64,000 nucleotides of DNA from contig NC_081820.1 in the NCBI RefSeq assembly GCF_030704535.1, positions 22,147,001-22,211,000 of the forward strand, read 5' to 3'. Numbering within the stretch: position 1 is the first letter of the stretch; each line of letters opens with the position of its first letter. Source of the stretch: Vitis vinifera. Lineage: Eukaryota; Streptophyta; Magnoliopsida; Vitales; Vitaceae. A program made the position numbers and the translations under genes. Below, in pieces: positions 1-64,000 of this stretch. The notes beneath the pieces were generated by a model. It was given only the letters and a program-made list of their open reading frames with translations. It had not been told where the DNA came from and did no database searches.

Positions 1-1572
1 TATTTGTCAATCTGTCCCAATACGTATGGTCAAACAATAATTGCTCCAATTCTCGTCCAAGTTTTGTTCGACTGAGTTTGTGTTGTGCCCATTCATCACT
101 CATAAACAATTTTTTCAAATCAGCCCTTTTTTTTAGAAGACTGTCAAGAGCAATATAATTGGTAGCAAACCTTGTAGCTCCTGGTCGAACAATGTCTCCA
201 CCACAATACTTTCTCATTTGTGCTAGTAACCAACCATGATTGTAAATGAAGTTAGTTATCTTGCGAGCATTGTTTATCACCTCGATAACATTGGGTCTTT
301 TACCGATGTCTTCAAAGATTAAGTCGATGCAGTGTGCCGCACACGGAGTCCAATATAAGTTATACTTCTTCATCAATTGTTTCCCTGCTTTCATGAATGC
401 CGACCCATTATCTGTGACAATTTGGACCACATTTTCCTTACCGACTTCTTTGATAATAGTCTTCAAAAGCTCATATATATACTTGTGGTCTTTGATATAG
501 TTCGATGCATCGACTGACTTAAGGAACACCGTGGTCCCTTTAGAATAAACCATGAAATTAATAATACTTAATTTCGTGGGCCCTGTCCATCCATCTGACA
601 TTATTGTGCACTCATATGTCTTCCATTTTTCCCTTTGTTGGTTCACATAAGCTTCCATTTCTTTGTACTCCATTTCCAAGTATTTGTTCTTTATTTCATA
701 TGGAGATGGAGGTTCGATTCCCATTCCTACACTTCATATGTAAAACATGTCACAAAATACTATACTTACTAAAAGTATAACACAATATAACATTTGATAA
801 ATTAGTAATTACCTGCTTATTGTGCACCAATAATCATATTCTTGAAGTGATGAGACTTTGCTTTTGCGGGTGCGACACTCTCATAAATGAAGAATTTGCT
901 GATTAAGCGTCCCATCGTTTCTTTAATTGCACCACCCTTGAATATATCTTTGATATTTTTTTGTTTTGCTGCAGAAGACTTGTAAAGCGAAGGGGCAATA
1001 GGGGGTGAATGATGCGAATGTCGCATACTCTGTGATTTTCGCATCGTCGACGGTATACCAGTAGAAGACTCTCCCGATTTGCGTTTGCTTCCTACAATAT
1101 TCTCATGTTGTTCACGTTCCCAATTAGATGCTTTCGAGGCACGAACTGCAGATCGATATGCATCTCGCTCATCTGGGTGCATATCTGTCGGATACATATA
1201 CACATCTTCTTCCTCAGCATCTTCATCATCATCATCTTCGTTTACCAAATGTGTATGATGCGTCCCCATTGTGCCACGTAATTGACTACGAATTTCTTCA
1301 ATATCAACATTTTTTTTTGCTTTTGCTTTTTATTTGTCATGCACCAACAATCGTATCTCTTCTTTCACTTCGGGTGGCACTCTTGGACACTTTTTGGTGT
1401 TGTTATGCGGGTCCTTATGCATTAAATGAGACTTGAATCGTGTGATGCCTCCACTTTTCATTACCAACCCACAAAAATTACAAATTGTTGCATTTCGATT
1501 ACCCTCAATTGGTGAACAATACTTCCAAGCCGGATCTCGCCCTGGCACGGCAGAACCACCTTCACTAGCCAT
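1..1572 (-). pseudogene. hAT transposase with BED zinc finger and DUF659, broken and partial
   Basis: The start is taken at 1572 (MASEGG...), just before the BED finger. The finger (1570-1330) shows CNFCG and a downstream H-x4-H pattern (KSHLMH). A low-complexity acidic stretch and a Lys/Ser-rich linker follow (1300-817). After a probable intron at 727-812 (minus GT at 812-811, AG at 728-727) an exon stays open from 726 to the window edge. It carries the DUF659 motifs SDGWTGP, VTDNGSAF and WTPCAAHCIDL, which hold the acidic residues of the hAT RNase H-like fold. The copy looks dead: there is a stop at about 1332, a one-base excess in the A-run at 1310-1318 that shifts the frame, and a TAA at 817-819 just before the donor. 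Both stops look like CAA to TAA changes, as expected from decay of methylated cytosines. The DUF659 part is still fully open. Confidence 0.85.
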
Positions 1573-1613
1573 GCTAAATCTATTGCAAGAAAAATACACT
1601 TAAATTTAAATCT

Positions 1614-2098
1614 ATGTTAATTTAACTAATTAAATAAATTACCTAAGTTAATTTTCAAAATCTAAATGTAATTTTATGACAAATTTACTAAATATTGAAA
1701 TTAATCATAATTGAATATGAAAAAACGCGATAATATAAAAAATTGAGCATATTTAATATTCCATATATAGTAGTTCATGTTAATTTAGCTAATTAAATAA
1801 ATTACCTAAGTTAATTTTTAAAATCTAAATGTAATTTTATGACAAATTTACTAAATATTGAAATTAATCATAATTGAATATGAAAAAAAAATCGCGATAA
1901 TATAAAAAATTGAGCATATTTAATATTCCATATATAGTAGTTCATGTTAATTTAGCTAATTAAATAAATTACCTAAGTTAATTTTTAAAATCTAAATGTA
2001 ATTTTATGACAAATTTACTAAATTTTGAAATTAATTATAATTGAATATGAAAAAAAAATCGCGATAATATAAAAAATTGAGCATATTTAATATTCCAT
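1614..2098. repeat. three-copy AT-rich tandem repeat, about 165-bp period
   Basis: Three near-identical copies begin at 1614, 1777 and 1944 with ATGTTAATTTA and end in GAGCATATTTAATATTCCATA. Each contains an ATCGCGATAAT-like or ACGCGATAAT word, the only GC-rich spot. They lie upstream of the hAT transposase start, probably within its leader or first intron. Confidence 0.85.
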
Positions 2099-2494
2099 AA
2101 TTAACCATGTTAATTAAATTAATTACATAATTTACTATGTTAATTAAATTAATTAAACAATTTAGCTAAGTTAATTAGTTTAATGTAATTCTAAATACGA
2201 ATTTAAATCACAAATAATCATCTAAAATAAATATATCATAACCTAAATTAATTCAATAAAAATACACAAAATAATTACAATTAAATGTAAACATACTAAT
2301 TAATTAAAAATACATGAATTAATTATTGCAAACAAAATTAATTATAATTTCAAACAAACATACCTTAAAATGATTGAATAATTGAGCAATCTTGGAAAAA
2401 ATTGGAGTAGTAAGAGAGGAAATGAAGAATCAAAGCAAAGATGGATGAAATTGATGCAAAATTGGCTATTTATAGATGAAATTTGGGCCAAAAT

Positions 2495-2640
2495 AGCCGT
2501 TGGAACCTTAAGTTACCGTTTAAAATTAATTTTGGCCGTTGGATCACAATTTGGAAGCAATCTGGCCGTTGGATCTCTTTGTTAACGTTGGGATTCAAAT
2601 CTGGGCGTTGGATCAACACGGGCGTGATCTGGGCCGTCAG
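2495..2640. repeat. degenerate repeat of GCCGTTGGATC
   Basis: Four or five spaced variants of the word (G/C)(C/G)CGTTGGATC occur here, at about 2498, 2537, 2568 and 2603, with a last GCCGTCAGATC near 2633. The spacing is 30-40 bp. The zone sits between the hAT leader and the TCGGCGA array, so it is probably a second class of subterminal repeat of the same transposon. Confidence 0.6.
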
Positions 2641-2654
2641 ATCACGCTGGAGAG

Positions 2655-2925
2655 AGAGGACCGATTTTCTCAAAAAATCGCCAAAAAATCGGCGATAAAT
2701 CGCCAATAAATCGACGACACACGGGATTCTCAGGCGATTTTATCAAAAAATCGCCGATTTTTCCTGTGTCGCCGATATATCGGCGATTTATAGCCAATTT
2801 TTGGCGATTTTTTGAGAAATATCGGCCGGCCGACTTATCTCCTCCATTTGTCGTGTCGCCACCCGCCGACACGCGATATATCGGCGATATTTCGCCGATT
2901 TTTGCCGATTTTTTCCTCCTTGGCA
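2655..2925. repeat. dense TCGGCGA / TCGCCGA motif array
   Basis: In about 270 bp the word TCGGCGA or its complement TCGCCGA, often inside AAAAATCGGCGAT, occurs more than ten times in both orientations, with many near variants. Arrays like this bind transposase at hAT ends (established for Ac/Ds AAACGG repeats). That role here is inference. The array ends about 170 bp upstream of the beta-tubulin TATA box. Confidence 0.75.
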
Positions 2926-3109
2926 TGTGCCCACGACATCGTCTTCACGTGCCTAATCCGTAAACCACAACACTCATAACAGCGCGTGGGCCTTTATCGT
3001 TCCTCCCACCTTAAATTTAGGGTTTTTCTATTTCAAAATTCAAATTCCCCCACAGGATCAAACGGCGCCGTTTTATTCAACGGCAAAGACCACTACCGCC
3101 CTTCCCTCC

Positions 3110-3117
3110 TATAAAAG
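3110..3117 (+). promoter_or_regulatory. TATA box of the beta-tubulin gene
   Basis: TATAAAAG lies 122 bp upstream of the tubulin ATG and is followed by a CT-rich leader (TCTCTC tracts to 3232), as is common for plant housekeeping transcripts. No other TATA-like element lies between the transposon array and the ATG. Confidence 0.8.
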
Positions 3118-3238
3118 CCCAACTTTCCTCTTTGACCCCTCAACCATCCCACCATTTTCTCTCTTCACAACCCAATCCCATTTCTCTCCCCAGAACCCCA
3201 TCTTTCTCACTCTAGAACCCACTCTCTCTCTCTAAAAA

Positions 3239-5044
3239 ATGCGTGAAATCTTGCACGTTCAGGGTGGGCAATGTGGGAACCAGATCGGAGCCAAGTTCTG
3301 GGAGGTGGTCTGCGCTGAGCACGGCATCGACTCCACCGGGCGCTACCAAGGCGACACGGAGCTGCAACTGGAGCGAGTCAATGTGTACTACAACGAGGCG
3401 AGTTGTGGGAGGTTCGTGCCCAGGGCAGTGCTCATGGATCTGGAGCCGGGCACCATGGACAGCGTCAGATCGGGACCGTACGGCCAGATTTTCCGACCCG
3501 ATAATTTCGTTTTTGGGCAGTCGGGTGCGGGCAACAACTGGGCCAAAGGTCACTACACTGAGGGGGCGGAGTTGATTGACTCGGTTCTAGATGTGGTGAG
3601 GAAGGAGGCTGAGAATTGTGATTGCTTGCAAGGTATGCGGAAATGTTTGGGTTTCGTTTACTTTTACTGTTTTTGGGTAGCGTATTTGGGAAATTTTTGG
3701 GTCTGTTTTGTGGGAAATGGGATTTTGGGGTCTTTTTTGTCAGTGATCTGAGTGTTTATTAGGGATTTCCTGGGATTTTAGTAGGGTATTTTTGGGTAGT
3801 ATTGGGCATTTTGCGTCGGATCTAAAGAAATTCTCGACTGTTTCCTAGTTTTAAAGTGTTTTTAATTATAGTTTCGATGCTTCTGCCTAACTGTTGAACC
3901 GTATAGCGTTTATGCTTCAATTTGAGTGTTGTATCTTTTATCATTTTGTCTTCTTCCTACTGATTTCGGAGCTCTAAATCACATACTTGGTTGGAATTCT
4001 CTCAGGATTTCAGGTCTGCCACTCTTTGGGAGGTGGAACTGGGTCAGGCATGGGAACACTCCTCATTTCCAAGATCAGAGAAGAATACCCGGATCGAATG
4101 ATGCTCACATTCTCTGTATTCCCCTCTCCTAAGGTCTCTGACACTGTTGTTGAGCCTTACAACGCCACACTCTCTGTTCACCAGCTTGTTGAGAATGCAG
4201 ACGAGTGTATGGTTCTTGACAATGAAGCCCTTTATGACATTTGCTTCCGAACACTGAAACTCACTACTCCAAGCTGTAAGTCACTTATAGTGTCTTAATT
4301 CTACTTTTACTTGTGTTTTTCTTTCTTCTGAAACTGATCAATACCTGTTTTTAATCAGTTGGGGACCTGAATCACCTGATTTCCGCCACCATGAGTGGGG
4401 TAACTTGCTGCCTTCGCTTCCCCGGTCAACTCAACTCCGATCTCCGGAAGCTTGCCGTTAACCTCATCCCATTCCCTCGCCTGCACTTCTTCATGGTCGG
4501 GTTTGCTCCGCTCACATCTCGTGGGTCCCAGCAATACCGTGCCCTTACAGTTCCGGAGCTCACTCAACAGATGTGGGATGCAAAGAACATGATGTGTGCT
4601 GCTGATCCTCGCCATGGGAGGTACTTGACTGCTTCAGCAATGTTCCGGGGCAAGATGAGCACCAAGGAAGTTGATGAGCAGATGATTAATGTACAAAACA
4701 AGAACTCATCCTACTTTGTTGAGTGGATTCCCAATAATGTGAAGTCCACGGTTTGTGACATCCCTCCAACTGGTCTGAAAATGGCGTCGACCTTCATTGG
4801 AAACTCAACTTCAATCCAGGAGATGTTCCGGAGGGTTAGTGAGCAGTTCACAGCCATGTTCCGGAGAAAGGCATTCTTGCATTGGTACACTGGGGAGGGG
4901 ATGGATGAGATGGAATTTACAGAAGCAGAGAGCAACATGAATGATCTGGTCTCGGAATACCAGCAATACCAAGATGCAACAGCGGATGAAGACGGGTATG
5001 AGTATGAAGATGAGGAGGAGGAGGAGGAGCTTCAGGAGGCTTAA
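3239..5044 (+). CDS. TUB: beta-tubulin, complete, three exons
   Basis: Encodes beta-tubulin, the GTP-hydrolysing partner of alpha-tubulin in the microtubule heterodimer. Exons are 3239-3632, 4006-4275 and 4359-5044, giving 449 residues, the normal family length. All splice sites are GT-AG, and phase is kept across both junctions (Gly132 and the Ser-Phe junction of TTPSFGDL). Seen: the N-terminal MREI tetrapeptide used in tubulin mRNA autoregulation, the GGGTGSG nucleotide loop at residues 140-146, [15 protein letters not shown], and an acidic C-terminal tail ending EEEELQEA. The three-exon structure is typical of plant TUB genes. The isotype number cannot be assigned from sequence alone. It looks fully functional. 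Its short promoter abuts transposon sequence. Confidence 0.97.
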
Positions 5045-5621
5045 GGAGTTATAGGAGGACCTGGGTTTGGGTTGTTTTGCTTGCAACTATGTTTTGGGAT
5101 CCTTGTTTTTGTTCCTTAACATTTAAGATTTGGATTGTGCCAACAACGTCTGTTGTTTCATTTGATGTTATAGTTTAGACAGTACCCTTTTTCACCTACA
5201 TGTTTGCTTTCAAATATCAATGGAATGACTGTTAGATGAAGTTTTTCTAGGAATGATACTGGTTTAGCTGCTGAGAAAATATTATACATATAAAACCATA
5301 TTTTGTTGATCGGATATGATAAGATAAGGTATAATATTAATATATTCTATCATATGTTTTATTGGTAATGGGATATAATAAATTTTATTGTTACTTATTT
5401 TATTTTATAAATATAAGATAAAATAAAAAATATAAAATATTATTCAACATTTTTTTTATATTTTTTGTACTTGAAACACAATAATTCTAAATTAAGATGT
5501 AACATATACATGCTCATGAATTTTTTATTTTTTTTATCAATTTCTTTTACTTTTTTATATTATTTATTTCACAAAATAAAAAGTTTAATTAATAATTAAA
5601 TGTGATTAAAAATATTTATAA

Positions 5622-5679
<58 letters not shown>

Positions 5680-5959
5680 AATAACAATTTTTTCAATCTG
5701 TATGTACATGCACCAACCTTACAAAGCATTCTATTCTCTCCACAGGAACGCATAATTAAAAACTACTTCACGAATTTTATTTTTTATTTTTTTATTTTTC
5801 CAATGCTGAGATACCAGGTGACATTGAAATTGGGCATAAGGAAAAAATGGGAAGAACATACATCTAATGAATTCTAAGGGAGCAAAATGTTTTACAAATA
5901 CCTGGATATTTGCCCAAGGATTTAAGGAATTGCCTTATCTTTATTGATTTATTTTTTTC
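5045..5959. other. spacer between convergent TUB and AAE3 3' ends
   Basis: Holds the tubulin 3' UTR, then AT-rich sequence with a TA microsatellite. No gene was recognised. The two flanking genes converge here, so both 3' ends and polyadenylation signals must lie in this stretch. Confidence 0.7.
5626..5677. repeat. (TA)n microsatellite
   Basis: About 50 bp of uninterrupted TA dinucleotides in the TUB-AAE3 spacer. Confidence 0.95.
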
Positions 5960-8900
5960 CTATGCCCCAAACTTTGGGACTTTAGCAGTAGAGATTTGGG
6001 CAAGGAAGTGCTCAGCCACAATTCTTCGCTGGATCTTCCCAGTAGCCGTCTTTGGGAGAGAATCAGTGATGAACACCTTCTTGGGAACCTTAAAGGCGGC
6101 AAGATTTTTCTTGCAAAACCTCGTTACCTCTGCTTCATCGATGTCTGATCCTTCTCTTGGAATGATGGCACAGTTTATCTATTCATTTAAGACAGAATGT
6201 ACCACCTCAGCAACATTTCATTTGACAAACCAACAAACAGTTTCTTTTGTTTTTTTTTCGGCTATGTTTGGTTCCGAAAAATTTGAGGGAAAATGCGAGA
6301 GAAAGAAAATACAAAGAAAAAATAAAAGGAAAGAAAAAGTGAAGGAAAATAAAAAAATAGATTAAAAGTTGATAAATTGTTTTTTTTGTTATTTCAAACT
6401 CATTTTATTTATTTTAACTCATCAATATAAAGATTAAATAATTTAAAAATATATAAATTTTTAATTAATTTTAATTATATTTGATTTTTTTTTATATTTT
6501 TCATAGGACAATCAAACATGAGAAAATCATTTTTCTTAGCATTTTTTTTCTTTCCTTTGTACTTTTCGGAAACCAAAAGTAGCCTCAAAAAAACAATTAT
6601 ATTTTCCAGGAAGAGCAAGCAAACAATAACCACGAGGTGGGGTAGTGAGTGTGAAGGACGACACTTAAAAGTTTAAACCGAGCTGGAAAGCTGAGTAAAA
6701 GGCACAACAGCGGTGACTGGTCCCTGTTGCACGTAAACAGATCACATGGGATATGGAAGAGGGATAGAAAAGCTACCCTAGGAACTAGTTTAGAATTGTC
6801 TAAAAGCCCAGTGAAGCTTATGTGGTAAGAAAACTAATTAGAAATCCTAGGATCTCTATAATGAACCTTGAGATTTCACTTCGAAGTCATATAAAATTGG
6901 TTAGTGATGGAAGACAAGTGACAAGAAGACAATGGTTACAAAATACCCAAGTCCAGCCAAATCCTTATGGTTCATGCTTTGTCCAAAGTGGAGATGATTT
7001 CATCTCATTGGTTATCCCTTCTAATAAATTGGTGTTGATAGCAATTAAAGAATGGGGAATTACGGTTCTTACCTCTTCGCCGTATTTGTCATCTGGAACC
7101 CCAAAAGCAACCGCTTGAGCAATGTCTGGATGTGATAAAAGGACAGCATCCACTTCGATTGGTGATATCTTCTCTCCTGAAAATATGGATAAGGACTACC
7201 ACTATTGGAAATCTTTTAAGCAATGCGTGACCTAATTAAATAGAATGAGTGGATATTTGGTAATTTTGCGGTAAGACTGTAAGGTCTCCATTTCTTGAAA
7301 TAAGATCCACAAAATCGAGCCATCTGGCATTATTTCATACAGCAAGCCTGACGCCAGCTTTTATTTTTGGATAAAAAAGAACGACACGGTTCTTTGACCT
7401 CATCAACCATGTTATCTTAAGCATGTGTGGTTCTGAATCTTACACGCAAAGTTCAAAACACATCTCAGCCACTCCATTTCAAAAGCTGTGTGGTTGGTCG
7501 GGATTCGGAAAGAGAAGGCCAACTTTCCCAAGCAAGGAAAATAAAAAATAAAAAATGAAAAATAATATATGACCAACTAGCTTTGGAGCCTTGGAGGCTC
7601 CACAACTAGCTTAATATGGCATTGTCCTCAGGAATATTCGCAGAGCATTTGTGGATGTCACTATAGCACGCTTAGGAATTGAGAGTCTTTTACTATCTTT
7701 TCCTAGGATAAAGACTTCCATACTAACAATGGGGCACACCTTTATAAAGGTGTTCCTCTTAATTTGACTTTACCCAATAGAAAAAGTAGAAAAATTCATT
7801 GATTTTATCAACAAAATCTTCGAATTTGTTCCCAAACAAACACAATCGAAGTTCTTAAAAAATCTGAAATAATTATTATTTGCGTCTTAATTGTACGTTA
7901 ACTTAAAGGGCTTACTAATGTAGGAGTGCACAAATAGTAGGGGATGAATAAAGGAGTGCATGATCTAAGTATGCCTGATTCTGTAACAATATGCCATAAT
8001 GCTCTTTCTTCTCTAAAAGCAAAACAACTACAGCTTAAGTATATATGCATATATGGATAAGAAAAATATGGAGAAGAAACATTACCTCCACGGTTGATGA
8101 GTTCCTTGATTCGACCAACAAGATGCAAATAACCATCCGGGTCAAAGAACCCGAGATCCCCTGTGTGAAACCACCCGAATTGAAAAGCTGATTTATTAGC
8201 CTCAGGGTTGTTTTTGTAACCCTTGGTCACATTAGGGCCCCTAATACACACTTCCCCACTCACGTTAGCCTCCTGTTGGACGCCATTTTCATCCAATATC
8301 GCCATCTCTTGGCCCACTGGTCTTCCAACGGACCCGGGTTTATGCGGACCGTTTTCGGGTAAAGGGTTCGAAGCCATGAGATGGGTCGCTTCGGTCATGG
8401 CATATGCTTCCAACACAGGTGCACCAAACGCCTCCTCGAGCCGAGCCATTATGGCTGGTGCCAGAGAAGCGCTGCAACTCCGGATGAATCGAAGCTTCGG
8501 GTAAACGGGTTCGGGTTTGCTAAGGTGGCGATCCAGGATAATTTGGTGGATCGTGGGGACGGCGGTGTACCACGTGGCATCGTATTTGAGCATGTCGGAC
8601 CAGAATGTTGAAGCCGAGAATCGGCCAGCGGCGGGTAGGGTCACGGCGGCTCCTGCGCCTAGTGAACTCAGTAAACCTGCGAGTAAGCCGTGAACGTGGA
8701 AGAGAGGAAGCACGATGACGGTGGAGTCTGACTCGGTGAGTTTGTACACCGATTTGATATTCTGAACCGATGAGGCCAAGTTGAGTTGACTCAGTGGCAC
8801 TCCTTTGGGTCGACTCGTCGTGCCGGAAGTGTGCAAGAAAAGTGCCACGTCGGATGGCTCGTTCACGAGTTTGGCTACCGAGTGAGGGTCCGGCTCGGAG

Positions 8901-9622
8901 TGAATCAAGGATAGATTTACCTGGGCTTCGGCTTCGGTAAGGGAAGCCGTGGCGTGTGTGATTTTGAGCTTGGAAGCCGCGGCTTGTGCTGCCTCGTTTC
9001 CTTCTTGCGATGTTAAGAGAAGCTTCGATTCCGAGTCGGATAAGTAAAACTCGAACTCGTCTGCTGTGTAAGCTGAGTTCAAAGGCGCAGCTGTGGCTCG
9101 TACTCGTATTACAGCCAAAAACATGATCACGAACTGTAGAACCAAAAACATATTTATCAGATAATATTTTCATTTAATTTTACCTGATCATAGTTAATTT
9201 GCATCCAGACCATCCACGTCAGCATTGCAATAACAGATGCTGGGTCCCAGCTGACTTGTGTCGTTCAGATGGCACTGGACGTTCACCCTTTTCTAAAATT
9301 AAACTATAGAACGCGAGTTCATTTTCTTTCCGTTATTTTCCGAGCAGCCAAACAAGACAAAACACAGATAGAATTCCAATATTTTCTGAGATACCAAACA
9401 AGACAAAACATATAAAGATACCTCAACGGTGTTTGGGAAGGTGAGAGCGACGACGTCTCCAGCCTTAACGCCACCGGCGAGGATCAGAGAGGCCGCTCCT
9501 TCAACAAGTTGGTGAAGGCGAGCGTAGGTGAGATCGAACTTGCCGGAAACGGAGAGTGCTCGACGGGAAGGGAATTCTCCGGCGACCTGTTTCAACAATC
9601 CGGTGAGAGTAAGACTTTCCAT
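5960..9622 (-). CDS. AAE3: oxalate-CoA ligase (acyl-activating enzyme 3 type), complete, four exons
   Basis: Predicted to join oxalate to CoA using ATP, the first step of the CoA-dependent oxalate breakdown route, in the cytosol. Exons (minus) are 9622-9422, 9133-8086, 7176-7073 and 6178-5960, all GT-AG and in phase, giving 523 residues. Seen: the P-loop-like TSGTTSRPKG near residue 169, YAMTE near 311, FHTGD near 390, GRIKELINRGGEKISP near 407, and PKTATGK with the catalytic lysine near 499. These are the ordered motifs of the ANL adenylate-forming superfamily. Similarity to Arabidopsis AAE3 as I remember it is very high, hence the symbol. A second ATG directly upstream (9625) could add one Met. 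The C-terminus runs about a dozen residues past the usual end (...QISTAKVPKFGA). No peroxisomal targeting signal is seen. Related 4-coumarate-CoA ligases are the main alternative but fit less well. Confidence 0.93.
6260..6584. mobile_element. MITE, 325 bp, in AAE3 intron 3
   Basis: Terminal inverted repeats GGCTATGTTTGGTTCCGAAA and its imperfect complement ending AACCAAAAGTAGCC enclose AT-rich sequence with no coding capacity. A second copy of the same family and the same length lies at 54086-54411. The insertion is inside the last intron of AAE3 and leaves both splice sites untouched. Confidence 0.85.
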
Positions 9623-9719
9623 CATTCCACACAAGAATCTTATCGCTTTTCAATAAAACCACAAAACGCAGATTTTAGAGAGAGAAAGATGAGGATGCAT
9701 AAGGTGGTGAATATCCCTC

Positions 9720-9727
9720 TATATATA
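9720..9727 (-). promoter_or_regulatory. TATA box of AAE3
   Basis: The minus strand reads CCCCTATATATAGAGGG about 100 bp upstream of the ATG at 9622. This is the expected spacing for a plant TATA box plus a short leader. Confidence 0.7.
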
Positions 9728-9817
9728 GGGGCCAGAAAAAGAGGAACAAATAAGCGGTGGCTTCGGTGGAGGCGAGAGGTGGGTAAGGCTGGCCACCTGG
9801 CAAGATCAGGTAGGGAT

Positions 9818-9827
9818 GCCACGTGGC
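9818..9827. promoter_or_regulatory. palindromic G-box GCCACGTGGC
   Basis: A perfect 10-bp palindrome with CACGTG core lies about 90 bp upstream of the AAE3 TATA box. G-boxes bind bZIP and bHLH factors (light, ABA and jasmonate responses). A second CACGTG lies at 10039-10044. The assignment to AAE3 is by position only. Confidence 0.6.
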
Positions 9828-9839
9828 TAAAATATAGGG

Positions 9840-10496
9840 TCAGTGATGAGTGTGCCATCCTCGGGGACTGCACCTTCCAGAAAAGGCTGAACTTCTCCGT
9901 TTGGCTTTTCAAACGCGTGTATGTTTAGCTGTTGGTTACGCCGTGACGTGGGCGAATGCTTGCCCTCCACCGGTGGTGATGACCGGTGAAAGCGAACTGG
10001 GTTACGTTTGCCAACGTAGATGGCAGTGGATTACGTGGCACGTGTTGGTTGGGTAACAAAATGACCCATCTCGAGACCGTAAGGTTTCGCTATAGTGTTA
10101 CAATTTTTGGTTTGAATGGTAATTTAATATGCTTTATCATATACTTTATTGAATTTTTGAATATAACTCATTAATTAATTATTATTATTAGGATTTGAGT
10201 CACAACTTGAAGTAATTTAATATGACATTTCAGGACAGGAATGGTGAGCCTACTATTTATTGACCAAATCTAACTTTGGTCTAACCTAACTAAAAAGAGA
10301 TAGAAGATTTCAATTTTGATTTTGAAATCTTCTTCTATATGTTCTTAGAACATTTGTTGAATAGAAAGAGCATGGTCTCGTGTTAATCAAAAGTTGGTGA
10401 TTTTAAAAATATAATAATATTTAAAGCAAAATCAAATTCCTTAATCCATGATAGAGAATAATTTTGTTTTATATGATTCTCAAATTCCCTAGTCCT
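9840..10496. other. AAE3 upstream flank, no gene seen
   Basis: Moderately GC-rich to about 10080, with a second G-box at 10039-10044, then AT-rich. The short open frames here lack any recognisable protein signature. Confidence 0.6.
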
Positions 10497-10858
10497 TTAG
10501 GGGGTGTTTGGTACACGAGAATAGGGAGTGGGAATAGACATCTCATTCCTTTTCTCCCTTATTCCTATGTTTGGATAAATGTTAAGAAGGCGGAAATGAA
10601 ATAAAAAAATTTTCCGTCAGAAATCAAATCCAACTTATGAGTCGGATTTGCATTCATTAAAAGCAGGTGGTATTCTGATTCATTAAACCTATTTAATAAT
10701 ATAAAATAACCTAAATTACTATTTTACCCTCTTATCTTGTTCTTCAAATCCGATGTTTATCTTCTTTGCAAAGGTAGAGATCCATTCATCATCCACTTCT
10801 TATCTTCTTTGCAAAGCTAGAGACCCACTCATCATCCAATTCTCTACAACAAGTGATT

Positions 10859-11116
10859 CTTCCAAATTGAATCAATTAAACCTTCCAAGATATTTTTAAA
10901 AAAAAATCAATTTCTAATTTATAGGGTTTTGGATGTTCATTTTGATTGTTGGATCTATGATTTGTTATTGTTTGCTGCAACTAGGTTCTGAAAACTCCAT
11001 TCTACATCTTCGATCAGGTTTACCTTATTTTCTTTTTCTTCTTCTACTTCTTTATATGTGTTTCTTCTTCTCTATAAATCGATTAATTTTTTTTTATTAA
11101 TTTATGTTTGGAATCT
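10859..11116 (+). repeat. 258-bp direct repeat, copy 1
   Basis: Starts CTTCCAAATTGAATCAATTA and ends TTTATGTTTGGAATCT. It appears identical, base for base by eye, to 11767-12024, including the lengths of the A9 and T9 runs. Confidence 0.9.
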
Positions 11117-11766
11117 ATATCAACAGGATTTCAGCTAAAGTAGCATCTCGGAGATGGCGAAACCCCATTTTGCAAGAACGGGGGGACGTAAATAATATTC
11201 TGGGAACGGAGTTTTGGAACCGGCAACGGCAATCATTTATTCCCAGCCTGTGGAGACCTCTGGAAACCCCTATTTTTCAATTACCAGAAAGGGTTAAAAA
11301 GATGCTAGAAAATCGACAGCACTTCAAGGCAGGAAGCAAAATGATCAGAACTTCGCCAGAAAACGAGCTGGGACTGGGAAATGAAAAAAATCATTCTTCG
11401 AGGATCAAAGCCTTCTCACTAACCGAAGGTCTCACGTATTCCTACTTAAAAGACACACGGTTCGTTCTCCTGCTTTGCCTACTCATTCATAGGGTTTACT
11501 GCTTGGTGGGCTTATACCCCGATTGAGATAGTAGAAATACCAGGACCCAGTTGTTTGAAACCTTGGTTGGTAGATCTAGTAAGGGCAAAAATGGACGCTT
11601 TGCAAAGGGTGGTCGTAGATCAGCGGTAACAGAATCTTCTTTTCCAGATCCGATTCAATCTGGAGCAACAGACGCCCTTACACAGAGAGAACCATTCGAC
11701 CCGCGAGGAACACTTCCGGAACCAAAGCCAAAGGAAGTCATGATGGAAAGTCAAGGTAAGAAGGTA
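11117..11766. other. 650-bp foreign insert, possibly organellar DNA
   Basis: This block is clearly GC-richer than the element around it and is bounded exactly by the two copies of a 258-bp direct repeat. It has no terminal repeats of its own. Its base use, and the lack of simple AT tracts, recall plant mitochondrial DNA, but I could not recognise a specific gene. The open frames at 11104-11526 and 11551-11778 match no family I know. The frame at 11104 begins in the flanking repeat. Origin unproven. Confidence 0.5.
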
Positions 11767-12024
11767 CTTCCAAATTGAATCAATTAAACCTTCCAAGATA
11801 TTTTTAAAAAAAAATCAATTTCTAATTTATAGGGTTTTGGATGTTCATTTTGATTGTTGGATCTATGATTTGTTATTGTTTGCTGCAACTAGGTTCTGAA
11901 AACTCCATTCTACATCTTCGATCAGGTTTACCTTATTTTCTTTTTCTTCTTCTACTTCTTTATATGTGTTTCTTCTTCTCTATAAATCGATTAATTTTTT
12001 TTTATTAATTTATGTTTGGAATCT
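11767..12024 (+). repeat. 258-bp direct repeat, copy 2
   Basis: Second copy of 10859-11116 at a constant offset of 908 bp. No mismatch was seen, which argues that the duplication and the insertion between the copies are recent. Confidence 0.9.
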
Positions 12025-12715
12025 TTGATGTTTCTTTATCTTGTATTAATGGAAACTGGAGAGAAAAATTGAAATGGTTGGAAAAATCTAAAGATTTTTC
12101 GCTTTCACGTGTTTACAATATTGAAAATTTTTAATGGTTAGGAAAAAAATAAAAATAAAAAAACAAACAAAAACAAAACTTTTGGTTTTTTTTCCCCTTT
12201 GTTTATTATTATCGCCACCTTCCTTTCCCAGTTGAAAATAGAAAAAACATTTGCTAGCTTTGAGAATTTAAATATTATAATAAATAATTTTTTTTTTGAA
12301 AAAATATAATTTTATAACTACTTGAGCATGACAAATTATTCAAAATTTTAATAAAAATAATAATTTAATATTTGTGCATTAGGGTTATACGATTTTTTAT
12401 GGTTAATTTTTTATTTATTGAGTATATAATAACAAAAAACCTCTCAAATTTTATTTTTTTTAAATAAAAGTAAAAATAAAAAAACATTTTAAATTATATG
12501 TAAGGATATTATTATAAATTTATTTCTTTTTCATTTTCATTCCTATTATTATCAAACATTGGAATGGAAACAAATAATCATTCCAATTTTGCATTCCTAA
12601 GTTCATCCAAATGCTAGAAATGGAATCATCAAATTTTTTCCATTCCACTAAGAAATAGGAAAGGAAACAAAATATTATTTTCATTCCCTATTCCGACGTA
12701 CCAAACACCCCCTTA

Positions 12716-13927
12716 AGGGAATTATCTTAGAGAATCCTTTTCTTAAGATGTTTATGTCTTTCGATTTCTTTTTTTGGCCTTTTTGATGAAGACATGGATT
12801 ATATGATAATTTTATTGAGCTTAAAAGAAGAGTTTGATTTCTCAAAAGTAAATTCAATCAAAACTTTTATGGATTTGATGCTATTTAGAAAAGAAAAAAA
12901 AAGAAAAAAAGAGTTTTTGATAACTTATATATCAATTTAAACGGAACTGTAACAATACTCTTAACACTTTTTATAACATTTGAGTGTGTAAAAAAAATGG
13001 TAAAAGTAGTATTGTTAAGTTATGAAATATTTATTATGCCTGGGAAAGTTCTTATACCAGTTTGTTGTGTGAGTAAAAAACTTTAATATAAAAAAACATT
13101 AATTTTAAAACACAAAGATAAAATAATAACGATGATGTAAGAGGTTGACGGTGTCTACATCTCTCTTTATAAGAGAGAATCATGTTAGATTTTCTATTTA
13201 CACCGTCAACCACAAATTTTATGGTAATTTGTTGAGATTGAGATAGAAAACTTAGTTAGTTGGGATTGTTGTGAAAATTTTGTTTTCCTTGAATTGCTCC
13301 GGTGTTGTAGAAGATTTATTAGAATATTTCAAAATTTCAAACCTATCATTCAACTCTACAGGGTAACATAATTATTAATTTGGGTCAATAATGAATGCAC
13401 CCTACTTGTAAAAATGTACAAAAATTAGGTTTAGACTTAGGAAGAATGGACAAGCATTTGGATTCAAAACCTAGTTGTTTAAAAACAGAAAAATCATTTT
13501 CTAGACTTAGAAATTGATAGTTTTTTAATTAAAAAAAGATATTTTAAAAACTTTGTTTTGAAAATGACATTTTTTTAAAAAAAAACATTTGAGTTATTTT
13601 TATTTTTTTAGATTAAAAAATAATTGTACAAATATAAATAATAATTAAAAAAATAAAGAATTACAAATAAATTTTATTGTTAAAGCTTAAAAAAATGTCG
13701 GAGAATATTTAAAATTCTGTAACTTTAATTCTAGAAAACGTTGTAAAATTATTTTTAAAATTTGTGCTCAAATTATGCTTTTTAAAAACTATTTTAAAAA
13801 TTGTTTTCAAACATTCTTTATTTCCTTTATGTGAAACATATTGTTTTCGAATCAACGATAAGTAGTTTTATTAAGTAAATAGTTATATAAATAGACCTCT
13901 GACACCACAAATGGAGGAGAGACCAAG
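12716..13927. other. AT-rich spacer, no gene
   Basis: Contains a short nested hairpin (13143-13211) and, at about 13440-13850, poly-A/T-rich sequence resembling the TTTTAAAAATAATT-type MITE remnants seen elsewhere in the window. No coding feature supported. Confidence 0.6.
13143..13211. repeat. short nested inverted repeat
   Basis: Arms GGTTGACGGTGT (13143-13154) and ACACCGTCAACC (13200-13211) are perfectly complementary. An inner palindrome CTCTCTTTATAAGAGAG lies at 13161-13177. It may be a tiny MITE or a chance hairpin. Confidence 0.6.
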
Positions 13928-13930
13928 TGT

Positions 13931-14144
13931 GGTGTTTGTTTGTTAGCTGAATAGAAAAAACAAAAATATTTGGTTTTTTCTATTCAGTTAAAAGTAATTT
14001 ATTGACACCAACCAACACAATTAAGTTAAACTTAATAACAAGTTCATTTTAATTATGTTGGTTAATATGAACAAAATACTTTTAACTAAATAGAAAAAGC
14101 CAAATATTTTACCTTTTTCTATTCAGCCAAAAAACAAATATCAC
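13931..14144. mobile_element. hAT-like MITE, about 214 bp
   Basis: The ends GGTGTTTGTTTGTTAGCTGA and the complement of CAGCCAAAAAACAAATATCAC form an inverted repeat that continues into GAATAGAAAAA. A related copy lies at 23708-23901. Flanks share CAAGT on both sides, a possible worn target duplication. No coding capacity. Confidence 0.75.
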
Positions 14145-15551
14145 TCAAGTTCATCCCATAAACCTGCAACTTACACCAAAATTTGCCTTGGAGATGAAGC
14201 AAAGACAGTCTAATTTAAGCTCGAAAAACCAATTAATCAGCCAGATGATTAGTATTTTTCTGGTTCTAAATTTGTGGACAACCCCTTCTAGGACTCCAAT
14301 TGGCAATAATTTTAGGCCTTTGGGCCGACATTGACCCTGGAAACCCTCCCTGTCATCTGCAATACAGCCCAGCCCAGCAGGGGAACCTTGTGATTTGGTT
14401 AAAGAATTCATCATATTGGCTATGGCCCTGTGGACCATTTATTTATTCACTTTGTTTCTCTAGACAAGAGACTTATCTTTTCCTTTTCCTCCTCAATTTC
14501 TTGACGACCAAACAGAACTCCAAGAAGTAGACAATACTCCCGATTCTCTTTAAATTAGCTGGTTGATCACATCATTGTCGGTCAAATAGACTGATACAAT
14601 TCTTGTCAGTTCAATTAATTACAGAAACCTCCACCATTAAATATGAAATAATTTGAGAAACCCCATAAAAAACTGGGTCTAGAGACTTGGTTGGACCATG
14701 ACATAGACCTCGCTGCCTCACGTAAGCACTTACGTTTTCTCACGAACCATCCAGGGATTTTCCGGGAAACTTGGGATTAACCAGCACTTCTGACTCCTGT
14801 CTTCTTTCATCAAACATTTACTTATTTTAATTAGTTGCCTTTTGGCCCTGTTATTAACTTCACCTCTAGAAGCTACCAAAATCAAAATTTTCAAACAAGT
14901 TCGACAGACACCTATTTTGAATTTGATGTCAAGAAGTATTAGGTCTTTCATATTAGAATAACTATGGACTCACATATGAAGCATAGTTTATGATTAAGCT
15001 ATTAGCATATACATATTTAATTTATATTTGTTTTAAAGTATAGACCACCTCATGTGTAGAGCCCAATATCATGTGTCTTAGATGATGAGCGTAAGCCACA
15101 TATGACCCAATATTTAAAGGGAATGGTCCATAATGCATAAAGGGTAAAAAGAATTCATATATATAAGGGATTCATAAGGTTGGTGTCTGTTCATAATAAT
15201 TTGAATAATTTTTTAATAGACAGAACATGTTCTCTCCAGCTTCTCATCGTTAGAGAGATTACAGAAAATGTGGTTTTCCCTCTATAGCCTTAGAAGATCC
15301 ATATCCTATTCAACACGAAAAATGGACTTAGGTTTGTTCCCTTCCTATAAAAGGGTCTGATATAATTTCTTGGTATGATTCAACGTGTGAATCCTGTCTG
15401 GCAATTGAATTTAGAATGGAGTTCTTTCATTCTATACTGTGGGTCAACATATATTGTGTTGGATTTTGTGCGTACGCTTCGTCTTTTAAACCTTGACCAG
15501 GCCTGTAGCCCATTGGGTCAAGGCCTCATATATATACAGAGAGACACACAT
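14145..15551. other. spacer without recognised gene
   Basis: Mixed-composition sequence with several short open frames (for example near 14300 and 14730-14951) that carry no motif I recognise. It could include worn transposon or promoter-like sequence (15150-15540), but nothing can be assigned. Confidence 0.5.
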
Positions 15552-15945
15552 CCCACGTATGAGAAAAGAGGAGAGAAAGTGAAGGTCTCATCATCCCCTC
15601 CTGTCGTTTTTCCTTAATTTCTTGCAGTTGCCCTTGAGTTGTAATACGATCATGACAATCCTTTGTAGATGTTATGGGCAATGGAAGTAAGTCTTTGACT
15701 TCTTACATAAGAGAAAGAGAAGAGAAAGTGAAGAAACCATCATCCCCTCTTGTCGTTTTTCCAATTTTGCAGTTGTCCTTGAATTGTAATATGATGATGA
15801 CAATCCTCTGTAGATTCTTTGGGCAATGGAAGTAAGTTTTTGACTTCCCACGTATGAGAAAGAGAGGAGAAAGTGTAGACACCATCATCCTCTCTTGTCG
15901 TGTTTCCTTTCTTGCAGTGGTCCTTAAATTGTAGTAAGATTATGA
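15552..15945 (+). repeat. three-copy tandem repeat, about 145-150-bp period
   Basis: Copies begin at 15552, 15702 and 15847 with CCCACGTATGAG-like sequence. They run through AGGAGAGAAAGTG, ATCATCCCCTC(C/T)TGTCGT, a TTGCAG word and GGGCAATGGAAGTAAGT. The third copy is shorter. In the first two copies an acceptor-like TTGCAG and a strong donor-like GAAGTAAGT lie roughly 65 bp apart, so the unit resembles a small exon, but no reading frame is conserved. Confidence 0.8.
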
Positions 15946-16325
15946 TACATCAAAGAGGTTCTGAATTGAGTGACAAATGCAATCCAAGTACTTATTTTTA
16001 TTTCATCTCTCGAAACCATTACAATCCATAGAGTGTACCAACCATAAGTAATAACCTTGTGTGAATAACAAAACATGTTTCAATCATGGTGAATGAAGTA
16101 CGAGGATCACCTTATTGACTAGAATGGTTTCGTGAAATGTATACCTATCCTGTTCTACGCGCACTCAGCACATGACTTGAGAGTTGAACACACCAAAGTG
16201 ATATATAGCCCCCTTCAAGCCAGGCATCTAATACTTTGATTCAAACCTTTTATTATGGTAGCAACTAACTGACTTCCAATCCTTCCTGTGTATTAAGTTT
16301 CTAACTGTCTACTTTATTTAAAAAT
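15946..16325. other. 3' flank of PAR1-1
   Basis: From about 16210 the sequence (GGCATCTAATACTTTGATTC and following) is homologous to the 3' flanks of the other two PAR1 copies (24070-24173 and 36300-36432). The duplicated unit therefore starts here. 15946-16200 holds nothing recognisable. Confidence 0.6.
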
Positions 16326-17164
16326 CTATGATGAAGCAGGGGCCACTGCAGGGGCAACCCCGAACTTCACAGGATTGACCCCTGATACTGGCCCTGGTGC
16401 CACAAAACCAGAACTTCGGATCTCCGCCATTTCTCTCCTCGCATCTCCCCTTTGTGCTTCACACAGTTTTGGCAGAAATACACCTGCAATTTATCACAAA
16501 TGTTAGCTATCTTTATGTGAGAAAAGAATAAAGCATGCATGTTAGTCTCCGGGCGTTTAGGGTTGGTTTGTAGGTTACCTTCACCGGCAGCGAGATTGAA
16601 GTAGAGATCAACAATGTTGGGGCAGCTGTTATAGCACTGAGAAGAGCAAAGCTTATGGGTGAACCCACACTCCAGGAGAGAATCCGATGAAATCCCTAGC
16701 GATTTCCTATCAACCCCACAGGCTTCAATGCACTGGTCGCTCTCCACCCAGTCCTTCACCTTGTCCGCCTCAATCTCCGACGTCCTGCACACATATGCTT
16801 CCTCTCCGCTCCTCCTCACATGCTTCTCAAGCACACAGCGCTTACCGGACGATGACACCGCGTAGGCGCACGTGTCTTTGTTCAGATTCTCACATGTTAT
16901 TCCTCCTACACCACCAACCAAGTATTTGTTAGATTAAAAGCTTTTGATATAGTTGATGAAAACCCATCCCAAATATGGGAAGGAAAGTGGGATTTTTAGA
17001 TGAAGGGTGCTTGTAAAAAGGCTGATTTTCAGTATGAAATATGAAAAAATATTTTAAAGCCAATATGAAAGAGTCTATTGTTTCTTACCTAGAGAACCTT
17101 GCACACAAACAGCAAGTGTAAGAGCCAGGACTGCCAGGGACATCAAGCCAAAATTAGAAGCCAT
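16326..17164 (-). CDS. PAR1: PAR1 family secreted cysteine-rich protein, copy 1, intact
   Basis: Member of the plant PAR1 (photoassimilate-responsive protein) family, first known from tobacco transcripts raised by sugar accumulation. The biochemical role is unknown. Exons (minus) are 17164-17089, 16905-16579 and 16483-16326, giving 186 residues, with GT-AG introns and conserved phase. Residues 1-23 form a signal peptide (MASNFGLMSLAVLALTLAV...), so the protein is probably exported. The mature part has many cysteines (ITCEN, DTCAY, KRCVLE, YVCRT, DQCIEACG, LECGF, KLCSSQCYNSCPNI, PKLCE) suggesting disulfides. The tail is Pro/Ala-rich (...VAPAVAPASS). Ala-Tyr, Val, His and Ser-Ser variants in exon 2 set this copy apart from copies 2 and 3. 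Confidence 0.92.
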
Positions 17165-17266
17165 GGGCACAGCTCTGATGCACCAAACAAGCCAAAAATT
17201 TAGCTGAAGTTTGGCAGAGAGTTAAAGAGTTTTGTTGTGGAGACTGAGTAATGAGGAGGGGTAGCA

Positions 17267-17274
17267 ATTTATAG
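17267..17274 (-). promoter_or_regulatory. TATA box of PAR1-1
   Basis: The minus strand reads CGACTATAAATTGC about 105 bp upstream of the ATG. The same CGACTATAAAT word is kept at the same distance in PAR1-2 and PAR1-3. Farther upstream a TTTGACT W-box-like word (17450-17455 region) is also kept in all three. Confidence 0.7.
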
Positions 17275-18479
17275 TCGTTGCGGCTGGGTAGTTTTGAACG
17301 TGGGGGAAAGATTTGGAAAATGGAACTTTCAATGTGAAATCAAGATATGGACCTCAATTCTAATTTCTAGTGAAGATGGTCTATTGTGGGACCGCGCTCG
17401 GAAGGTTGGTGAATGGACCCCAATGTTTGGAAAATCAGAAGTTTTGGCAGTCAAAGACTCCGCCATCAATGGAACACGGCGCTCTGCAAATTAGGCACCA
17501 TATTTTCCATGATTTTGGCCGTGTCAAACGGTGCCTTATTTAAGGATTAGTCAAAACTATTGCACTTCTGGGGCCTTTGCTTGGCTTTTGAAATACATGT
17601 TGAAATTGGGAATTGAACACTGCTTTGTTTTAGTTTTTGTTTTCTCGAGTTTATCGACTAGCTTTGTACAATTTTAACGGTATTAACGTCAGACTTTTGG
17701 CACCATTAAAACTTCAGAAGATATGCCACGTAATACATTGACAATGTGTACCAAAAATTCAAAAAATAGTTACCCTTAAATAAATTAAAAAGGTAGCGTG
17801 TTTTTAAAAATGGTTGTCAAAAATAATTTTTTAGAATAATTTTTTAAAATTATTCTATGATATTTTATAAAATAAAATTTTGTTTGAAAATTTAAGATAT
17901 TTTTAACATATTTTAAATATTTTTAACTGTGTTTTAAAAATAATTTTTATGTTTCCTATTTTTTTTAATCATTCTACATATTTGCATAATTATTTTTTAA
18001 AACAGTCTTAAAACAAATAAAAATAATAAAAAATAAATAAAAGATGTTATCTAAAAAAACCATATTCTTAAAACAAAAAACAAAATCAATTTTTTATTAT
18101 CAAACATGTTTTCTTAATTTTTTATTTTAAAGAACGATAAACCGTTCTAAAAAAACAATTGTTAAACTAATCCTAAAATTTTTACTTATTGATATTTATA
18201 TGATAATTTGATCAATCTGATCATTTCTTAAAAACAGTATTTCCTTCTTGAGAAAATAAGTTTAATAGGTTGTTGATAGAAAAAATGTTTTTCAAAATTT
18301 GTTTTCAAAGCATATTATTTTTAAAACAAATTTAAGATATGATTAAAATCTTTTGCATTATATATAAATATAAAACTTTGTAAAAAATAAGTTCAAAAAT
18401 TATTTTTCATATTTAGATTTTTAATCCCAATTTTGTTTTTAAAAAATAATTGATAACTACGGTTAATAACTATTCTTAA

Positions 18480-19035
18480 AAACTGTTTTTCAAAAATTGA
18501 ATTTGAAAATATTGTCAAGGAGCTAATAATATTTTATTTTAATAAAAATTTGGTTATACATGGGAGTATTTATTTAGTGGTTTATTTTTTTACCCTTTGT
18601 AAAATAGATTTAATTAGTAATAAAACAAATTAATACTCAATGGTAAGCCTTTCTAAGCACTAAAGAGATGGTTTCACCACCCTATCATTGGACATGAAAC
18701 GGTTTTGAAAGCAGAATCAAATAGTGAAAACATGTTTTGAAAATGAAATTAGTGTATGGTGCAGCTAAAAATAGAGTGATTCGAGTTTTCAAAAGCATCA
18801 TTGCGTTTTCCACTGTGACATTATAACAAGATGGAAAGGCCTGCATCACATGATTTGAAATCAAGGAAATTCAAAACAATATTTTTGGAAGTGTTAGGAA
18901 ATTAAGGCAAACAGGCGTTGTCCAGGGAAGAAACCAACTCCACCGGTCAAGCAAGCCATTACTGTAGAGAGTGGACTAAGCTTCCGGATATATCCTTCTC
19001 CTTTCCCATCATTTTAGTTAAACCAATGGTTTGCT
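18480..19035. repeat. conserved spacer block A, copy 1
   Basis: Homologous to 34025-34560 and 37905-38410. Shared words include CTAAGCACTAAA, GAAAGCAGAATCAAA, TTTTCAAAAGCATCATTG, ACAATATTTTTGGAAGTGT and GGTCAAGCAAGCCATTA. In copy 3 a 74-codon frame is open (38113-38337). Here the equivalent frame is interrupted, so this is either a decayed exon or non-coding. Confidence 0.8.
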
Positions 19036-22000
19036 TGTTGTAAGAGATACTTTCAAAAACGTTTTTTAAAAAACGACTTGTTTTGAAATTTTGGAAGAGT
19101 GTCCTTTGAGAGATTGTTCCTAGTGTTTATATCAAATAGATTTTAGGTTTTTCCAAAAATTATTATGGGTTATTTACTTTTCTAAATAAATATCCTATAT
19201 AAATATTTTTTATTTTGTAAAAATTATATGAAATAATTGGTTAAAATGGATGAAATATTTATCATATTTACGAATTTATCATTTCTCATGTTTTTGTTAA
19301 ATAACTCATTTTTTATATAAATACCCTTGACTATTTCAAGTATTTATAATATGTTTTAAAAGAAATTGTTATTTTTATAAATAAATAAAAACAATAACGA
19401 CAATTTTATCAAAATGGATTAGATTTCTAAAATTGGGTTTGATTTACCTTTTTAATCAAATAACCTAAATTATATACCACCTACAAGTTAAATTATGTAA
19501 TAATGAAGTAAACTCATTTCATGTGATGAAATAATTACTGTGATTTTGATCTAGGGAAGCAATATAGGGTTATTTGATTAGAAGGGTTAAAATAATTTAT
19601 TTAAAGTGACTTTCATTTTTTTTAAATGTAAGAATTTATAATATCTAATTTTTAATTATTAAAAATTACAATCAATCAAATCACAAAATATGTATATTTT
19701 AATCTCATTGCTTTAAATCAAGTGTAATTTTTTTTTTTTATCAAATTTCAAACAAAGCCTTTTCATAGCACTTCACGAGGAAAATTTAAAGGAAATTTTA
19801 TTACTTTAACTTTTTTTTAATGGTTAAGCACCTTTTATTTTTATTTTTCCTAAAAGTTAAGAAATTTTCACAAATTGGTTCAGCTTTTAAATTATGTTTG
19901 ATTCATAAAATAAAATTACATATAATTAAAATTAACTAAAATTTTAATATATTTTAAAATTATTTAATTTTTACATATAAATAAAATAAGTTTGAAGTAC
20001 TGTCGAAGATAATTTATTAATTTTAAATATATTATTTATTTATTTTTCACTTGCATTTTCCCTTGTCTACAATAAAGAAGAAAAAAAAAAAAGAAAGAAT
20101 GAGAGTTTCCTTGAACTTCTAACGGAATGAAAGGTCTTTGAAATTTGTAAATGAGTGCTCCTTCCTCCTTATGATAGTGACGATGTGTGGGCTGCAAATC
20201 AACTCCAAATCAATAAGTTAGTTGAAGAAAAGAAGGAAGTGAGAATGGAGTCTTCTTCTACATGTAGGCGTGATTAGTGGGGCTGAAACTAAACTAAAGG
20301 GGGAGAGTTTGTTATTTATTAGTCTACGGATCTTTGACTCATTTCAACTTTTTTTTACCTTTAACACTTCCCATGAATATGGAAAGAATTTCTATGAGTT
20401 TGCCTTTTGTCTTTCAACTTTATTGCTTTAAACCCCTTTCCTTGTCCCACCTAAGAACAAGTGTTTGAAAATTGTTTATCGAGTCACCATTTTTTTCCCA
20501 CCATAGACAAATTGTTTGAAGCTTTTTTATTTACTTTTCAAATTAATACTAGTCTCATGATTCATGGGATGGTTGGCCATTGATTGATTATGCCCTGTTT
20601 GGATCAAAAACTCATTTTTAAGTTTAATATGGGCTTTTATATATGTTTGATGACTAATTTTATTCAAAGAATCAATGAGAAAAAGAGTTTAATATGAAAG
20701 TCAGAAAAATATTGTTTCTTATAAAAACTCTATTTTGATTTATAAAATATATATGTTTAATAAAACTTTTATAATATTAATATTGTTTTCAAAAAAGTGT
20801 GATTTTTGTTTCAATTTCAATTTTTAGGTAACCTAAAACAAGAAATTATCCCAAGAAATGTCTTAATAAGAGTGACAGTGATTCGATTAGTTTCATTCTT
20901 AATCAACTCGAGAATTTTATTAAGTTGATCTATTTTGATTACATTAAAAGTCATTAAAATTGATTTAGTTTTTTAATTAAGCCAACTTGATTTAACATTA
21001 ATCTAATTCATTCGAGTTACAAAAAATTTGAATTCATATAGTTTTTGAAAAAAATGTTAGCCCCAAGAACTATATTACTATTTAACTAAATATAAATGGT
21101 ATAATATAACAAGAAAAAAAAAAGGAAAAATAACCAAACTTATAACATTAGGTGATGAAAAATATTTTAGATAGAGCAAACAAAAATAAAAATGGACAAT
21201 CAACTTTATATGAAAAGAAAGGACACATTTTTTTTATAGCTTTTAATTTACATGTACAATTTTTAGTCCAGAGAATTAGGCTTTTGTGTTGAAACCCTAT
21301 ATAAGTATTTGAAATAGGTTTTTACCAAGTTATTTTATAAAAAAAAAATCCAATAAAAATAAAGAGAAAAGGGCTCTAAAAAATAAAAGAAACAACCAAT
21401 ATTCAAAATTCTTCAAAAGTATGGTATGGGTTGCGTTAACTTTTGAAGATCTTTCAAAAAGAAGTTTGAACACACTATAAATGTTTGAAAACTCTTCACA
21501 AGATATTTAAATTTCGGCATATAATTTGACACTTTATTTCCTTTTTCCTAATATTTTCTAGCTTTTCATATCCAATACTTATTTCTCACACCCTTATATA
21601 TCTAACACAGATGGACTTCAAATTTAAATCAACTCTAAAGTAGCTCCATATCAATTATAATTGACAAGATCCATAGAACATATAATGTGTCGTATTTAAT
21701 ATAATAATGGAATAAAATTATTAACATAATTTAATGCATTAATAATCTTTCTTTTTAGCAATTTTGTGAAAAAAAACATAAATTACAATGGCAAAAACAA
21801 ATGAATTCTAATCTAAAGTTATCTTAACGATCACACGGTTATAGTTTTCTTATCAACAAATGAATGATCCACAACAACTCATGAAAAACAAGATACTATA
21901 ATATGTTTACATGCGTAGAGTTTAATTATGTTTAATTTTTTGTGATTTTTATTCACTTTTTTTTTTTGTAGGCACATGCATGTTGTTTATTTATTTTAAT

Positions 22001-23707
22001 TTTTTTTTAAATATTTTTTAGTTATCCTAATTTATATACAATTATAAATTGAACACATACATGATTTTATGTAAATAAATGAAGCTTATTTATTTTCAAT
22101 TGTTTTTTTAACTTTTTGGTTCAATAATCTCAATTCTATATAAAAATATGTTAGTTTAGTTTTATATCAGGTTATTTGATTAAAACAATCATTGAAAACT
22201 CAATTTTGGAAATTTAATCTTCCATCTTTTTTTTTTCTTTTTTTTTTCATGTTTTAACAAAAATACACTCGTTCTTTTCTTCTAAAAATAACTATTTCTT
22301 TTAAAACCTATATGTAAATACTTGAAATAGTTTAGGACATTTATGCTAAAAATGAGTTACTCTTTAAATAAAAATATGAAATAGACTAATTTTATAATTT
22401 TATGCTAATTATAAAATATGCTAATTAATAAAATAAGTTTATAATAATAAAAATATAAGATAATAAAAGATAAAAGCAGGTAAAAATAATAAAGAGAAAT
22501 GGAGGAGAATGCAAACTTCAATTGAAGTGGCTTGACACCAACTTCCATAGGCATGGTATTCAAATTTTTTAATCTAAGTCTTGAGGTAGTCCATGATACA
22601 AGAATCCTTTATGCCAAGGACTCCTTATAAAAGACATATAATTATTTTTTATTTAAAAATATTTATAATCTTATATTTTTCAATAAAAGTTCGTTAAAAA
22701 AATTATTAGGATGATTTTTATATTTTCAATAAATGAAATTTAAAAATAAGATGATTAAAACTATTTGTTTATTAAAATTTTATTTTTAATATTCTATTTT
22801 TTTGTATAAATTTAAAATTATTTAGTTTTAAAACACAAATGAATATATGTGACTTATGCATATGTATTAATAGACATAAAATTGGCTTAATAGAAATGGC
22901 ACCATCCACTTTATTAAAAGGCAAAGGTTTAAATGCATTCTTTTATCATTGTTAAACACAATTTGAGAAGGATAAAATGTAAATCATTGGAAAGTATTAT
23001 GACTCTATTTCATTTATTTGATTAGTTGTACAATCGCTCAATCGGCAACTTAACTGGTTACTTTGTTGATAATGCATTTATCTGCTATTATCAAGCATAA
23101 TTCAAAAAGGATAAAATACAAGTCTTTTGAAAATAAATGACTTCTTTTCATTTGATTCCTAAGGAATTCACTACACATATCATTAATGTTATTGATAGAC
23201 AAATGAAGCAACAGTCAATGGATCGACTAGTTGACCAATTGCTTTGTTGATTATTGCATTCATTTTCGACTAGCTAGCAAGCATAATTCAAGATAGATAA
23301 AATGCAAATCCTTTGGAAATAAATCACGAAAATTCCATTTTTTACAATTTTTTTTAAATTTACCATAAATTTGTCATAATTCCACCCAACGCAATTGGCC
23401 AGACAACTGGGCTTTCCCCAGCCATCTGATGGAACATATGGCCCAAATGTTAATAACAACCACTACCAACCATACCAAGAAATTGGGCTGAAATGAGGTG
23501 GGCCTGGGCTGGAGATTTACCAATGTTTCAATGAGCCGAGCCCAAATGGTAATCAGATAAGGTTGAAAGTTGGGCTTAATGGGCCTAAGTTACATCCACA
23601 AAAATTCATGCCATTTCCTCAAACACATACACTGTACTCGTCCAATTTCTGCAGTGCAACTATTTTCGATAGCCAAGGAGGCAAAGAAGTTGTTGAAACA
23701 ATATTAG

Positions 23708-23901
23708 GGTGTGTTTGTTTTTTTACTTTAACTTTTTCTATTCATCTAAAAAGTAATCTATTAATATCATATTAAAGTGAATTTGTTATTAATAGGATCA
23801 GTTTAGTTATGTTAGATGATGTCAACATGTCATTTTTAACTGAATAAAAAGAGTCAAATATTTTGGTTTTTTCTATTCAGTCAAAAAACAAACACCACCT
23901 A
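23708..23901. mobile_element. hAT-like MITE, about 194 bp
   Basis: The ends TAGGGTGTGTTTG and the complement of CAAACACCACCTA form an inverted repeat that includes GAATAGAAAAA, as in the element at 13931-14144. No coding capacity. It lies at the end of PAR1 unit 1. Confidence 0.65.
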
Positions 23902-24947
23902 GATTAATTTCTTACTAAAATATAAAAATAAAAATATTGTAATTAAAGTTTTCTTTTTGAACCTCTAAGAATCCCACACAAAAATAATTATCATTGAATA
24001 TCTTTGTATTTTGAAAAAAATGATACAATGTAATGAGAGGTAGCCAGTGTTTCAGCGATGTAAAAGTAATAAGGGCATCTAATTCTTTAATTGATTCAAC
24101 CCTTTTATTATCGCAGCAACTAACTTCCAATCCTTCTTATATATTAAATCTCTTAAACTGTCCATATAAAAATCTATGATGAAGCAGGGGCCACTGCAGG
24201 GGCAACCCCATGTTTCACAGGATTCACCCCTGATACTGGCCTTGGTGCCACAAAACCAGAACTTCGGATCTCCGCCATTTCTCTCCTCGCATCTCCCCTT
24301 TGTGCTTCACACAGTTTTGGAAGAAATACACCTGCAGTTTTTCACAAATATTAGCTATTTTTACTTCAGAAAAATAAGGCATGCATGTTAGTTTCCGGGC
24401 GTTTAGGATTGGTTTGTAGGTTACCTTCACCGGCAGCGACATTGAAGTAGAGATCAACAATGTTGGGGCAGCCGTTATAGCACTGAGTAGAGCAAAGCTT
24501 CCGGGTGAACCCACACTCCAGCAGAGAATCCGATGATATCCCAAGCGACTTCCTATCGAGCCCACAGGCTTCAATGCACTGGTCGCTCTCCACCCAGTCC
24601 TTCACCTTGTCCGCCTCAATCTCCGACGTCCTGCACACGTATGCTTCCTCTCCGCTCCTCCTCACATGCTTCTCAAGCACACAGCGCTTGCCGGATGATG
24701 AAACCGCGAAGGCGCATGTGTCCTTGTTAAGATTCTCACATGTTATTCCTCCTACACCACCAACCCAGTACCCCAAGTATGTATTAGATTAAAAGCTTTT
24801 GATGTAGTTGATGAAAACCCATCCCAAAAGGTTGATTTTCAATACGAAATATGAAAAATTATCTGAAAACCAATATGAAAGAGTCCATTGTTTCTTACCT
24901 AGAGAACCTTGCACGCAGACTGCAAGGACAAGAGCCAGGATTGCCAG

Positions 24948-27206
24948 TGTAATGACCCAAATTCCGGGTGACCCAAAATTTGACTCGTGATCTCAGGTCA
25001 AAGGTTTGACCCTAAGGGTTCCTCCTATTCCACGTTGGCAGTCAACCAAAACACTCTGGATTTTTTTTTTTTTTTTTTTTTTTACATCCCACTAGAATTC
25101 TCATAAACCACAATATCCCAAAATTACTCAAATCAACAAGATTAAATAAATATTCATTATAATCCAAAATAAAAGTTCACAATTAACAACTTAATCAAAA
25201 TAAAGCTTCATAACAAATCCATGAGTCATAATCACTAAAACAAATCCACAAATCCAAACAAAAAAACACAATAACAGAAAATGTCACGCTCCACTAGGCC
25301 GCTCCATGAGCATCCTGAAGTCCTCCCTGCCCCACCTGTGGATCCTCAGGAAATATATCTGCATCTAAAAAGGTGTAACAAGGAAGGGGTGAGCATTTCC
25401 ACATTGCTCAGTAGGGTGCCTAACACCCAAGGGGTTAAAGGGATTACTAAGTTTCAAAGAATACGAAAAGAACACTTCAACACCACAGGAACAATTCAAC
25501 AGTGTCAATCAAACCACATAGTTTAATATATAATTTTATACATAATTTCACAATATTCAACAATTACATGAATGCACATGAACGTGTGACACACAGTCAT
25601 ACAATGCGCTATTGTTCTCGGGCTTTCACCGAAGGATACGCGTCCGCACCCAAATACACTCCCCATTCGGAGTCTTCCCGGGGTAAAATTTTGGGTCTTT
25701 CACCCTAGGGATCTCTCTCCCTTCTTAGTTCGCCTCACACGGGCTTTCACTTTTCATCACTATTTTATTTTTTTCCATTTCATACACTTTTCACAAATTT
25801 TTTTTTTTTTCATATAACCATGATGCAAATGAATGTCACAAACTCCAACATTCCTCAATAATTTCAACAATTCCAACATTCCCCAATAATTCCAATAAAA
25901 TAATTTCACACATTAAAATTTCCGATAATATCCCAAATAAATATTCAAAAAAATTGCATATCAAAAATCTTGAAATTTTACCACACTTACAAAATTTTTC
26001 AACCATTATAATAATTTCTAATATCCAAAATTAACTAACTATTTATCCTAAAATTTTCGAAAATATTCTAACCAATGCCTAAAAATTCACAAATCATTAT
26101 ATTTGAAATTTAACCCAAATTTTGGAATTTTCCACCTCATCTAATAATTTTTTTACATTTCAAAACAATTAATTATCAATCAAAATCAATTTCCCGAAAT
26201 TCCAAAAATTCCAAACAAATTAGCCTGTTGTTGACTCCTTTCTTCGTACAAATTAGACCTAGCTCGTAGGCGAAAGATACCTCATTCCAAATATTCTAGA
26301 AAAATTCATACAACACCCATAATTCCTAATTAACTCATAATGACAATATCTACAATTTTTTTTTCAAAGGAAAAACATAAAAATTTAAGTTTTAGGGTTA
26401 GGGTCCCCTACCTCAGATCTGAAAATTTGGCCATTAAAAACGAAATTAGCCACCGCAGGCTTGTTCCTCTAATCGAATAGAGTACTTCCTCCAAATTTGG
26501 GCCGAAACGGAGATCGTTTGGCCGTCCAAACGGCCGGTCAAAAATCCGGCCTTTCTCTCTCTCTCTCTCTCTCTACCCCGCGTGCTGCAATTCTCCTCCT
26601 TTTCCCTTTTTTCTTTTTTTTTTTTAGCAGCCCACTTCACATGGCTTTTAAAAAGCCACCAGCTCACTTAAGCCAAGCCCAACTCAATATCTTAGCCCAA
26701 TCCATTATTATTATTATTATTTTTCTTTTACAACCCATTACAAACAGCCAATATTCAAAGCCTAATGAATATTTTTATTTTATTTCTTTTATTTTCTTTT
26801 CTTTTGTTTATTCTAATTGTTTTATTTGATTTCCAATTCATTTTTTTTTTCATTTTTTTTAACACACAATTTATTTATTAACACCAATTAAAAACTAATT
26901 TTCTCAATATTATTATTCATCAATTTAATTAATTTTTCTTAATTAATTCTATTTTTTTATTAATTCTTTTTTTTTTTTCCGGAAAATTTCAATTTCTAAA
27001 ATCCTAAGAAATTTTCTACCCTAAGGCTGACATGGCATAAAATTTCAACTCGTTTAATTGACCGACACAATAAAACGAAATTCACCAATCCGAAATTGAC
27101 ACGTGTTCTCCAAACACTTTTCTTTTTGACTTTTCAACCATCACACAAAATAAGACTTTTCAAACTGAAATTGCTAACGTGACATAAAATACCCGGTCAT
27201 TACATC
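24948..27206 (-). repeat. 3' LTR of the gypsy fossil
   Basis: About 2259 bp bounded by TGTAATGACC and GGTCATTACA. It includes a poly-T tract (25059-25083), a CT-repeat segment near 26560 and ATT triplets near 26705. The inner half is repeated at 30661-31682 and, inverted, at 29736-30660. Confidence 0.88.
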
Positions 27207-27253
27207 CTACCCCTCTAAGAGAAATTTCGTCCCGAAATTTAAACTAGCTTACC

Positions 27254-29735
27254 TTAAAATTCGTAGAAGAGTTGCGGATAGTGTCGTCTCATTTCTTCCT
27301 CAGGTTCCCAAGTGGCTTCTTCTATCCCATGGTGTTGCCACCACACTTTGACTGTAGGAATCACCTTGTTCCTGAACCTATGCTCTCCAACTTCCAGAAT
27401 TCGTAAAGGTTCCTCCACATAAGATGTATCTTCATTAATCTGAACATCTTGCAAGTCCACTACCCAAGTTGGATCTGGAGTACACTTCCTTAGTATCGAC
27501 ACATGGAAAACATCATGCACAAGGGACAACTGTTGAGGCAAAATTAACTTGTATGCCACTGGGCCAACTCTTTTATCAATCTGAAATGGTCCCACAAACC
27601 TAGGGGCTAACTTCCCCTTCTTCCCAAATCGAAATATGCCTCTTCGAGGGGACACTTTTACAAACACCCAATCCCCTTCCTCAAACTCCAAGGGTCTTTT
27701 CCTTTTGTCTGCATAACTTTTCTGTCTATCTTGGGCAGTCTTAAGTTTTTCCTTGATGAGTTGTATCTTCTCTGTAGTCTCTTGGACAATCTCAGGTCCC
27801 AACAAACGACTCTCACCCATCTCTATCCAACATAAGGGCGATCTACAAGGTCTCCCATAGAGTGCTTCATAAGGTGCCATGCCAATACTAGATTGGTAAC
27901 TGTTGTTATAAGCAAACTTTGCCAAAGGTAAGTAATTTGCCCAATTTCCTCCAAAATCCAAAACACAAACCCTTAACATGTCTTCTAAGATCTGGATCAC
28001 TCTCTCTGATTGACCATCTGTCTGAGGGTGAAAAGCGGTGCTAAAATTTAGTTGGGTGCCCAAAGCCCTTTGTAAACTCTGCCAAAACTGAGAAGTAAAC
28101 TTAGGGTCCCTGTCAGACACTATAGATACAGGTATCCCATGCAATCTCACAATCTCCTGTATATACAACTTAGCCAAAGAGTTCATGGAATCAGTAGTTT
28201 TCATGGCTAGAAAATAAGCTGACTTAGTAAGACGGTCCACAATCACCCAAACTCCATTTTTCTTGCTTCTAGTTCTTGGCAACCCTATCACAAAGTCCAT
28301 AGTGATATTATCCCACTTCCACTCAGGTATAGGTAAAGGTTGCAACAACCCTGCAGGCCTCTGGTGTTCAGCCTTCACTTGCTGACAAATCTGACAGTTA
28401 GCTACAAACTGAGCAATATCTCTCTTCATCCCACTCCACCAAAACTGTCTCTTTAAGTCTTGATACATCTTGGTATTCCCAGGGTGGATGGTATACTTCG
28501 CCCTATGAGCATCTGCTAGAAGTTCATTTCTCAACTCCACATCTTTTGGCACACACAATCTCCCTTTGAACCTCACACTCCCATCTTCATACATAGACCA
28601 ATTTTCATCTATCTCACCTGCTACCAACTGGGCTTTAACCTTTTCTAAAAACTCATCATGAACTTGGGCCTCCATTATTCTCTGGATAACCATTGGTCTA
28701 GCTGATATATTGTACAAGCATGGACCATGCCCTTCCAAACCAAGACATAATTCAAAATCCTCAATAACTGCATGCATCTCAAACTCTCTCAACTCCAAGC
28801 TAGACAACTGGCCAACACTCTTCCTACTCAAGGCATCTGCTACAACACTCGCCTTTCCTGGATGATAATGAAGAGCAAAATCATAATCTTCCAATGTCTC
28901 CATCCATCTCCTTTGCCTAGAGTTCAGATCCTTTTGAGTGAAAATATATTTCAAACTCTTGTGATCAGAGTATACCTCAAACTTCTCTCCATACAAATAG
29001 TGTCTCCAAGTCTTAAGGGCAAACACCATTGCTGCAAGCTCCAAATCATGTGTTGGATAATTCCGCTCATGCTGCTTTAACTGTCTTGAGGCATAAGCTA
29101 CCACCTTGCCTTGCTGCATTAGCACACACCCTAGCCCCACTGTGGAAGCATCACAATAAATTGTAAACAACTCTCCACTAATAGGAGCAGTTAACACTGG
29201 AGCAGTGGTCAATTTCCGCTTCAACTCCTGGAAAGCATTCTCACATTCCTCATTCCAATCAAACTTCACCCCTTTTCTAGTCAACCAAGTCATTAGTGCT
29301 GCAATTCTAGAGAAGTCTTCCACAAACCTCCTATAATATCCAGCCAACCCCAAGAAACTCCTAACCTCAAATACATTAGTAGGTCTTTGCCACTCCTGTA
29401 CAGCTTCCACCTTTGAATGGTCTACTGCTATTCCTGCCTCAGAAACCACATGGCTTAAGAAGTTCACTTCAGTAAGCCAAAGTTCACTTTTGTCCAACTT
29501 CCCATACAACTGATGCCTTCTCAAAGTTCTAAAGGTGGTCACCAAATGCTGCTTATGCTCCTCCAAACTCCTGGAGTAGATCAAGATGTCATCCACAAAG
29601 ACAATCACAAACTGATCCAAGTAAGCACGAAATACTCTGTTCATTAAATCCATGAAAGCAGCAGGGGCATTAGTTAACCCAAAAGGCATGACTAAGAACT
29701 CATAATGCCCATATCTCGTTCTAAAAGCAGTTTGA
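27254..29735 (-). mobile_element. pol region of the gypsy fossil (RT, RNase H, integrase, chromodomain)
   Basis: Domains in order on the minus strand: part of reverse transcriptase ([21 protein letters not shown]), RNase H ([27 protein letters not shown]), integrase with its zinc-binding H/C region ([15 protein letters not shown]), the catalytic core ([32 protein letters not shown]) and a C-terminal chromodomain ([16 protein letters not shown]). The chromodomain and overall motif set place it in the chromoviruses. It is a fossil within a rearranged element, not a host gene. Confidence 0.93.
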
Positions 29736-31682
29736 TGTAATGATCGGGTATTTTATGCCACGTTAGCAATTTTAGTTTGAAAAGTCTTATTTTGTGTGAT
29801 GGTTGAAAAGTCAAAAAGAAAAGTGTTTGGAGAACACGTGTCAATTTCGGATTGATGAATTTCGTTTTATTGTGTCGGTCAATTAAACGAGTTGAAATTT
29901 TATGCCATATCAGCCTTAGGGTAGAAAATTTCTTAGGATTTTAGAAATTGAAATTTTCCGGAAAAAAAAAAGAATTAATAAAAAAAATAGAATTAATTAA
30001 GAAAAATTAATTAAATTGATGAATAATAATATTGAGAAAATTAGTTTTTAATTGGTGTTAATAAATAAATTGTGTGTTAAAAAAAATGAAAAAAAAATGA
30101 ATTGGAAGTCAAATAAAACAATTAGAATAAACAAAAGAAAATAAAATAAAAGAAATAAAATAAAAATATTCATTGGGCTTTGAATATTGGCCGTTTGTAA
30201 TGGGTTGTAAAAGAAAAATAATAATAATAATAATGGATTGGGCTAAGATATTGAGTTGGGCTTGGCTTAAGTGGGCTGGTGGCTTTTTAAAAGCCATGTG
30301 AAGTGGGCTGTTAAAAAAAAAAAAGAAAAAAGGGAAAAGGAGGAGAATTGCAGCACGCGGGGCAGAGAGAGAGAGAGAGAAAGGCTAAATTGGGTCACTC
30401 GCCGGATTTTTGACCGACCGTTTGGACGGCCAAACGATCTCCGTTTCGGCCCAAATTCGGAGGAAGTACTCTATTCGACTAGAGGAACAAGCCTGCGGTG
30501 GCTGATTTCGTTTTTAACTGTCAAATTTTCAGATCTGAGGCAGGGGACCCTAACCCTAAAACTTAAATTTTTATGTTTTTCCCTTGAAAAAAAAAATTGT
30601 AGATATTGTCATTATGAGTTAATTAGGAATTATGGGTGTTGTATGAATTTTTCTAGAATATTTGAAATTTAACCCAAATTTTGGAATTTTCCACCCCATC
30701 TAATAATTTTTTTTACATTTCAAAACAATTAATTATCAATCAAAATCAATTTCCCGAAATTCCAAAAATTCCAAACAAATTCCAAATATTCTAGAAAAAT
30801 TCATACAACACTCATAATTCCTAATTAACTCATAATGACAATATCTACAATTTTTTTTTCAAGGGAAAAACATAAAAATTTAAGTTTTAGGGTTAGGGTC
30901 CCCTACCTCAGATCTGAAAATTTGGCCGTTAAAAACGAAATCAGCCACCGCAGGCTTGTTCCTCTAATCGAATAGAGGTCAAAAATCCGACAAGTGACCC
31001 AATTTAGCCTTTTTCTCTCTCTCTCTCTCCTCCGCGTGCTGCAATTCTCCTCCTTTTCCCTTTTTTTTTTTTTTTTTAAACAGCCCACTTCACATGGCTT
31101 TTAAAAAGCCACCAGCCCACTTGCTTTTAAAAGCCATCAGCCCACTTAAGCCAAGCCCAACTCAATATCTTAGCCCAATCCATTATTATTATTATTATTC
31201 TTCTTTTACAACCCATTACAAACGCCAATATTCAAAGCCCAATGAATATTTTTATTTTATTTCTTTTATTTTCTTTTCTTTTGTTTATTCTAATTGTTTT
31301 ATTTGATTTCCAATTCATTTTTTTTTTCATTTTTTTTAACACACAATTTATTTATTAACACCAATTAAAAATTAATTTTCTCAATATTATTATTCATCAA
31401 TTTAATTAATTTTTCTTAATTAATTCTATTTTTTTTATTAATTCTTTTTTTTTTTTCCAGAAAATTTCAATTTCTAAAATCCTAAGAAATTTTCTACCCT
31501 AAGGCTGACATGGCATAAAATTTCAACTCGTTTAATTGATCGACACAATAAAACGAAATTCACCGATCCGAAATTGACACGTATTTTCCAAACACTTTTC
31601 TTTTTGACTTTTCAACCATCACACAAAATAAGACTTTTCAAACTAAAATTGCTAACGTAGCATAAAATACCCGGTCATTACA
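29736..31682. repeat. long inverted repeat made of LTR sequence
   Basis: Arm 1 (29736-30660, starting TGTAATGATCGGG) and arm 2 (about 30781-31682, ending CCGGTCATTACA) are inverted copies of the same LTR half, about 0.9 kb each, with about 120 bp between them. The tip pairs exactly around TTCTAGAATATTTG / CAAATATTCTAGAA. Arms are very similar over most of their length, with a small insertion near 31120. Confidence 0.85.
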
Positions 31683-31805
31683 GCCAGGGACTTCAAGCCA
31701 AAATCAGAAGCCATGGGCACAGCTCTAATGCACCAAACAAGCCAAAAATTTAGCTGAAGTTTTAGAGAGTTAAGAGTTTTGTTGTGTAGACTGGGAATTG
31801 AGGAC

Positions 31806-31818
31806 GACTATTTATAGT
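31806..31818 (-). promoter_or_regulatory. TATA box of PAR1-2
   Basis: GACTATTTATAGTCG (minus CGACTATAAATAGTC) lies about 98 bp upstream of the PAR1-2 ATG. It is the same word as in the other two copies. The promoter therefore still exists but now faces the retroelement after only 32 bp of coding sequence. Confidence 0.65.
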
Positions 31819-32429
31819 CGTTGCGGCTGGGTAGTTTTAGACCGTGTATAGACCGCAATTCTAATTTCTAGCGAAGATGGTCTATTCGGATAGTGCTAGG
31901 AAGGTTAGTGAATGGACCCAATGTTTGGATAGTAAGAGGTTTTGGCAGTCAAAGACTCCGCCAGCAATGAAACACGGCTCTCTGCAACCTTGGCACCATA
32001 TTTTCCATGACTTTGGCCGTACCTAATGGTGCTTTATTAATTTGAGAATTAGTCAAAACTCCTGCACTGTTTGGAGCCTTTTCTTGGCTTTTGTAAATTG
32101 TAATACACGTTGAAAATGGGAATTTGGGAATTAAACACTGCTTTGTTTTCGTTTACTACTGTTAATTGACCAGTTTTGTACAATTTTAACGGTCATAATG
32201 TGAGACTGTTGGCACTATTAAATTGTTAGAACATATGCCATGTACATTAATAGTGTGTGCCAAAAATAAAAATAGTTACTTTTAAATTAAGGGTACAAAT
32301 TTTATTTGTTGATATTTATATGATAATTTCATATGTCCAATAACTTTTATGAGTGTTGTAGTTGGGTTGGTATTTCTGAACAAAATATCCAAGTGACAAC
32401 TAGCCATGGTTCTCTAAATTCGTTGTAGG

Positions 32430-33600
32430 ATTATTTGACTTATGAAAATCAAGATATTGGATTTGCTAAGAGGCTAAAGCAAGTAACTGAGTTTGTATTG
32501 AATGAATTTAAATCAGTCTTATTTTAAAAATGTTGATTGTATAGAATTATTTTAAAAGGTCAGGGAAGCGGGGGGGAAATATTTTTGCTAAAAGTTTTAT
32601 GTTACCTTATTTTTGGATCGATTCAAATGCAAGACTAATCGATCCAAATTACTTTTTTTTGTAATCTTTTTCTAGCCATTAGTTTAAGAGTTTCATATCC
32701 TTTTAAAATGAAATTTTCCCATTTTTGAAAACAAGAAAGCAGCGGTCAATTTTTGTGCTCTTGTTTTTCCCTTCCCTATTTGAGGTTGTTTGCTTTCCAA
32801 GAAAATCTCATACAAGTCTTCAAGTAAATCATTTAGTGGATTTTTTGAAAAGAAAAATGGGTTGAGTTCTTTGAACATTTATCTCACAATCATTTGGATT
32901 TGGGTGAAAACTCATTTTTTTCTTGATGGAGCTTCAAGGAGAAGGCTGAGATCAAGCTTGGGAAAGAGTCCAAGCATGTTCCTAAAGATGAAGGCATATT
33001 GGTGAGGTAAGAAGGTGTTTTTCAAGTAGTCCGTGAGGGATTAGAGATATTGAACTAGATAAATTTTTGTACACCTTGATTGTTATTTCTTGTATATTTT
33101 TGATCGGTTGTAGGCCCGTGGTTTTTTACCTCTTTGGAGGTTTTCCGCGTAAATTCTAGTGTTATCTCATTGTCTCTCATTCTCCTCTTCATTTCTTTTT
33201 TAATTTCTAGCCATCTTTGATAAATTGGTGATCTAATACTTGGTTGATTGTTGAGGTGAAATAGATATGAGTTGCTTGAGGGTAATTTGAATGTTGTTTC
33301 TTAATATTGTTCATAAGTATATTTGAGATATTATACTCTTGTTTTTAATTAGAAATTGATTTAAGGAATTATGTTGGAGAGTGTTGAAACATATGTATGT
33401 GACTTGCATTTTAATCTTATTGGGGAGTGTTATTACATCCATATTTGTACGTGATCTCTATTTTGTGTTTGATAGTGTTTATAAAGAAAAGGAAAATTTG
33501 TAAAAATCTTAAAGTTAAATAATTTGTGTTGGGAGACCTTTTAAATTAGTCAATAACACCTAATCATCCCCCTCTAGGTGTGTTCTATCTTTGAGATTCT
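32430..33600 (+). mobile_element. possible Ty1/copia LTR remnant
   Basis: Present only in PAR1 unit 2. Contains GGTTGTAGGCCCGTGGTTTT, TTTGGAGGTTTTCCGCGTAAA and, near 33565, AATCATCCCCCTCTAGGTGT. These words are characteristic of the 3' part of copia LTRs and the junction just before the primer site. No coding part was recognised, so it may be a solo LTR. Borders are uncertain. Confidence 0.45.
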
Positions 33601-34024
33601 AACTTTCAACTTTTTAAAAAAATAATTTTTCATTCTTAAAAATAGATAATAATTTTACAAGAGAGACTAAGTTTAACAAGTTCGTAATTAAAAAAAAAAT
33701 CAAAATTTATTTTGAAGGCCTATTATTTTTAAAACAAATTTAAGAATAAATTTTAGATGTCATATTATTTTAAGAACAAATTTTAAATATCAAATTATTT
33801 TTAGAACAAATTAAGATGTTTTAATTATCATTTGTAGTGTGTTCTAAGCAATAATTGAAAAATGAATAATACATTAAAAGTTTTTGCATTATAAATCAAT
33901 ATACAATTTCATAAATTAAAAAAAAATGTTAATTTTATTTTTTTATATTTGAGTCTTTAATCCCAATTTTGTTTCCGAAATTATCCATAACTATTTTTTA
34001 AAGCTGTTTTTTAAAAAGTGCATG

Positions 34025-34560
34025 TTCTTAGAAACATAGTCAAAGAGCTAATAATATGTTATTTTAATAAAAATTTGTTTATGTATGGAGTTTTCATTTA
34101 ATAGATTATTGTTTTTCCCATTTGTAAGACAGATTTAATTAGCAATAAAACAAATTAATACTCAATGGTAAGCTTTCCTAAGCACTAAACCCATGGTTTG
34201 GCCACCCTATGATTGAAAAAAAAAATAGTTTTGAAAGCAGAATCAAATAGTGAAAACATGTTTTGAAAATGGAATTATTATATGGTGTAACTAATAATAG
34301 AGTGGTTGTAGTTTTCAAAAGCATCATTGCTTTTTCCACAATGAAATTATAACAAGATGGAAAGGCCTGCATCAATTGTTTTGAAATTAAGGAAATTCAA
34401 AACAATATTTTTGGAAGTGTCAGGGAATTTAGTCAGACAGGCGCTGTCCAGGGAAGAAACCAACGCACCGGTCAAGCAAGCCATTACTGTAGGGAGTGGA
34501 CTAAGCTTCTGGAAATATCCTTCTCCTCCTTTCCCACCTCCATCATTGTAGTCAATAACT
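34025..34560. repeat. conserved spacer block A, copy 2
   Basis: Second copy of the block at 18480-19035, in the same position relative to PAR1. Includes GAAAGCAGAATCAAATAGTG and GGGAAGAAACCAACGCACC. No continuous reading frame across the block. Confidence 0.8.
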
Positions 34561-36332
34561 GAGAAGAAGGACCAAAATGAGTTCTACGGTGTGAAACGAA
34601 TATAAGAAAGTTGATAAAGAGTATTCCTCTCTCTCTCTCTCTCATGGAGTCTTCTTCTTCATGTAGGCGTGATTTGTGGGGCTGAAATTAAACTAAAGGA
34701 GAGAGTTTGTTAATTATTATTCTAGGGATCTTTGATTTCAGCCTTTTACTTTTGACCCTTCCCATGAATATGGAAAAATTTCTAACTGTTTGGCTTTTGT
34801 CTTTCAAGTTTCAACTTTATTGTTTTACACCCCCTTTTGTTTCCCACCAAAGAAACAGTGATTCAAAATAGCTTCTTATTCTTCACAATAAAAAGCCACA
34901 TTTGACAGAAAATAAAAAATAAAAATAAAAACAAAATGGAAAATAATTATCTATTTTTAAAAACAGGACATGGTTTTTTATTTAAATAGTATTTTTAGAC
35001 AATGTATTTTAATTATTTTTACTTGTTTTTTAAAGATTGTTTTAAAAATAATTATACAAATATAAAAAGGGAAAAAGTGGGTTTTGATTTAATAATACAA
35101 AAATATACGGAAAAATAAACCTCAAATTTTTTAAATTAATATTGTCTTGATCTATTTAAAAATAATTTAAAATACATATATTTTTTAATAATAATAAAGA
35201 TGAAAATAATTACATATGACAAGTAAAATAAATATTTTAAAAAATAATTAGCTGACTCATTAAAAGTGCATGTATTTCAAATTATTTTTAAATAAATAAA
35301 GATAATATTAATTTAAAAAATTTAGGTTCTTTTTTTATATATTTTTATATTAGTGAATCAAAACTCATTTTTCCCTATAAAAAAATAAATAAATAAAACA
35401 CAACATATAAAATTTAATTTTTAGATATATTTATAAATATATAAAACAAGTTAAAACCATTTTAAATTCTCAAACATACTTGAAATTTGTAAATAATTTG
35501 TTTAGATATATTTTTATGTATTTTTAGATGCATTAAACAAATTATGTTTAATTTTTTCTGTGATTTTTTCAACTTTTGTTCCCCTTTTTCAACAGCATAC
35601 ATAGTGTTTATTTATTTATTTATTTATTTTTATTTTTTTAATTGTCCTAATTTATATAAAATCATAAATGGGTCGAATACATGACTTGAAATTTAAACTT
35701 AAGCATTAAACATAAACTTGAAATCATCCACCTTAAAGGAGATTTAACTTGCAGTGAAAGGGGAAACAAATGGAAGGAGGGGAAAGCTATATATATTTGA
35801 AATTACAATTTTTTTATAATTATTTTAATAATTGACCATAAATTTGTCAAAAATCCACTAGGCCAGACAATTGGGCTTTCCCCAGCCATGTGATACAAAG
35901 CCATTATTTCTTTTATGAATTCAACTTATGTGCAGTAATGAGTATGATTAGTCAACAATGAATATTGTCTTAATACAGACGTAGGGGAAATGGTAGGAAG
36001 GAGAGAAAAGAAAAATCCAATATTGTATGTGGACTTTTAATTTGAGACTGTACGCTCGGGGTACAAAATACCAATCCGATCGAGCAGAAAAAGATACTTG
36101 GAAGGACATGCCAAACAATATTAGGTTAGTTTATTATTCAAATATAAAATAATAATAATAATATTATAATTAAATTTCCTTTTTGAACCTCTAATAATCC
36201 CACACAAAAATAATTATCATTCTATATCTTTGTATTATTTTAAAATGATACAACGTGATGAGAGCTAGCTAGCTACTGTTTCAGCGATATACAAGTAATA
36301 AGGGCATCTAATACTTTTATTCGACCCTTTAA

Positions 36333-36392
36333 TTATTGCTTATTGCTTATTACATATTGCTTATTGCTTATTGCTTATTGCTTATTGCTTTC
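36333..36392. repeat. heptanucleotide microsatellite (TTATTGC)n
   Basis: About eight near-perfect TTATTGC units, interrupted once by TTACATA, in the 3' flank of PAR1-3. The matching flanks of PAR1-1 and PAR1-2 lack the expansion. Confidence 0.9.
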
Positions 36393-36432
36393 TTATATTT
36401 GAAGTCTCTAACTGTCCATTCTATGTAAAAAT

Positions 36433-37280
36433 CTAGGCTGAAGTAGGGGCCACTGCAGGGGCAACCACGTATTTCACAGAATTGACCCCTGATACTGGCC
36501 CTGGTGCCACAAAACCAGAGCTTCGGATCTCCGCCATTTCTCTCCTCGCATCACCTCTTTGTGCTTCACATAGTTTTGGTAGAAATACACCTGCAGATTA
36601 TCACAAATATTAGCTATTTTTACGTGAGAAAAATAAGACATGCATGTTAGTCTCCGGCCGTTTTGGTTTGGACGTTTGTAGGTTACCTTCACCGGCAGCG
36701 AGATTGAAGTAGAGATCAACAATGTTGGGGCAGCCGTTATAGCACTGAGTAGAGCAAAGCTTCCGGGTGAACCCACACTCCAGGAGAGAATCCGATGATA
36801 TCCCAAGCGACTTCCTATCGAGCCCACAGGCTTCAATGCACTGGTCGCTCTCCACCCAGTCCTTCACCTTGTCAGCCTCAATCTCCGACGTCCTGCACAC
36901 GTATGCTTCCTCTCCGCTCCTCCTCACGTGCTTCTCAAGCACGCAGCGCTTGCCGGATGATGACACAGCGAAGGCGCATGTGTCCTTGTTAAGGTTCTCA
37001 CATGTTGTTCCTCCTACACCACCAACCCAGTACCCCAAGTATGTATTAGATTAAAAGCTTTTGATGTAGATGACGAAAATCCATCCCAAATATGGGAAGG
37101 AAAGTGGGATTTTCAGATGAAAGGTGCTTGAAAAAGGGCTGATTTTCAATATGAAATATGAAAATTATTTTAAAATCAATATGAAAGAGTCCATTGTTTC
37201 TTACCTAGAGAACCTTGAACACAGACTGCAAGTGTAAGAGCCAGGATTGCCAGGGACTTCAAGCCAAAGTTAGGAGCCAT
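36433..37280 (-). CDS. PAR1: PAR1 family secreted cysteine-rich protein, copy 3, intact
   Basis: Exons (minus) are 37280-37205, 37013-36687 and 36590-36433, with lengths 76, 327 and 158 bp identical to the other copies, giving 186 residues. The signal peptide reads MAPNFGLKSLAILALTLAV. Exon 2 carries the family cysteine pattern, with GTTCEN in place of the GITCEN of copies 1 and 2, and DTCAF, ACGLD, KLCSTQCYNGCPNI as in copy 2. Exon 3 gives GVFLPKLCEAQR-type sequence and ends in an Ala/Pro-rich tail. Probably an exported protein of unknown biochemical role. All splice sites are GT-AG, so it looks functional. Confidence 0.92.
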
Positions 37281-37378
37281 GGGCACAGCTCTAATGCACC
37301 AAACAAGCCAAAAACTTAGCTGAGGTTTCGCAGAGAGTTAGAGTTGTGTTGTGGAGACTGGGTATTGAGGAGGGCAAG

Positions 37379-37390
37379 CTATTTATAGTC
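37379..37390 (-). promoter_or_regulatory. TATA box of PAR1-3
   Basis: GCTATTTATAGTCG (minus CGACTATAAATAGC) lies about 105 bp upstream of the ATG. TTTGACT is found near 37594-37599, as in the other copies, and the promoter also contains a partial local duplication of the GTCAAAGACTCC(G/A)CCATTAATG segment (about 37550-37620). Confidence 0.65.
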
Positions 37391-37904
37391 GTTGCAGCTG
37401 GGTAGTTTAGAACGTGGGGGAAAGATTTGGAAAATGGAATATTCGGTGTGAAAAATAAAGATATAGACCTCAATTCTAAATTTTAGTGAAGATAGATGGC
37501 TTGTTGTGGGACAGTGCTTGGAAGGTTGGTGAATGGACCCCAATATTTTGGCAACAAAGACTCCGCCATTAATGAAAAACAGAAGTTTTGCCAGTCAAAG
37601 ACTCCACCATTAATGGAACACGGCTCTCTGCAAACTTGGCACCATATTTAATTTCCATGATTTTGGCCGTACCAAACGGTGCTTTATTTGAGAATTAGTC
37701 AAAACTACTGCACATGTTAGGCCTTCGCCTGGCTTCTGTATTGAAAACGGGAGTTTGGGAATTAAACACTGCTTTGTTTTTGTTTACTCGTACGTGTTAA
37801 TTGACTAGTTTTGTACAATTTTAACGGTAAGAGTGTGAGACCTATGGCACTGTTAAAATTTTAGAATATATGGCCACGTAATATATTAATAATAAGTGTC
37901 AAAT

Positions 37905-38410
37905 TAATATTTTATTTTAATAAAAATGTGGTTACACGTGGAGTTTTTGTTTAGTAGTTTATTGTTTTGCCCTCTACAAGATAAGAGTAAGATATGATTT
38001 AATTAGTAATAAAACAAAGTAATACCCAAGGGAAGCTTTTCTAAGCACTAAACACATGATTTCCCAAAATACAACGGTTCTGAAAGCAGAATCAAAGTAG
38101 GTAAAACATGTTTTGAAAATGGAAGTATTTTATGGTGGAACTAATGATAGAGTAATTGAAGTTTTCAAAAGCATCATTGCTTCTTCCACTGCGAAATTAC
38201 AAGAAGATGAAAAGGCTGCATCACATGTTTTGAAATTAAGGAAATTCAGAACAATATTTTTGGAAGTGTTAGAGAATTTAAGCAAACAGGAGTTGTCCAG
38301 GCTGGAAACCAACTCCAGTGGTCAAGCAAGCCATTAGTGTAGGGACTGGACTACGCTTCTGGAAATATCCCTCTCCTGTTCCACCTCCATCATTGTAGTT
38401 AAACCATTGG
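37905..38410. repeat. conserved spacer block A, copy 3, with a 74-codon open frame
   Basis: Third copy of the block. On the + strand 38113-38337 is open (MKMEVFYGGTNDRVIEVFK...). It has no recognised domain, and the frame is not kept in the other two copies. It may be a decayed small gene or non-coding sequence that is conserved only because it was duplicated. Confidence 0.6.
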
Positions 38411-38559
38411 TTGGCTTTCTATTCCCCCCAATTCAAAAAAATCTTTTCCATACCTACTTGTTTTGAAATTTTGGAAAAGTGTCCTCTCAAAGAATGCTCT
38501 TATTTTTGCTATCAAATATATTTTAGGGTTTTGTAAAAATCATTGAGTTATCTAGGGTC

Positions 38560-39487
38560 TCTTTTAGTAATTGTTTTAAAAAATAATTGTAAAAAATAGT
38601 TTTTGAAAACTGTTTTGTGATATCTGTAGAACAAAAGTCTGATTTGAAACCTAAAATATTTTAAACTTATTTTGAATATTTTTAAATATGTTTTGGAAAT
38701 AATTTTTATATGTAGTGTTTTAGTTTTAATAATTTTTCATGTTTATATAATTATTTTTTAAAAATCCTCTTAAAAAACAAGTGAAAAAGATAAAAAACAA
38801 TTAAAAGACGTTTTCTAAAAATACATTATTTTATGTTCTTAAGAATAAAAAATAGAAAACTGTTTTTTGTTGTCAAATGTGTTTTTAATATTTTTTTTGT
38901 TCTGAAAAATAGAAAACTGTTTTAAAAAATAGTCCCAAACAAGCCCTTAGGGTTTGTTTGGTAACAAGTTTTAAAAATAATTTTAAGTTCAAAATATGTT
39001 TGATAACTAACACTTTATTTTCTGGTCTTAAGAACAGAAAATAAAAAACAGTTTTTGATTATCAAACGTGTTTTCTGTATTTTTTTGTTTTAGAGAATAG
39101 AAAATTATTTTAAAAAATAGTTCCCAAACAAGCCCTTAGAGTTTATTTGGTAACAATTTTCAAAAATAATTTTTAGTTCAAAATATGTTTGATAACTATA
39201 AAACAGAAAATAATTTTTTATTTTTAAAAAGAGAAAATAAAGAATTTTTAGAAAATGTCTTTTTAAGTTGTTTTCTAATAGTTATTTTAAAAAAATAATT
39301 ATACAAGAATGATTAAAAGTAAAATATTACATATTAAAATTATTTGTAAGACATTAAAAAATATAAAAAAGTAGGTTAAAAATATTTTAGGTTTCAAACA
39401 AATTTTTATTTTATAAAACATTAAAAAATTATTTTTAAAAATTATTTTTCAAATCTATTTTCTAAAACAGTTATCAAATAAGTCTTT
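38560..39487. mobile_element. cluster of MITE-like repeats
   Basis: Repeated boundaries CCCAAACAAGCCCTTAG(G/A)GTTTGTTTGGTAAC at about 38935-38960 and 39122-39150 separate blocks rich in TTTTAAAAATAATTTT and GAAAACTGTTTT. This looks like nested or tandem non-autonomous hAT-like elements. Similar worn sequence is seen at 17765-18180, 34900-35400, 48560-49360 and 60300-60490. Exact ends not resolved. Confidence 0.5.
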
Positions 39488-42400
39488 ACTTTTATAAATA
39501 AATATAATAATGAAGTAAATCAACTTCATGGGATGAAATAATTGTGCTACTTTGATAGAGGGGATTAAAATAGAGTTATTTGATTGGAAGGTTTATAATA
39601 ATTTTATTTAAAGCCTTTAATGCACAAATTTTGTGTTAAAATAGTATGATTCCTAGAATTTTAACTCTTTCATATAAAAAAAAAAAGAAAAAAAAAGTAA
39701 GAGTTTACAATATTTAATATGTACTAATTAAAAACACAATCAAACGAAGTTTTCAGATATGTATAATTTAGTATTATTGCTTTGAATAACAGAATAAGTT
39801 TGATTTCATTATCTTGTATTTTAGTTTTATTATATGAAGAATGTCATGTTATTTTATTTTATTGTTTAATATTTTTAAAATCAACCACTCCTAAAATATA
39901 TAAAATTTCCTTTATTAACTTCAATTTTTTTTTTTTGACTTTTTTTTTCTTCTATTTTTATTCTTTATTTTCTTTTTCTTCTATTTTTATTCTTTATTTT
40001 CTTTTTCCTTGAATTTTTTCTCAAATTTTTTTCCGCAAAACCTAGGCTAGGAGAAAGGAAGAAAGAAGAAAGAATGAAGATCCCTTGAACTTGCCAAAGA
40101 AAGAAGAAAGAAAGAAGATTTTAACGGGATGAAAGGGCTATGAAATTTGAAAATGATTGCTTCCTTAAGTTATTAAGTTGGTTGAAGAAAAGAAGGGATC
40201 GAGGATGGAGTGTTCTTCTATATGTAGGCGTGATTTGCGGGGCTTAAATTAAACTGAAGGAGAGAGTTTGTAATTAATTAGTCCATGGATCTTAGATTTC
40301 AACTTTTTTTTAGCCTTTGACGCTTCCCATGAATATGGAAAGAATTTCTAGAAGTTTGGCTTTTGTCTTTCAACTTCATCTTTTTTTTCCCACCAAAGAA
40401 AAAAGTGTTTGAAATTTGGTTATGGGGGTTACCTTTTTTTACCACCATAGACAAATTGTCTGAAACTTTTTTATTTACTTTTCAAATTAAGACTTGCCTC
40501 TGTTGATTCATAATATGTTGAATGGTAGGTTAGATATTGATTAATTAGGCCTGTTTGGATTATCTTTGGAAAGTCAAAAGCAATAAAATAATTTCAGCAT
40601 GTATATTATTATTTGTTTTATTAATTTATTTTTAGTTTTTTTTGTAATATTTTTAAGGGTTTTGAAATGATTAATATATTTAAGATAATTACATATTTAC
40701 AAAATATCATCTCAATTCCTCATATTTCATCATATCTAAAAAGTGATATGGTTCCAAAGGATGAACCGCAAGGATAATTCCAATAAGATTTTATTCTTTA
40801 ATAAAAAAAAAAAAATTATCTATTTCATCTATTCCATAACCAAAATAGGAGATATTAGTTACACAACCATTTTGAATTGAAAGAGAGATTTTAAGAAATG
40901 ATAGAATTCCACTTTATCAATAACCGAGGTAGATTTAGTTTATATCCACTAATATTTTTTACCCAAATTTTCATTCAACATTTTCTAATATTTAAATAAA
41001 ATCCAATTGTTGATATTTGTGTAATTTACGATATTTTAATTCTTGATATTTGCTATAACAAATAAATAAAAGGTATGAATCCGGAATCCTATTCTCCTTC
41101 TCTTTCCTTCTAATTATAAGATTGTTTATTTATTAAGACTTTATTTTTTTTATATATGTAAATATAAAATTATTTAGATTTAAAACACAAATGAATATAC
41201 ATGTAACATATAATAAGTATTAACAAATATAAAATTGACTCAATGGAAATGACTAATTAAGTCCATTGTATTGAAAGACATGAGTTAGAGCACATTCATT
41301 TACCACAATTAAACATAATTCAATAGAGATAAAGTGTAAATCCTTCGGAAGTAGAATGACTCCTTTTCATTTATTTAATTAGTTGCACAACTTATAATGA
41401 CTTTTTTTCATCTATTTAACTAGTTGCACAATTGATAATTCAACTAGTCAACCTATCGCACAATTGGTATCACACTTATTTACAATTATTAAGCACAATT
41501 CAACTTTGAATAAAATGATCCCTTTTCATTTGTATTTCTTAGAAATCAAGTAAACATGTCATTAATGCTATCGATGAACAAATGGAGCAACCATTGTTTT
41601 ACTAGTTACACAATCGATCAATAGCTAATCAACCGATTACTCGGTTGATAACACATTCATTTATCACTATCAAATACAATCCAATAAGAATAAAATGCAA
41701 ATTCTTTTGAAGAAAAACAATATATAATGTTATATGTAAGGAAAACTTAATCCCAAATAATGTTCCCCTAAATGAAGATCTACAAATAAACCAATTGTAA
41801 TTTTTATACTACTCTTTACCATTCATATATATATGAAATTACTAGAATAAGATTTTTTTTTTTTTTTTTGAAAATAGAGAAAAAAAATTAGAAATAAAAA
41901 TGATTAAAAATTAAAGGAAAAAAAAAAACCCTAGACTTTGTGTAGTGAAAGTACAATTTTATGAATATACCGAACTATCATAAGATTAATTGAAAGTACA
42001 ACTCTTATTTTGAAGACACAATTATCATAAGATTAATTGATTAAAAGAGATGAAAAGATTCTAAATTTATAAAATTAACATCTCCCATTTTTTAACTTAA
42101 GAGTAATCCATTTTTGACATAAATACCCTTTAATATTTTCATTATTTACATATGTGTTTTAAAAGAATAGGGTTATTTTTGTAAGAAAAAATGAGGGTAT
42201 TTTTGTTCAAAATAGGTATATTTTTAGGTTGAAAAAAAGTGAAGGGTTAGTTTTTTAAAGCGGAGATGATTTCATCCCTTTTAATCAATTATCTTATGAT
42301 ATCATATGGTGCTTATGAAGAGTTTATGTGGCACAAAGTGTTATAATTCTTGCACTATTTTTCAAATTATCATTTTTATTTTTTTGCAAATATTTCTTTT

Positions 42401-43460
42401 TTAATCTACCTAAATGTGTCAAAAATCCACCCAACGCAATGGGCCAAACAATTGGTCTTTCCCCAGCCATGTGATGGAACATTTGGCTCAAATGTTCATA
42501 ACCACCACCAACCATATGAAGAAATTGGGCCGAAAATGAGCTAGGTTTGGGCTTAAGATTTACCAATGTTTCAATGAGCTGAGCCCAAATGCCAATCAGA
42601 TAAGATTGAAAGTTCGGCTGAATGGGCCTAGTTACATCCACTAAAATTCATGCCATCTCCACACACATTGTACTCATCCAATTTTTTCAGTACAACAATT
42701 TTGGATGGTCAAGGAGGTGAAGAAGTTGTTCAAACAACTCTGAAGAGAAGTCTCCTGGTAAACTAATAGCCATCATCTTATATATATCAACATAGGGGAA
42801 ATGGCAGAAGGAGAAAAGAAAAACCCAATACCATGATTCCATCACTTTCTCTGGTAAAAGAAAAATCACTTGATCACAACATTGTTAATGCCTTTGAAAT
42901 TTGAATGATCATCAACTTACGGCTAAGTAGTTTTAAATATTGACCCCACATTGTCTTCAACCCATGTGTAATAGGAAACTAGTAATCGAAGAATAATAGG
43001 CTCGACATGTCACTGAAGACCATGTCTTAAAAAGACGAATATTTCCCTACTATTGCAGGTGGACTTTCAATACAAAGCCAAACACACCCCTATTTCTGAG
43101 ATTGCAGCCTTGGGAACAAAACACCAATGCCCAAGTTAGATTATCAATCCAAAAAGTAGATGAAGTTAAAAGCAAACAAGATTCTAGATCTAAATCTTTT
43201 AGGGTTGAACTCTTTTCTCATATTAATTGAAAATATATGGTTGGTGGGATAGAAAATGACATCAAAAAGGACATGTCTCTTCAATCTAAAATGAAAAAAA
43301 ATGGCTCTTCTTTTCTAATTAACCATTAAGAATCCTTCACAAAAATAATTACCATAGTACATCCTTGTACTTTGAGAGACAATAAATGATAAAAGGTAAT
43401 GATAGAGCCAGCTAGTGATGAACTAAGAAGGGTGCATGTGTGTTTCAGCTATGTATAAAC

Positions 43461-44574
43461 CAGAAACAACAAGAGAATCAGAGTGCAAGTACTCAAAAAC
43501 TTTTACACAAACCTACCCTGAACCAGAAGAAATACCAAATGAAAGACATAGAGGACAAAAGACTTTCTGAATTGGCGACATTGCCAAGCACAAAGACAGA
43601 AAGGAGGAGGATAAGATGCTTAGCAAAAGAAGAAATCCATCACTATCAGTATGTAGGAGATATTGCAGACTGGGAGAGGAACTACCATGTGTAGTGTGTA
43701 AGAGCATATCTGACATGGGCCTCATTTTTTTGATTCACATTACCTACCATTTATAACAACATCTGTATTATCACCATACATACCTTAAAACATCGCTTTC
43801 TCATTATGCAATTCGTGCACATGAGATGCCCACGAGTGTGAGAAATGACAGACGAGAGAAACGAGTAATAATTTTATGCTATTAATCATTGATGTATGGA
43901 TATGTCAATGACAATCGATGGGGTTATGGAAGAGTTCGGTCTCTCCAAAGGAGTCATGGATTTAACCGGAGTTGCAGGCCTTGTTAGGGAAGATGGAAGT
44001 GTATGTCGCAAAGAAAGAAAAGGTTGACTCGGTTTGAAAAGATGACCGGCGAAGGAAAAGGATGAAACCCAATTAGAGAATCAAAGATTATTCCACAATT
44101 ATTTTTAAATTATGATAAATAATTGATTATGTATGGTGGAATCAGAAGAATTCAACAGATGTTTGATTGATAATAATAATAAGGAGAAAAAATTCTTCAA
44201 ATGGGAAATCAACCTATAGAGATGTGCTTTTGCTGTGTTGAGAAAAATCTGCAGAAAGTCAATTTTATTCTATTTTTATTTATTTATTTATTTATTATGA
44301 AACCTAAGATCACTGATTATAAGACAATCATGGAGTCTTGGAATTCATGCTTAAAGTAATCGACACATCTTAGCTGAAAAAAGCTTTCAGAAGTCAGGAA
44401 AATAAAAGAAAAACACCCCACTACTATGAAGATATTCTGAAAATTAACCAACCTATCAAACATCTATATACAATCAAAACCATATGAAAGGAAGTATGAG
44501 AAGTTGAATTCAGAAAGACCTCAGAAAACATACCTGAAAGGGAGGTGGGAGATGCTGAGAAAGAGGCACTGATG
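43461..44574. other. region downstream of MIR393, no coding gene
   Basis: Mixed-composition sequence with short open frames (43440-43694 and its antisense) lacking protein signatures. It may contain the 3' part of the MIR393 primary transcript, which runs on the minus strand from about 44790. No other feature supported. Confidence 0.5.
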
Positions 44575-44690
44575 GAGAGTTCCTAAGGGATAGCATGATC
44601 CAATGGGAAAAAGGCCAGACTTTGTTATGATAGTCTGGTAAGAGAGGTGGAAGATAACCATGGGATCAATGCGATCCCTTTGGAACTGTC
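44575..44690 (-). ncRNA. MIR393: miR393 precursor hairpin
   Basis: On the minus strand the 5' arm (44684-44663) holds the complete 22-nt miR393 sequence, beginning TCCAAAGGGATCGCATTG. The 3' arm (44601-44581) holds the star strand, beginning GGATCATGCTATCCC. The arms pair with two mismatches and one bulged base. The pairing extends to CATGG / CCATT at the loop side, and an inner stem CCAGACT / AGTCTGG lies in the loop. miR393 directs cleavage of TIR1/AFB auxin-receptor mRNAs. Its 22-nt length is the class known to trigger secondary siRNAs. It lies about 1.1 kb past the end of the PAR1 array. The 90-codon frame over the hairpin is not thought to be a protein. Confidence 0.95.
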
Positions 44691-44817
44691 CACCTGCACC
44701 AACAACAACAAGAAGAAGAGGAGCTAGAAAGGCGGTGGTCCGTGGAGACATATGGTGGAAGTGGTGTGTTTTAATGGGGGAGATTGTGATCAAAAGGTGG
44801 TGATGGGTTTGGGTTTT

Positions 44818-44826
44818 GATTTATAG
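44818..44826 (-). promoter_or_regulatory. TATA box of MIR393
   Basis: The minus strand reads CTATAAATC about 135 bp upstream of the mature miR393 sequence, a usual distance for plant MIR genes transcribed by Pol II. A CT-rich tract (minus strand of 44836-44890) lies just upstream. Confidence 0.7.
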
Positions 44827-44835
44827 AAAGGGAGA

Positions 44836-44890
44836 AGACAAAGAGAGAGAAAGAGAAAGAGAAAGAAAAAAAGAGAGAGAAAGTGAAAAG
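44836..44890. repeat. GA-rich microsatellite in the MIR393 promoter
   Basis: Imperfect (GA)n and (GAAA)n tract. On the sense strand of MIR393 it is a TC tract. GA/CT repeats of this kind can bind BBR/BPC factors in plants, which is inference here. Confidence 0.8.
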
Positions 44891-44899
44891 AGAAGAAAC

Positions 44900-47800
44900 A
44901 GGAGAGGAGAAGAAAGAAAGGTTGGTTGGTTTCGGTTACTGTACCGCCTTTTCTTTAATCTTCACGCAATTGGTGTCATCGACCAAGTTTCATGCCACCA
45001 TCAATCTTAAGCTTCATGCTCTCTCAAAATTACTCAAATAACCTTTCCAAATTATTCATCTTCCTCCCCATTAATTTGACTTTCTTGTACTAACAGCCTA
45101 ACACCAAGATATAGTGCAGCATGACAATGGGGTGAATTTTTTTTTTTTTTTTTATTATGTAATTCTTATAATATCAAAAAAAAAAAAATTCATGAACTTA
45201 TTTAAAGAATGAAGAATCTTATTTTATTTAAATTAATGATTGATTTTATTATATTTAGTATAAATATGTTAAGATACTATCGATTTCATATTTCTTTATT
45301 TAACACTTGCATATAAATATATTTACTTAAAATATTTTATTTAAAATCTTTAAAAAAAATAAATTTATAGGAATGTTAATTAAAAAATTATAATTAATAA
45401 TAATTAAATATATTTATGCTAAACCTTATTTTTAATTGAAATTAACCCATTAAATTAAAATGTTTGGTGTTGTCACGCTATATGGTGCACATGATGAGAG
45501 GGACGAGGTTGGGGGTAATTTGGTCAAATTAAAGCAATGGCTTTTCTGTAAATCAAGCGACATACAAGGGCATCAGTGTAGAGGTGGGGTATTCTCGTGT
45601 GCCCTATACCAAGTACTATGTATGCTAATAATAATGGTGGGAATATTTAAAAATAAAAAAACAAAAAATAATCATAAATCATGACCTTTTGACACCAACC
45701 AAAATCATTTCATGGGCTAAAATATTACGAAATTATTAAATTATTTCAACATCTTTATCATTAAATTTCAAATTTAGCCGTGACACAAAAATAATATGAG
45801 ATTATTTTAAATTTTAGGCTTGAAAATTTTTCCAAAAATGAAAATTCTAAAAAAAAAAAAAAAGAGGGCACATTCATCATAAGTCCCATAAATTTATTAA
45901 ACGTTAGTACTATCAATTTAGAGTAGGTACGAGAACACAATGCATTTAATCATATATGTTAATAATTTAGGGTTGTTTCCAATATATTTATTGCATTCAC
46001 GTGCACATCCATGTACAAATAATTTATATTTTCTTTAACTTGATTTTTATTTTATTTTATAATTTAGGTTTTTAATTTGTGAATTATTAAATAAAGTACA
46101 TTTAAGTGTTCATACAAATACGAAGTTTAAGATTAAAATTTGAATTCAAATAAATTTTTTGATGGGAAAATAATATTAAAGGTTGAATGTAATTTTTAAG
46201 ATGATTTGAATAAAATTTAAAAATCGGGTTTTGAACAATTATTTGTTATTTCTTTTAATATTTGAATAATAAAAAATTTAAAAACATTTTCTAAAATTAA
46301 TGACAACCGCTCTTACACATTAACACTACCATTTTAGTGTAGCATCGAGTTTTGATGTCATGTTTTAAAAAGGAAAAAAACTAATTTAATAAAAAAAATT
46401 AAAATGATGTAAGTACGAAAGTAAATTTTAAATATAAAATTTTAGTTTGATTGATCCCTCCAAAATGCAAAATTTAAAAATTGAAAATCAAAAGACATCT
46501 CAAAAAGGTAATTTACATATCTGAGAGCATTTATTAAGCAAGTACAAGGGCATGTTGAAAAAAATAATTAATTCAAAATTTGAGTGGGATTATTTGGGCA
46601 ATGAAAGAGGGACACGTGTCAGCATGGAAAGGGGGCATTGAATAAGTGTAGTATACGAATGGAGGGGTAGTGCTGGTAATAATGGGGACATAAATAATAA
46701 TGGGTGTCTTATGTGGTTTTAAGGCAGGTATGGGTTGCAATCAAACAGCTAATATTGATAGCAAGACAAACAGCACTTAGTCCATTAGAAAATGACACTT
46801 TTCATTTCCCCCTATAAAAATCTTGTTTTCCACCCCACAAATGGGAAAAGGAGGAAAAAATCTCTCATTCAAAAGGTTGAAAATGAAATCAACAACTTTT
46901 CATTTTAATCTACATAAAATAACGCATTAATTAATTAATTAATTAATTAATCAAAGATTAATAACATTTTATTCTCTTAATTTTAGGAATTTCCTTAGAT
47001 TATTCATCGTATTATTTCTATTGTCAATTTTTTAAAATAATCATAGGAGGAGACTGAAACTTGTCTTTTTTAAAAGACTCTAAGTCAAGTCACGATGATG
47101 GTTGTATGTCGTAAAAGATTTGATTTATCTAGACAAACCATGATTTTCTTTCTAAACCCTAAAGAACCTGATCTTAAAATCTAAATTTATCTTAGTTTAA
47201 TTTTAATTAAGTTAAACATCACAATTTTCTCGTGGTGGCACAAAAGTCTTATTCACAATACTTGCAATAGATCAATAATGATGAACTTCTTACTAATGGG
47301 GCATGAGAGATTGGACTTTTTTGAAAAAGCAATTATTCACCCTTATATTTGGAAAAGAAACAAACAAGGAGTCGTGGTCTCTTGTTTTATATGATAATTT
47401 CATACTAATAAAAAAAAAATCAATTTCAAATCAATACAAAGTTTTTCAATTTACACGTTTCTTTACCCGAAAAAACAAATAACAAATGTTAATGAAATAT
47501 GCACAAGTTGTCTCTCTAGACAACATGTTCTTGGTTGAAAGGGTTAAATGGGTAAAGAAAATTTCAATTCAAGGAGAAGGTCCAAGATATTATCACTTGA
47601 TATCTTCCTAAACATTCTCAAAGAATATCACCATATTTTGGGATAAGTGGAGTGTTCATATTCATTTCCAACCCAATTAGGGAGGACATATGAAAATAGA
47701 TATATATATATATATATAAAAGAGTGAAAATAATCAAGAAGATACCCAAAACTAAGAAAATATTTATAATGTTTGATTCTTTTAATTTTGTGAATATTTC

Positions 47801-50800
47801 GGTATAATTCTACAAATTTAAAACAAAAGAAAATAGAATTTTAGAGTCTGAAAGTGTTCTAACTTAGAAAATATTTGATAAATTTTTCAAAAACCCGTAG
47901 TTTGTTTTTTAAAACAAAATTTAGGTAATTTGTATTATTTTTCTAGGGTGTTGTATATGATAATTAAAAATATGAAAAATATTTGAAGAACTTTTACGTG
48001 GAAGGTATAATACCTTTACAAAGAACAATGATAATTTTTTTTTTTTGACATTTGACTTCCATAAAAGAATTTTATTTCTAAAAATAATTATATATCTAAA
48101 AATAATTATATATCATTTTTTAAAATTATTTTTAATTATTATTTCCAAAAACATTATCAAATATACTCATATTTTTATTTTTATTTATTTATTTATTAGG
48201 AACAAATTAACATGGCTGACACGAAGGTCTGATCAATCACACATCAAATGGAAACCCTGCCCTGGAAATTGAATGGCAAATCCCAGTTCCACAGCGCAAA
48301 CCCAGATTTCTTACTATTTTTACATCATTGAAAACGACCCATGTATAGAAATCCTCTGACTACATTTCACGTTTTTGTGCAAGGCAGGAACAAGACCCCT
48401 TTTTCTTGGTTTCAAAATATACTGCAATTTTCACTGTTTAGTACTCCCTTTCCATTCTTCTAAATTATTAGAAGCAAGAAAAAGATGGGCGGCTTCTTTG
48501 ACTCTCATAAAAAAAATTATAATGTAATAGGATCTTCTAAAAGTTCTTGTGCCTTTAAATTTTTCTTTATTTATGCATTTGAATTAAGTAAAATGTAATA
48601 TAAAGAATTTCAAAGTATTCTTCATTTTTTAATTATTGTTAAAAAAATTATAGAAAATAATTTAAAGTACCTTAAAATTATTTTATAGAAAATTTATTTT
48701 TAAACAAAATTTGAAAAATTATTGTTTATTATAGTTTGTCAAACATGTTTTTTTTTTAATTAAAAAATAATTTTTTATTCTAAAGAATAAAAACCTATTT
48801 AAAAAAAAAAAGTTACTGACACCCTTTTTTTCTTTTCTTTTCTATTTTTTTCTCTTTTTGAGTAGAGGTCATGGTTCTATTTTCTATTTTAATTTTTTTT
48901 TCTTTCTTTTGACTAAAGGTCATGGTTCTATTTTTTTTTTTTTTTTTTTTTAAGAAAAATTAGTTTTCCAAAACAAAGCTTTTGAAAATGATTGAAAGAT
49001 AAAATATTTATGATTGACAATTATTTTTAAGCACAATTTTTTTTTAAGTTTAAATAGACAATTAGTTTTTGTTTTTAAAAATAAAAAGCGAGGTGTTTTC
49101 AAATGACGTCTTTTAATTATTTCCAAGTACTTTTATTTGTTTTTTAATGGATATTTTAAAAAATAATTATATAAAATGTAGAATGATTAAAAATAAAATA
49201 TTAAATATAAAAATGATTTCTAAAGTATATTTGAAAATATTAAAAACATTTTATGTTTTTAAACACAATTTTGTTTTACAAAATCTGAAATGTTTAAAAC
49301 TGTTTCCAAAAACATTTTTTTAGAACAGTCTTTTTAAACAATTATCATACAGAGACTATCTCAGAGAATTTTTGGGGAAAAAGCATATAAAATACATATT
49401 ATAAAAGAATGTCACATTTTTTTTTTATTTTTTTTAACTTTGTAAACCTTTTCACTTTAAAAAGATTTTTTTTTTTCTCAAACTTATGTTTTCATTTTTA
49501 TTTTTTTTTTCAAAAATCTTTTCCGTAAAATTTCCTAGAGCTTCTACAATTTTTTTTACTCAATTCCATTTTTCTCTAGCCTAACATTTTGCACTGTTTT
49601 AGACTTCACAACTTACAATCTAATATATAATTTCTATTTTATTTTATTTTGCCAAATAAAAGAAAGAAGTTTATCAATCATAACATAGTTGTTATAAAAG
49701 TTTTATTAAATATAAAATTTTTATTTAAAAATAATAGTCGCTTAATTTCATGTCAATTTGGGAATGATTTTGATAAAAAAAACATTTTTTTTTTAATATT
49801 TGGATAAAAATAAAAAAATATTTGTCATATTTTATAATAAAAATTAGTTTTAGAGGAAGCATTTACGAAGTGAAAAATTGTCCATAAACCACTTTATTCA
49901 ATTGGTTAAATTTTAAAAATGGTTGTAAAAAAATTTTACACTAATTTTTGGAAAAAAAAAAAAACCACAAAGAAAGAAAGAAAAAACACTCACTATAGAG
50001 CTTCCAACTTTTTCAAAATTACTTAGAAATGAAAGATATATAGCCGATAAGAAAGGGGCTTTAGTTTGTCTTAACTTCATATTGAGATAGATTATCTTAT
50101 GAACAAGGATGGAAATCCTCTCATCAATCAGTCATAACTCACAAATAGTTCATAAAATATGAAGAATGATAGTGATGCAACTAAAGAAAATCAATAGAGA
50201 TGAAGAATGGAGGGGCATCAAACAAGGTCATGACCAGTACTATAATGGCTGAAAAGTAAATAAGAAGAGGGAAAGTGAAAATATATATGTATATATATAC
50301 AAATTAAAGCATGCCCACTACAACTATTGGGTGCATGAAACTTGGCATAAATGATATTTCAAAGAAGTGGGCGGTGGCTCATGTCCCTCCATTCCAAGAA
50401 ACATATTCACAAATCACAAAGAGTTCCACACGCATTATATCACGTAACCATCAATCCCTATCTCCACACACACCCCCTCCTCATGTGAGGTGCTGGGAGT
50501 AGTGTCAACACCCACCATCTCCATCCTCCCTACATCCCTATGTCGCCTCGATTCGGTACACATGGGGTCACCTTGTTCACCATCTCCCCAACTAAAATGG
50601 CAAACCCCCCTTATCATTTCTCTTTTTTCTTCCATGGCCTTCCTGGGTCTTCAACTTTGATTTAACCACCAGCTCCTTTTTCCCTTTTTTCCTTTTTTTT
50701 TCCTTTTTCCTCTGTGGCATGAAGATCATAACAAGGATTCCATGCTATCTCTCCCTCTCGAAAAAGAAAGCATAAAAAAAATCAACCATATGAAGCAACC

Positions 50801-51400
50801 TAAAGGTTTGGACCACACATCAAGATAAAAAAAATATCTGGGGTTTATTGTAATATGGCTGTTTCATCATTATTTTAATTGTTGGTCAGAGAGAGTCTGG
50901 TGTACTCTATTGCTAACAAACATGTAATCAATCATAGAGCCATGGACTTTACCATATTTCTAGGACCATATATGTGTATATAGTGCCTTTATTTTATGGG
51001 TGATTGAGGCATAAACATCAGCAATTTGCAGAAGGTTTTCTATAAGAAATGTTTAGTGATGTGAACAACAGTAGCATCAGGGACCACATATCACATGGGT
51101 AACATAGACAGGTAAAAGGCAGTTGATGAAATAAATATGAAGAGGGCTTAAATGGAGTGTTTGGTCACAAGTTTTAATGCGGACATGTCAGAATTGAGAG
51201 CTGAGGCAGTGGGGATTTGTGGTACAAACCTGATTGAGGAGGATACACCAGAAACCACCATTTCAACTCCCAGTTAGAGCTGGGTTTCAAATGAAAAGTA
51301 TCCTATATTGTTTAGCTTCCAAGAACTGGAAGATAACCTGATCATAGAAAACCTAAAGAAAGAACAAGAGCAATCACATGTGGGATGGAATATACCATTA
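44900..51400. other. gene-poor AT-rich stretch
   Basis: No gene recognised. Holds poly-A/T tracts, (TTAA)n near 46926-46950, TA repeats near 47700, MITE-like TTTTAAAAAATAATT remnants (48560-49360), and two islands of more balanced composition (48190-48480 and 50310-50770) that might be untranslated or non-coding transcribed sequence. Short open frames lack signatures. Confidence 0.55.
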
Positions 51401-51404
51401 AATG

Positions 51405-51830
51405 AAAGATGGGAACAATCTTTTTATCTTTGAAAGGAGCCGCTCTCTCCTATATGGATATTATGATCTGCACTAACCTCACCCGTTTAAAATTAATCAA
51501 AAGGAAGTCATTACATGCACACGATCAGAAACTTTTCCCCTTATCCTACATGGAATATCTTAATCACCTTTTATGCAGATATGATATACTCGTTATGTCC
51601 TATACAATTGGGAGATCAAATAGGGTCCTACATCAAGATTGGGGATTGTCTTATATAATTTGTAATGACTTATCTCTCCCATGTAGAAATTCTCTCCTCT
51701 GTGTTAACCTCATAACTTTAAAATGAGTATATTGATAAGGGTCTATTCGCTTTGATACTATTTATAACGATCTCTCTCGTATTGAAATTGTTTTCTCTGA
51801 GTTACATACCCTCACAACTTTAAAACAAAT
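51405..51830. repeat. three imperfect copies of a repeat-derived motif
   Basis: Three segments (about 51410-51495, 51658-51725 and 51760-51826) share the order ATCT(C)TCTC...TATTG/GAAATT...CTCTG...TTAACCTCA...ACTTTAAAA. This resembles the widespread plant LTR-associated sequence TTTGTAACGACCCATCTCTC...GGCTTTAAAACG. It is probably a worn retroelement remnant. No coding part. Confidence 0.45.
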
Positions 51831-54085
51831 ACACAGTTAGGAGGAATTTACTAAATATACAATGTCAAAATCTTCTCTATGATGTGTGAAATTACAACTT
51901 TTGGAAATTCAAATCCTCTCCAACTTTCATGATTGTAGAGGATATAAAGCCTAACTTGTGCTGGAGACAAAACAGTGGACACTTTTCTGGAACCATTTCT
52001 AGAGTTTCCACAGCATAAAATGCAGCTAGGATCAATCTATGATAACTTACATTCCCACTTATTATATGTTCTATAAGGTATGGGAGCTATATATGGTCCA
52101 TCTCATTGGTACATCTAACTGAATCCAAAGCAATCACTTAAACCATGCAGGCAAACCAATAAACTAGTGTAATTATTAGCTGCCAGCATCTTCTACGTAC
52201 CCCGAACTGGACATCCATTTAAGGTCCCCCCTTAAATCTGTGCTTCTAGACCCCTTGGTGTGCTCAGGTATTGGAAAAGCTAAAATACAGAGTCTGAAAT
52301 AGAGACTGACTATCTTTTCTCAGCATGTTTTCTGTCACCAACACCATCAAATTATGATTGAATCAATGAGGAAACAAGGAAAAACATGTCCTATGATACT
52401 TAGGATTGAACTTCCACATAGCTATCAAATTAATCCACATCTTTTAAGATACCATCAAAGTTCAAAACATGAGCATTCATAAGGAATTATTGCTACTGCA
52501 ATGAGCTAAGACTATTCCAAAAGATTGATATCTAGAACATTGTTGAATTCCTACCATGTTCCTGCAAGATTGTGCACCAGTGGACCCAATTTGAACAATG
52601 GTTCCACCTTGACAAGGAGTCAAAGGGATGATCATTATTCACCAGAATCACAATAAAAGGAAAAAAATTCAACCAATGGAAATAAGATTCCCTCGTTATG
52701 GAAAGTAATGGGCCAAAGTTCAAGCAGATATAAAATCACATTAAAGATATATCCTGATTCTAGTAAGATTTTGGACCCCACATGAACACCTATTCAACCT
52801 TGAGAAAAATAAGATTGAATCCATTATTCAGAAGCAATCACCCATCACCTAGGCAAAGGATCAGATGCCCTAGCAGAGATAAGGGAAGCAAAGAGACAAA
52901 ACAAACAAGCAGATATTTGATTCATAATGGAGAGTAGTCAATGGTCATAGCAAGTAAAACTTTGAAGCTTTGAAGCAGAAACATTTCCTTTTATTATTCA
53001 TTGGTGGCTCTATGCATGCCATTTTGAAAAAGTAAGGAATGACTTGTCTTTTCATGTCTTTCCTACAGTTGAATCTCTTCAATCCTTGAAAATAAACTTC
53101 AAGACAGTATCTGAATCATATCCTTTGTAATAGTAAAGATGAGGCCCGGTAAGCCACCAAGATCTTGAATTTAATTGCCAAAATTTAAATGCTCTCTGGA
53201 GGCTGCTTCCAATAATCAACTCATTGGACTTCCCCCTCATAGCCTTGTTTTTCAGAACCAATGCGTGATTCAGTTAGTGAATTCGTGGGTTTTCGTCATC
53301 TCGGTTTGTTTGGGGCATCTTCATCTATCTAAATTTACAAATCAGTAGTATTCTTTTGTTGACTTCCCGTTTCAGACAAGCCATTAAATGTATTGGGATG
53401 GATCTGGCTTTTAATTTTTTGTCTAGCCCTTTAGATCATAAGGAAACTGAAAAAATGCAGCATATCTTGAGGCGTGAGCTCATAGTCGGTAAGCTACTTG
53501 GAGCATTAATAAAAGTGATTCAAATAGTTAGGTATGTGCCAATGATATCCTATGGGAAAAAAGTGACTATAACAAAAACTGATTGTGGGATGAGTGTGTA
53601 AGGTCGGAGATGGTTACACAATGATACAAGTCTTGAGATGAGTCAAGATCTCGAGATAATTGTGTTGCGTGGATGGGTTAGACTCAATTATAAACCTTTG
53701 AATTGTTAAACCCAAGATGGGTGTGACTCAAAGAGCACTCGTAGAAGCCCAAGGATGAATCAATGCCCCTAGATGGGTGTTTTGTGTAGGATGAATTAAG
53801 CCTCATTATGTACCTTTGGATGGTTAAGCCCAATTGATTTTCAAATAATATTGATAACTCCTTAGTATTAAAGTGCATACTCAACCCATGTCAAGGGCAT
53901 TTAAATTGCATACTCACAAAATGTCATGCCAATTACATCTCATCATTAATAGAAACATGTTAAAATTTTCTTCATAAGTTATTAATTTGGACACTATGTT
54001 GACAATCCACATGGTGCAAAACATATGGATAAAAAATAAGGAAAAGGTTAAGTTAGGTCAACATGCCACGGACAACAAAACTAAA
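51831..54085. other. spacer without recognised gene
   Basis: Mixed-composition sequence. A weak twofold repeat (TCAATTATAAACCTTTGAATTG at 53687 and a variant at 53800) is visible. Short open frames at 52532, 53079, 53356 and 53684 carry no known motif. Confidence 0.5.
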
Positions 54086-54411
54086 GGCTATGTTTGGTTC
54101 CCGGAAAGTACAAAGGAAAGAAAAAAAATGTTAAGAAAAATTATTTTCTCATGTTTGGTTGTCCTATGAAAAATATCAAAGAAAATCAAATATAATTAAA
54201 ACTAATTAAAAATTTATGTATTTTTAAATTATTTAATATTTATATTGATGAGTTAAAATAAATAAAATGAGTTTGAAGTAACAAAAAAAATAATTTATCA
54301 ACTTTTAATCTATTTTTTTATTTTCCTTCATTTTTTCTTTCCTTCTACTTTTCCTTTGTATTTTCTTTCCCTCGTATTTTCCTTCAAATTTTCCGGGAAC
54401 CAAACATAGCC
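54086..54411. mobile_element. MITE, 326 bp, second copy of the AAE3-intron family
   Basis: Terminal inverted repeats GGCTATGTTTGGTTCCCGGA and TCCGGGAACCAAACATAGCC are perfect over 20 bp. Interior words match the copy at 6260-6584 (AAGTACAAAGGAAAGAAAA, ATTAATTTT...). Flanks share AAA on both sides. The better-preserved ends suggest that this copy is younger than the intronic one. Confidence 0.9.
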
Positions 54412-54420
54412 AAAGGGAAA

Positions 54421-54535
54421 TGAGAAGGAAAGGTAAAAAATTAGGGACATGTCAATTGTAGTTTGAAAAGGGAAGTTAGAAGGAAAGGTAAAAAACTAGG
54501 GACATATTAGTTGTAGTTTGAAAAGGGATGTTACA
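54421..54535 (+). repeat. two-copy tandem repeat, about 57-bp period
   Basis: AGAAGGAAAGGTAAAAAA(T/C)TAGGGACAT... GTAGTTTGAAAAGGGA occurs twice in direct repeat, immediately after the MITE and just before the copia fossil. Confidence 0.8.
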
Positions 54536-54599
54536 TGATGGAAGAGTTGATGGAAACATGAGGCCTAAATCATTCAAACATAGTTTCAATAACAAATCA

Positions 54600-56400
54600 T
54601 TTTCTATAAACTACTTTCTCTTGTTTAGAGATATCTCTAATATGGTATTAGAGCAATTTTCTCCAACAATGGATTCTTCATCAATCTCCATCATGGATGC
54701 TTCATCATCTCCTTGAAAATTCGCTCCTGTAACATTCAATCACTCAATCTCTATTAGACTTGATAATAACAACCTCATTCTTTGGAGAAAATAAGTTATG
54801 GTCCATCAAGGGCTACAAATTACAAGGTATTGTTTAAGACTTGAATTAAATAGCTACCAATGAACTTACTCAAGAAGATCGAGCTCACAATATATTGGAT
54901 AAATCTAAATTCTTTGGACTAAGAACAACAAGATCAACTTCTTATATGTTAGTAATGAATGATTTTTGTTAAAGCTTCATAGTTAGAGTAAATCATCTAG
55001 CTCTTATTGGTCATGAACTTTCATAGAAGATTACATTGATGCTATATTTAAAGCATTACCTCAGAATATGACACATTTATCACAACAATTAATTTATGCA
55101 TTGATTCATATACTCTTGTAATTGGGATTGAATCTGATCTTACTTCTTGCACAAGAAACTTGGATTGAAAATAATTAAAAGAGGTTGGATTCGGCTATGG
55201 TTAATGTTGCAAATGTACACTCTAATTTTGGTGCTCAGTCTTGAAACGAAGGAAAGAAGAATTTTGGTAATTTCAGAAATAATCAAAATTTGGCATTTTG
55301 GTTCTCAATATGACCTAGGCCAAGGTTTCTCTTTTAGTTTAGGCAATTTTTATGACAGTCTCTATTCCACTTTTAATAGGAGTTGCCATAACTTTAGTGG
55401 AGAAAGAGCCACTGGTCAATTTAGTGGTTGAGGAAGATAAGATGGTCAATATGGTGGTCATGGCATTTGGAATAACAAAAAACCTTGGTGTCAATAGTTT
55501 AAAAGGTTTTGTCATATAGTGCAATAATGCTTTTATAACTTTGATCAATCTTAGTTTCAAGGCATGTCAAGTTCACACTCACGCATGATAGCCATGCTTG
55601 CTACCATACATGAAATAATTTATGATATATACCAATTAGTAGGCAGATTTTGGAGCTACTAATCATGCTATTGCACTATAGGGAACTTGACAAAAGTTGA
55701 CTTTCTTCATACTAAAAAGGTTCACATGGGTGATGGCAAGAATTTAGTAATTAAACATGTTGGTTAATCCATTTTTCTTCTCCTTATAATTCCACTATTA
55801 TCTCTAAAGCATCATTTACATCATTACATGTTCCTGCAATTACAAAGAACTAATTTAGTGTTTCAAAATTTGCTCTTGATAATCATGTTTTATTTGAATG
55901 TCATCATCATTTATACTTTGTGAAGCATTAGGATACTAAATCTATTCTAGTGAAAAGGAGACTTATACATGCCCTATATGTTTTTTATCATATACAAATC
56001 AATCTTTAAAACAAGTGATAATCTATTTTTGTCTAAACGCAAACTTTGCCTTATACATAAAAGTGATGCTTCTTTCTATTCAACTTGTTTAGGGAAAATT
56101 CATAAATTTATTTTTTAATTCATAAATATTGTGTTTGCTTCATTCATACATTTTCTAGTTTCACTTAGATTTACATGTTAAAAACAAATCCCATGCATTG
56201 CAAACTTTTATCAATTCAAAACTCGAGTTAAATTGTAACTTGGTTATAAGACCATGACAATTCAAAATGGTTAGGGTACGTGATCAAGAGTATAGAGCAT
56301 TTACATACTATCATTTATCTTATGGGATTGTTTGTTGCCTTTTTTGCCCTCACACACACCAACAAAATGGTATAGTAAAGGAATATAGGCATGTTATTAA
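54600..56400 (+). mobile_element. Ty1/copia fossil, gag to integrase fragments, heavily decayed
   Basis: A primer-site-like TGGTATTAGAGC (about 54644) is followed by gag-like sequence (LDNNNLILWRK), scattered gag-pol fragments and an integrase-core remnant (HTHQQNG) near 56350-56370. Order and motifs fit copia. The copy is old and broken in many places (more than ten breaks). LTR limits could not be set with confidence. Confidence 0.7.
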
Positions 56401-58507
56401 AAATGACCCAACTCTACTCAATCTTGAATTAAACCAATAGATTATTAGTGCATACAAACTATTCAGATTAATTGGGTTAGATTTTAATGTATAAAATCAT
56501 ATGGCGCAACCCCATGAAAGTCACATTTTTTGTTTATTTTATTAGTTTTAACAAATAGTGGAGCCTTTGATTCTACTAGTCGAAAGTCACATGCTCTACA
56601 CGTATTACTGAAATCTGTACAATATTTTAGCTCCAAAATCATATTTTATAAGCTAAAATATCCACAACAATATTATCCATTACCTCTTTCATTTAGCTAA
56701 TTTAAATAAAAATAAAATATTTAAAGTCATATAGAAATGATACATTATCAAAATTTTCTTACATATTCTTTAACTAAGAAATATAAAATAGAATAAAAGA
56801 AAGTGAAATTTGTATAAAAGTTATATGTTGTTAACAAAATTGTTAATAATATATTGGTTGAAATAAAGAAAAACATATAAAAATAAATAAATTTATATTT
56901 GTATGAAAATTGTATGCTTACATTCAAATTGTGTACAATGTGAACTGATTAGGCTAAATATCCATCAAAATAATAAAGAGAAAAAACTATCAATGCACAT
57001 GATATCAATGACTAAAGAGAATCACACATTATATTATAAATGTTGCAACATATTTCATTATATTAGGTTTAAAACCCAATAGTTATGTATCGCTAAAAGA
57101 CACATGTTATTGTTAGTGTCATGATGTAGTGACATGTAATCCTTCTATTCATCTGAGGAGGATAAATGTCTTTATGGTTTTCATATAGTATACAATAAAA
57201 GCAAACACCCGAACTCACTACAAGTGTTGCCAATCGTGGCAACCTTCCTTCATATCAATATACACCTGCAAGCACAACAAGTAATTGGAGTTTATCCCAA
57301 ACTAGTGTTGTAATTCAAGCTAAAACTGCTTGAGCTTGACTCTTCGAGAGCTTTTTAGATCTTGTTAGCTCACCATCCCAATTTGAGCTTGATCTTATAT
57401 GTGCTTGTTTTTCAACTCACAATGAAAATAGTGTTATAGCTATGTCAATTCAAAGACCATTTTTCCAAGTTGTTAAGGTCTTTGATCGGATATAATTATT
57501 ATTTTTTGTTTTTAAAATAAAAAATAATAATACTAACTTTTATATAAGATATAAGAACTCTTAGAGTTACATAGTGAAAAAGTAATGGTTTTAAAAACTA
57601 TTTTTAAAAATCTCGGTTATCAAAAAAATTTTATTATCTCAAATTTCAAAGTTTTTAAAGATATAAGGTAAAGTTTTTTTATTTTTTTTATAACATGTTT
57701 TATTTTTATATAGAAGTTTTTGATTTGTAACAACTACAATTTTTAGTAAATAAGTAGTTTAGTATGTTAAAAAGTTACAATTAACTAGAGATCCCAAATA
57801 AGGGTCTCTTCTACTACCATTTTCTCATTTATTTATCTATAATTGCTATAATTTTTTTCTTTCTACATGTAAGCTTTTAGTAAAGTTGGTAGCATAACAA
57901 TAATGGATCTCGTATTTGTTTATCGAATTTCTACATGATATGAAAGAATCACATAAAAAATTGTTACACAAATGAGAAATCCCTATTTAAGAAAACCCAA
58001 TTGGTTTGTACCATAGATCTATAAAACCCATTTTCTACTCTTCATTTTTATTTTTCTTTTTTTGGTGTAAAAACTCCTCAGAGAAGAGGGAACAAAAAAT
58101 CTCAAAACCCAAGGTCCTAAGTAGGCAATAGAAAAACTGACAAAATGCATGAATTCCACCAACACATAAAGAGATTCATGTTTGTCTACAAATCATAGGA
58201 CAAAAGGCTGAATTGATCGAGTTAGAAAACAAGTATTAAGACTTTATTTAGATACACTATAAAAATAGAAACTTTTCTATAAAAAAAAATAGGAACTCTT
58301 GTATAAACTTTTCTTTTCTACATAAAAAAAAAAAAAATTAAAAGTTAAAATTTAAAATACTTTATATCAAATTTTAAAAATCATTGTATTTCTAATATAA
58401 GTTTTCAAGAGTAATTATATTCTATATAGAAGTAATAACTATTTTTTTTTTGTTTTTAAAAATGGGAAAAGGAAATGCATCAAATGAATAATAAATATAT
58501 TCTTTAA
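56401..58507. other. AT-rich spacer, no gene
   Basis: No coding or RNA gene recognised. Contains short worn repeat segments (57490-57680 MITE-like). Confidence 0.55.
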
Positions 58508-58975
58508 GTTATGCTTAGTTTGCGGGATCAAATAATATATTTATATTTAAGGTATCCTATCTTGATAAGAAATGCATATCTTAGAATATCATTTTCAATA
58601 AAATATAATATTTTTTGATATTATATTTAATATATATGATATTTTAAGGCAGTATATATAAATAAAATATATTATGTTATGTTATAGATATATTTGGTTT
58701 GCAAAATGAATCAAAAATAAAATGGACATATATATATTAATTATAGTATTATTTTATAAATAAAATTTAAATCATTTTTTAACCACAAATTTAATTTTTT
58801 AATCAATTTTTTATTTTAGAAAATAATTAATATAAAAACGATGAAAATAAATAAATTTATGAGACATAGATATATGTATCTCATATTTTAATTTAGGTAA
58901 TTTATCATATTTGATTATCAACCAAACATGGATATGATATATTATCCATTCTCATATCCTATCAAACATGGGCTT
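58508..58975. mobile_element. AT-rich MITE-like element
   Basis: The outer segments CTTTAAGTTATGCTTAGTTTG and the complement of CAAACATGGGCTTAAAG form an imperfect inverted repeat around very AT-rich sequence with ATATTATATTTAATATATATGA words. Ends and target duplication are approximate. Confidence 0.45.
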
Positions 58976-59059
58976 AAAGTATGGATGTACTTGATGAAGT
59001 CTATTTTTGGCATGGGATGGGCAGGCTACCAAGATAAGCCTCTTGGTGTGAGAATTGTA

Positions 59060-59345
59060 GAGTGAAATAGGTGAGTTAGACGCAGCATTCCTAACTAGGC
59101 CTTGTTTGTTAAGGCTTATCTTGTAAGAATGTAAATTTGGCCTGTTGGTCCAAAGCCCAGACCGTACAAATTTCGGGCCAAGGCCTGGTCAGGCCTGCAT
59201 CTAAACAAACTTGCCCAAAGCTCAGTCCGAACCCGCCCAAAATATTTGGATCAAAGTCAAGTCGGACACGGATCTAAGCCCGGCCTGATCCTTCTATGGT
59301 TGGGCCTGGGTTAATTTTTTAAGCCTAAGCCCAAGCTTGGCTACA
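59060..59345. other. GC-richer island with repeated GCCC/GGCC words
   Basis: In an AT-rich setting this 0.3-kb segment repeats AAGCCC(A/G), GGCCTG and GGGCC words in both orientations (for example GGCCAAGGCCTGGTCAGGCC). It resembles the GGGCC-rich zones found near ends of some plant DNA transposons. No reading frame. 59346-60550 after it is AT-rich with MITE-like sequence and no gene. Confidence 0.45.
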
Positions 59346-60550
59346 GCATTTTTTTTTTTTTAAAAAGTACATTAATATTATGCATGGGATGAGAAAATAA
59401 TAATAATAATACATGAATGAGATTTCGGCCCTTGTAGGTGGAAAATTAACATATAAAAGTCAATTTTTGTATTTTTTTATTTAAAAAAAGGAAATGAGGT
59501 TTATGACACTAGGAATTTATAAACTAAAATTGATTCAAAATGACTTATTATTTTTTTTGTACATTATTATATTTTTATAAATTTTCTTAATAAATAAATG
59601 AATTTCAAATCAAATGAGACTTAAAATCCATTTGATAGTATTTTTAGAAAACACTGTTAATATAAAAAGCGTTTTTAAAGAAATGTGAAGTGTTTGACAA
59701 AACTTATAAGACATTTTAAAATAGTTGAAAAATCACTTTTGTTGTTTTTTTTTTTATTTTTCTTTTTTAAAAGCACTGTCACTAAAAATATTTTTAATAG
59801 AAACATCTCAAATACACTTTTTAAGTTTATGTGAAAGTGCTTTTAATATATAAAATACTTTTTTTAAAAAGAAAAATTGGAGGTTTAAAAAAATTTAGAA
59901 AATATTTAAAAAAACTTGAAAAATCACTTATTTTGTTTCTTGAAGAAATATAATTTAGAATTAAAAAATGTCTTAATTAATTGCACACTAAATCAAAATT
60001 AATAATAAAAAACCTGACTGATTTATATATTAAAAATAAAATTTATTTATTTTTAATTCATTTAAAATAAAATGTTATCAATTATTAATATTATTAATTT
60101 GAAAGAAATCAATTATGCTTGTATAAGGGTGTTCATATCTATATTTTTATAATATATACTTAAATAGTAACAGTTTTAAATGTATAATTTTATGGTGGAA
60201 AGTGAGTTTTCACTCACCAATTTAATAAAATATAAAAAAAAACCTAACTTTTAATGAATCAGCTTTATATTCGTTTCTTTAAAATACTCTAACTTTTCCA
60301 TAAAACTATTTTTTAGAATAATTTTTAAAAATAATTTTTTATGGAAAAAAAAATTGTGTTTGGAACTGAATCTGAAAAACAGTTTTTGTTCTAAAAAAAA
60401 AAACATGTTTTGTTGAGTTAATAAAAAAGTTTTTTAGAATAAGTAAAATAAAAAATATGTTTGAAAATTATTTTTTTAATTAATAAAGTATTTTATTTCA
60501 TTAACTTGTTATTATAAATATATAAATAATTTTCATATACACAATTCATT

Positions 60551-61117
60551 TAAATTTAAAAAATTATTCCATTTTGAAATTTTTACACCAGTTATAATTT
60601 TTTTAATTTCAATAATTTAAGGAAGAAAAAAGGTTTGCTGATGGGGCTGTAGGGTGAAGTTCACTTTTGTGAAAATACAAAAAAAAGAGTAAATATAAAA
60701 ACAATCTATTTCATGAAAAGTAAAAACACAATAAAAATATTGTTTATTGTTATCGAAAAAGTGATTTTTGAGAACACGGAAAACACAAAAAACAGGTGTT
60801 GAAATCGAACCAAACAACCTTTAAAAGTACTTTTAAATTTAAAAAATTATTCCATTTTGAAATTTTTACACCAGTTATAATTTTTTAAATTTCAATAATT
60901 TAAGAAAGAAAAAAGGTTTGCTGATGGGGCCTGTAGGGTGAAGTTCACCTTTGTGAAAATACAAAAAAAAGAGTAAATATAAAAACAATCTATTTCATGA
61001 AAAGTAAAAACACAATAAAAATATTGTTTATTGTTATCGAAAAAGTGATTTTTGAGAACACGGAAAACACAAAAAACAGGTGTTGAAATCGAACCAAACA
61101 GCCTTTAAAAGTACTTT
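60551..61117 (+). repeat. two-copy 283-bp tandem duplication
   Basis: Copies 60551-60833 and 60834-61117 are almost identical (TAAATTTAAAAAATTATTCC ... CCTTTAAAAGTACTTTT), with only a few differences. The array ends about 28 bp before the tRNA-Cys gene's 3' end, with the Pol III terminator in between. Confidence 0.92.
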
Positions 61118-61125
61118 TCGGAAAG

Positions 61126-61130
61126 AAAAA
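61126..61130 (-). terminator. Pol III terminator of tRNA-Cys
   Basis: The minus strand has a TTTTT run 15 bp past the tRNA 3' end, as needed for RNA polymerase III termination. Confidence 0.75.
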
Positions 61131-61144
61131 GCTATACAAAATTG

Positions 61145-61216
61145 AGGGCCCAACCGGGATCGAACCGGTGACCTCTTGATCTGCAGTCAAATGCTCTACC
61201 ACTGAGCTATGGACCC
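61145..61216 (-). tRNA. tRNA-Cys (anticodon GCA)
   Basis: A 72-nt nuclear tRNA on the minus strand, starting GGGTCCATAGCTCAGTGG. The acceptor stem GGGTCCA / TGGGCCC pairs with one G-T wobble. The anticodon loop is CTGCAGA with GCA at 33-35. The T-arm is ACCGG TTCGATC CCGGT. Box A (TAGCTCAGTGG) and box B (GGTTCGATCC) are intact. A CAA motif lies 4-6 bp upstream, as usual in plant tRNA genes. No intron and no encoded CCA. It looks functional. Confidence 0.97.
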
Positions 61217-61350
61217 CCATTGGTTTTTCATCTCTCTTTTTGAAATATTTCTTTTAAATTATATTTCAGCCCACTGAAACTGAGTAGGGCTGTCCGCAGT
61301 TTCTCCAAACATAACACCACACCGTTTCTACGGAGAAGAAAGGGGCAACA

Positions 61351-64000
61351 ATGGCGACTCAGTACGGCGTACAGCTCGCCGTTCATCTCATCTCCTCTCA
61401 CTTCGGGAATCTCGTTGCGGTATCTTCTTCTTTCTCCCTATCACTCCGTTTTGCTTCCTGTGAAACCTTATGCAGAGCAATAATGGCCACTCGATTAAAA
61501 AATTTCCTTGTTTTTTACTAAGGTTTCTCGGAAACCAAACACTTAGAGCGTTTTCTAATTTTTCTAAACTTGCATTGTTTGCTTACATAGTTTCACTTTT
61601 TTTCTTTCTTAAATGTGTTGCAGAAAGTGTGTGATTGTCTTCTTCGCAAAGGAACCCTAACGCTCGCGAGCGTAATCCGTTTTACCGAACTCCCTCCTCA
61701 ACAAGTGAAGAGCTGTATACTTGTGTTGATCCAACATAATTGTGTTCAAGCTTTTGCTATACAGCAAGAAGGTATTGGAATTCTTATTTCCGGAACATTA
61801 GCAGTTTTTGTTGTTTCTAGCTGAGAAAAGAAAAAAAATTGAAGTATATGATTAACCGTCACGGTGTTTCTTGTTGCCCTTCATTTTCTCTGCCATCAAA
61901 TGGTCATTACTTGGGTACGTTGTAGACTAATGCTACTAGTAAACTGAGCATGGTATATTAATCTTGTTTGGCATTCCCCCTTTTTCTTGGCAACAAATGG
62001 GGTTCATGTTTTTAGCTTAATTGCATCATGAGAAAAGTAGAACTCTGCTCAAACATCTCCAAATGAGCTATTTGGGCAATATGAAAATTCAAATCTAGTT
62101 TTGTTTCTTCTTCCTACATTGCCTTTGTCGGACAAAAGGTAAACGTGATTTCATGTTGATTATGACTAATGATTATGAATGCAGTTGGTTTTGGAGAAGC
62201 ACCAAGGGTTGTAACTCAGTATATGGCTTTGTTTCACAATATCCTTCACCGAATGAGATTTGCGAAATTCTTGGCAATTGTGTCTGAGGAGCTTGATAAA
62301 GAAGTCGGTTTTTTAATTTTAGATTGATCCTTCATTGTGTGTCTTTTGTTGGAAGATGGAGTTTGATTAGACTGTTGATTGATTTCTTGTTGGTTTTGGT
62401 AGTGTGAGGAAATTCTTGAAGGTTTGCTTCAACATGGCAGACTTACACTGGAACAAATATTGGATAGAGCCAAGTCAAATCAAAGTGAAGGCAAGTCTCT
62501 TTTGTATATTTGAGCATTTATTATGCAGTATGTTCACTTCAATTTTCTTGTTAGAATAATTTTAATGTTCTAAGACGAAGATTTTGTGGGATCTTTTGCT
62601 TTCTCTTTTTGGGGTCAATTGGGTGTTGCCGTTTTCGGTGAGAGACACTTTATCAAGTTGGCATGTCCCTTTTAAGGACAAGAATCATAGAAAGGCTTGG
62701 CGGGCAGCTCCTCTCTGTTTATTTTGGACAATTTGGAAGGAAAGGAATAGGATAGTCTTCGATAACGAGGCTTTGTCGACTCAAAGATTGAAAAACTCAT
62801 TTGTTTGTAATCTCTTATCCTGGGCTAATTCTTCTATAGTTGTAGGCCCTTTATCTTTGTTTAACTTTGTGGATTGGTTGGGTTCTTGTTGAGGGCCGGT
62901 GAGTGTTTCTGTTTTTGTTGCTTGTTTTAGGTGTCTCTTGTATACTCCCTGTATGCTCTGGGTTGCTTTTCAAGCTCCCTTTCTCTAATATATCTTTGTG
63001 CTTTTGCCTATCAAAAAAAAAATATATTAATTTATTTCTCTGCTGAGTTTGTCATGTTTTTGTTTGTATTATAAGCTGACAGTGATGTTGTCTTGCCATT
63101 GTGAGAAACAATAAAATTTACTGTATTAATGTATTTGCTCATTGGTCAAATAGGCGACTCTGGTGATCCATATTTTCCTCATAAATGTTAATATAATTTT
63201 ATTTTCTTCCAGGAGAGCCTGTAGTTCAGGATGCTTTACGAGAAAGCTTTCTTAAACTTGTAAGAGCCCATTTTGTGGAGCGCTGTCCTGCCTCTGAACC
63301 ATTTCTTGCCCCACCAAGTGAAGAAGAGACTCCTGCAAGAAAGCGAGGTGCTAAATCTGCTAAGGTACTTTCTGATTCATGACAGTTTTATTACCTGATG
63401 AAAATTATTCTTATGCAGAATCAAAACTTATCTTATGTGGTGATTGTGGAGCAACAGTGCTATGCTAGTTTTTTGTCTGATTCATTTTTTATTTTATTTG
63501 ATTTTTGTGGTTATGGGCTTATTTGTGTTAAAATGGCAGCAGTGGGGACTGTTAAGTCTCAGAAGCTGGGAAACATGTAGTATCACTTCTGAGATGTTGA
63601 ATATGATATTGGGATTAGATGTGTCTTGGAGATCCGTTTATTGTTATTGGATTTCGATAGGCCTTCACCTTCACAAGACTGCTGTTATACTTAATGATGG
63701 TAAAGACATCCCCTGTAAGGAGTCAATCGGGTCTGGGGTTTCATAACAGCTCAACCTCTCTCATGGGGAGTGGTTTTATGCATACACGAAGTAGTACAGT
63801 ATTGTTACTTTCTTTTGCTTTATTTTCTAGTTTATAGCTACTGTAGTTCTCTGTTTATGATAGTTATAATTTGAAATAAAGTTAGATCCATCTCTTTATT
63901 CTTTTTCTGGGAAAATTAGAGATACATATTTATAGACACATTGCAGAAGGGAACACAACTTGAGTACATAAAAAGTATACAAAGAGTAGTGCTGGAAGAA
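61351..64000 (+). CDS. RPC3: RNA polymerase III subunit RPC3 (RPC82/RPC62 family), 5' part
   Basis: Encodes the N-terminal part of the Pol III subunit that, with RPC6 and RPC7 homologues, forms the initiation subcomplex. Exons are 61351-61419, 61624-61771, 62185-62303, 62403-62490 and 63213-63364. The last visible donor is GT at 63365, and the remaining exons lie beyond the window. The protein starts MATQYGVQLAVHLISSHFG and includes LLRKGTLTLASVIRFTELP (first winged-helix domain), an RMRFAKFLAIV segment and LLQHGRLTLEQIL (second winged helix). Intron 4 uses a GC donor (AAG|GCAAGT at 62490/62491). A LINE fragment sits in the same intron. The gene is head to head with tRNA-Cys, 134 bp from its 5' end to the ATG. 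Assignment is from remembered similarity to Arabidopsis RPC3. Confidence 0.88.
62578..63021 (+). mobile_element. 5'-truncated L1-type LINE (3' end) in RPC3 intron 4
   Basis: The + frame 62584-62892 encodes the C-terminal reverse-transcriptase-associated zinc-finger region of plant L1 ORF2 (WDLLLSLFGVNWVLP, LFWTIWKERNRIVF). Next come a 3' UTR and a short A-tail (63009-63018). Sense orientation in the host intron, severely 5' truncated, as is usual for LINEs. No clear target duplication was found. Confidence 0.85.
63365..64000 (+). other. RPC3 intron 5 (continues past the window)
   Basis: No acceptor followed by an open RPC3-like exon was recognised before the window ends. The open frames at 63398-63746 show no RPC3 similarity. 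Confidence 0.6.

Follow-up and report, generated by a model that had tools for sequence, protein, structure and literature searches.

The catalogued microRNA gene vvi-MIR393a on grapevine chromosome 16 and its PAR1 neighbourhood

The minus strand of a 64,000-nucleotide stretch of Vitis vinifera chromosome 16 (C16:22147001-22211000, hereafter the window; chromosomes are written C6, C13 and so on) carries vvi-MIR393a, an already catalogued and in itself ordinary microRNA gene. We put the probability that the feature is explained by this gene, working through hairpin processing and TIR1/AFB cleavage, at about 0.97. Its identification as a true MIR393 gene is supported by a covariance model, the predicted fold, published sequenced arms and TIR1-like target sites. 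The hairpin, the duplex geometry, the family membership and the genomic target sites come from the present analysis; degradome and phasiRNA evidence and the reads of the arms are those reported by others, the arm reads being taken from published tables. What the analysis adds is a star register corrected from published reads, and a neighbourhood that can be read as a possible ancestral block.

Results

An Rfam covariance search matched the precursor on the minus strand to RF02516 over the whole model (positions 1-126 of 126) with 96.8 bits (E 5.5e-21), above the gathering cut-off of 60 bits. The mature miR393 sequence, UCCAAAGGGAUCGCAUUGAUC(C), lies on the 5' arm without a mismatch, bearing out the original prediction of an exact 22-nt miR393 on the minus strand (TCCAAAGGGATCGCATTGATCC), and the first 21 bases of this 22-mer were found at a single place in the 64-kb window when up to 3 mismatches were allowed (chance expectation 0.00). 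Folding of minus-strand positions 44560-44710, the check proposed with that prediction, gave a stable structure of -59.7 kcal/mol (z -6.76; 0 of 200 shuffles equally good), in which the 22-mer pairs with 44581-44601.

Criteria for plant microRNAs, reportedly set out by Axtell and Meyers in 2018, include a duplex with 2-nt 3' overhangs and the sequencing of both arms with precise excision. The 22-nt 5p and positions 44579-44599 formed a duplex with overhangs of 2 nt, 2 mismatches and a single bulged base, which is in the 5p, thus combining the 2-nt 3' overhangs, few mismatches and small bulges of a plant microRNA duplex; a bulge in one of the arms agrees with strands of 22 and 21 nt. The star arm had been predicted at 44581-44601. 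A paired star arm is indeed present in the hairpin, and it was shifted by two nucleotides to 44579-44599 because the 2-nt 3' overhang geometry requires this register; the published 3p read agrees. The coordinates of all features are collected in Table 1.

Table 1. Features of the vvi-MIR393a locus, its neighbourhood and the compared chromosomal blocks (window positions unless a chromosome is given)
Feature	Position	Strand	Remarks
miR393a-5p, 22-nt form	44663-44684	minus	exact match to TCCAAAGGGATCGCATTGATCC; listed as 22 nt in PMC6366190
miR393a-5p, published 21-nt form	44664-44684	minus	PMC5050227
miR393a-3p (star), 21 nt	44579-44599	minus	identical to the published ATCATGCTATCCCTTAGGAAC; leaves 2-nt 3' overhangs when paired with the 22-nt 5p
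MIR393 precursor hairpin (vvi-MIR393a)	44572-44694	minus	RF02516 match and fold of 44560-44710
Candidate TATA box, TATAAA	44820-44825	minus	starts 141 nt upstream of the 5p start
Pyrimidine-rich tract	44826-44920	minus	upstream of the TATA box; 97% C or T
Overlapping open frame	44521-44820	minus	99 codons stop to stop; 76 aa from ATG at 44751; judged spurious
Nearest PAR1 gene (third copy)	36420-37280	minus	same strand as, and downstream of, MIR393; limits approximate, first ATG by eye
PAR1 array, three copies	near 16.3-16.9, 24.2-24.8 and 36.4-37.3 kb		PF06521 matches
Colinear duplicated blocks	C13:4327673-4359893 and C8:16802425-16879897		

The sequenced arms of vvi-miR393a (5p TCCAAAGGGATCGCATTGATC, 3p ATCATGCTATCCCTTAGGAAC), as tabulated in PMC5050227, are identical to those of the window locus, and that source places the gene, like ours, on the minus strand of chromosome 16; the coordinates differ with the assembly (17.25 Mb there, 22.19 Mb here). 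The same table places vvi-miR393b on the plus strand of chromosome 13. Our family search of the genome (495.6 Mb in 21 contigs; 80 of 11067 first-look candidates scored) likewise returned two loci, on C16 minus and C13 plus, and no third. The C13 locus, vvi-MIR393b, shares with the window locus the identical 22-mer, a bulged U in the 5p and a near-equal TATA distance, whereas its RF02516 match spans 80 bases as opposed to 123 and its 3p is different. When these two loci were searched, the published vvi-miR393a 3p mapped to the window and was absent from C13, and the sequence named vv-miR393b in PMC3937062 mapped to C13 and not to the window.

This difference in the 3p bears on expression. Since both loci carry the same 22-mer, 5p reads are not assignable to either one; in the table of PMC5050227 the 5p has an abundance of 5152 in the table's units, common to both loci, and the 3p one of 775. 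PMC3937062 lists the same 3p under the name vv-miR393a, with 1.66 in a gibberellin library and 0.00 in the control. A reading in which the hairpin is a genuine family member gone silent, C13 being the sole supplier of miR393, could draw on the shared 22-mer and on Table 1 of Mica et al. in its corrected form (PMC2831844), where MIR393A is entered with 1, nothing in a four-place field, Y and RLIBgBvBm, and MIR393B with 1, LS, Y and RLIBgBvBm. From the accompanying text we take the first column to stand for small-RNA reads from leaf, the second for precursor transcripts that were significant in leaf, stem, root and callus, the third for the signal of a loop probe, and the fourth for the array signal that the mature sequence gave in six tissues; on that reading, Mica et al. 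did not detect the MIR393A precursor in their transcriptomes. Against this, a 3p that belongs to the window locus and is absent at C13 was sequenced in two studies (PMC3937062 and PMC5050227), which is the evidence for expression of the window locus and largely refutes a silent copy, leaving it very improbable. A value of 14983 for MIR393A in the first table of Mica et al. (PMC2822795) was discarded, as the authors call that table unreliable and give a corrected value of 1.

Upstream of the window hairpin, the TATA box predicted at 44818-44826 contains the hexamer TATAAA, and the TC tract foreseen upstream of it proved to be 97% pyrimidine. The C13 locus has TATATA at -142 from its 5p start. 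TATA-type hexamers occur at 2.9 per kb on the minus strand, so that two distances differing by no more than one base would be expected by chance in about 1 of 100 cases, and the agreement is only suggestive. No comparable pyrimidine tract was found above the C13 TATA, where the best 95-base stretch in 400 bases reached 54%. The open frame that overlaps the hairpin had been called spurious and 90 codons long; we also judge it spurious, with a length of 99 codons stop to stop (76 aa from its ATG). That this 76-aa frame is a translated pri-miRNA peptide of the miPEP kind, boosting MIR393 expression, would fit its ATG being the first after the TATA box and its remaining open throughout the hairpin. 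Against it, the frame matched no Pfam family and is not common to the two loci: at C13 the corresponding ATG, the first to follow the TATA box, begins a frame of 14 codons, unrelated in sequence to the leader frame of the window. A literature search returned no publication combining pri-miR393 and miPEP, and we regard such a peptide as highly unlikely.

Activity of the plus strand, or processing of both strands, might be read from the plus-strand fold (-58.9 kcal/mol, z -6.14) and its RF02516 match of 65.6 bits, also above the cut-off, but it is the least probable reading of all, since the published arms and locus are on the minus strand (PMC5050227), which makes this the microRNA strand, and the opposite strand of the C13 locus gives a similarly weaker match (64.5 bits), so that we take the symmetry of a hairpin to be a sufficient explanation of the double-strand matches at both loci.

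A further mark of the miR393 family is that TIR1/AFB genes with complementary sites exist in the same genome. A target-site pattern search of the genome with up to 2 mismatches gave 7 matches, 2 of them the MIR393 loci themselves. Three sites had one mismatch (C7:2737808, C14:5739015 and C14:24966813) and sit within open frames of 259-270 aa, the proteins of which matched Arabidopsis TIR1 (PDB 2p1m) at 1.7e-152, 1.6e-146 and 2.9e-109, respectively. The other two matches, with two mismatches each, had no open frame of more than 100 aa around them. The three TIR1-like sites are on the same chromosomes as the targets VIT_207s0104g01320, VIT_214s0030g01240 and VIT_214s0068g01330, given by miRVine (PMC4434875), the matching being by chromosome only. 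Four target genes are listed for miR393 in PMC6366190, against the three sites found here, and PMC10005052 adds a predicted target, a Cox subunit 6a gene. Degradome evidence for miR393ab triggering phased siRNAs on grapevine TIR1 mRNAs is stated in PMC6404619.

The original prediction set MIR393 beside a tandem PAR1 array. A three-copy array is present; its nearest copy, on the same strand as MIR393, begins about 7 kb downstream, which is the distance that "beside" stands for here. Searching the genome with PF06521 gave 9 exon-wise matches, 6 in the window (the three copies), 2 on C8, 1 on C6 and 0 on C13; the C13 locus, vvi-MIR393b, thus differs from that of the window in its surroundings. 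The window copies are 94-99% identical to one another over 108-109 residues and 54-64% identical to those of C6 and C8, which share 72%. We saw no evidence of a regulatory tie between MIR393 and its PAR1 neighbours, which are protein genes, and among the matches listed in a literature search no publication names both MIR393 and photoassimilate-responsive.

Several other features of the window were observed. Between the second and third PAR1 copies lies a Gypsy-type element amid direct and inverted repeats (26284-31777), with an 811-aa frame (27254-29689) matching reverse transcriptase, RNase H and integrase-type domains. A 258-base sequence is directly repeated with 100% identity at 10859-11116 and 11767-12024, the two copies being 908 bases apart. 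A tRNA-Cys (GCA) gene at 61144-61216 on the minus strand is head to head with gene frames at 61315-61824 on the plus strand, across a gap of about 100 bases or more; one of these frames, 61591-61824, has the RPC82 HTH domain of an RNA polymerase III subunit.

The neighbourhood was compared with those of C6, C8 and C13. The C13 and C8 regions are colinear: their RINGv, MYB and legume-lectin-like genes agree in both order and strand (C13 domains from Pfam). In the interval from MYB to lectin, C13 has MIR393B and C8 has PAR1. The RINGv protein has four matches in the genome, on C13, C8, C6 and, more weakly, C10. A tubulin gene (Pfam Tubulin_C), which we take to be of the beta type, follows the lectin gene on C8 at a distance of about 1 kb; on C6 it is separated from PAR1 by about 10 kb, and on C16 from the PAR1 array by about 11 kb. 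C16 shares PAR1 and tubulin with C6, and PAR1 with C8, the C8 tubulin being just beyond the compared stretch and known from a separate search. Read one way, the four regions fit the order RINGv - MYB - MIR393 - PAR1 - lectin - tubulin, except that PAR1 is inverted on C16.

Counting against this order, C16 shares only MIR393 with C13, because a dispersed element was all that the window had in common with 39 kb of C13 when the two were compared directly. This element, of about 320 bases, occurs in the window at 54085-54411 and 6260-6577, and its C13 copy (L008, 4996-5321) is 91% identical to both. A frame at 62566-62892, with no Pfam match, is related to sequences in the C6 and C8 stretches, the identity being at most 56%; it is common to C16, C6 and C8 and is probably a dispersed repeat. 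Tubulin has about ten near-complete copies in the genome, the closest copy of the AMP-binding ligase gene next to the C16 tubulin is on C2, where a tubulin is about 10 kb away, and a third close relative of the MYB gene is on C4 and thus belongs to none of these blocks. For these reasons C16 is the weakest link of the comparison. The tubulin and ligase sequences of the window (4391-5044 and 7898-9151) are 98% and 84% identical to C2:3013425-3024850, where they too are about 10 kb apart; the pair on C16 and C2 is likely a duplicated block. MIR393 remnants were sought around PAR1 on C8 and on C6 (80 kb each), and none was found within 5 substitutions of the arms; an Rfam search covering 12 of 16 stretches from there gave no match.

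Discussion

The gene in the window is vvi-MIR393a, and its action can be outlined from known plant biology. RNA polymerase II would produce a primary transcript from the minus strand, and DCL1 would cut the hairpin into miR393-5p of 21 or 22 nt and a 3p strand of 21 nt. Loaded into AGO1, miR393-5p would then cleave TIR1/AFB auxin-receptor mRNAs, and in grapevine this cleavage would also give rise to phased secondary siRNAs, damping auxin perception. Arabidopsis miR393 is alike in targets and mechanism, and Si-Ammour and colleagues reportedly described it in 2011 together with secondary siRNAs of TIR1/AFB2.

For the neighbourhood, we lean towards a history in which MIR393 and PAR1 once stood next to each other in a single ancestral block that old polyploidies copied to C6, C8, C13 and C16, and that was thinned thereafter. 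The ancestral order would have been the one that the four regions fit; since it was assembled after looking at them, we offer it as a hypothesis. C16 would have retained MIR393, PAR1 and tubulin, C13 MIR393 without PAR1, and C6 and C8 PAR1 without MIR393. Presumably C6, C8 and C13 are a triplet of the core-eudicot triplication. The blocks on the four chromosomes thus suggest an ancestral MIR393-PAR1 linkage with differential loss, an evolutionary footnote to the gene itself.

Given that miR393 tunes auxin perception, a correct map of the MIR393 genes is useful for work on grapevine. If the block history is true, the two MIR393 genes of grapevine would be duplicates dating from the core-eudicot triplication or from before it, and the comparison of the blocks offers a testable hint as to how the MIR393 family originated and which of its copies disappeared.
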